DNA of 35,835 nucleotides from Lachnospiraceae bacterium MC2017 (GTDB lineage Bacteria > Bacillota > Clostridia > Lachnospirales > Lachnospiraceae). Every line of letters begins with the position of its first letter. Positions within the stretch are counted from its first letter, which is position 1. Made by a program: the position numbers and the translations under genes. Where the stretch lies: NCBI GenBank assembly GCA_000701625.1, contig JNJK01000040.1, positions 1 to 35,835 of the forward strand. Reading direction: 5' to 3'. Positions 1 through 35,835 of this stretch are shown in pieces. Under the pieces are notes generated by a model. The model saw only the letters and a list, made by a program, of their open reading frames with translations. It did no database searches and had not been told where the DNA came from.

Positions 1-1265
1 GTCCGTTTGTTATCCTTTTTTGCTTTCCGCTTAAATTTTCTTCCCGGTTGAATCTGTGATTTCACCTTGTAAGCGTCAAATAAGATATCATCCAAAGTTG
101 AGATGGGTGCCAGATTAAATAAGATCCTTGGAAGAAGTAATTTCATCTGTCCGATAATAAAAGATCTGTTGGATTGATACCTGTGCCTGTTTGAAGGATT
201 CGCATTTCTTTCAATTTCAATATCTGCTTCATTTTTTATAAGAGCGGACAGATTAGAAAGAAGCATGTTTATGTAAAACTCCTGTATGATTGCAACAGGA
301 GTGGCACCGTTAAAGTGTTCAATCTGTAAACGTTCTTTGAGTTCAAGGTATTTAACTTCACAAGGCCAGCGAAGAAAATATAATTCTCGGAACATCTTGG
401 TAGTGATATTTTTATCAACAACATTGGTAGCAAGGTATTCATACTCACCGGTATCAAGTTTTACAGATATAACTCGGATAGTAATATCCACTGTGCCTTC
501 TTTTTTATTTCCTTCCAGAATAGTTTTGATGGAAGTCTCTTTTTTACCGCATGCCTTTGAAAGGTTATAGTTATTTTTAAGACGCATAACACATTTATGA
601 CCGTGTGATACACAGTAACGAAACATTTTTTCGGAATAATAACCGCGGTCAAATATAACTATTGAATCCTTATATATATCAAGAGCTTCAAGATTCTCAA
701 GATGTTTTTCCGCAGCATCTCTTTCAGAAGCCAGATAACGATTAATCGATGCGTGTACTATATAGTCATCGAGTACGTCATACACAATCGAAGCCAAAGC
801 CAGAGTATATCTCTTGCCAGGATCAAAGGTATTGAACATTTCTCCAAAATGCTCAAAGTTTTTGGCAGAGTTAGGAAGTTCAAATTTTGAACCATCGATT
901 GCAAAAATAAAAAAGTTATTCCAGGTCTTGCGCTTTGGAATATTTTTGTAGAAAGAATCTACAGAAATATCAAAGAGTTCCTTAAATAGAAGAGGATTGA
1001 TTCCCTGCCTTGCGGCCGAAAGCGCCTGCTTGGTAATTCTTTTAGGGAATGAAGTAATATTGCATAAGTCACGCTTTATATTGGATAAATTTGTATCCAT
1101 AGAAGCCTTTGTTGAAAACAATAAATACATAATTACGTGTATAATAGATAATAGCCGACTTCTAACAAAGCGGTTCTTTGCCTTGAACGCATCAAGGCGG
1201 GAAGGGGTTGCAAGATAGTCTTTTATGGATTGAACTATCAATTCGCAGATTGCTTTTTTGGTCAT
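1..1265 (-). CDS. IS4-family DDE transposase, C-terminus cut by window edge
   Basis: An open frame runs leftward from the ATG at 1265 to the window edge without a stop (about 421 codons visible). A GGAGGTG ribosome binding site lies about 7 bases before the ATG. The visible catalytic triad is D124 (in AIDGS), D206 (in IFDRGYYS) and E303. E303 sits in YFLRWPCEVKYLELK, which fits the Y-(2)-R-(3)-E-(6)-K signature of IS4-family transposases. The protein would cut and paste its own insertion sequence. No frameshift or internal stop is seen, so the element may be active or recently so. The far end and its terminal inverted repeat lie outside the window, so the limits of the insertion sequence cannot be set. 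Confidence 0.9.
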   Translation of the reverse strand, partial: MTKKAICELIVQSIKDYLATPSRLDAFKAKNRFVRSRLLSIIHVIMYLLFSTKASMDTNLSNIKRDLCNITSFPKRITKQALSAARQGINPLLFKELFDISVDSFYKNIPKRKTWNNFFIFAIDGSKFELPNSAKNFEHFGEMFNTFDPGKRYTLALASIVYDVLDDYIVHASINRYLASERDAAEKHLENLEALDIYKDSIVIFDRGYYSEKMFRYCVSHGHKCVMRLKNNYNLSKACGKKETSIKTILEGNKKEGTVDITIRVISVKLDTGEYEYLATNVVDKNITTKMFRELYFLRWPCEVKYLELKERLQIEHFNGATPVAIIQEFYINMLLSNLSALIKNEADIEIERNANPSNRHRYQSNRSFIIGQMKLLLPRILFNLAPISTLDDILFDAYKVKSQIQPGRKFKRKAKKDNKR

Positions 1266-1510
1266 AAGAGACACCTCCATAATCGATCAAGTTTTTTGGC
1301 GGGAACCGAATAATTCCTTGATCAATGGGCCGCGAAGCGGCCGCAAAATTTGGAGGTCTTGTCAACCTCTTTTTGATATTAAATTTGTAATTGTAAACAA
1401 AAAATTAATAGCCTCCAAATACCCTGTTTATCAGGAAATCTAGAGACTTGATGATGTATGAATATTTAAAAAGTCAGTGTTTATGCGGTTTGCGAGCTTA
1501 ATTTGACCAC

Positions 1511-1532
1511 ATTGGGGTCAGACCCCATGAAG
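1511..1532 (+). repeat. Dispersed palindrome GGGGTCAGACCCC, copy 1
   Basis: The core at 1514-1526 is a perfect inverted repeat (GGGGTC, central A, GACCCC), preceded by ATT and followed by ATGAAG. The same core and flanks recur at 8460-8483 and 9580-9603, with a shorter form at 5762-5778 and a degenerate form at 2168-2180. It could be a REP-like mobile palindrome. No REP-associated Y1 transposase lies in the window. Confidence 0.85.
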
Positions 1533-1625
1533 AAAATATGGCGGAAATGTTAACAAATCGTAAACATTAACTTGATTGAAGATTGAAGAGCTACATGGGG
1601 AATGGTAGGGAAATGAGACTAAAAT

Positions 1626-1676
1626 GAGTTTAGCCAGCCACAAGAAGTTATCTATAGATTGTGATAGGCTAAACTC
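1626..1676. repeat. Long imperfect hairpin
   Basis: GAGTTTAGCC (1626-1635) pairs perfectly with GGCTAAACTC (1667-1676). Inside, CACAA (1639-1643) pairs with TTGTG (1659-1663), around a central palindrome TCTATAGA. The right half is shared with the repeat at 7752; the left half is not. No T-run follows, so it is not an intrinsic terminator. Confidence 0.6.
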
Positions 1677-1785
1677 GCATCTATTCTGACACACGGGGCA
1701 CACGGAAAACTCGTTTTTTTTTGATTACTGATACATAAAAGTGAAATACTGTGCAAAAGGTGAAAGAAGTCATAGACGAGAATAT
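1658..1785 (+). repeat. Direct repeat, upstream block, copy 1
   Basis: Nearly identical to 7752-7870, apart from a few substitutions and an extra 9 bases near 1700 where CACACGG is doubled. At 7870 the second copy continues straight into sequence matching 2936 onward. This block was therefore probably the 5' flank of the nuclease-like gene family before rearrangement. Confidence 0.85.
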
Positions 1786-1836
1786 ATGTTTGTGATAATA
1801 TAAATGCACATTATTGTAGATAAGGTTTTAAAATGA

Positions 1837-2155
1837 GATGATAAAAATCTTTCATTTCCACACAGATTATTGGAAGAATTAAGAATAATACTGTCTGCCA
1901 TATATGATGATACAGCAGACAGTAATGAGAAGGAGATAGATGAAAGCATCATGGCGCTGGCGGGAATATTGTCCGGAGATAGTAAGCTTTATGGTGCAGC
2001 TAACGGAGAAGGGAGGCAGAAGATGTGTAAAGTGTTGGAAAAAAAGAGATGAAAGAATATATATGCAGTTCAAGAATCAGCATGAAGAAAAAGATGCTGA
2101 AATCGCGGCACTTAAGGCACAGCTTGCTACACTTGGTGGTAAAAGCAGGATTTGA
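1837..2155 (+). pseudogene. Frameshifted 3' remnant of a PD-(D/E)XK nuclease-family gene
   Basis: One frame reads from 1837 to a stop at 2052, ending KMCKVLEKKR. A second frame continues DERIYMQF and ends at 2155 in a charged coiled coil (EEKDAEIAALKAQLATLGG). The two join smoothly if one base is gained or lost in the A7 run near 2040. The C-terminal style (a CKVLE-type segment, then a Lys/Glu-rich helix) resembles tails of Rpn/PD-(D/E)XK transposase-like proteins that are abundant in Lachnospiraceae. No nuclease core remains and no good start is seen. The family assignment is an inference from tail style and from the related genes at 3027 and 7961. Confidence 0.5.
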
Positions 2156-2167
2156 TCTCGCACCATT

Positions 2168-2180
2168 GGGGTAAGGACCC
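2168..2180 (+). repeat. Degenerate copy of the dispersed palindrome
   Basis: ATT-GGGGTAAGGACCC keeps the outer arms of the palindrome but has two changes in the centre. It sits between the decayed remnant and the ribosome binding site of the XRE gene, so it again marks a gene border. Confidence 0.55.
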
Positions 2181-2191
2181 TTTTAAGGAAT

Positions 2192-2563
2192 ATGACTATA
2201 AGCGAAAGAATTTTTGAAAGATTAAGACAGCTCTCTATGACGCAGAAGGAGTTTTCCGAGAAAACCGGAATACTGCAAAGCACGATCAGTGAGTGGAAAA
2301 AGAAAAAGACGAACCCTTCTTCGGATAAGATATTGGTAATATGCAAGGTGCTGGATGTATCACCGGAGTGGTTGTTGTCCGGAGTGAATCCTGCGGCGAG
2401 CAGAGGACGAAATCAGCAATACTATGTCGTAGATATTACCACAGATACAGGAGTATTGGTTTCGGAGTTTAACAAGTTGGAGAAATCGAGCAGGGATAGG
2501 ATATTGGGATATGTGCATGCCTTTCTGACCATGAAAGAGGAAGAGAGTAAGAGCAAAGAATGA
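2192..2563 (+). CDS. XRE-family (Cro/CI-type) transcriptional regulator
   Basis: A 123-residue protein. Residues about 5-60 form a helix-turn-helix of the HTH_3 type, with the recognition region around TQKEFSEKTGILQSTISEW. The following VLDVSPEWLLSG is the usual end of the domain in phage-repressor-like proteins. The C-terminal half (VSEFNKLEKSSRDRILGYVHAFL) resembles the short helical oligomerisation tail of small Clostridial repressors. The ATG at 2192 has AAGGAA about 5 bases upstream. The target is unknown; it may control the small gene that follows 11 bases later. A remnant of a paralogue survives near 9662. Confidence 0.85.
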   Translation: MTISERIFERLRQLSMTQKEFSEKTGILQSTISEWKKKKTNPSSDKILVICKVLDVSPEWLLSGVNPAASRGRNQQYYVVDITTDTGVLVSEFNKLEKSSRDRILGYVHAFLTMKEEESKSKE

Positions 2564-2574
2564 GGAAGTAATAG

Positions 2575-2748
2575 TTGGCAAATGATTTCAGAGCTTGTGG
2601 ACACAACTCGTGTCGTGTCCTGTCATGCTTTCGTAACAATCCCAAAGAGCATTATCGGATGTTTGTTGAAGGAAAGATTTCTCACGCAGAGCAGGAGATG
2701 CTAATACAGAAGGATATGAAGGAAGACGAAATGTGGCTCCCATGGTGA
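2575..2748 (+). CDS. Small hypothetical protein, possible partner of the XRE regulator
   Basis: A 57-codon frame opening with TTG, 11 bases after the regulator's stop and with AGGA upstream. The product is rich in charged residues (EHYRMFVEGKISHAEQEM) and ends in WLPW. Spacing and direction suggest co-transcription with the XRE gene. I do not recognise the family. The TTG start and short length make it uncertain; it could equally be the surviving 3' end of a longer gene. Confidence 0.35.
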   Translation: MANDFRACGHNSCRVLSCFRNNPKEHYRMFVEGKISHAEQEMLIQKDMKEDEMWLPW

Positions 2749-3026
2749 GCTATTATTTTTTGTCGGAAAATCCATATAATTGAAATCTGACAGTGATATA
2801 GAAATAAATAGAGGAGATTTAACTTGGTGAAATTGCGAATATATTTTCGAGAATGTATTGACGCAAGAAAATTTGTTTGGTATATTGTCTGCCGAACAAC
2901 TGTTTCCGTAATGGCGTTGAGTTATGCATTTTTAATTTGAATGAGTTGTTTGGTGATGTTAATATACAGGTATAGAGAACGTTTTTGTTTAAGCGTCTTT
3001 TTATATCTGAGAAAGACGTAGATTAA
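2749..3026. other. Intergenic sequence upstream of the nuclease-like gene
   Basis: AT-rich with no supported gene. The last about 90 bases (from 2936) are almost identical to those before the second copy at 7961, so they probably hold the promoter and leader of the family. A clean -35/-10 pair could not be fixed. Confidence 0.5.
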
Positions 3027-3941
3027 ATGAGAGAGTTTGAAAAAACACAGTGGCATCCGCCGTTTTGTTCTGCGATGAAATTGGAGTTACGTGCAAATAA
3101 AGAAGATCTTAGTTTTGATATAGAGCGAACGCTGAATACGAAACCGATCCGTATAGATTTGCTGATTGTTAAGAAAACGCAGGACGTAAAGATTGAAAAT
3201 GAGATAGGTCGGATATTTGAGGGTCACAACATCTTTGAGTATAAGTCACCGAAAGATGAATTGGGAATAGATGATTATTTCAAAACGTTGGCTTATTCGT
3301 GTCTTTACAAGGCTGTGTGTCCTGAAGCGGATGCTATCAAGGCAGAGGATTTGACGATCTCGCTTGTGCGCGAAGGAAAACCGGTTGATCTGATTAAGTG
3401 GTTTGAAGAGCATGGATGTAGAGTTAGGGAGCATTATCCGGGAATATATTATGTGACTGGAAAAAAGATTATTTTTCCTATGCAGATCATAGTATCCATT
3501 GAATTAAATAAGCTTGAGCATAAGTGGCTTAAGGCGTTGACGTCAAAGATGGATATGGAAGCGGGGAAGCAGCTTGTATTTGCGATGAGAGATCTTATCG
3601 TAAAGGAAGATAGGGAAAATGCTGATTCGGTACTACAATTGGTGCTTTCGGAAAATAAAGAAATTTTTGAAAAGTTAAGGGGGATACCGACAGTGTGTGA
3701 AGCATTAAAAACCTTGATGAAACCAGAAATGGATGCAGCAGTTACGGCTGCAGTAAAAGAAAAGGATGCTGTAATACAAGCAAAGGAAGCGGAAATCCAA
3801 ACAAAGGAAGCGGAAATCCAAACAAAGGAAGCGGAAATCCAAACAAAGGATGCAGTAATACAGTCTCAAAATGCTAGGATCGAGGAACTTATGGCTCAAG
3901 TAGCTGCTATGGCGAAAGTAAATGGGGAAAGCCGTTTCTGA
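3027..3941 (+). CDS. PD-(D/E)XK nuclease-like protein with coiled-coil tail
   Basis: A 304-residue protein of unknown function. The N-terminal half carries a plausible PD-(D/E)XK core: D44 in IRIDLLIVKK, then E71 and K73 in NIFEYKSPKD, followed by the conserved-looking DYFKTLAYSCLYKA helix. Residues about 235-295 form a coiled coil containing three perfect repeats of a KEAEIQT-like heptad, encoded by a 21-base tandem repeat. The layout is like Rpn/transposase-associated nucleases common in Lachnospiraceae, where they occur as multicopy islands. The stop overlaps the next ATG by one base. Nuclease activity is inferred from motif order only. Confidence 0.65.
   Translation: MREFEKTQWHPPFCSAMKLELRANKEDLSFDIERTLNTKPIRIDLLIVKKTQDVKIENEIGRIFEGHNIFEYKSPKDELGIDDYFKTLAYSCLYKAVCPEADAIKAEDLTISLVREGKPVDLIKWFEEHGCRVREHYPGIYYVTGKKIIFPMQIIVSIELNKLEHKWLKALTSKMDMEAGKQLVFAMRDLIVKEDRENADSVLQLVLSENKEIFEKLRGIPTVCEALKTLMKPEMDAAVTAAVKEKDAVIQAKEAEIQTKEAEIQTKEAEIQTKDAVIQSQNARIEELMAQVAAMAKVNGESRF
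3782..3844 (+). repeat. 21-base tandem repeat (three units) in a coiled coil
   Basis: Three exact copies of a 21-base unit begin at 3782, 3803 and 3824; each adds one heptad. The paralogous copy at 8310-8330 has only one unit, so the repeat number has changed since duplication without breaking the frame. Confidence 0.9.
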
Positions 3942-4207
3942 TGGCGCACAGATCGGAGGTACGGGGTATGCTGTTGACAGAATATAATGAAGTCGAGACC
4001 ATGCAGTTATTCAAGGAGGATGGCAAGAAAGAAGGCTTAAAAGAAGGCTTAAAGGAAGGTTTAAGTAAGGGATTAAGGGAAGGTCGAGATAACGAGCGTC
4101 TTGATGCGATCCGTGATATGGTAAAATACGGAGACTCAAAAGAAAGAATACTAAAACAGTATACTGAGGAAGAGTACAATAAGGCTCTTGGCATAGAGAA
4201 GGCTTAA
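3941..4207 (+). CDS. Short Rpn-type C-terminal tail protein
   Basis: An 88-residue frame whose ATG overlaps the preceding stop (TGATG). It reads EVRGMLLTEYNEVETMQLFKEDG and continues with a Lys-Glu-Gly repeat (KEGLKEGLKEG). That is the usual C-terminal tail of Rpn-family recombination-promoting nuclease/transposase-like proteins. Here it lacks the nuclease domain, so it is either a separate small gene or the displaced tail of a longer gene. The second copy of the locus keeps only its first nine codons before a palindrome cuts it off. Confidence 0.5.
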   Translation: MAHRSEVRGMLLTEYNEVETMQLFKEDGKKEGLKEGLKEGLSKGLREGRDNERLDAIRDMVKYGDSKERILKQYTEEEYNKALGIEKA

Positions 4208-4209
4208 AC

Positions 4210-4323
4210 GAAGCAGGGAAAAAGCTTGTATTTGCGATGAGAGACATCATCGCAAAGGAAGCAGTAATAAAGTCTCAAAATGCTAGGATTGGAAGGAAGC
4301 AACCTGGTAGAACACCGATCTGA
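4210..4323 (+). pseudogene. Third remnant of the nuclease-like gene
   Basis: Translation gives EAGKKLVFAMRDIIAKEAV then IKSQNARI. This matches two separate segments of the protein encoded at 3027 (EAGKQLVFAMRDLIVKE and AVIQSQNARI), with the part between deleted. No start is present. Confidence 0.75.
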
Positions 4324-4363
4324 GAAATATGCGGAATAAATAGTTTGAAAACTGGTAAATGGT

Positions 4364-4672
4364 ATGACAATAGACGTTATTCGAAAATTGATAGAATCAG
4401 GAAATGTAAAATGGTCAACCCATTGTTTGGAGCGAATGGGCGATAGAGATATAAGTATAGATGATGTTAAGAATTGCATTATGAATGGAGAAGTTATAGA
4501 AGACTATCCTGATGATTATCCTTATCCAAGTTGTTTAATCTATGGTGTTGTGACAGATGGGAGAGTTCTTCACACTGTTGTAGGAACGGATAGAGATAAA
4601 GCCTATATAATTACAGCATACTATCCTAATACGGTTAAGTTTGAAGAAGATTTGAAGACAAGGAGGAAATGA
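4364..4672 (+). CDS. DUF4258-type putative toxin of a toxin-antitoxin pair
   Basis: A 102-residue protein. It opens with a helix (IRKLIESGNVKWSTHCLERMGDRDISIDDVKNCI), then EVIEDYPDDYPYPSCLIYG and two beta strands (RVLHTVVGTDRDKAYIITAYYP). This order is typical of DUF4258 proteins, which are related in fold to BrnT/RelE-like ribonucleases. The H-x2-R-M-x-x-R motif is the likely active region. The next gene starts 1 base after the stop and encodes a YgiT-type zinc-finger protein, the usual antitoxin partner. Toxin activity is inferred from family and context. Confidence 0.75.
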   Translation: MTIDVIRKLIESGNVKWSTHCLERMGDRDISIDDVKNCIMNGEVIEDYPDDYPYPSCLIYGVVTDGRVLHTVVGTDRDKAYIITAYYPNTVKFEEDLKTRRK

Positions 4673-4673
4673 A

Positions 4674-4901
4674 ATGTGCATGTACTGTAAGTGCCAGACT
4701 GTTGTAAACAGTGTTACCACACATGTGGTAAACTACAAGGGATGCCTTATTATCATAAAGAATGTTCCTTGTGAAGAATGTGAACAGTGTGGTGAAAAGT
4801 TTTATACTGATGAAGTAGCAATTAAGATAGAGAAAATGGTAAATGCCGCTAAGAAACTTATGCAGGAAATATCTGTTTTGGATTATAAGAAAGTGGCATG
4901 A
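4674..4901 (+). CDS. YgiT/MqsA-type zinc-finger antitoxin
   Basis: A 75-residue protein. It has two metal-binding cysteine pairs (CMYC near the start and CEECEQC near residues 34-40), a short beta hairpin between them and a C-terminal helix ending VLDYKKVA. This is the N-terminal zinc-ribbon half of MqsA-like antitoxins; no helix-turn-helix repressor domain follows. AAGGAGG lies about 8 bases upstream. It should bind and neutralise the DUF4258 protein. The stop overlaps the start of the next frame (ATGA). Confidence 0.8.
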   Translation: MCMYCKCQTVVNSVTTHVVNYKGCLIIIKNVPCEECEQCGEKFYTDEVAIKIEKMVNAAKKLMQEISVLDYKKVA

Positions 4902-5599
4902 TTATTGCGCTGGAAGAATTGCTTGCAAATGCCATTGTTCATAACAACTATGAAAATGGTAAGCCAATTCAAATATATGTGTCTGAAAAACAGATAAACA
5001 TTGTGAATTATAACAAGCCGTTACCGCCTATACGCATAAGTGATCTGAATGAGAGAACGTTTTTTAACGAGCGAGACACGGAGAATCCTGAAATCAGGGA
5101 TATGTTTAAAGCATTAGGCATTATAGAATCTTTCGGAACAGGTATCGGGGAAGCCAAAAGATCAATGCGGGAAAATGGATCTCCGGATCTTTTCTATAAG
5201 ACTTTTGATGTAAATGACAACGTTACTTCTGTGGTTATACCTGTAAATGAAGAATACTATGAAATAAAAAATGGCTCCAAACCAAAGAAAAAAGTTTGGA
5301 TTGAGACTGAAACCAAAGATTTTAAGCAGAAAATCTTGGATTCGGGGTATACAAATAAAATAAAACAAAACGTATTGAAGTTATATGAGAAAATCGGGAC
5401 AGAGGTTTTTGGGAATTCTCGAGTAGTCGAAATTCTGGGATGTTCGGAAGTGACAGCAACGTCCTATTTGAAAAGGATGGAGGATGAACTGAAGATCATT
5501 GTTCCGGTAGAAGGAATGGGGAAAGGGAAATATAAGTTTTGGAAAGGTGGAAATAATGCCGGAAAAGAATCAACTGGATTATACATGCGGAATATCTGA
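4898..5599 (+). CDS. N-terminally truncated Schlafen/HATPase_c_4-type ATP-binding protein
   Basis: 233 residues. The N-terminus (ALEELLANAIVHNNYENGKPIQIYV) is the N-box region of an HATPase_c_4 domain, and it continues with PEIRDMFKALGIIESFGTGI. The C-terminal part looks like a winged-helix segment (VVEILGCSEVTATSYLKRM). In full-length relatives an AlbA_2/Schlafen domain and a linker of more than 200 residues come first; they are missing here. The frame opens exactly at the antitoxin stop, so a recombination has joined the ATPase half to the antitoxin gene. It may be translated by coupling, but it is probably a gene fragment. Confidence 0.6.
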   Translation: MIIALEELLANAIVHNNYENGKPIQIYVSEKQINIVNYNKPLPPIRISDLNERTFFNERDTENPEIRDMFKALGIIESFGTGIGEAKRSMRENGSPDLFYKTFDVNDNVTSVVIPVNEEYYEIKNGSKPKKKVWIETETKDFKQKILDSGYTNKIKQNVLKLYEKIGTEVFGNSRVVEILGCSEVTATSYLKRMEDELKIIVPVEGMGKGKYKFWKGGNNAGKESTGLYMRNI

Positions 5600-5744
5600 T
5601 GAAGAAATGACCAGACGTTTCAAAGAAGCTATCAGGATTGATGAAGAGATGCGAGACATACAGGGGCTTCCGCAGGCTCGATATGATGAAGAAACGAACA
5701 GAGCCTATTTAGAATATGCAGATGGAAGGAAAGAGTATGTCTGA
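5556..5744 (+). CDS. Small acidic hypothetical protein
   Basis: 62 residues from the ATG at 5556, which has AAGGTGG 7 bases upstream. It overlaps the preceding gene's 3' end by 44 bases. The sequence has an amphipathic helix (DEEMTRRFKEAIRIDEEMRDI) followed by a short strand region (AYLEYADGRKEYV). I do not recognise the family. A second frame opens at 5737 and overlaps its stop, an arrangement typical of small antitoxin-toxin operons, but its partner is cut short by a palindrome. Confidence 0.5.
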   Translation: MPEKNQLDYTCGISDEEMTRRFKEAIRIDEEMRDIQGLPQARYDEETNRAYLEYADGRKEYV

Positions 5745-5787
5745 AAAAGAACTTCTATTCTATTCAGGGGTCAGACCCAAACTATAA
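5737..5787 (+). pseudogene. Gene start truncated by the dispersed palindrome
   Basis: ATG at 5737 with AAGGAAAG upstream, reading MSEKELLFYS and then running into the palindrome, with a stop at 5785-5787. The natural continuation of the gene has been lost at the palindrome. The sequence to the right belongs to an unrelated gene. Confidence 0.5.
5762..5778 (+). repeat. Dispersed palindrome, short copy
   Basis: ATTCAGGGGTCAGACCC, identical to the first 17 bases of the copies at 8460 and 9580 but lacking the last C and the ATGAAG flank. It lies exactly at the junction of two unrelated gene fragments. Confidence 0.8.
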
Positions 5788-5995
5788 CCAGATCGACAAT
5801 CAGCTTAGCAATACGGCTCCCGGAGATGATGCGGCAGAGAAGCGAAGGAAAGAGTCGAGGAAAATTGCTGCAGAGCAAGGAGTATCAGATAAAAAGATAT
5901 CCATGAAGCAGCGGCTGCTTGAGAGACAAAGACAGGTCGCACAGCAGGCTTCACTGAAGGATCCAAAGCCGAAACACAAAGTCCAGGAATTATAG
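5780..5995 (+). pseudogene. 3' fragment of an unidentified gene
   Basis: An open frame begins directly after the palindrome (NYNQIDNQLSNTAPGDDAAEK) and ends at 5995. It is rich in Lys, Arg and Gln (RKESRKIAAEQ, QRLLERQRQVAQQ) and ends PKPKHKVQEL. No start codon or ribosome binding site precedes it. The basic, Gln-rich tail resembles the C-termini of large conjugative-element proteins, but no family can be named with confidence. Confidence 0.45.
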
Positions 5996-6000
5996 TCAGG

Positions 6001-6044
6001 ATACCTCCGGTCATCAGATATGGTGGCTGGGGGTATTTTTTTGT
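6001..6044 (+). terminator. Rho-independent terminator
   Basis: ATACC at 6001 pairs with GGTAT near 6032-6036. Inside, CCGGTCATC pairs with GGTGGCTGG using three G-U pairs, around a loop AGATAT. Seven T follow. It closes the fragment ending at 5995. Confidence 0.75.
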
Positions 6045-6074
6045 GTATATTCAGTATTGTAGCAATGAACGGAC

Positions 6075-6102
6075 TTGACTAAGGGAGATAAGATGATATA
6101 AT
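6075..6102 (+). promoter_or_regulatory. Sigma-A promoter for the AbiE-type pair
   Basis: TTGACT (6075-6080) and TATAAT (6097-6102) are separated by 16 bases. The predicted transcript would start near 6109, giving a leader of about 45 bases before the ATG at 6154. Confidence 0.7.
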
Positions 6103-6153
6103 AACCTTAACGAAATGGAAAGCGTATATCTAAATTGTTAAGAGGTGACCAAT

Positions 6154-6777
6154 ATGTTATATGAGTATATTACAGAGAATTATAAAGATGCGGAACCAAT
6201 TTTTTTCTCTGATCTTCCTATGGAAGGCGTGACAAAGTCTGCTCTTAATCAGCAACTCATGACTCTTTGTAAGAGTGGCAAGCTGGCAAAATATGATAAA
6301 GGCATCTATTATCTGCCAAAGAAATCCCTGCTTCACTCAACAGTAGGACCCAACGCAGATATGGTCGCCCGCAGCCGCTTTGTTGTCAGAAAAGGAGAAA
6401 TTGTTGGTTATTATACGGGTAATGCTTTCGCTAATCAGATAGGTATTTCAACACAGGTTCCAAGAGTAATAGAAATCGTCAGCAACAATACAAGTTCTTC
6501 GCCAAGGGAAGTAGAGATAGGTAATCGTAGGTTTCATGTAAGGAAGCCTATAGAAGAGATTACCGGTGATAATGTTTATGTACTTCAGATGCTTGATCTG
6601 CTAAAAGATTTGGATGATTTCCTCGATTACGGGTATGAAGAAGCAAGAGAAAAATTTGCGGATTACATCCATAAATACAATATTCATCGGACTGATGTAG
6701 ATAGATATATCAGAAAGTTCCCAACAAGAATATTTAAATACTTTTATGAATTGGAGATGGACCATGTACTTGCATAA
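6154..6777 (+). CDS. AbiEi-family (DUF6088-type) antitoxin
   Basis: 207 residues. An N-terminal winged helix (residues about 1-55, ending GKLAKYDKGIYYLPKK) is followed by the antitoxin body with YYTGNAFANQIGISTQVP and PRVIEIVSNN. This is the layout of type IV AbiEi-like antitoxins, which repress the operon and counter the nucleotidyltransferase toxin. The ATG at 6154 is preferred over the upstream GTG at 6145 because GAGGTG lies at the right distance. The toxin gene starts inside the last codons, so the two are translationally coupled. Confidence 0.85.
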   Translation: MLYEYITENYKDAEPIFFSDLPMEGVTKSALNQQLMTLCKSGKLAKYDKGIYYLPKKSLLHSTVGPNADMVARSRFVVRKGEIVGYYTGNAFANQIGISTQVPRVIEIVSNNTSSSPREVEIGNRRFHVRKPIEEITGDNVYVLQMLDLLKDLDDFLDYGYEEAREKFADYIHKYNIHRTDVDRYIRKFPTRIFKYFYELEMDHVLA

Positions 6778-7687
6778 AGAGGAAAGAGAATTGTTTCATG
6801 ATGTGATTCTTCTGACATCACAGAAAATGAATGTAAGCGAAGATATAGTTGAGAAAGATTACTATGTCACTCTGATACTTAAAGAATTATCAAAATCGGA
6901 TTATCCGATAGTGTTCAAGGGAGGGACCTCATTATCAAAGGCTTTTCGTGTTATTGACAGGTTCTCGGAGGATATAGACATCACATTTACCGAGCACCTG
7001 GGAGAAAGCAGAAGAAAGAAGCTAAAATACAACATCATCAAGCCTGCTGGAGATAATATTGGACTTGAAATAAAAAACTGGGATTCGATTGAGAGCGATA
7101 AAAATCTTAACCACTATGATCTTTATTATGATTCGGTTGTTGGAGATGAAGTTATAAATTCGCTTCCACCTTTTGTGAAGCTGGAAACTTCGCTGATGTC
7201 ATATGCGTTTCCTACAGAGGAGAGGCAGATATCGAATTATATTTATGATGCTTTAAGCGAGGAAGAACCGGAATTGATAGAAAAGTATGGGCTTGAACCT
7301 TTTCCCATGAGAGTACAGTCGCTTTCAAGAACCCTGGTCGATAAAGCTTTTGCACTTTGCGACTATTATATGCTTGAAAGACCTCGCAGGAATGCAAGGC
7401 ACCTATATGATATCTATAAGCTTTCTCCGTATATGACATTTGACGATCAGCTCAAGAAATTAGTTGCCGAGGTAAGAGAGCACAGGCAGAAAATGGATGA
7501 AAGGATTGCTCCTTCTGCCCGAGAAGATGTGGATATACTGGCCATGGTGAAAGCTGTTTGTGCTACGGATTTTTACAAAGCAGATTATGAGGATACGACA
7601 TTAAAGCTGATTTCGGATGCTGTGCCTTACGAAACAGTAAGAGACCATTATCTGAAAATTGCTGGAAGGATCTTTGGAGATATATAA
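6764..7687 (+). CDS. AbiEii/AbiGii-family nucleotidyltransferase toxin
   Basis: 307 residues from the ATG at 6764 (GGAG at -9), overlapping the antitoxin by 14 bases. The nucleotidyltransferase signature is clear: VFKGGTSLSKAF followed by RFSEDIDITF, giving the G-S and D-x-D metal-binding pattern. Further family features are KLETSLMSYAFPTEERQI and RTLVDKAFALCDYY with the RNARHLYDIY helix. In characterised relatives this domain transfers nucleotides, stops growth and aborts phage infection. Both genes look intact and have their own promoter, so this is probably a functional defence or stability module inside a decaying island. Confidence 0.88.
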   Translation: MYLHKEERELFHDVILLTSQKMNVSEDIVEKDYYVTLILKELSKSDYPIVFKGGTSLSKAFRVIDRFSEDIDITFTEHLGESRRKKLKYNIIKPAGDNIGLEIKNWDSIESDKNLNHYDLYYDSVVGDEVINSLPPFVKLETSLMSYAFPTEERQISNYIYDALSEEEPELIEKYGLEPFPMRVQSLSRTLVDKAFALCDYYMLERPRRNARHLYDIYKLSPYMTFDDQLKKLVAEVREHRQKMDERIAPSAREDVDILAMVKAVCATDFYKADYEDTTLKLISDAVPYETVRDHYLKIAGRIFGDI

Positions 7688-7960
7688 GTGGACAATTGTT
7701 AAGTGGGAAATAGATTATGAGGGCGACGCATTAGAAAAAAAGACACACCACATTGTGGTAGGCTAAACTCGCATCTATTCTTACACACGGAAAACTCGTT
7801 TTTTTTTGATTGCTAATACATAAAAGTGAAATACTGTACAAAATGTGAAAGAAGTTATAGACGAGAATATTTGAATGAGTTATTTGATGATGTTAATATA
7901 CAGGTATAGAGAACGTTTTTGTTTAAGCGTCTTTTTATATCTGAGAAAGACGTAGATTAA
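7688..7960. other. Intergenic sequence, mostly repeat
   Basis: Starts with unremarkable AT-rich DNA. ACCACA-T-TGTGGT, a perfect 6-base inverted repeat, follows near 7748-7760. The rest, from 7752, is the second copy of the upstream blocks also found at 1658-1785 and 2936-3026, fused at 7870. Confidence 0.7.
7752..7870 (+). repeat. Direct repeat, upstream block, copy 2
   Basis: Matches 1658-1785 (see that entry). At GAATAT (7870) it switches to the sequence found at 2936. This implies deletion of about 1150 bases relative to the first locus. Confidence 0.85.
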
Positions 7961-8427
7961 ATGAGAGAGTTTGAAAAAACACAGTGGCATCCGCCGTTTT
8001 GTTCTGCGATGAAATTGGAGTTACGTGCAAATAAAGAAGATCTTAGTTTTGATATAGAGCGAACGCTGAATACGAAACCGATCCGTATAGATTTGCTGAT
8101 TGTTAAGAAAACGCAGGATGTAAGGATTGAAAATGAGATAGGGAAAATGCTGATTCGGTACTACAATTGGTGCTTTCGGAAAATAGAGAAATTTTTGAAA
8201 AGTTAAGGGGGATACCGACAGTGTGTGAAGCATTAAAAAACTTGATGAAACCGGAAATGGATGCAGCAGTTACGGCTGCAGTAAAAGAAAAGGATGCTGT
8301 AATACAAGCAAAGGAAGCGGAAATCCAAACAAAGGATGAAGTAATACAGTCTCAAAATGCTAGGATCGAGGAACTTATGGCTCAAGTAGCTGCTATGGCG
8401 AAAGAAAATGGGAAAAGCCGTTTCTGA
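7961..8427 (+). pseudogene. Broken second copy of the nuclease-like gene
   Basis: The first 60 codons are nearly identical to the protein encoded at 3027. The frame then jumps, at the 7-base sequence AGATAGG, to what is position 3615 in the intact copy. The lost 406 bases are not a multiple of three, so translation shifts and stops at 8206. The original C-terminal coiled coil (KLRGIPTVCEALKNLMKPEM to the end) survives out of frame to 8427. The nuclease motif E-x-K is within the deletion. Confidence 0.9.
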
Positions 8428-8459
8428 TGGCGCACAGATCGGAGGTACGGGGTATACAA

Positions 8460-8483
8460 ATTCAGGGGTCAGACCCCATGAAG
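8460..8483 (+). repeat. Dispersed palindrome with flanks, left copy of a 24-base direct repeat
   Basis: 24 bases identical to 9580-9603, with the palindrome core at 8465-8477 followed by ATGAAG. It cuts off the duplicated block (last shared base 8455) and begins the segment carrying the choloylglycine-hydrolase-family gene. Confidence 0.9.
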
Positions 8484-8581
8484 GTTTGACGACAAAAATC
8501 TTATTTACCACAGGGAGGATGCGGTTGAGGAATAATTGGCGCGTGTATGAGCCAACATTAAGTAAAAGAGGAGGGAGTACA

Positions 8582-9571
8582 ATGTGTACAGCGGTATCAT
8601 ATAAGACGAAAAATCATTATTTTGGAAGAAACCTGGATCTTGAATTTTCCTATCATGAGACAGTCACGGTGACACCAAGGAAAAAGCAGTTTTCTTTCCG
8701 GCACCTGGGTGTCATCAAAGAGCATCCGGCAATGATCGGCATGGCTTATGTTGTGAATGATTATCCGCTGTATTACGAGGCTTCCAATGAATATGGTGTC
8801 AGTATCGCAGGACTGAATTTTCCGGAAAATGCACATTATAACAGTCCGATAGATGGGAAGGACAATGTTGCTTCATTTGAACTGATTCCATGGATTATGT
8901 CCAATTGTAAAACAGTGGGAGATTCGAAGAAACTGCTGTCTAAGATCAACATAACTTCGGATGCCTTCAGCGAAAAGCTTCCCCCGTCACCTTTACATTG
9001 GATGATTGCGGACTCGAAGGAGTGTATCGTATTTGAGCAGACTGTATCCGGCGGGCATATATATGATAATCCTGCGAAGGTGATGACGAACAATCCTGCA
9101 TTTGATTATCAGCTTACCCATCTTTCGGATTATATGAGTTGCTCTGCTTCTGAACCTGAGAACGTTTTTGCGGGTGATATCGCCATGAAACGATATAGCC
9201 GTGGCATGGGCGGCATAGGGATCCCCGGAGATCTTTCTTCTGCCTCAAGGTTTGTCAAGGTTGCGTTTACAAGGCTTAATTCGTACACGACAGATGATGA
9301 GTCTGCAAGTGTTTCACAGTTCTTTAAGATACTGGGTTCTGTTGAACAGCAAAAGGGCTGCTGCCGGCTGGGAAAGAATGATGATGGTTCACCGGTTTGT
9401 GAATACACCATTTACAGCTCATGCTGTAATACCGATAAGGGGATTTATTATTATACGACCTATGAGAACAGTCAGATAACTGCTGTGGATATGTATCATG
9501 AGGATCTGGACGGCGATCATGTTGTGATATATGAGCTTGTTAAAGGGCAGCAGATAAGGTGGGAGAATTAG
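8582..9571 (+). CDS. Choloylglycine hydrolase family (linear amide C-N hydrolase)
   Basis: 329 residues from the ATG at 8582, which has GAGGAGGG about 8 bases upstream. The start is fixed by chemistry: the enzyme is an N-terminal-nucleophile hydrolase and needs Cys2 exposed after Met removal (MCTAVSY). Other conserved residues of bile salt hydrolases and penicillin V acylases are visible: R16 and D19 in FGRNLDLEF, Asn in VSIAGLNFPEN, Asn in MTNNPAFDYQL, and Arg in PGDLSSASRF. There is no signal peptide, so it is probably cytoplasmic. Substrate (bile salt, penicillin-like amide or N-acyl homoserine lactone) cannot be told from sequence. The longer frame opening at 8408 is an artefact of the upstream repeat. 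Confidence 0.88.
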   Translation: MCTAVSYKTKNHYFGRNLDLEFSYHETVTVTPRKKQFSFRHLGVIKEHPAMIGMAYVVNDYPLYYEASNEYGVSIAGLNFPENAHYNSPIDGKDNVASFELIPWIMSNCKTVGDSKKLLSKINITSDAFSEKLPPSPLHWMIADSKECIVFEQTVSGGHIYDNPAKVMTNNPAFDYQLTHLSDYMSCSASEPENVFAGDIAMKRYSRGMGGIGIPGDLSSASRFVKVAFTRLNSYTTDDESASVSQFFKILGSVEQQKGCCRLGKNDDGSPVCEYTIYSSCCNTDKGIYYYTTYENSQITAVDMYHEDLDGDHVVIYELVKGQQIRWEN

Positions 9572-9579
9572 CCTGCGTG

Positions 9580-9603
9580 ATTCAGGGGTCAGACCCCATG
9601 AAG
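9580..9603 (+). repeat. Dispersed palindrome, right copy of the 24-base direct repeat
   Basis: Identical to 8460-8483. The core is at 9585-9597. The two copies bracket the choloylglycine-hydrolase-family gene and are 1120 bases apart. Confidence 0.9.
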
Positions 9604-9709
9604 TTGGAACTGTGCAAGCCATTGAAGGAATATTCGTGGCTGGTCGAAAAGATAAGGTACAGTTAGCGATTGGAAAAAGAAAAAGACTAATCCGACGGCA
9701 GAGAAGTGA
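9598..9709 (+). pseudogene. Scrambled remnants of an unknown gene and an XRE regulator
   Basis: From the ATG at the end of the palindrome the frame reads LCKPLKEYSWLVEKIRY, then stops. A second short frame (9662-9709) reads VSDWKKKKTNPTAEK, nearly identical to SEWKKKKTNPSSDK of the XRE regulator encoded at 2192. Both are fragments without their own start. Confidence 0.65.
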
Positions 9710-9803
9710 AGATTTCACAATTACAATCCGTATAATAGGATAAATTAATTGGATAGAAAGAAATGAGTATGGCACCTGGGAGACAGCCTAAAGGATGATT
9801 TAA

Positions 9804-10045
9804 TCACAAGCGTATTTGTCAGCGTTATCGAAATATGTTAAAGTAGAGGAGTTGCCGAGTAGCAAAGGAATCGCTGATGTAATTTTTATTCCAAGGTCGA
9901 ATGAGAAGTTACCTGCTATGATTGTCGAACTAAAGTGGAACAAGACGGCAGGTGGGGCAATAGAGCAGATTAAGAAAAAAGTATCAATTATGATGACAGG
10001 ACAGGCGAACATACTTGTGAAATTGAAAAAGCATGTGTGATATGA
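9804..10045 (+). pseudogene. 3' remnant of an AAA-ATPase-like protein with PDDEXK_9 domain
   Basis: The frame reads AYLSALSKYVKVEELPSSKGIADVIFIP and PAMIVELKWNKTAGGAIEQI, the nuclease domain found at the C-terminus of DUF1703/AAA-ATPase-like proteins (D in ADVIF, E-x-K in VELKW). Just after IEQIKKK the frame shifts: the expected ending INYDDRTGEHTCEIEKACV is encoded one base off, up to 10045. The segment normally between these parts is deleted. The N-terminal ATPase is missing altogether. Confidence 0.75.
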
Positions 10046-10068
10046 ACAGATAAGAAAGGAAATAAATT

Positions 10069-11940
10069 ATGTGCGGAATAGTAGGCTATATTGGTAAACG
10101 TAAAGCTGCGCCTATTTTGTTGGATGGGCTTTCCAAGCTTGAATATAGAGGATATGACTCGGCCGGAGTGGCTGTAAGGGATGAAGCTCGTCCTGCTGTT
10201 GTAGTAAAGTCAGTTGGAAAGCTTATCAATCTCATTAATAAAACTGATAATGGCAATTCACTTAATGGTAATTGTGGTATTGGTCATACTCGCTGGGCTA
10301 CACATGGTGCTCCAAGCCAGATCAATGCACATCCACATGTTTCCGGCAAGTGCAGCGGCAATGGCTCTGAGACAGTTGAGTCTGAGGTAGTAGGTGTTCA
10401 CAATGGCATTATTGAGAATTTCCAGGAATTAAAGGAAAAGCTCATTCGTCATGGTTATGAGTTTTATTCACAGACAGATACAGAAGTACTTATAAAGCTT
10501 GTTGACTACTATTATAAAAAGTACCAGGGCGGTCCTATCGATGCTATTGCAAAGACTATAGTACGCGTGCGTGGATCATATGCTCTTGAGGTTATGTTTG
10601 CTGATCATCCGGGTGAAATTTATGTTGCCAGAAAAGACTCACCAATGATCATTGGTGTAAACGAGGGTGAGTCCTACGTTGCATCTGACGTTCCTGCTAT
10701 TCTTAAGCATACAAAGAACGTATACTATATCGGAAACCTTGAGATGGCAAAGATCACAGAGGGTAAGGTAGAGTTCTACAACCTTGATGGTGATGTCATC
10801 GAGAAGCAGATCACAGAGATCACTTTCTCTGCTGAAGCGGCTGAAAAGGGTGGATTTGAGCATTTCATGATGAAGGAGATCCACGAGCAGCCAAAGGTTA
10901 TTGATGATACATTGAAAAAGTATATCAAGAATGGCGAGATCGACTTAAGTGAAGTTGGTCTTTCTGATGAAGATATTAAAAAATTCTCGCAGATTTACAT
11001 AGTTGCATGTGGTTCAGCGTGGCATGTTGGAATGGAAGCTCAGTATGTAATAGAGGAGTTTACTGACCTGCAGGTAAGATGTGAGCTTGCATCTGAGTTC
11101 AGATATAGAAAAGCAAAGTATGATAAGAATGCGCTCGTTATCGTAATCTCTCAGTCAGGTGAGACAGCAGATTCGCTTGCGGCTCTCAGAATGGCTAAGG
11201 AAAAGGGGATGAAGACTCTTGCAATCGTAAATGTTGTAGGAAGCTCTATCGCAAGAGAGGCAGATTATGTAATGTACACACTTGCAGGTCCTGAGATCTC
11301 AGTTGCTACTACAAAGGCATATAGCTGTCAGCTTGTATGTGGCTTCATGCTTGCGCTTAAGTTTGGTGAAGTTCGTGAGACAATGGATTGTTTCGAGACA
11401 ATGGATTACTACATTGATGAGCTTTGCTCTATACCTGAAAAGATGAAGAAGATCCTTGATGACAAGGAACGTATTCAGTGGTTTGCAGCTAAGTATGCAA
11501 ATGCAAAGAGCATTTTCTTTATCGGACGTGGAATCGACTATGCAGTCAGTCTTGAGGGTTCACTTAAGATGAAGGAGATAAGCTACATCCATTCTGAGGC
11601 ATATGCAGCAGGCGAGCTTAAGCACGGTACGATTTCTCTTATCGAAGATGGTACACTTGTTATCGGTGTGCTTACACAGAGTGACCTCTACGAGAAGACT
11701 ATTTCAAACATGGTTGAGTGTAAGAGCCGTGGTGCTTATCTTATGGGACTCACAGAGTACGGTAAGTATGATGTAGAGGATCAGTGCAATTTTGCTGTTT
11801 ATGTTCCAAAGCTTGACGAGCATTTCATCGGAAGCCTTGCAATTGTTCCGCTTCAGCTTCTTGGGTACTATACAAGTGTTGCCAAGGGCCTTGATGTTGA
11901 TAAACCAAGAAATCTTGCTAAGAGTGTTACTGTTGAGTGA
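10069..11940 (+). CDS. glmS: Glutamine-fructose-6-phosphate aminotransferase (isomerizing)
   Basis: 623 residues, full length for GlmS. It makes glucosamine-6-phosphate from fructose-6-phosphate and glutamine, the entry step to UDP-GlcNAc for peptidoglycan and surface polysaccharide. Cys2 of MCGIVGYIG is the glutaminase nucleophile. HTRWATHG and the GSYALEVMF region complete that domain (about 1-230). Two SIS sugar-isomerase domains follow (ACGSAWHVG with SQSGETADSLAAL; then FIGRGIDYAVSLEGSLKMKE). The C-terminus DKPRNLAKSVTVE is the conserved tail. AAGGAAA precedes the ATG. A terminator ends the gene, so it is transcribed apart from the polysaccharide genes to the right. Confidence 0.97.
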   Translation: MCGIVGYIGKRKAAPILLDGLSKLEYRGYDSAGVAVRDEARPAVVVKSVGKLINLINKTDNGNSLNGNCGIGHTRWATHGAPSQINAHPHVSGKCSGNGSETVESEVVGVHNGIIENFQELKEKLIRHGYEFYSQTDTEVLIKLVDYYYKKYQGGPIDAIAKTIVRVRGSYALEVMFADHPGEIYVARKDSPMIIGVNEGESYVASDVPAILKHTKNVYYIGNLEMAKITEGKVEFYNLDGDVIEKQITEITFSAEAAEKGGFEHFMMKEIHEQPKVIDDTLKKYIKNGEIDLSEVGLSDEDIKKFSQIYIVACGSAWHVGMEAQYVIEEFTDLQVRCELASEFRYRKAKYDKNALVIVISQSGETADSLAALRMAKEKGMKTLAIVNVVGSSIAREADYVMYTLAGPEISVATTKAYSCQLVCGFMLALKFGEVRETMDCFETMDYYIDELCSIPEKMKKILDDKERIQWFAAKYANAKSIFFIGRGIDYAVSLEGSLKMKEISYIHSEAYAAGELKHGTISLIEDGTLVIGVLTQSDLYEKTISNMVECKSRGAYLMGLTEYGKYDVEDQCNFAVYVPKLDEHFIGSLAIVPLQLLGYYTSVAKGLDVDKPRNLAKSVTVE

Positions 11941-12021
11941 TACTACTCTATGGGGCAGGCATGAACAGGTATATCCGGAAAAGATTCGAATAGTTGTGAG
12001 CGAATAATGTGATGATTTAAG

Positions 12022-12059
12022 GCGGGATGCGTTAAAATGTGCATCCCGCTTTTGTTTTT
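12022..12059 (+). terminator. Terminator after glmS
   Basis: GCGGGATGC and GCATCCCGC form a perfect 9-base stem around a 10-base loop, followed by TTTTGTTTTT. Confidence 0.93.
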
Positions 12060-12064
12060 CACAT

Positions 12065-12092
12065 TTGTGAAAAAACAAACATCTTTTATAAC
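12065..12092 (+). promoter_or_regulatory. Candidate promoter of the polysaccharide genes
   Basis: TTGTGA (12065-12070) and TATAAC (12087-12092) with 16 bases between. It lies just after the glmS terminator and would give a leader of about 210 bases before the glycosyltransferase. Confidence 0.5.
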
Positions 12093-12310
12093 AATGAAGC
12101 GTCTGTTATTATATGTGGTGATAATGATAAACAGATCATAGAAAGTAATTTAAGATTGGCGTTTCATTTGATTCCGGGTCAAGGAAACTGGTAGGTTGGA
12201 AAGTGGCGGAATAAACGTTTCGTCCATCATTGTCCTGTGGTAAAATTGAGGTCGGCATAATACGGATAGACGCATACGGTTATAGAAATGTCAGGAAAGT
12301 GGAATACATA
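12093..12310 (+). other. Long leader before the polysaccharide operon
   Basis: About 218 bases without a gene. No GEMM-type c-di-GMP riboswitch core, JUMPstart/ops motif or clear terminator was found. It could hold an unrecognised control element. Confidence 0.45.
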
Positions 12311-13228
12311 ATGAAAGTTGCAGTTGTTCTGGTTACATACAATAGAATAGAATGCTTGAAGAAGGCGATTTCAAGATATGAATCTCAGACATTACTTCCC
12401 TGCTGCATGATAATTGTAGATAATGCCAGTAATGATGGAACATACGAGTATCTGGATTCCTGGAAAAATGAAAATAGTAGGATTGATAAGATAGTAATTC
12501 ATAATGAAAAGAATCTTGGCGGTTCGGGTGGCTTTTATACTGGATTAAAGGCAAGTTTGGATGTTGAGTGTGATTATGTATTTCTTGCAGATGATGATGC
12601 GTATCCTGATGCGGAAATGATAAAGACTCTCTTTTCCAATGCTAAGATCATTAATGATGATTCAACAGCTGCGATTTGTACATCTGTTATTAATCATGGT
12701 AAAATCGATATTTCTCATAGATGTCGTATAAAAAAAGGCATGTTTGCGATTAGCCTTAGTTGGGTTCCGGAAAGTGAATACAGCAGGGATTATTTTAAGC
12801 TGGATATTGTTACCTTTGTTGGGGCAGCCATAAAGAAAGAGATCATTAAACAGATCGGTATGCCTATCAAAGATTATTTTATATATTACGACGATACTGA
12901 GTATTTCATGAGGATATCAAAAGTTGGTAATGTCTACTGTATTCCGAAAAGCGTGATGGTCCATGATACCGATGCTATACAGTCAATTAATTCCTGGAAA
13001 GGGTATTATGATACAAGGAATTGGATTGATGCAGTGAAACGTCATTATGGAAGATATACATATTATGCAGTGTTTAATATGTATATACGGAGATGTTCTA
13101 TTTTAGCGGCTGTCCTAAAAAAGAGGAGCCGCAGTTATAGGAACATGTGTGTCTCCGCGATCAATGATGCGAGAAACGGGGTATTGGGTATCAATGAAAA
13201 ATATAGACCTGGCTATAAGATGGATTAG
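12311..13228 (+). CDS. GT2-family glycosyltransferase
   Basis: 305 residues from the ATG at 12311; an upstream TTG at 12230 in the same frame gives no family match. The N-terminus VVLVTYNRIECLKKAI and IIVDNASNDGTYEYL is the GT-A nucleotide-sugar fold. KNLGGSGGFYTGL and the metal-binding DDDAYPD follow, then the acceptor region with DYFIYYDDTEYFMRI. This pattern resembles GlfT2/rhamnosyltransferase-like GT2 enzymes that extend cell-surface glycans. It probably adds a sugar to the lipid-linked repeat unit exported by the flippase encoded downstream. It is the first gene of the operon, 27 bases before the next start. Confidence 0.88.
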   Translation: MKVAVVLVTYNRIECLKKAISRYESQTLLPCCMIIVDNASNDGTYEYLDSWKNENSRIDKIVIHNEKNLGGSGGFYTGLKASLDVECDYVFLADDDAYPDAEMIKTLFSNAKIINDDSTAAICTSVINHGKIDISHRCRIKKGMFAISLSWVPESEYSRDYFKLDIVTFVGAAIKKEIIKQIGMPIKDYFIYYDDTEYFMRISKVGNVYCIPKSVMVHDTDAIQSINSWKGYYDTRNWIDAVKRHYGRYTYYAVFNMYIRRCSILAAVLKKRSRSYRNMCVSAINDARNGVLGINEKYRPGYKMD

Positions 13229-13255
13229 TATCATTAGAGGTTTGGAGTCGATAGT

Positions 13256-15187
13256 ATGATTAAGAAAAGCATGCAAAAGATTGTTTATGACTTGTGTGCA
13301 AGAAATGCGGATGATATATATAAAGAAATCAAAAGAGCTCAGGTTATTTCGTTTGATATTTTTGATACACTGATAAAACGAAACGTGCCCAAACCCGAAG
13401 ATATCTTTTCGGTTGTTGAGCACCTTTATGATACGAAAAACAGGGTTAAATCTGATTATTGTAATAAGAGAATAAAAGCAGAAAACGTAGCACGTTCTCA
13501 AATTGACAGAGAAATTAATCTGGATGATATTTATAATTATTATGTCGGGAATGAGTCTGTCGAGGGACTTAAAAGTCTGGAGATTGATACAGAGATAAAG
13601 TTTTGTGTTCCTAATTATTCCATTATTGAAGTTTTTAATAGATGTATAAAGGATGGCAAAACAGTTTATCTGATATCGGATATGTATCACACAGGTGAAA
13701 CCATTCAGAAAATCTTAGACAAATGCGGCATAACCGGATACAAAAAAATGTATGTTTCATGCGATGAAAATAAGACAAAGGCAAGAGGAGACCTGTTTTT
13801 TCACGTAAAAAATGAAAACAATATAAAAGGTGAGTGGATTCATATTGGAGATTCGATCAGAGGGGATTATACAAATCCACGAAGGATTGGTATTAAGTCA
13901 ATTCTTATCAGGAGAAAATCTAACAGAAAACTTCTGATAAAACATTATGATAGCCTGTCCTCAAAACAATTGGTTTCTTTTATAACTAATCAGGAACCGA
14001 CAGGATATAATTATTATCAGAAGATCGGATATGAAATACTAGGACCGATTCTTTGCGGTTTTTCGTCTTGGTTGAAAGAACGATTAAAGGATAATAAAGG
14101 TAAGGTATTATTTCTGGCCCGTGATAGTAAACTATTGTTAGAGGCATATAAAATACTATATGAAGGTAATACGGAAGACTTTATATACTTTTATATTTCG
14201 AGAAAAGCATCTTTGAATTGTGTATTGGATTTGATAAATTCATATGATGAGATGATAGAATTGTTGGTACCTAAGGATGCGGATAGAGTCTTTGATCTTT
14301 ATGAGGCATTTAACATCCCTGAGGAACGTAGAAAAGAAATCAATAATAGTTTAGGAATTAATGAAGATATATATATTCATGACAAGGGTAATGGCATAAA
14401 CAAGGAAAGATTATTTGATGTACTTAAGAAAGAAGTTAGTACTGCGTCCTCGGAACAGAGAACTTTGCTAAAAGAGTATCTAAATGATTACGGGATTGGA
14501 AAGGATTTTTCTGTAGTAGATATAGGTTGGGAAGGCAGAACACAATGGGCTTTTCAACGATTGAATCAATCTGAAGGTGGAAATGTCAAAGGATTGTACT
14601 TTGGAATTATAAAGAAATATCCTAAGCTTACTGAGAAATTAGAGATGTCAGCTTATTTGGGTAGTTTAAAGAATACTGACAGGACTGCACGGGTTATAAT
14701 GGAGACGGTTGCTTTCTTTGAGACTTTATTCCTGAGTGATGAAGGAAGCACGATAGGATATGAAAAGGGTGCAGATGGACATGTGATCCCTAAAAGGAAA
14801 TCAGCTGACCAGAATGAAGGCAATTTGAAAATAGTTAAGATGATCCAGGGGGCTGCATTACAGTTTGTAAAGGATATCAAAGAAAGCCAATGTTTGGTGG
14901 ATACTATTAGTTGGGACTCTGAGCTTATCATGAAAATATATGAGGATTATACATTAAATCCAAGTACGGAGATGATAAGAAAACTTAGAGGAATACAATT
15001 TGTAGATAAGGACAGGAGAACTTTAGGAGCTAAGCATAATATATTATATTATGTCTTTCATTTAAGCGAGTTTCATAAAGATATTGCTAAATCGTTATAT
15101 AGAGTGTTCTTTCTGAAAGATGTCTTTAAGATTTCTATGCCCTATTTTGATATGCTTTATAAATTCTATTCAATTAAGCATAGATGA
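13256..15187 (+). CDS. Large HAD-superfamily protein of polysaccharide loci (COG5610-like)
   Basis: 643 residues. The N-terminal HAD domain carries motif I in VISFDIFDTLIKR, motif II around VYLISDMYHTG and motif III/IV in WIHIGDSIRGDYTN. After about residue 250 a second region begins (GPILCGFSSWLKERL, GKVLFLARDSKLLLEAYKIL, FSVVDIGWEGRTQWA). FLARDS and DIGWEG look like a second phosphate- or nucleotide-binding site, as seen in COG5610 proteins, which occur in capsule and EPS clusters of anaerobes. The exact reaction is unknown; dephosphorylation of a sugar- or lipid-phosphate intermediate is a guess. It is flanked by a glycosyltransferase and a flippase. Confidence 0.75.
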   Translation: MIKKSMQKIVYDLCARNADDIYKEIKRAQVISFDIFDTLIKRNVPKPEDIFSVVEHLYDTKNRVKSDYCNKRIKAENVARSQIDREINLDDIYNYYVGNESVEGLKSLEIDTEIKFCVPNYSIIEVFNRCIKDGKTVYLISDMYHTGETIQKILDKCGITGYKKMYVSCDENKTKARGDLFFHVKNENNIKGEWIHIGDSIRGDYTNPRRIGIKSILIRRKSNRKLLIKHYDSLSSKQLVSFITNQEPTGYNYYQKIGYEILGPILCGFSSWLKERLKDNKGKVLFLARDSKLLLEAYKILYEGNTEDFIYFYISRKASLNCVLDLINSYDEMIELLVPKDADRVFDLYEAFNIPEERRKEINNSLGINEDIYIHDKGNGINKERLFDVLKKEVSTASSEQRTLLKEYLNDYGIGKDFSVVDIGWEGRTQWAFQRLNQSEGGNVKGLYFGIIKKYPKLTEKLEMSAYLGSLKNTDRTARVIMETVAFFETLFLSDEGSTIGYEKGADGHVIPKRKSADQNEGNLKIVKMIQGAALQFVKDIKESQCLVDTISWDSELIMKIYEDYTLNPSTEMIRKLRGIQFVDKDRRTLGAKHNILYYVFHLSEFHKDIAKSLYRVFFLKDVFKISMPYFDMLYKFYSIKHR

Positions 15188-15242
15188 GTTTACGACCGCG
15201 AAGTCTGAATAGTCACTGGATTTGTATCATAGACAAAGAAAA

Positions 15243-18200
15243 ATGCAGAATAATAATTCGATTAAACACAATTTTATTATGAATGCCATCCTCACGATGT
15301 CATCCATGTTGTTTCCGATCGTAACCTTTCCTTATGTATCGAGAGTACTGACTCCGGTAGGTACGGGAAAGGTTTCTTTTTCGTTCTCACTGATCACTTA
15401 TTTTTTGATGTTTGCACAGCTTGGTATACCAACATATGGTATAAGAGTTTGTGCCAGTGTCAGGGATGATAAAGAGAAGCTCACACGTACAGCTCACGAA
15501 CTGCTCATGATAAATTTAATAATGAGTGGGATTTCGTACATACTGCTTTTTTTAGCGCTTATCTTTGTACCAAGGTTCTATGGAGACAGATTGCTGTATA
15601 GTTTAATGAGTGTAACTATTATTTTAGATACGCTCGGAATGGAATGGCTGTATAAAGCGCTTGAACAGTATACCTACATTGCAGCCAGATCGGTGCTTTT
15701 CAAATTCATAGCATTGATATTGATGTTTTTGATGATACATACAGAGAGCGATTATGTGATATACGGAGTTATATTTATTTTTGCCGCCTCAGCGTCAAAT
15801 GTTGTGAATTTTATCAATGCACATAAGCATATTAGTTTTAGAAACGTAAAGCATTATGATATAAAGCGACATCTGAAACCGGTAGGAATATTCTTTGCAT
15901 TGGCATGTGCGTCTACCATTTATACGAATCTTGATGCGCTGATGCTCGGATTTATGAAGGCGGACATCGATGTTGGCTACTATAATGCGGCAGTTAAGAT
16001 AAAAAATGTGTTGGTAAGCATAGTTACATCCCTCGGAGCCGTAATCCTTCCAAGAGCCTCCTATTATGTAGAAAATGGGGAAATGGAGGCCTTTAGGCGG
16101 ATATACCGAAAAGCACTCAATTTTGTCATGATAATAGCTGTGCCTGTGTCGGTTTATTTCACCATGTATGCAGAGGAAGGCATACTGTTTTTGTCCGGAG
16201 ATGCATATCATAATTCGATACTCCCAATGCAGATTATTTTACCGACAGTTATAATGATAGGACTGACAAATATCCTGGGTATTCAGATACTTGTACCACT
16301 AGGGAAAGAAAAAATCGTTCTGTATAGTGAGATAGTTGGCGCTGTAATAGATGTAATACTGAATATCCTGTTGATTCCGGGATATGGAGCGTCAGGTGCG
16401 GCAGTTGGCACTCTGGCAGCGGAAATCGCTGTTTTCGTTGTGCAGTTTATAGCTCTGAGGAAAGAGGTTATAGATGCATTTATTAAGATAAGTTACGGTA
16501 GGATAATAATTGCAGTAATTGCCGGATGCCTGACGGCAATGTTTGTAAAAAGCCTGGAATACGGCAATTTTATTACGCTTTCCATATCTTCAATCTTATT
16601 TTTTGGAGCATATGCGATAGTTCTTATAGTTATGAAGGAGAGTATGATGACAGAGATTTATCGAAGCGTTGTGGATAAGGCAGGAAAGATATCCGAACGT
16701 ATTATTTCGCTTATTGATTCAAGAGTGAGTGAAAGCATGCGGAAGGGGTCAGAAAGATTCTTTCTGGTGGTGATGACCTGCTATCTACTGTTCGTTTCTT
16801 TTATGATCACAGAGATCAAAATACCGTTTCCTGATAATATGTATACTCTGATGATGCTTCCGATGTTTTTAGCGGTAGTGCTTCAGTGGTTTACACATAT
16901 TAAGGATATAAAGAGGGTAATCATCGGCGGAGCGGTATTGGGATTATTCCTTATAGTCTATGTGACAAATATCCGGGAGTACAGTGGATATGGACACATG
17001 GTATTATATGCGCTTATGACAGCCGGATGCATAGGTATAGAGTTTCGTAAGCTCTTAAGGACGTGGATATATAGTATAGGTTCTGTCATAAGTATTGCGT
17101 TTCTGGCTGCTTCGATCGGTATCGCAGAGAATCTTGTATATTATGTAGGAGGATACAGACTTAAGCTCAGAGGAGCACTCGGTGTCTGGTATCCGACAGA
17201 CTGCGCGGCATGGATATTGTTTTTACTTCTCATATTGTGGATAGCATATAAGAAGTTGCCAAATGTGGTAATGCTCGTGCTGGTAGCAGTAGGAGCTGTC
17301 TTTACAAAGCTGTACTGTGACAGTAATAATACCACTATATGTATGCTTCTGTTTTTTGCTGCGATACTGTATTTAATGTTTGAGGAAAAGTTTATTGATG
17401 GCAGAGAGAAGCTTATATGGATAAAAAAGACGGTTACAGGTCTTGCGTATGCGGTGTTTCCTGTTGCAGCGGTCACAATGATAGCAGTGGTTGTGATGTA
17501 CGGAAAGGGTATCGGCATTGCGTACAAAATGGACAGGTATCTGCATGGACGAGCTAACTATGGTTGGAACGCATTAAAGGAGTATAAGATCACTCCTTTT
17601 GGAACGAATTTTGAAATGTTTGGCTTCGGAAGTGCTGTGATTACCGACAAGAAGGCCTACAATTTTTTGGACAGCTCATACGTTAATATCCTTATCAGGT
17701 ACGGGTTTGTAGTATTTATTGTTGTTGGTGTCATATGGTTTTACCTGATGCGTAAGGCTTCGAAGGCTGACAATAGGCGCATGCTTTTTGTCATGGCGAT
17801 AATAGCGATACATTCTTTTGAAGAACATCATATGCTCGACGTTATGTTTAATCCGCTTATACCTATGGTTTTGGCTGATTTTTCGTCGTTAGGCAAGAGC
17901 GGGTCAGAGGAAACGTCTTTAGATATCAGAAAGTATGCAGGATACGCTGCTGGATTCGTTGCAGCGGCGGGACTTTTGATCGCGGTTCCAAGGATATTCT
18001 CTATTATCAGGACTGTGATAGATATTGAGAATGCCTTGAAGGGCGAAGGTGCTGTATTTTATGGTCTTGCTTTGATAATTGTGATGCTCGTTTCCGTAGT
18101 TTTAGTCGTAGGCGGAATAGTTGTCATGGTTCAAAGTATCGTATATAAGAAGCATGATCATGTAAAAGGGATAGCATGCTGCGTGGCAGGCGCTTTTATC

Positions 18201-21008
18201 ACGGCAGTAATGTGTATTATCTGCAATGTCACGATAGCTGCGAAGAGCGAAGTATACGCAGAGAGAATAAAGGATGACAAGGCTGCGTTGGATATAATAA
18301 TCGCGGCAAAAGAGCACCCGTTGTATGCTTTGGATTATCCCGAGGTTTATAAGCAGGAATTTGGAATCTTTTCAGATACATTTTATTCTGAAGAGGATAT
18401 AGCGAGATGCCATAGAGCGACTGTCCTGCTGGACAGCACTAAGGAATCTAACTGCTTTGAAAACAGAGGCTATTTATATACACAGATTTCAGATCATACA
18501 GGTGTGTATACTAATGATGAAGCAGTGTTAACTGCCCTTGAGGATGCTGGATATCATATTACCGGATATTACAGTGCTGAAAGAGAAGTGCCTCTTGATG
18601 AAACGCTTAAAAGTGGTGAAAAATTTGCTGCATTCAGCGGAAGATACGTGGCAACGGCAGAACTGGAACTTGTTTCTTCAAAGGGTGATCCGGAAGGAAA
18701 AATAGGCGAACTCAGGGTAGACGCATATGATGATGCCAATGCAGTTGGTGCTGAGCCTGTAGCACTTTCTGATTTTAATAATGGAATTGCGACAGTTGAT
18801 GTAGTGTTTAATATAGGGACTTCTACGCCAAACACTGTGATCAGTGTAGTAAGTGAAGATGGCTATGATATAAATCTTAAATCCTTAAAGTACAGACTTC
18901 GGCCTAATCTTGATACGCATAAGCACTATAATGACATCTATCAGGTTATACGAAGCGAGTATTTTGACGCAGACGGAAACAGGATTACTGCGGGATCGGG
19001 TGAAGCAGCTGTAGAGTATGAATATGATGATAGAAGAAATAACAATGTGATCCGATATTACGGAATTGATTATAAGCCGCTGCAGATACCTTCGGGATAC
19101 GCCGAGATCCATAGGACATATAATAAAATGAGATATGTCGTCGCTGAAAGTTATTATGGTGTGGATGGAAAGCCTGTCGCACTCGGGTCAGGGCAGGCAT
19201 CGGAGGTCAGAAAGGTTGATGATCGTGGTAATATCACTGAGTCGAAGTATTTTGATGTGGACGGCAATCCATGCATGCTGACCGGCGGATACGCAGAGGT
19301 TCACAGGGAGTATGACGAAAAGAGCAAACTGATAAGAGAAGAGTATTACGACACCGAAGGCAAGCCTGTAATGCTTTCCGGCGGTTATGCGGCGTATTCT
19401 CGCATAAATGATGATGAAGGCAATGTTTTGAGTGAAAGCTATTATGATACTGATGGTAATCAGTGTCTGAATACTTCGGGATATGCCAAGGTTGAGCGTG
19501 AGTTTGATGACAATAACAATGCTGTTGTCCAAAGGTTCTACGGCGCGGACGGCAACCCATGTATTTGTACTTCAGGATATGCTGAGATCCATCGTGAATT
19601 TGATGAGTTAAAGAGGGTAACTTCTGAAAGTTACTTTGGCACAGATGGTAAGCCTATGGTCATTACTTCCGGCTATGCTCAGTTTAAGCGTGAGTATGAC
19701 TCTATGGGAAGGGTAACTAAAGAGAGTTACTTTGGTACAGACGGTGAGCCGATGGCACTTACTACAGGCCAGGCTTCTGATACGAGAGTTTATGACGCAA
19801 ACAGCAATTGCATAGAGCAGAGATACTTTGGGCCGGATGGAAACCCGGTCATCATAAATTCGGGTTTTGCTGAGATTCATAGGGAATTTAACGCAAAGAA
19901 TCAGGTTATAAAAGAAATATATTATGGAATTGATGGCAATATTATGAGTCTTACGTCAGGTTATGCCATGCTTGGACGCGAGTATGATGATGCCGGAAAT
20001 GTAATTTGCCAGATATACTATGATAAAGATGGTAATCGTGTTAATAGTACAAGTGGTTACGCAGAGTTTAGACGCAGGTTTAATGAGCAGAGACTGATTA
20101 CTGCCGAGAGTTATTTTGACACAGATGGTAATCCTGTTGCACTTAAAACAGGACAGGCATCGGATGAGAGAGAGTACGATGCGGCAGGTAATATGACTGC
20201 TCAGAGATTTTATGGAACAGATGGCAGGCCTGTAATTGTTTCTTACGGATATGCAGAGTTCAGACGTCAGTTTGACAGCAAGAAGAGGATTACATATGAA
20301 AGCTATTTCGGAGATGACGGTAAACCAATAGCACTTGAAGACGGACAGGCAGCGGAAAGGCGTGAATATGACTCATACGACAATCTGATACATGTTGTCT
20401 ATTATGGAACAGATGGAGAACCTGTGATCATCACAAAGGGCTATGCAGAGATTAGGCGCAAGTTTAATGATAAGCGTCAGCTCGTTGCTGAGAGTTATTA
20501 TGGAGTTGATGGAGAAACTATAGCAAATAACATGGGAATAGCTTCGGATGCAATAGAGGTTGATGATGTAGGAAATGCGGTTGCAGAGAAGTTCTATGAT
20601 GTCAGTGGGAATATGGCACTTCGTAGTGACGGCTTTGCAGAGGTACGCAGAGTATTCAACGGAAAGAGACAGGTTACTGCTGAAAGCTATTATGATACAG
20701 AGGGCAATCCGGCAGTGATCAGCACGGGACAGGCTTCTGTGACATATGATCTGGATGACAGAGGAAATGCCGTGGATGTGAAGTATTATGGAGTTAACGG
20801 AGACTTGATAATGCGTTCCGATGGATTCGCTGAGATCAAGCGTCAGTATAATGAAAAAAATAAACTTGTTCGTGAGGAATACTATGATATTGACGGAAAT
20901 CTGTCCGATAGGTCAGATGGTTTTGCATGGCGTGAGCTTGATTATGATGAAAACGGTAATCAGACTGCTGAACGCAGATATAACTCAAACGGAGTTATAA
21001 TAGAGTAG
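15243..21008 (+). CDS. Giant fusion: Wzx-type flippase, polymerase-like membrane domain, 32-residue repeat tail
   Basis: 1921 residues from the ATG at 15243 (a TTG at 15222 would add seven). Residues about 1-465 are a multi-helix polysaccharide flippase (MOP/Wzx superfamily; start region MLFPIVTFPYVSRVLTPVGTGKV, later NLDALMLGF). A second block of about ten or more helices (about 500-1010) includes RLKLRGALGVWYPTDCAAW, a loop with NYGWNALKEYKITPFGTNFEMFG, and RYGFVVFIVVG, which is reminiscent of O-antigen polymerases/ligases. Residues about 1020-1235 look extracytoplasmic and include a beta-rich segment (GRYVATAELELVSS). Residues 1240-1911 are twenty-one repeats of exactly 32 residues, YD/RHS-like. 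Known flippases are about 450-500 residues, so this is an exceptional architecture. The domain roles are inferred from helix pattern and motifs. Confidence 0.8.
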   Translation: MQNNNSIKHNFIMNAILTMSSMLFPIVTFPYVSRVLTPVGTGKVSFSFSLITYFLMFAQLGIPTYGIRVCASVRDDKEKLTRTAHELLMINLIMSGISYILLFLALIFVPRFYGDRLLYSLMSVTIILDTLGMEWLYKALEQYTYIAARSVLFKFIALILMFLMIHTESDYVIYGVIFIFAASASNVVNFINAHKHISFRNVKHYDIKRHLKPVGIFFALACASTIYTNLDALMLGFMKADIDVGYYNAAVKIKNVLVSIVTSLGAVILPRASYYVENGEMEAFRRIYRKALNFVMIIAVPVSVYFTMYAEEGILFLSGDAYHNSILPMQIILPTVIMIGLTNILGIQILVPLGKEKIVLYSEIVGAVIDVILNILLIPGYGASGAAVGTLAAEIAVFVVQFIALRKEVIDAFIKISYGRIIIAVIAGCLTAMFVKSLEYGNFITLSISSILFFGAYAIVLIVMKESMMTEIYRSVVDKAGKISERIISLIDSRVSESMRKGSERFFLVVMTCYLLFVSFMITEIKIPFPDNMYTLMMLPMFLAVVLQWFTHIKDIKRVIIGGAVLGLFLIVYVTNIREYSGYGHMVLYALMTAGCIGIEFRKLLRTWIYSIGSVISIAFLAASIGIAENLVYYVGGYRLKLRGALGVWYPTDCAAWILFLLLILWIAYKKLPNVVMLVLVAVGAVFTKLYCDSNNTTICMLLFFAAILYLMFEEKFIDGREKLIWIKKTVTGLAYAVFPVAAVTMIAVVVMYGKGIGIAYKMDRYLHGRANYGWNALKEYKITPFGTNFEMFGFGSAVITDKKAYNFLDSSYVNILIRYGFVVFIVVGVIWFYLMRKASKADNRRMLFVMAIIAIHSFEEHHMLDVMFNPLIPMVLADFSSLGKSGSEETSLDIRKYAGYAAGFVAAAGLLIAVPRIFSIIRTVIDIENALKGEGAVFYGLALIIVMLVSVVLVVGGIVVMVQSIVYKKHDHVKGIACCVAGAFITAVMCIICNVTIAAKSEVYAERIKDDKAALDIIIAAKEHPLYALDYPEVYKQEFGIFSDTFYSEEDIARCHRATVLLDSTKESNCFENRGYLYTQISDHTGVYTNDEAVLTALEDAGYHITGYYSAEREVPLDETLKSGEKFAAFSGRYVATAELELVSSKGDPEGKIGELRVDAYDDANAVGAEPVALSDFNNGIATVDVVFNIGTSTPNTVISVVSEDGYDINLKSLKYRLRPNLDTHKHYNDIYQVIRSEYFDADGNRITAGSGEAAVEYEYDDRRNNNVIRYYGIDYKPLQIPSGYAEIHRTYNKMRYVVAESYYGVDGKPVALGSGQASEVRKVDDRGNITESKYFDVDGNPCMLTGGYAEVHREYDEKSKLIREEYYDTEGKPVMLSGGYAAYSRINDDEGNVLSESYYDTDGNQCLNTSGYAKVEREFDDNNNAVVQRFYGADGNPCICTSGYAEIHREFDELKRVTSESYFGTDGKPMVITSGYAQFKREYDSMGRVTKESYFGTDGEPMALTTGQASDTRVYDANSNCIEQRYFGPDGNPVIINSGFAEIHREFNAKNQVIKEIYYGIDGNIMSLTSGYAMLGREYDDAGNVICQIYYDKDGNRVNSTSGYAEFRRRFNEQRLITAESYFDTDGNPVALKTGQASDEREYDAAGNMTAQRFYGTDGRPVIVSYGYAEFRRQFDSKKRITYESYFGDDGKPIALEDGQAAERREYDSYDNLIHVVYYGTDGEPVIITKGYAEIRRKFNDKRQLVAESYYGVDGETIANNMGIASDAIEVDDVGNAVAEKFYDVSGNMALRSDGFAEVRRVFNGKRQVTAESYYDTEGNPAVISTGQASVTYDLDDRGNAVDVKYYGVNGDLIMRSDGFAEIKRQYNEKNKLVREEYYDIDGNLSDRSDGFAWRELDYDENGNQTAERRYNSNGVIIE
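18960..21005 (+). repeat. Exact 96-base coding repeat, 21 units plus a partial
   Basis: Units start every 96 bases from 18960 to 20880, with a truncated unit at 20976. The consensus has YYGxDGxP at the start, GYAE or GQAS in the middle, then REYDxxGN and ES at the end. There is no insertion or deletion between units. The last eight or so units alternate between GQA-type and GYA/GFA-type, a 64-residue super-repeat. The units differ freely at DNA level, so the array is old and kept by selection. Confidence 0.93.
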
Positions 21009-21067
21009 AAAATTTTATGGACGATATGCCGGAAATATGCTAAGATTCTACTTAGTTTGATTTGCGG

Positions 21068-21104
21068 AAGGGTTGAAGGTGAGAATCTTTCAGCCCTTTC
21101 ACTT
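21068..21104 (+). terminator. Probable terminator after the fusion gene
   Basis: AAGGGTTGAA (21068-21077) pairs with TTCAGCCCTT (21089-21098) with one G-U pair. The T-run that follows is weak (TCACTTTG), so read-through is likely. Confidence 0.55.
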
Positions 21105-21113
21105 TGCTAAGAA

Positions 21114-21141
21114 CTGACAATGATGTTATTTTAATTATTAC
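21114..21141 (+). promoter_or_regulatory. Weak candidate promoter before the chain-length gene
   Basis: CTGACA (21114-21119) and TATTAC (21136-21141), spaced by 16 bases, lie directly after the hairpin. Confidence 0.35.
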
Positions 21142-21171
21142 GAATGAGTTCAGAGAGGAGTATTAGGTTTA

Positions 21172-22542
21172 ATGAATTACAGAGATGAACAGGAAATTGA
21201 TTTGATCGATCTTTGCATGCAGATTTTGAAAAAGTGGAAACTGATCTTAGTGTTCATGCTGATAGGTTTGGTATTAGGTGGTTCAGTTGGCTTTATTAGG
21301 ACGCAGACTGTTGACTCCGAGACATTAAAGCCGATTGATGATAAAGAGACTGTTTCACAAAATCTGGAAGAATTGAAAGAAGAGCTCTCAGATAGAGAGG
21401 TTACAGAGACGGAATTAGCAGTTGATGCTTATCGATCTTACAAAAAGCTTTATTCAGACAGATTAAATTATGGAAAAAAATCCATAAGAATGAAGCTGAA
21501 TGCTGAGAGTGTTCCTACACTTAATGCAACATATATTATTGGTGACTACTATGAAGTAACTTATCCTACTATCGATAAAGCAACCTGCATCAATAATATA
21601 ATAAAGATTTATTCAGATAAACTATATGACAGACCGGTTGTGGATGAGGTTTCAAAGGCTCTTGGTGGAAAGATCGCTGAGACATATGTAAGAGAACTGT
21701 ATTCTGTTTATTTAACAGGTGATAGTATTCTAAACATCACAGTAACGGCAAGATCCAAGGAAGAGTGTCAGACTGTTATGGATGTTCTTGAGAAATACTT
21801 CGAAGAGGCTGTTCCTTATGCGAAAGAACAGTGTTCTCATAGTATAAAATACCTTAATACTAACTATTCAAGGAATATGAGTACAGGTTTGATTTCAGAA
21901 CAAAAGGGACAGACAGACACGCTGGAAGCACTTGAAAACAGTATGATTTCAGCAAGTTCATCTCTTACAGCCGATCAGAAAGCATATTTTAAGGCGCTTA
22001 TTGATGATGAATTTAGCAATGAACATGATATCATCGTTGTCAGGAAATTTAGTCTGAAATTTGCAGCGCTTGGTCTTGTGGCAGGTGCATTTCTTGTGAT
22101 GGCATTTGTATGTATCACATACGTTTTATCTCAGGCTATTAAGACTAAGGATGAGATCACCAGCCTATTTGGAGTTAAGCTTCTTGGTGTACTTAATGAC
22201 AAGGCAGAGGGTGAGCTTGGAATGATCGCTGCAGGTGCAGGTCTTGGTGCTAAAAAGGCTAAGGTAAGTAAGGTCTACATCACAGGTTCTCTATCTGATA
22301 AGACTGTTTCAGATTCTATTGCACAGATGGTTGACGCGATCAAAACGAATTATAGTGATCTCGTCATTGAGAATGGTAATTCTATTCTGAGCGATCCTGC
22401 ATCATTTGCATCGCTTGCAGAGTCAGAGGCTGTGATCTTTGTTGAGAAGCTTAGACAATCTAAGTATGATGATATTGCAAAAGAAATCGAGATCGCAGGG
22501 AATTATGAAGTGAAGGTTCTCGGTGCAGTTGTTGTGGAATGA
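21172..22542 (+). CDS. Wzz/YveK-type chain-length determinant with kinase-like C-terminal domain
   Basis: 456 residues. The N-terminus EIDLIDLCMQILKKWK leads into a first membrane helix (about 24-43). A long extracytoplasmic region follows, then a second helix at about 295-316 (LGLVAGAFLVMAFVCITYVL). This is the polysaccharide co-polymerase layout. It should set polymer length with the Wzy partners on either side. After the second helix about 125 residues remain. They read KVYITGSLSDKTVSDSIAQMVDAIK, then SEAVIFVEKLRQSKYDDIAKEIE and VKVLGAVVV, the fold pattern of a ParA/BY-kinase domain. The Walker A lysine loop is missing, so it is probably catalytically dead. No separate BY-kinase is present in the window. 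Confidence 0.82.
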   Translation: MNYRDEQEIDLIDLCMQILKKWKLILVFMLIGLVLGGSVGFIRTQTVDSETLKPIDDKETVSQNLEELKEELSDREVTETELAVDAYRSYKKLYSDRLNYGKKSIRMKLNAESVPTLNATYIIGDYYEVTYPTIDKATCINNIIKIYSDKLYDRPVVDEVSKALGGKIAETYVRELYSVYLTGDSILNITVTARSKEECQTVMDVLEKYFEEAVPYAKEQCSHSIKYLNTNYSRNMSTGLISEQKGQTDTLEALENSMISASSSLTADQKAYFKALIDDEFSNEHDIIVVRKFSLKFAALGLVAGAFLVMAFVCITYVLSQAIKTKDEITSLFGVKLLGVLNDKAEGELGMIAAGAGLGAKKAKVSKVYITGSLSDKTVSDSIAQMVDAIKTNYSDLVIENGNSILSDPASFASLAESEAVIFVEKLRQSKYDDIAKEIEIAGNYEVKVLGAVVVE

Positions 22543-22573
22543 GTTAAATAAAGTATAGTATAAGATATTTTTG

Positions 22574-22606
22574 AGCTACGGCTTTGGAGGTGTTCCGGCC
22601 GTAGCT
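22574..22606 (+). promoter_or_regulatory. Intergenic hairpin
   Basis: AGCTACGGC (22574-22582) pairs perfectly with GCCGTAGCT (22598-22606). No T-run follows. It could protect a processed mRNA end or tune expression of the downstream polymerase. Confidence 0.55.
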
Positions 22607-22637
22607 TAATAAATAAGAGGGAGTAACAAAAGACATT

Positions 22638-24266
22638 ATGCTTAAGAAAAAAAACCAAGTAAAAGAACTGATGTCGTTCAAGCTTCTGAAAGAATTTATA
22701 GGAGTCTATCTGGCATTTTTCTTTCTGCTGTTTCCGCTTTATTATGAGAGGAATTACCTGCATATCGGAATTGTAAAGTGGAAGATATTCAGAAACTTTA
22801 CGATTTATATAAGAATGTTTGGCAAACCGATCCCGTCAGCGCTTGGAGTTATGGTCGTGCTGTTCCTGCTCCATATGAAGGCATTGGGTAAGACAGGAGA
22901 GAGAGCAAAATTCTGGAAATCGGTTTCTAAGACCGATATCTGTGTCCTGACATACATAGTTGTGTGCTTTGTTGCGACACTTCTTACACCTTTTAAGAAA
23001 AATGTATTTATGGGTCACAGCGGATGGTTCTGCGGACTTTTATTCCAGATTACAATAGTACTTCTGTATTTCTTTATATCCAGGTACTGGAGATGGGACG
23101 ACATCATGTTTATGGCGTACCTTGGTGCGTCGGCAGTGGTGTATTTGTTAGCAGTATTTCACCGCTTCAGCATTGATCCTTTTAAGTTTTATGATGGTAT
23201 TTCCGAGACAGAAAAGAGAACATTCCTGTCAACGATCGGACAGAATACATGGTACTCGAGCTACCTCGTGATAGCATTTCCGATAGGGCTTTTTGCTTTC
23301 TGGTATGTTAAGAAAAAAGCGTACAGGATCGCGACATTTTTATACTTGGTACTGGGTGCGATGACTATCGTCACACAGGATTCGGATAGCGCTTTTTTTG
23401 CTCTTTTTGCTATTATCTGCGTGTTATTCGCTGTGTCTTTCAGATCAAATGAGTATATGATAAGATTTTTTGAAAGTCTTGTTGTGATACTTACGACATG
23501 GCGGATAGTAGGATTTATGCAGCTTATTTTTGCAGACAGTGTTCTTACAACCGGAAAGATCATGCTGTTTTGCAGTCAGAATAACATTATGTGGATACCT
23601 TGGGCTGTGTCCGTTGCAATGTACGTGCTTTTAAGAAAGCTTGAAAAAGATCACAAGCTTGACGTGACGAAATATAACTGGATCGCTAAGGCATTCATAG
23701 GTGTAGCTGTTCTTGGAATAGCAGCAGTTGTCATCTACATTGTACTGAACACCACAGGTGCTCTTCCGGAAGGCATGAGAAGCTCAAATAACTATCTGCT
23801 TTTTGATGATTATTGGGGAAATCATCGTGGCTTTAACTGGAAGATGGCTGTAAATACATATATCGCCGAGTCAAAAGATTATCCGTGGATGGCGCTTATC
23901 GGCGGTGGACCGGATACATATATGGAATCAAACACTCTTTATTTCGAAGAGCAGATTAAAGAGTTTTTTAAGACTTACACCATACAGTCGGCACACAATG
24001 AATTCCTGACGGAACTTGTATGGGGCGGAGCATTGGGACTTGCAGCATATGTAGGTATTTTTGTAACAGCAATGGTAAGATATTACAAAAAGTCTGTAAA
24101 GAACCCGGAGCTTATTGCGGTGGTTATGGCGATCGCAGGATATATGGCGCATAACTTTTTCTGTTATCAGCAGGTGGTCTGCACACCGACGATCTTTATC
24201 ATCATCGGAATGGGTGAGTGCATCGCCAGAATGGGTGAACTGAGACTTATATCTGATGGAGGCTGA
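22638..24266 (+). CDS. O-antigen ligase/polymerase (Wzy_C family)
   Basis: 542 residues with about 12 membrane helices. The characteristic large outer loop lies at about residues 375-475. It contains NNYLLFDDYWGNHRGFNWKM, then GGGPDTYMESN, and then SAHNEFLTELVWGGALGLAAY. The R-G-x-x-W and H-N-E-F-L motifs are those of WaaL/Wzy-type enzymes, which join lipid-linked glycans to each other or to an acceptor. It is the second polymerase-like protein in this locus, the first being the middle of the giant fusion. GGGAG lies about 15 bases before the ATG. The next gene follows after 35 bases. Confidence 0.87.
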   Translation: MLKKKNQVKELMSFKLLKEFIGVYLAFFFLLFPLYYERNYLHIGIVKWKIFRNFTIYIRMFGKPIPSALGVMVVLFLLHMKALGKTGERAKFWKSVSKTDICVLTYIVVCFVATLLTPFKKNVFMGHSGWFCGLLFQITIVLLYFFISRYWRWDDIMFMAYLGASAVVYLLAVFHRFSIDPFKFYDGISETEKRTFLSTIGQNTWYSSYLVIAFPIGLFAFWYVKKKAYRIATFLYLVLGAMTIVTQDSDSAFFALFAIICVLFAVSFRSNEYMIRFFESLVVILTTWRIVGFMQLIFADSVLTTGKIMLFCSQNNIMWIPWAVSVAMYVLLRKLEKDHKLDVTKYNWIAKAFIGVAVLGIAAVVIYIVLNTTGALPEGMRSSNNYLLFDDYWGNHRGFNWKMAVNTYIAESKDYPWMALIGGGPDTYMESNTLYFEEQIKEFFKTYTIQSAHNEFLTELVWGGALGLAAYVGIFVTAMVRYYKKSVKNPELIAVVMAIAGYMAHNFFCYQQVVCTPTIFIIIGMGECIARMGELRLISDGG

Positions 24267-24301
24267 TAGCAGCTTTTCTAGATCATAGAGGAGGTATTTT
24301 T

Positions 24302-25912
24302 ATGGCAAAGTGGCTTAATGATGCAGTTTTTTATGAGATTTACCCGCAGTCATTTAATGATACGAATGGAGACGGTATAGGTGATATCAATGGTATCACA
24401 GAGAAGTTGGATTATATAAAAGAACTTGGCTGCAATGCGCTGTGGCTTAATCCATGCTTTGATTCTCCGTTTAAGGATGCAGGGTATGATGTAAGGGACT
24501 ATAAAAAGGTCGCTTCCAGATATGGAACAAATGAAGACCTTTTCCGCCTCTTTGAGGAAGCGCATAAGAGAGATATGCATGTGTTCCTGGATCTGGTAGC
24601 AGGACATACTTCTGAAGAACATGAGTGGTTCAGGAAGAGCCAGATGCAGGAGAAAAATGAATATTCTGACAGATTTATATGGACAGAATTTTGTTTTGAA
24701 GGAATGCAGAAGAGCTCCTATAATTTTGTGGCTGGGGAAAGTGAGCGTTCCGGCGCGTATGTCGTGAACTTCTATAAATGTCAGCCGGCACTTAATTACG
24801 GTTTCCTTAACCCGGAGGCAGACTGGCAGAAGTCCATTAACGATCCGGAAGCCATTGCTACTCGTGAAGCGATGAAGGATGTCATGAGGTACTGGATGGA
24901 TCACGGCTGTGATGGATTCCGTGTGGATATGGCAGCATCTCTCGTTAAAAATGATGACGAGAAAAAGACCGGTACTTCAGAAGTGTGGCATGACATCAGA
25001 AAGATGTTTGATACAGAGTATCCGGAGTGTGCGCTTCTTTCAGAGTGGAGTGATCCAAAGATATCCATAAAGGCCGGTTTCCATATGGATTTCCTTCTGA
25101 ATGATGCAGGAAGCGGATACAGTACACTCTTACGTGACTATGCTAATTGCAACGGTGGTTTCCAGAAGGTTTATGGTGGTGATGGTTTTAACGGAAACGG
25201 AAGACCGTTACCGGAGCTTGAAGACCACAGTTTCTTTAAGAAAGATGCCGGCGGAGATATAAATCGTTTTCTTGATTCGTATCTTGATATGTACAAATAT
25301 ACAAAGGATGGTGGATATATCAGTATCATAAGCTGTAACCATGATACGGTCCGCCCTTCATATACGCTGGATAAGAGGGAACTCGGGCTTTTCTATGCAT
25401 TTCTCTTTACAATGCCGGGAATCCCGTTCCTTTACTATGGTGATGAGATAGCTATGCGCTATCAGAATATCCCTTCAAAAGAAGGTGGATATTATCGTAC
25501 TGGAAGCAGAACTCCCATGCAGTGGAGTAGCGGAAAGAATCTTGGGTTTTCTGATGCGGACGAGTCGTCTCTGTATCTTCCGGTAGATCATGCGGCTGAT
25601 GCGCCTACAGTAGAAAGTGCTGCGGCAGATCCGGATTCTGTTTATTCAGAGATCCGAAAGCTTTTGTCCTTGAGAAACAGCACAGAAGACCTCAAAGCAG
25701 AGCCAAATCTTGAAGTACTCTATGCAGATGGACCTGTGTTTGTATACCGAAGGGGAAGTGTTGTAACCGGTATCAATACATCAGGTAAAGACATTTCGGT
25801 AAAGATTAACGAAAATGCATCCGGAGCGGAAAAGCTTTTTGAGCTTGGAAATGCAGAACTTGGTGACGGAGAGATAAAGCTTGGCGCACAAACCGCAGTA
25901 GTATTCCGTTGA
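24302..25912 (+). CDS. GH13-family alpha-glycosidase
   Basis: 536 residues with GAGGAGG before the ATG. Classic alpha-amylase-superfamily regions are present: YEIYPQSFNDTNGDGIGD, region I (DLVAGHTS), region II with the nucleophile Asp in GFRVDMAAS, region III with the acid/base Glu in ALLSEWSD, and region IV in SCNHDTVRP. The TIM barrel is followed by a short beta domain (about 455-536). There is no signal peptide, so it acts on sugars taken up by the cell. The motif set is closest to alpha-glucosidase, oligo-1,6-glucosidase or trehalose-synthase-like enzymes; exact specificity cannot be assigned. Its neighbour is a beta-fructosidase, which hints at sucrose or fructo-oligosaccharide use. Confidence 0.85.
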   Translation: MAKWLNDAVFYEIYPQSFNDTNGDGIGDINGITEKLDYIKELGCNALWLNPCFDSPFKDAGYDVRDYKKVASRYGTNEDLFRLFEEAHKRDMHVFLDLVAGHTSEEHEWFRKSQMQEKNEYSDRFIWTEFCFEGMQKSSYNFVAGESERSGAYVVNFYKCQPALNYGFLNPEADWQKSINDPEAIATREAMKDVMRYWMDHGCDGFRVDMAASLVKNDDEKKTGTSEVWHDIRKMFDTEYPECALLSEWSDPKISIKAGFHMDFLLNDAGSGYSTLLRDYANCNGGFQKVYGGDGFNGNGRPLPELEDHSFFKKDAGGDINRFLDSYLDMYKYTKDGGYISIISCNHDTVRPSYTLDKRELGLFYAFLFTMPGIPFLYYGDEIAMRYQNIPSKEGGYYRTGSRTPMQWSSGKNLGFSDADESSLYLPVDHAADAPTVESAAADPDSVYSEIRKLLSLRNSTEDLKAEPNLEVLYADGPVFVYRRGSVVTGINTSGKDISVKINENASGAEKLFELGNAELGDGEIKLGAQTAVVFR

Positions 25913-25916
25913 GTAA

Positions 25917-25934
25917 CTGTTTACACGTAAACAG
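25917..25934. promoter_or_regulatory. LacI-type operator-like palindrome
   Basis: CTGTTTA-CACG-TAAACAG: perfect 7-base arms with a 4-base spacer, 46 bases upstream of the GH32 start and just after the GH13 stop. A TATTAT box lies at 25951-25956. LacI-family regulators of sugar genes often bind such sites, but no regulator gene is in the window. Confidence 0.5.
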
Positions 25935-25979
25935 AGCATTTACTTTATTGTATTATTAGTTTAAGGAATCTTATCTATT

Positions 25980-27377
25980 ATGAGCGACAGTAAAAATACC
26001 GTATGGAGACCGGAAGTGCATTTTGCACCAAAATATGGATGGCTGAATGATCCCAATGGTCTTATCAGACTTGATGATGAGTATCATATGTTTTTTCAGT
26101 ACTATCCTGAAGGAACCAGCTGGGGACCGATGCATTGGGGACATGCCAGATCTAAAAACCTTATACACTGGGAGGAACTTCCGATAGCGCTTTATCCGGA
26201 TGATATGGGTTATATTTTTTCAGGAAGTTGTTTTCTTGATAAGGATAATAAAAGCGGCTTTGGTTCAGACGGAAAAGCTCCTGTGCTTGCATTTTACACT
26301 TCAAATGAGGCAGAAACTCATCAGGAACAGCAGTGTGTAGCTTACAGTGCTGATATGGTCAGTTTTACGAAGTATGATGGAAATCCGATAATCCCCGGAC
26401 CCGAGCATAGTAACAGGAGAGATCCGGAAGTGATCCGCAATGATGTTATAGGCGGTTACACAATGATCTTAACCGAGGAAGACTGTATAGCGTTCTATCA
26501 TTCTGACGACCTTATCAACTGGGAAAGAAGCGGATCCTTTGTTCCCGGAGAAAACGGTTTATCAGGAATATGCGAGTGTCCATGTCTTTTCCGTACAGAG
26601 ACGGAAGACGGCGAAAAGTGGGTGTTGATGATTAGCATGATACTCACGGATGAAGAAAAAAAGAAAACGCTTTCTGTATACAATAAAAGCGGATATGTGA
26701 TGCAGTATTATATCGGAGAATTCGATGGAAAGACATTCCGTGATACAGAGAAGGCAGACGTACCGCTTCTGGTTGATTACGGAACGGATTTTTATGCCGG
26801 CGTTGTTTTCTCAAATATAGATTATCCTCTTTCGATAGGCTGGATCGGAAACTGGGAGTATTCTGCGGATATTCCTACAGCTGGAGAGGATTTTCGTGGC
26901 ATGATGTCGCTTCCGAGAAAACTGGGACTTGTAAAAACTCAGGTGGGATACAGACTTCAGAGTAGTATTCTTACGGATAACATTGGTTTTGAAAACGGAG
27001 ATCCGATTAATAACGGAAGTGTTCATACTGATGCAGGTATGTTTATAGTTGAGGCAAGAGCGGAGAGTGGCTCTGAGATCATCATCGGTAATGATGTACA
27101 TGATATTTCAGTAAAGATCACGGATACAGAGTATATAGTTGATCGCAGTAATTCCGGAAAGAATGATTTTAATGAAAAATATAAGGAAGAGCGATGCAGT
27201 GTATTCAGGATCCCGAGACAGTCGGACTCAAATGAGCTCAAGCTTATATGGGATCACTCGGTTCTCGAAATAGAAGCGGATAATGGACTCACACCGGTTA
27301 CATTATTTGCCTTTCCTGAAAAGAAGTATGACAGAGTCAGACTTAAAGGAAACGTAACAGCTGAATTTTTTAGCTGA
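25980..27377 (+). CDS. GH32 beta-fructofuranosidase
   Basis: 465 residues. All three GH32 active-site motifs are visible: WLNDPNG with the nucleophile Asp (about residue 23), NRRDPEV with the transition-state Asp, and ICECPCLF with the acid/base Glu. The five-bladed propeller is followed by a short beta-sandwich (ending VTLFAFPEKKYDRVRLKG). The length and lack of a signal peptide fit a cytoplasmic sucrose or sucrose-6-phosphate hydrolase (ScrB-like) rather than a secreted levanase. The ribosome binding site is weak (AAGGA about 14 bases before the ATG). It is the last gene before a bidirectional terminator. Confidence 0.9.
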   Translation: MSDSKNTVWRPEVHFAPKYGWLNDPNGLIRLDDEYHMFFQYYPEGTSWGPMHWGHARSKNLIHWEELPIALYPDDMGYIFSGSCFLDKDNKSGFGSDGKAPVLAFYTSNEAETHQEQQCVAYSADMVSFTKYDGNPIIPGPEHSNRRDPEVIRNDVIGGYTMILTEEDCIAFYHSDDLINWERSGSFVPGENGLSGICECPCLFRTETEDGEKWVLMISMILTDEEKKKTLSVYNKSGYVMQYYIGEFDGKTFRDTEKADVPLLVDYGTDFYAGVVFSNIDYPLSIGWIGNWEYSADIPTAGEDFRGMMSLPRKLGLVKTQVGYRLQSSILTDNIGFENGDPINNGSVHTDAGMFIVEARAESGSEIIIGNDVHDISVKITDTEYIVDRSNSGKNDFNEKYKEERCSVFRIPRQSDSNELKLIWDHSVLEIEADNGLTPVTLFAFPEKKYDRVRLKGNVTAEFFS

Positions 27378-27382
27378 CAGAT

Positions 27383-27419
27383 AAAAAAACGAATCCGGCT
27401 TTGCCGGATTCGCTTTTTT
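27383..27419. terminator. Bidirectional terminator between GH32 gene and panC
   Basis: CGAATCCGGC and GCCGGATTCG form a 10-base stem with a TTT loop. Seven A precede it and CTTTTTT follows, so it works for both converging genes. Confidence 0.95.
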
Positions 27420-27423
27420 GATA

Positions 27424-28266
27424 TTACTTAACTTTATAGCTAAAGTTATCTATTAAACGAGTCTTTCCTATGTAGACAGCCATGGCTACGAGAACATCTT
27501 TTTCGATTTTTTCGACAGGCTGCATATCAAGTGCGTCTACAACGGATACATAATCAATCTTTGCGAGTGGTTCTGCAGAGATGATTTCCTTCATAGAATC
27601 CAATACAACAGAACTATTGCAGCCGGCAGAAATAACTTCCTGCCCCTTTTTCACAGCACGTGAGAGACAGAGAGCAGCTTTACGCTCCTCGGCTGACAGA
27701 TAAGTATTACGGGATGATTTAGCAAGACCATCTTCCTCACGGATGATAGGACATCCGACAATTTCAATGTCAAAATTAAGGTCAAGAACCATCTTACGGA
27801 TGATCGCGAGCTGCTGGGCATCTTTTTCGCCAAAGTATGCGCGATCAGGAGCTACGATATTAAATAACTTTGATACTACAGTGCAAACACCTCTGAAATG
27901 GATTGGACGTGTGACACCGCAAAGAGTCTCAGACAGGGTGTCGATAGTCACATAGGTATGCTGATCGTGATACATCTCGGATGGATCCGGATGGAATACG
28001 AGATCGGCACCCATCTCTTCACAGAGTTTACAGTCCCGGTCAAAATCACGAGGGTATGACTCCAGGTCCTCATTTGGGCCGAACTGTGTTGGATTTACGA
28101 AATCAGAGACAACGACTCTGTCATTCTCTTCGTGGGCACGTTTTATCAGGCTTGCGTGTCCTTCGTGCAGAAAGCCCATTGTGGGAACAAGTCCTACCGA
28201 AAGTCCGGACGCACGCCATTCTTTTACAATGGCTCTGACTTCTTTTATTGTATTTGCAGTCTTCAT
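27424..28266 (-). CDS. panC: Pantothenate synthetase (pantoate-beta-alanine ligase)
   Basis: 280 residues, normal length. It joins pantoate and beta-alanine with ATP to give pantothenate, the precursor of coenzyme A. Family motifs are VPTMGFLHEGHASLI (HxGH nucleotide-binding site), FVNPTQFGPNEDLESYPR, FGEKDAQQL (KMSKS-like region follows as KSSRNTYLS). AAGGAG precedes the ATG. It follows panD on the same strand after a gap of about 150 bases. No panB is nearby, so pantoate must come from elsewhere in the genome. Confidence 0.96.
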   Translation of the reverse strand: MKTANTIKEVRAIVKEWRASGLSVGLVPTMGFLHEGHASLIKRAHEENDRVVVSDFVNPTQFGPNEDLESYPRDFDRDCKLCEEMGADLVFHPDPSEMYHDQHTYVTIDTLSETLCGVTRPIHFRGVCTVVSKLFNIVAPDRAYFGEKDAQQLAIIRKMVLDLNFDIEIVGCPIIREEDGLAKSSRNTYLSAEERKAALCLSRAVKKGQEVISAGCNSSVVLDSMKEIISAEPLAKIDYVSVVDALDMQPVEKIEKDVLVAMAVYIGKTRLIDNFSYKVK

Positions 28267-28327
28267 TTTTTCTCCTTATGCCTGCAGTCAGGTATTTCAT
28301 TGACTTATAGGAAATTCCGTTGGAATA

Positions 28328-28348
28328 GAATCCGACAAAGTCGGATTC
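28328..28348. promoter_or_regulatory. Hairpin between panD and panC
   Basis: GAATCCGAC-AAA-GTCGGATTC, a perfect 9-base stem. In the panD-to-panC direction it is not followed by a T-run, so it is not a strong terminator; it may stabilise a processed end. Confidence 0.5.
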
Positions 28349-28418
28349 TTTGTTCTACCGCGGCTTAATAGATTTAATAAAGATAGTGAACCTGCATTGC
28401 GCAAAATTATTTCATGGA

Positions 28419-28811
28419 TTATTGCATGTCACTTAAGAGACCATGCTTTTCGTATGTGGTTATACGGCTGATGTGATTCTTTTCATCTACGAAAACAACC
28501 TGAGGTTTGTGATTTTCAGCTTCTTCAGGTGTCATTGATGCGTAAGACATGATTATGATCTTATCACCTGTGCTGACACATCTGGCTGCGGCACCATTTA
28601 GGCAGATAACTCCGCTTCCCTGTTCTCCTGCGATCACATATGTCTCAAATCTGCTGCCGTTGTCTACGTCAGCGATATGAACCTTTTCGTACTCGCGGAT
28701 GCCGGATGCCTGCATGAGCTCTTCGTCGATCGTGATACTGCCGACATAATCAAGAGCTGCCTGTGTAACGGTTGCACGGTGGATTTTTCCTTTAAGCATT
28801 TCTAGCGTCAT
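28419..28811 (-). CDS. panD: Aspartate 1-decarboxylase
   Basis: 130 residues from the ATG at 28811. AGGAGG lies 9 bases upstream, whereas the longer frame from 28829 has no site. PanD converts aspartate to beta-alanine, which PanC then uses. The proenzyme cleaves itself between Gly and Ser in [11 protein letters not shown], making the pyruvoyl group from that Ser. Other family features are [22 protein letters not shown] and [22 protein letters not shown]. It is first in the panD-panC operon and follows a long structured leader. Confidence 0.96.
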
Positions 28812-28954
28812 TTCTTTGCCTCCTTTCATCGAGTGTTACCCGTCTTCTCAAAAAACAGACTGGGTACAGTCCTATCAAGCAAAATGAAATAACTGTGCTG
28901 TTTTTGCAGAGTACAGTTTTTTCGGTCACTAGAGACCGGAAAAATACTATCTCC
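28812..28954 (-). promoter_or_regulatory. Structured leader of panD, candidate attenuator or pan-type riboswitch
   Basis: About 143 bases of leader. Read in the panD direction it has a hairpin CGGTC-TCTAGT-GACCG with T-rich and A-rich outer arms. A second hairpin, ACTGT...ACAGT with inner CTG/CAG and unpaired bases, follows. A third, GACTG-TACC-CAGTC, is followed by TGTTTTTTG (28850-28871). The third could act as an attenuator. The word ACTGTAC occurs in both the second and third hairpins, allowing alternative pairing. Leaders with the candidate pan riboswitch motif are known before pantothenate genes in Firmicutes; a match here is an inference. Confidence 0.45.
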
Positions 28955-28960
28955 ACGGCA

Positions 28961-28988
28961 AGTATAACGTGTGTTTATTTTTTGTCAA
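28961..28988 (-). promoter_or_regulatory. Sigma-A promoter of panD-panC
   Basis: On the minus strand TTGACA (28988-28983) and TATACT (28966-28961) with 16 bases between. Confidence 0.85.
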
Positions 28989-29032
28989 GAGAAAATAACT
29001 GTGATTGTACGAAAAAATATACTAAAAATATG

Positions 29033-29060
29033 CAAAAAAGGAACCGCATGAGGCGGTTCC
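29033..29060 (-). terminator. Terminator of the SNF transporter gene
   Basis: On the minus strand GGAACCGCC-TCAT-GCGGTTCC is followed by seven T. It lies directly after the transporter stop. Confidence 0.92.
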
Positions 29061-29068
29061 GATGATAA

Positions 29069-30556
29069 TTAGTGTTTTGAGTTATTTGTTTTAACACTGT
29101 TTAATGTGCAGAAAAAGATGAATCCGAGAAACAGGAATGCGATACACATCCAGAAAGCCAAGACCTTGAGACCCATCGGAGAGAACATATCGTAATAACC
29201 CTTTAGATAGATGATGATAATGATAACAGGAAGTACATAAGTCATATAGGATTTAAGGCTTTTGGGAAATTTCATTCCATGTCCGGCATCCGCTTCCTGT
29301 ATAAAATTGTCCCAGCCCCATCCGTTTTTCTTTGTGCAAAAAAGAAGGAATGCGAGGCTTCCGAGAGGGAGCAGGTTATTCGATACGATAAAGTCTTCCA
29401 GATCCAGAACAGCCGAACCGGCACCGAGGGGTTCAAAGCTGCTCCATACATTATATCCGAATACACAGGGCATACTTAGGATTATTACAAGTACTGCACT
29501 TATCACAACACTTTTTCTGCGGCTCCATTTGAATAGATCCATGTCAAAAGCGATTATATTCTCAAATACGGCAACAACTGTAGAAAGTGCTGCAAAAGAA
29601 AGGAAACAGAAGAAAAGCGCGCCCCAGATCCTTCCCCCCGGCATCTGAGTAAACAGATTGGGAATGGTCAGGAAAATGAGACTCGGTCCCGCATCAGGCT
29701 CTATACCATAGGCAAAACACGCAGGGATGATGATAAAACCGGCCATAAGTGCTACACAGGTGTCAAGAATGGTAACGGTTGTTGCTTCACCGGCAAGACT
29801 TCGGTCTTTATCGAGATATGAGCCAAAGATCAGCATGGCTCCGATACCAATCGAGAGTGTAAAGAAAGCCTGGCTCATTGCCGCGAAGACTACGTTTCCC
29901 ACGCCCTTATCTATCATATTGGTGAAGTTCGGGATCAGGTAAAAACGGATACCTTCGCCTGCACCTTTCAGAAAAACGGAATGGATGGCAAGGATGATCA
30001 TTAAAACGAGCAGAGATGACATCATATACTTAGAAACACGTTCGACACCCTTCTGTACGCCAAAAAAGCATATGATGAAACCTATTGCGCAAGAGACAAC
30101 TGTCCAAAATACCATCTCAGATGAATTGCTGAGCATATTAGTAAAATCAGATGTGATGTAGTCGGCGCTCTTACCGGTGAATTCACCTGCGATATGCTTT
30201 GCACAGTAATTCAGCATCCATCCGCATACGGTTGTATAGTACATCATCAACATATAACATCCGACTATGCTTATATACTTTAACCGGTGCCATCGTGTAC
30301 CTTGGGGTTCAAGAGCATCGAAACTCAGTGCAGCACTTCGTCTGCTGGCCCGTCCTATAGAAAATTCGCATACAAGGACCGGTATTCCCAGGATAAATAA
30401 AAATATGAGATAGAGCAGGATAAATGCAGCACCGCCGTATTGACCGCATAGATATGGAAATTTCCATACGTTTCCTATACCTATCGCGCAGCCGGCAGAA
30501 ACAAGAATAAAGCCGAGACGGGAACCAAATTTTTCTCTCTTCCCTGTCTGTTCCAT
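29069..30556 (-). CDS. Sodium-dependent transporter, SNF/NSS family
   Basis: 495 residues with about 12 membrane helices. The start FGSRLGFILVSAGCAIGIGNVWKFPYLCGQYGGAAF is the unwound helix 1 signature of neurotransmitter:sodium symporters, with the sodium site residues in GCAIGIGNVW. Later motifs include MYYTTVCGWMLNY and QAFFTLSIGIGAMLIFGSYL (helix 6, substrate site). Bacterial members import amino acids such as leucine, tryptophan or tyrosine with sodium. The substrate here cannot be fixed. GAGGT lies about 10 bases before the ATG; the gene has its own promoter and terminator. Confidence 0.93.
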   Translation of the reverse strand: MEQTGKREKFGSRLGFILVSAGCAIGIGNVWKFPYLCGQYGGAAFILLYLIFLFILGIPVLVCEFSIGRASRRSAALSFDALEPQGTRWHRLKYISIVGCYMLMMYYTTVCGWMLNYCAKHIAGEFTGKSADYITSDFTNMLSNSSEMVFWTVVSCAIGFIICFFGVQKGVERVSKYMMSSLLVLMIILAIHSVFLKGAGEGIRFYLIPNFTNMIDKGVGNVVFAAMSQAFFTLSIGIGAMLIFGSYLDKDRSLAGEATTVTILDTCVALMAGFIIIPACFAYGIEPDAGPSLIFLTIPNLFTQMPGGRIWGALFFCFLSFAALSTVVAVFENIIAFDMDLFKWSRRKSVVISAVLVIILSMPCVFGYNVWSSFEPLGAGSAVLDLEDFIVSNNLLPLGSLAFLLFCTKKNGWGWDNFIQEADAGHGMKFPKSLKSYMTYVLPVIIIIIYLKGYYDMFSPMGLKVLAFWMCIAFLFLGFIFFCTLNSVKTNNSKH

Positions 30557-30584
30557 AATGAATTACCTCTTTTCCAAGTTAATA

Positions 30585-30607
30585 GCCCCGCTGCTTAAAA
30601 GCGGGGC
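30585..30607 (-). promoter_or_regulatory. Hairpin at the 5' end of the SNF transcript
   Basis: GCCCCGCT and AGCGGGGC form a perfect 8-base GC-rich stem. It begins only a few bases after the predicted start of transcription (promoter at 30617-30645). It could stabilise the mRNA or be a weak terminator of the upstream hemerythrin gene; no T-run follows. Confidence 0.55.
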
Positions 30608-30616
30608 ACTTGTATC

Positions 30617-30645
30617 ATTATAAAGACATTATGTCGGCTTGTGAA
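30617..30645 (-). promoter_or_regulatory. Promoter of the SNF transporter gene
   Basis: On the minus strand TTCACA (30645-30640) and TATAAT (30622-30617), spaced by 17 bases. Confidence 0.75.
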
Positions 30646-30650
30646 CTAAA

Positions 30651-31466
30651 TTATTTATTTGGAATAAGCTTGTCCATTTTTAGGATGTGGTTTGAAAGCC
30701 AGCTTAAAAGAAATTGAATCAGTTTGTTAAGATATTCGCCCTGATTTTCGTCAAGTTCTTCCATGTTTATGGATTTCAATTTAGCGACAAAAGCCTCATG
30801 GGAAAGTTTTTGAGCGTCCAGCCCTTCGTAATGGATCCTGGACATATACTCTTCTTCGTCAGCAAAGTGTTTTTCTGTATAGTCCAGAAGTTCGTGAAGT
30901 ATATCAACTATTTGATCATATTTGTCAAATTTATCGTCTGTATTTATAAGGTCGTTTGTTTCACGGATGATTTCAAAAAGTTTTGAATGCTCTTTGTCAA
31001 CAAAATCAATTCCCGTCCGGTATTTATCTGTAAAGGCAAAAGGATCTTCTTCATTCTCTGAAATATTTTTAGTGATCATTTTTCCGATCATGATATCGCT
31101 TCCGAGGATATGATGATAAAGCCAGTGTGCAATGGAAGACATGACTTTGCTTAATTCTTCACGGGCTTCTTCTTCAGACAGGTTTTCAAATGAAAATCCG
31201 GAGACCGTTTTACGGAACGCATCGTGTTCTTTTTTCTGGATAGGAAGCTCCGGATCATTAATCTTTTCCATATATGCTTCTTCGTCTTTGAAATGAAAAT
31301 CAGCATATTCGATAAGGCGCGGCAATAGTGCTTTTAAAATATCTTTAATGTCAAAACCATCCTGCAGATCCAATTCGACATTGTTAATAAGTTCAAATAA
31401 CATGCGATGTTCATCGTCGATATGAGGTATTCCGGTCATACAATCATCTGTAAACTGATATTGCAT
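30651..31466 (-). CDS. Two-domain bacteriohemerythrin
   Basis: 271 residues from the ATG at 31466, which follows GGGGG at -8; a longer frame to 31499 has no clear ribosome binding site. Two tandem hemerythrin four-helix bundles are visible. Domain 1: HIDDEH, FHFKDEEAYM, KKEHDAF, YHHILGSD. Domain 2: FVDKEH, KHFADEEEYM, LSHEAF, SNHILKMD. These give the di-iron ligands of oxygen-binding hemerythrins. In both domains the His expected four residues before the H of EHDAF/SHEAF is Gln. The protein may sense or scavenge oxygen, oxygen radicals or nitric oxide in this anaerobe. It follows the HAD gene by 58 bases on the same strand. Confidence 0.9.
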   Translation of the reverse strand: MQYQFTDDCMTGIPHIDDEHRMLFELINNVELDLQDGFDIKDILKALLPRLIEYADFHFKDEEAYMEKINDPELPIQKKEHDAFRKTVSGFSFENLSEEEAREELSKVMSSIAHWLYHHILGSDIMIGKMITKNISENEEDPFAFTDKYRTGIDFVDKEHSKLFEIIRETNDLINTDDKFDKYDQIVDILHELLDYTEKHFADEEEYMSRIHYEGLDAQKLSHEAFVAKLKSINMEELDENQGEYLNKLIQFLLSWLSNHILKMDKLIPNK

Positions 31467-31524
31467 AAAAATCCCCCGTTTCTGAAAAATATCTGTCATA
31501 AAGTTTGCGGGTACACACGAACTC

Positions 31525-32235
31525 TTATTGTATATCGGCTAAAGACATGACGATTTTTACCATTTCTTCTTCGGTATATACTTCGTATTCGGGTATGGTT
31601 CCGTTTTCCGGGAGTGGATTCTTTCTGCGATTGAACCAAACGGCATGCCACCCTGCCTTTTTAGAGGCGTCTATATCATTTATGTATGTATCGCCAATGT
31701 ACCAGGCATCTGCAATGTCGATGCCAAATTTTTTTAAAGCAAGAGAATAAATAGCGGGATCCGGCTTGGCTGTGTCTGTGTCACCTGAAATAATGATGTT
31801 CTTTTCGGGTATCCATTTTGTGAGGCCAAGAGTGTGTACTTTAGCCCACTGATGTTCGCTTCCGCCATTAGATATAAGACCTAGTGTAACGTTTTTGTCT
31901 TTAAGAACTGTGAGCATTTTTTTGATCGTATCCGTAATGCTGATCTTGCCCTGGTAATATTTATAATACCGCTGTATTTTCAGCGCCTCGTCACGGCTTA
32001 TGATAATATTGTGATCCGCAAAAGCTTTTTGATTACGATATGCATACATATCATCAGCAGTCACTTTTCCCTGTACCCAGTCTTCAAAAATCTCGTCACT
32101 ATGTACGCGGCTTCTGACGTATACGCTCTCTATAATGTCATCATAAACATCGCTAAAACACTCTCTGACAGCCATCTTAAAAGGCCAGCAGAGATCATAC
32201 ATAGTATCATCTATATCAAAGATAATAGCTTTCAT
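31525..32235 (-). CDS. HAD-superfamily hydrolase (subfamily IA)
   Basis: 236 residues. Motif I with the nucleophile Asp is IIFDIDDTMYD. A helical cap follows (PFKMAVRECFSDV). Motif II is LGLISNGGS, motif III the Lys in DTAKPDPAIY, and motif IV WYIGDTYINDIDASKKAG. This is a typical small-molecule phosphatase such as YjjG or phosphoglycolate phosphatase-like enzymes. Substrate is unknown. GAAAGGAAAA precedes the ATG. It is divergent from metN and likely co-transcribed with the hemerythrin gene. Confidence 0.9.
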   Translation of the reverse strand: MKAIIFDIDDTMYDLCWPFKMAVRECFSDVYDDIIESVYVRSRVHSDEIFEDWVQGKVTADDMYAYRNQKAFADHNIIISRDEALKIQRYYKYYQGKISITDTIKKMLTVLKDKNVTLGLISNGGSEHQWAKVHTLGLTKWIPEKNIIISGDTDTAKPDPAIYSLALKKFGIDIADAWYIGDTYINDIDASKKAGWHAVWFNRRKNPLPENGTIPEYEVYTEEEMVKIVMSLADIQ

Positions 32236-32371
32236 ATCAGGATTTTCCTTTCAAAAATTGACGTAATTTCACATATATCCTATCATAAAGCGTGGAGGCT
32301 ATGTACGGGCAATGATAAATTACTTACCGCCGGTGATAGAAAAAAGCTAACGGTTCAAAGAATAAAAACGA

Positions 32372-32400
32372 TTGATTTTTTTTATTTGAATTGATTTAAT
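32372..32400 (+). promoter_or_regulatory. Candidate promoter of metNIQ
   Basis: TTGATT (32372-32377) and TTTAAT (32395-32400) with 17 bases between, in a very AT-rich region. It would leave a leader of only about 20 bases. No SAM riboswitch or T-box core was seen in the 191-base gap. Confidence 0.35.
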
Positions 32401-32426
32401 AGGAAAGCAAGGAGGAGAATAAAATA

Positions 32427-33449
32427 ATGACACAGGAGAACAATATCGTCAGGATGGTTCATATGGGAAAAACTTTCCATACAGATTCGGGCGATGTGAA
32501 GGCTCTCGACGATATCAATCTTGATATAAAAGAAGGAAGCATTCAAGGAATAATAGGCCTTTCCGGAGCAGGAAAGTCGACACTGGTAAGGTGTATAAAT
32601 TATCTGGAGATACCAACCACAGGACAGGTACTTTTTGAAGGCAGGTCACTGGGTGATATGACTGCCGCAGAAGTACGTGAGGCAAGGAAAAAGATGGGAA
32701 TGATCTTTCAGCAGTTCAATCTGCTGGATCAGAGAAATCTTTTGAAAAATGTAACATTCCCATTGGAAATATCCGGAGTTGATAAGAAAACAGCAAATGC
32801 AAGAGCGCTGGAACTCCTAAAACTTGTCGGCTTGGAGGATCGTGTAAAGAATTATCCGTCACAACTTTCGGGCGGACAGAAGCAGAGAGTAGCGATAGCG
32901 CGTGCTCTTGCAACAAATCCAAAGGTGCTGCTTTGTGATGAAGCAACCAGTGCACTTGATCCGAAGACTACAGGGCAGATACTTGATCTGTTGAAAAAGA
33001 TCAATCGGGAAATGGGAGTAACGGTGATCGTTATTACGCATCAGATGTCAGTTATAGAGGCAATTTGTGATTCTGTTGCGATAATAGATCATAGTCATAT
33101 AGCAGAAAGTGGTCCGGTATCGGAAATATTTGCAAATCCAAAGACAGAAATAGGTCGAAAACTGATCCTCGGAGATGGAAATGCTGATTCAACACCGGTA
33201 TCTTTTGGAGACAGCACAAATCGAAAGATACGTATAGTATTTGATGGATTGTCTGCATATAAACCGGTCATTTCGGAAATGACACTGGCATGTGGTATCC
33301 CTGTAAATATTCTCTTTGCTAATACGAGAGAAGTTGAGGGTAAAGCAGTTGGCCAGATGGTGATCGAGCTTCCGGAAGAACGTACAGAAGCAGACAAGAT
33401 AACAGATTATCTTACAGAGAATACTATAACTTTTGAGGAGGTGCAGTAA
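32427..33449 (+). CDS. metN: Methionine ABC transporter ATP-binding protein
   Basis: 340 residues. It powers methionine import with MetI and MetQ. Walker A is GLSGAGKST, the Q-loop lies in MIFQQFNLL, the signature is LSGGQKQRVAIARAL, Walker B is VLLCDEATSALDP and the H-loop is VIVITHQM. From about residue 265 a C-terminal NIL domain follows (RIVFDGLSAYKPVISEM, ACGIPVNILFANTREVEG). In MetN this domain binds methionine and shuts the transporter when internal methionine is high. AGGAGG precedes the ATG. metI starts 1 base after the stop. Confidence 0.96.
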   Translation: MTQENNIVRMVHMGKTFHTDSGDVKALDDINLDIKEGSIQGIIGLSGAGKSTLVRCINYLEIPTTGQVLFEGRSLGDMTAAEVREARKKMGMIFQQFNLLDQRNLLKNVTFPLEISGVDKKTANARALELLKLVGLEDRVKNYPSQLSGGQKQRVAIARALATNPKVLLCDEATSALDPKTTGQILDLLKKINREMGVTVIVITHQMSVIEAICDSVAIIDHSHIAESGPVSEIFANPKTEIGRKLILGDGNADSTPVSFGDSTNRKIRIVFDGLSAYKPVISEMTLACGIPVNILFANTREVEGKAVGQMVIELPEERTEADKITDYLTENTITFEEVQ

Positions 33450-33450
33450 T

Positions 33451-34113
33451 ATGGATGCATCATCGATCAGTATGTACTTAAAGGAATCATGGGCTACGAT
33501 CTATATGACACTTATATCCAGTGCGGTTTCGTATCTCATAGGAATTCCGTTAGGAGTGATCCTCGTCGTAACAGATAAAGATGGGATAGCACCGTGTAAA
33601 CCCGTTCATACGGTGCTTGGGATTTTTATAAATATATTCAGGTCTATTCCGTTTTTGATCCTGTTGGTAATGGTTCTGCCCGTTACAAAGTTTATCGTTC
33701 ATACGACGCTTGGTCCGACAGCGATCATACCACCGCTTATTTTTGCATCGGCACCATACATTGGCAGGATGGTAGAGTCCTCTTTGAAAGAGGTAAGCGC
33801 CGGTGTAATAGAGGCAGCAAAATCAATGGGGGCTACAAACTGGCAGATTATCTGTAAAGTGCTTCTTCCTGAGGCGCGTCCGAGCCTGCTCGTTGGAGCT
33901 GCAATTTGTATCACAACTATTCTCAGCTATTCGGCGATGGCAGGATTTGTAGGCGGAGGCGGTCTCGGTGCAATCGCATTGAATTACGGATATTACAGAT
34001 ACCAGACGGATATTATGATGATATCGGTGATCATCCTTGTTGTTCTGGTTCAGATCATACAGGAATTTTGGATGCGTCTCGCAAGAGCAACAGATAAAAG
34101 AGCTAGAAGTTAA
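33451..34113 (+). CDS. metI: Methionine ABC transporter permease
   Basis: 220 residues from the ATG at 33451, which has GAGGAGGTG upstream; a frame opening earlier at 33433 overlaps metN and is less likely. Five membrane helices are expected. The EAA coupling loop that docks onto MetN is EAAKSMGATNWQIICKVLLPEA. The sequence GGGGLGAIALNYGYYRYQ is typical of MetI. It lies between metN and metQ as in known methionine uptake operons. Confidence 0.96.
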   Translation: MDASSISMYLKESWATIYMTLISSAVSYLIGIPLGVILVVTDKDGIAPCKPVHTVLGIFINIFRSIPFLILLVMVLPVTKFIVHTTLGPTAIIPPLIFASAPYIGRMVESSLKEVSAGVIEAAKSMGATNWQIICKVLLPEARPSLLVGAAICITTILSYSAMAGFVGGGGLGAIALNYGYYRYQTDIMMISVIILVVLVQIIQEFWMRLARATDKRARS

Positions 34114-34225
34114 AAAACAATAGTTATGCAATGCATCGAAAGGTGCTATTACATAAAAGGTAACATGTTGGCAAAAAGACATCCAACAGTGGAAAGTCAG
34201 TAGGGTATTAAGAGGAGGAATAATT

Positions 34226-35164
34226 ATGAAGAAGAGTTTTGCAGTAACACTCGCTGCTGTACTTGCGGCAGCATCACTTTCAGCATGCGGTGCATCAAAT
34301 GCATCTGAACCTGCACCTGCGGCATCAACAGAAGCAGCCGCTTCAGAAGCTGCATCTGAGGCTGGCGCGACAGAGACAGCTGCATCAGTAGAAACAACAG
34401 AGGCAGCTGCCGGAGATATCACACCTCTTGCGGAGTCGGTAGATATCAAGATCGGAGCATCAGCAAGCCCTCATGCGGAAATCCTTGAAGCAGCAAAGGA
34501 TCAGCTTGCCGCAGCAGGAATAAACGTAGAAATCGTTACATATAATGATTATGTTCAGCCAAACCTGGCAGTGGATCAGGGTGAACTGGATGCGAACTAT
34601 TTCCAGCACCAGCCATATCTCGATGACTTCAATGAAGAGCATGGTACAAAAATTGTATCTGTTGGAAAGATCCACTATGAGCCGTTTGGTTTATACGCAG
34701 GAAAGTCAAAGGATCTGAACAACATTGCAGATGGCGCACAGATCGCTGTTCCAAATGATACAACCAACGAGGCACGTGCACTTCAGCTTCTTCAGGATAA
34801 CGGGATCATTACATTGAAGGATGGCGTAGGCCTTGAAGCAACTAAGCAGGATATTGTGGAAAATCCTCATAATATCGATATCCTTGAGGTAGAGGCAGCA
34901 CAGATTCCCAGATCTATCGATTCTGTTGACTATGCTTGCATGAACGGAAATTATGCAATTGAGGCAGGATTTAAGCCTTCAGATGCACTTGTACAGGAAA
35001 ATCCTGATTCTGATGCAGCTCAGACATTTGGTAATGTTGTAGCAGTCTCCGATGCAAATAAGGATTCTGAATGGGCAGCTAAACTTGTAGAAGTACTTCA
35101 TTCAGCAGAGATTGAGAAGTACATCAATGATACCTATGAGGGTGGTGTAATTCCGGTACAGTAA
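34226..35164 (+). CDS. metQ: Methionine-binding lipoprotein
   Basis: 312 residues. A lipoprotein signal peptide ends in the lipobox LSAC with Cys21. An Ala/Ser/Glu-rich linker of about 45 residues (AASEAASEAGATETAASVET) follows, longer than usual, and probably spaces the domain from the membrane through the cell wall. The mature NlpA/MetQ domain starts near DIKIGASASPHAEIL and includes LDANYFQHQPYLDDFN and AVPNDTTNEARALQLL. It delivers methionine to MetNI. AGGAGG precedes the ATG. A terminator follows. Confidence 0.95.
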   Translation: MKKSFAVTLAAVLAAASLSACGASNASEPAPAASTEAAASEAASEAGATETAASVETTEAAAGDITPLAESVDIKIGASASPHAEILEAAKDQLAAAGINVEIVTYNDYVQPNLAVDQGELDANYFQHQPYLDDFNEEHGTKIVSVGKIHYEPFGLYAGKSKDLNNIADGAQIAVPNDTTNEARALQLLQDNGIITLKDGVGLEATKQDIVENPHNIDILEVEAAQIPRSIDSVDYACMNGNYAIEAGFKPSDALVQENPDSDAAQTFGNVVAVSDANKDSEWAAKLVEVLHSAEIEKYINDTYEGGVIPVQ

Positions 35165-35183
35165 AAAATATTGTGATCATAGG

Positions 35184-35219
35184 GGCTGACGTTGGGAGAT
35201 GTATCCGGCGTCAGCCTTT
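35184..35219 (+). terminator. Terminator after metQ
   Basis: GGCTGACG (35184-35191) pairs with CGTCAGCC (35209-35216), followed by a short TTT. Confidence 0.75.
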
Positions 35220-35244
35220 AACTTTGGAACGTATATAAACTTGT

Positions 35245-35292
35245 AAAAATGATGTAAGGTGTAAAGGACATTTAAACCTTACATCATTTTTT
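35245..35292. terminator. Strong bidirectional terminator before the rRNA operon
   Basis: A perfect 16-base stem: AAAAATGATGTAAGGT (35245-35260) with ACCTTACATCATTTTT (35276-35291), loop 15 bases. It has A and T tails, so it stops transcription in both directions and insulates the rRNA promoter. Confidence 0.88.
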
Positions 35293-35400
35293 GTATTTTC
35301 ATAAAAACATGAATATAGAACGAATGTTGAGAATAAAAACGTTTTCTACGATGTATAAAAAACCATTGAAAGAAAAAAGTAATTTTTGTAAAAAAAATGG

Positions 35401-35429
35401 TTGACGGGTTAATTAACAGGTGATATTAT
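35401..35429 (+). promoter_or_regulatory. rRNA operon promoter
   Basis: TTGACG (35401-35406) and TATTAT (35424-35429) spaced by 17 bases. The upstream 50 bases are rich in A- and T-tracts, as in UP elements of rRNA promoters. Confidence 0.8.
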
Positions 35430-35435
35430 ATCACT

Positions 35436-35663
35436 TGTCGCCGCGAGCGGCAGCGAACAAAACAGCTCGCAAGCCCAGTAACCAAGCGGATCGACAGAAC
35501 TGAACCTTGACAAACAAACAGCAATGCAACCCTGAAAATTCAGATGAGAAATTTCAGAAATGCAAAAATAAACTCTGGATCAGAGAGATCTGATTCACAG
35601 TAAATAACGGTAATTAAGAAACGCGAAGCGAAAGCTAGCTTGTCTTGAAAACCGGATCAAACT
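35436..35663 (+). other. rRNA leader
   Basis: About 228 transcribed bases before 16S. A hairpin GCCGC-GA-GCGGC (35440-35451) lies right at the 5' end. A TTGACA at 35507 has no -10 box at the proper distance. The part nearest 16S probably pairs with sequence after the 16S gene for RNase III processing; that partner is outside the window. Confidence 0.6.

Positions 35664-35835
<172 letters not shown>

Follow-up and report, generated by a model that had tools for sequence, protein, structure and literature searches.

A candidate natural fusion of a Wzx-type flippase and a Wzy-like polymerase with a 32-residue repeat array in Lachnospiraceae bacterium MC2017

The closest described counterparts of the protein studied here are the Wzx flippases of the MOP superfamily (PF01943), e.g., the teichoic acid subunit flippase TacF, and the Wzy polymerases of the Wzy/O-antigen ligase superfamily (PF04932). 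Two outer loops with arginines have been described for Wzy, and RX15G motifs have been described for the Wzy proteins of Shigella and Pseudomonas (PMC12004945). Wzy and Wzx are also described in oral streptococcal capsule and receptor-polysaccharide clusters (PMC10986556, PMC2147599). A Wzx-Wzy-Wzz super-complex has been proposed, for which experimental evidence is currently lacking according to a 2023 paper (PMC10030265). No report of a natural Wzx-Wzy fusion was found in the titles and abstract openings of the open-licence literature matches listed. The protein described below shares with the Wzx flippases the sequence family and the conserved residues of its N-terminal half; unlike most of them, which are encoded in frames of <600 codons, it continues into a polymerase and a stalk. 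With the Wzy proteins it shares conserved arginines in two long loops, a profile match, and a wzx-like gene near its relatives, but it has no direct Pfam match in this part and adds helices, an outer domain, repeats, and the fusion to a flippase. Both halves are of known kinds; the joint with the repeat stalk is a new variation on them.

Analysis of contig JNJK01000040.1 of Lachnospiraceae bacterium MC2017 (35,835 nucleotides, here called the window) revealed a single unbroken frame at 15243-21008 on the forward strand, the strand of all window features given here. The first-pass annotation had described an uninterrupted frame of 5.8 kb that unites a flippase and a polymerase-like protein with an outer domain and a repeat array, both predicted to be on the outer side, and this description was borne out. 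The frame comprises 1921 codons counted from the ATG; an alternative TTG start at 15222 would add 7 residues upstream of the ATG at 15243. The encoded protein (P0001) begins with the Wzx-type flippase half (residues 1-465; 15243..16637), which is followed by a linker that is cytoplasmic by prediction (residues 466-505; 16638..16757) and by the Wzy-like polymerase half (residues 506-895; 16758..17927). Three further membrane helices, which would lead the chain outside (residues 896-1004; 17928..18254), precede an outer domain in two parts (residues 1005-1120, 18255..18602, and residues 1121-1239, 18603..18959), the repeat array (residues 1240-1911; 18960..20975), and a ten-residue tail with the stop codon (20976..21008). 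The segment boundaries thus lie about where they had been placed. The middle segment had been taken as one polytopic unit; it is polytopic, but it splits into a polymerase core (506-895) and the three helices (896-1004), at which the family-average hydropathy peaks (901, 941, and 976).

The fusion gene is part of a gene run. It is preceded by a family 2 glycosyltransferase gene (12230..13228, start codon uncertain; PF00535, 9e-18) and a gene for a protein of 643 residues that appears HAD-like by eye and has no Pfam match at 0.01 (13256..15187). It is followed by a gene for a Wzz chain-length determinant (21172..22542; PF02706, 5.9e-6, 27 bits, cut-off 25.5) and by one for a separate O-antigen ligase/polymerase-like (Wzy_C-like) protein (22638..24266; PF04932, 1.3e-4, 22 bits, below the cut-off of 31.7). 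A terminator-like hairpin of 14 pairs with a T run lies ahead of the run (12019..12052); the scan found 10 such sites versus 6.5 (sd 2.3) in shuffles, so that this site is no proof of a terminator.

The same layout was found in a second species of the genus. Lachnospiraceae bacterium MA2020 (JQKK01000004.1) carries all parts of P0001 in one frame at 54% identity (1896 codons from the first start codon, 1889 from the matching ATG; 20 repeats). Identity is highest in the flippase (68%) and lower in the linker (40%, gapless), the polymerase (52%), the extra helices (28%), part 1 (56%) and part 2 (33%, 1121-1235) of the outer domain, and the repeats (54%). Third codon positions are the most diverged class in seven of seven segments. 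In other loci, wzx and wzy genes lie only a few bases apart, so that one indel could join them in an assembly. The MA2020 genome record, however, has the same joint with a linker that has diverged without gaps. Because a second species carries this layout in one frame at 54% identity, an artefact of assembly or sequencing, be it a frameshift or the loss of a stop codon, is effectively refuted as the origin of the fusion. A fragment of the repeats was also seen elsewhere in MA2020 (G004:C19:22690-22947, in L035); it is 56% identical to residues 1829-1915 of P0001 and contains one internal stop.

The flippase half was identified by a domain search, in line with the first-pass annotation. PF01943 matches residues 9-273 (E 3.5e-28, 99.2 bits versus a curated cut-off of 28.2), and TacF (PDB 9xzn) matches the half with an E value of 1e-33. 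Of 47 columns conserved at ≥90% among 21 relatives, the MA2020 fusion among them, 46 are kept in P0001, the exception being I27V. A flippase tree with 31 members places the two fused ones in a clade of their own (100/100), with separate flippases of Lachnospiraceae around it; the closest of these is 67% identical. By its sequence, this half is a member of the Wzx/MOP family, and it is predicted to flip.

The polymerase half was assigned through its relatives and through profiles. Neither residues 480-1245 of P0001 gave a Pfam or NCBIfam family at E 0.01, nor did the polymerase half and its MA2020 partner give any Pfam family beyond a chance-level match to YebO (E 0.4). When contigs were searched with the middle sequence by itself, no relative was confirmed; a later search with a four-row alignment found 90 loci, of which 80 were kept. 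Most relatives are stand-alone proteins about 400 residues long (380-460) that lack a flippase; they occur in 26 of 298 other family genomes (at most the best three candidates per genome scored) and also in Streptococcus, Lactobacillaceae, and Clostridia. Among 59 aligned sequences, PF04932 was matched by eight and TIGR04370 (oligosaccharide repeat unit polymerase) by one at E ≤0.01. Comparison by hhalign of this family with 14 other polymerase-like proteins, 13 of which match PF04932, gave a probability of 89.5% (E 2e-6, 182 columns). The control comparison with flippases gave 0.8%, which rules out that the middle segment is an ordinary extension of the flippase family; it belongs to a separate, Wzy-like family. 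No match to the polymerase was found in plasmid records, and neither the polymerase profile nor the polymerase-plus-outer-domain profile had a sequence match at E 1 among solved structures. A 247-residue frame in L043 (8308-9051, minus strand), perhaps a remnant, has two pieces 50% identical to the P0001 polymerase half.

Comparison of the aligned sequences revealed five residues that are invariant in all 59: G647, R770 (17550..17552), Y806, D810 (17670..17672), and G821. P0001 also keeps R643 (17169..17171; 55 of 59), H863 (41 of 59), and E861 (36 of 59). R643 and R770 sit in two long loops, and D810 shares the large loop of R770. In both fusions R770 is followed by 16 residues and then G787 (R770-X16-G787), so that the RX15G motif is not matched exactly. 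The two loops were placed outside by helix counting, and charge does not decide the placement. The topology is weak because three of the twelve helices are our inference and because the long loops placed outside have family-average Lys+Arg counts (5.9 and 5.8) as high as those of loops placed inside. R643 and R770/D810 may tentatively be assigned to two outer loops, as described for Wzy. Taken with the relatives and the profiles, these residues are consistent with a Wzy-like half (Wzy_C superfamily) that would act as a polymerase.

The outer domain has no Pfam match. Its second part is perhaps beta-rich, as judged by eye, and its first part also occurs on this polymerase in other species. In the 299 family genomes, matches to the outer domain were limited to the window's own and two polymerase proteins. 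The 32-residue array that had been noted before proved exactly periodic, with 21 gapless units (consensus Yyg.DGnp.....GyA...ReyD...n...e.). Self-identity of the array is 0.345 at lag 32 (z 28.7) and 0.419 at lag 64 (z 35.9), against a mean of 0.066 (sd 0.010) in 1000 shuffles; units are closer to the next but one (42%) than to the neighbor (35%). At the DNA level the copies have diverged: Tandem Repeats Finder yields one trivial 13-base row there, and a repeat search finds paired copies spaced by multiples of 96 bases, most pairs being 60-85% alike. The resulting stalk has 76 kDa and is acidic (net charge -41), with 8.9% Tyr.

YD/RHS repeats have a period of about 21 residues. The P0001 repeats share with them (PF05593, TIGR01643) a Tyr/Asp/Gly pattern, but differ in their period of exactly 32 and in that the array runs to the C terminus with no domain after it. 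The designation "YD-type" is a loose fit: related arrays in L066 and L068 match PF05593 above the cut-off, whereas whole P0001 matches no RHS/YD model, and its repeat piece alone reaches 15.9 bits against TIGR01643 (cut-off 15.8) and gives no match to PF05593. Solved structures contained no sequence match to the repeats at E 1, and plasmid records gave one weak match, to a Streptomyces DUF6531 protein (24% identity).

The repeats were found in 9 of 299 family genomes, the window's own included (at most the best three candidates per genome scored). Four of the nine encode proteins consisting of a membrane helix, repeats, and VanZ (L069:5700-6923; L070:8531-9934, minus strand; L071:9099-10181, minus strand; L072:10812-12005); VanZ was identified by Pfam in L069 (PF04892, 6.9e-19) and by eye in the other three. 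Two encode TIR-TM-repeat proteins recognized by TIR models in Pfam (L067:7565-11776, minus strand; L068:7258-10764), and one (L066) encodes a membrane protein whose match to DUF6056 stays under the cut-off. Another of the nine, G155 (L073), gave a weak repeat match (E 6.8e-4) and was dropped since no ORF matched. In the genus, TM-repeat proteins occur in two genomes (L038 and L045); the L038 frame shares 41 bases with the frame that follows, provided that the latter starts at its first start codon. Among the class genomes, one has a TIR-TM-repeat protein (L228:4418-8188, minus strand; TIR by eye) and another a repeat-bearing polymerase (L227). Outside the polymerases, the proteins that bear the repeats are thus anchored in the membrane, and some of their clusters resemble polysaccharide clusters by eye. 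The VanZ and TIR proteins resemble P0001 in having related repeats on a membrane protein and differ from it in having other partner domains and no polymerase. The TIR-TM-repeat proteins (L067, L068, and L228) are possibly envelope-sensing. In polysaccharide pathways, VanZ is reported to lie beside flippases or to be fused to them, and Lipocone domains are reported to occur together with MORN or beta-propeller repeats (PMC12419801). Because all of these are membrane proteins that bear a repeat array, a binding module is favored as the role of the repeats.

The joint itself is rare. The flippase-polymerase fusion was found in 2 of 48 genus genomes (at most the best nine candidates per genome scored), the window's own and that of MA2020. 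Apart from the doubtful case of G035 described below, no fusion besides the window's own was detected in 299 family genomes (at most the best five candidates per genome), and no further one in 391 class genomes (at most the best two); because the number of candidates per genome was so small, rare fusions may have escaped these searches. Elsewhere the two parts are separate, as the first-pass annotation had stated: a separate flippase gene is present in 40 of the 80 polymerase loci, within 300 bases in 22, and by hand count a flippase match (E 1e-30) lies within 20 kb in 12 of 26 polymerase-bearing family genomes, among which the flippase of G238 is itself fused to another part. The accompanying statement that neither protein carries YD/RHS-like repeats did not hold, since five relatives from Butyrivibrio and kin (L107, L110, L114, L120, and L227) share with P0001 the polymerase, the outer domain, and the same 32-residue repeats. 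None of the five has a flippase, and the first four have 2-10 repeat units compared to 21 in P0001.

The 80 loci hold 83 polymerase frames, of which 71 are polymerases alone (L125 and L134 are counted here, although their length hints at additional parts), seven have the outer domain, four have the outer domain and repeats, and one has all parts. In the polymerase tree (59 rows), the 13 outer-domain rows form one group (100/96), inside which three repeat-bearing rows and the two fusions form one group (100/99) and the two fusions a group of their own within it (100/100). L125 and L134, which were labelled outer-domain in the tree by length and gave no match, both fall outside the main outer-domain group. 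The tree nests the layouts in the order polymerase, plus outer domain, plus repeats, plus flippase; the repeats need two changes on it because L107 has repeats and its sister L108 has none. This order suggests that the fusion was built from parts that still exist separately.

Other joints of flippase or polymerase parts were also observed. In 92 family genomes, 108 of the 112 flippase matches lie in frames of <600 codons and four in frames of >600 codons: the window's own, G238 (Wzz-like), G206 (LicD; PF04991, 4e-32), and G339 (methyltransferase-like C terminus by eye). Two flippases of one clade (L124:6257-9058 and L198:4662-7457) have a C terminus that appears Wzz-like by eye, with a polymerase gene next to them; Pfam gave no Wzz match in L124, L198, or the G238-type C terminus. 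Flippase joints to LicD were read in L197 (4262-6616, minus strand; Pfam) and to a methyltransferase-like domain in L213 (3456-5753) and L214 (3673-5628; both by eye). Polymerase-like domains are joined to DUF1972 (L036:11720-14782, minus strand) or to a GT4 glycosyltransferase domain (L099:1393-3825), and a polymerase with outer domain (L113:9044-12391) has about 330 extra N-terminal residues, acyltransferase-like by eye, in which Pfam found nothing. The recurrence of such joints suggests, and does not prove, contact between these steps.

The genome of the window has a second locus with the order wzyA-wzx-wzyB (L219:4852-8607; G000:C20), and a query from this locus matched all 48 genus genomes. 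Seven such loci were read. Four show three whole neighboring genes, wzx is broken in L217, L218 runs up against the end of its contig, and a joint wzx-wzyB frame of 841 residues is read in L221 (G035). This G035 frame (L199/L221:3419-5944), with PF01943 above and PF04932 below the cut-off, was set aside as a doubtful second fusion because the two genes overlap or abut in relatives, so that a lone indel in this one draft assembly would suffice to merge them. The other Wzx/Wzy genes of the cell and the second ligase/polymerase-like gene in the window imply that the fusion need not be the only polymerase.

We consider it probable, though well short of certain, that P0001 is a natural fusion of a flippase and a polymerase in a Wzx/Wzy-type surface-polysaccharide pathway, which would flip a unit, hand it over, and polymerize it. 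The N-terminal half would turn an undecaprenyl-diphosphate-linked repeat unit, made inside, to the outer leaflet. The 40-residue inner linker would tether the polymerase half, which could take over the flipped unit locally and add the growing chain onto it in a pocket on the outer side that includes R643, R770, D810, and perhaps E861/H863. Three more helices would lead the chain out again, and the outer domain and the 21-repeat stalk would project from there. Wall polymer or nascent glycan is the probable binding partner of the stalk, which would thereby position the machine or guide the chain; that the stalk holds or guides the glycan, or serves as an acceptor, had been proposed before and is retained here as a suggestion. 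The neighboring Wzz and glycosyltransferase genes were counted in favor of this reading. Set against it are the missing direct model match, the inexact RX15G motif, the restriction of the joint to two species, and the partial conservation of E861/H863.

A smaller but appreciable probability is given to a middle half that is a transferase of the O-antigen-ligase/O-oligosaccharyltransferase type, moving the flipped glycan to wall, lipid, or protein; the tyrosines of its own repeats may be the target. Pfam calls Wzy_C "O-Antigen ligase", the predicted protein O-transferases WsaB and WsfB carry Wzy_C, and the S-layer glycan of P. alvei is on tyrosine (PMC2943079). The tyrosine content of the repeats would suit such an acceptor, and the separate Wzy_C-like gene at 22638-24266 could then be the polymerase. 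However, the relatives are single genes, half of the 80 loci have a separate wzx-like gene, and streptococci and lactobacilli are among the hosts. Moreover, the same repeats are borne by VanZ, TIR, and other membrane proteins without this enzyme, a point in favor of a binding function over that of an acceptor. A bolder version of the fusion, in which the flipped unit passes on without any release into the membrane and the Tyr-rich stalk acts as template, ruler, or covalent acceptor with the polymer held on the enzyme, strikes us as improbable. It is also unlikely, if somewhat less so, that one half is a passenger, the flippase domain serving only to anchor or recruit while another Wzx flips, or the reverse. 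The wzyA-wzx-wzyB locus and two weak flippase matches on C14 of the same genome could supply that other Wzx, but the flippase half is the best-conserved part of P0001 and keeps nearly all conserved columns of its family, and the polymerase half keeps R643, R770, D810, E861, and H863.

The fused flippase and polymerase, kept as one chain in two species, fix the ratio of the two at 1:1. With the fusion, testing whether the lipid-linked unit is handed over directly becomes possible on a single protein, and, as the tree suggests assembly from parts that are still separate, the intermediates can be compared one by one. The protein also draws attention to an outer domain outside the Pfam families and a 32-residue repeat common to polysaccharide and TIR-type membrane proteins.
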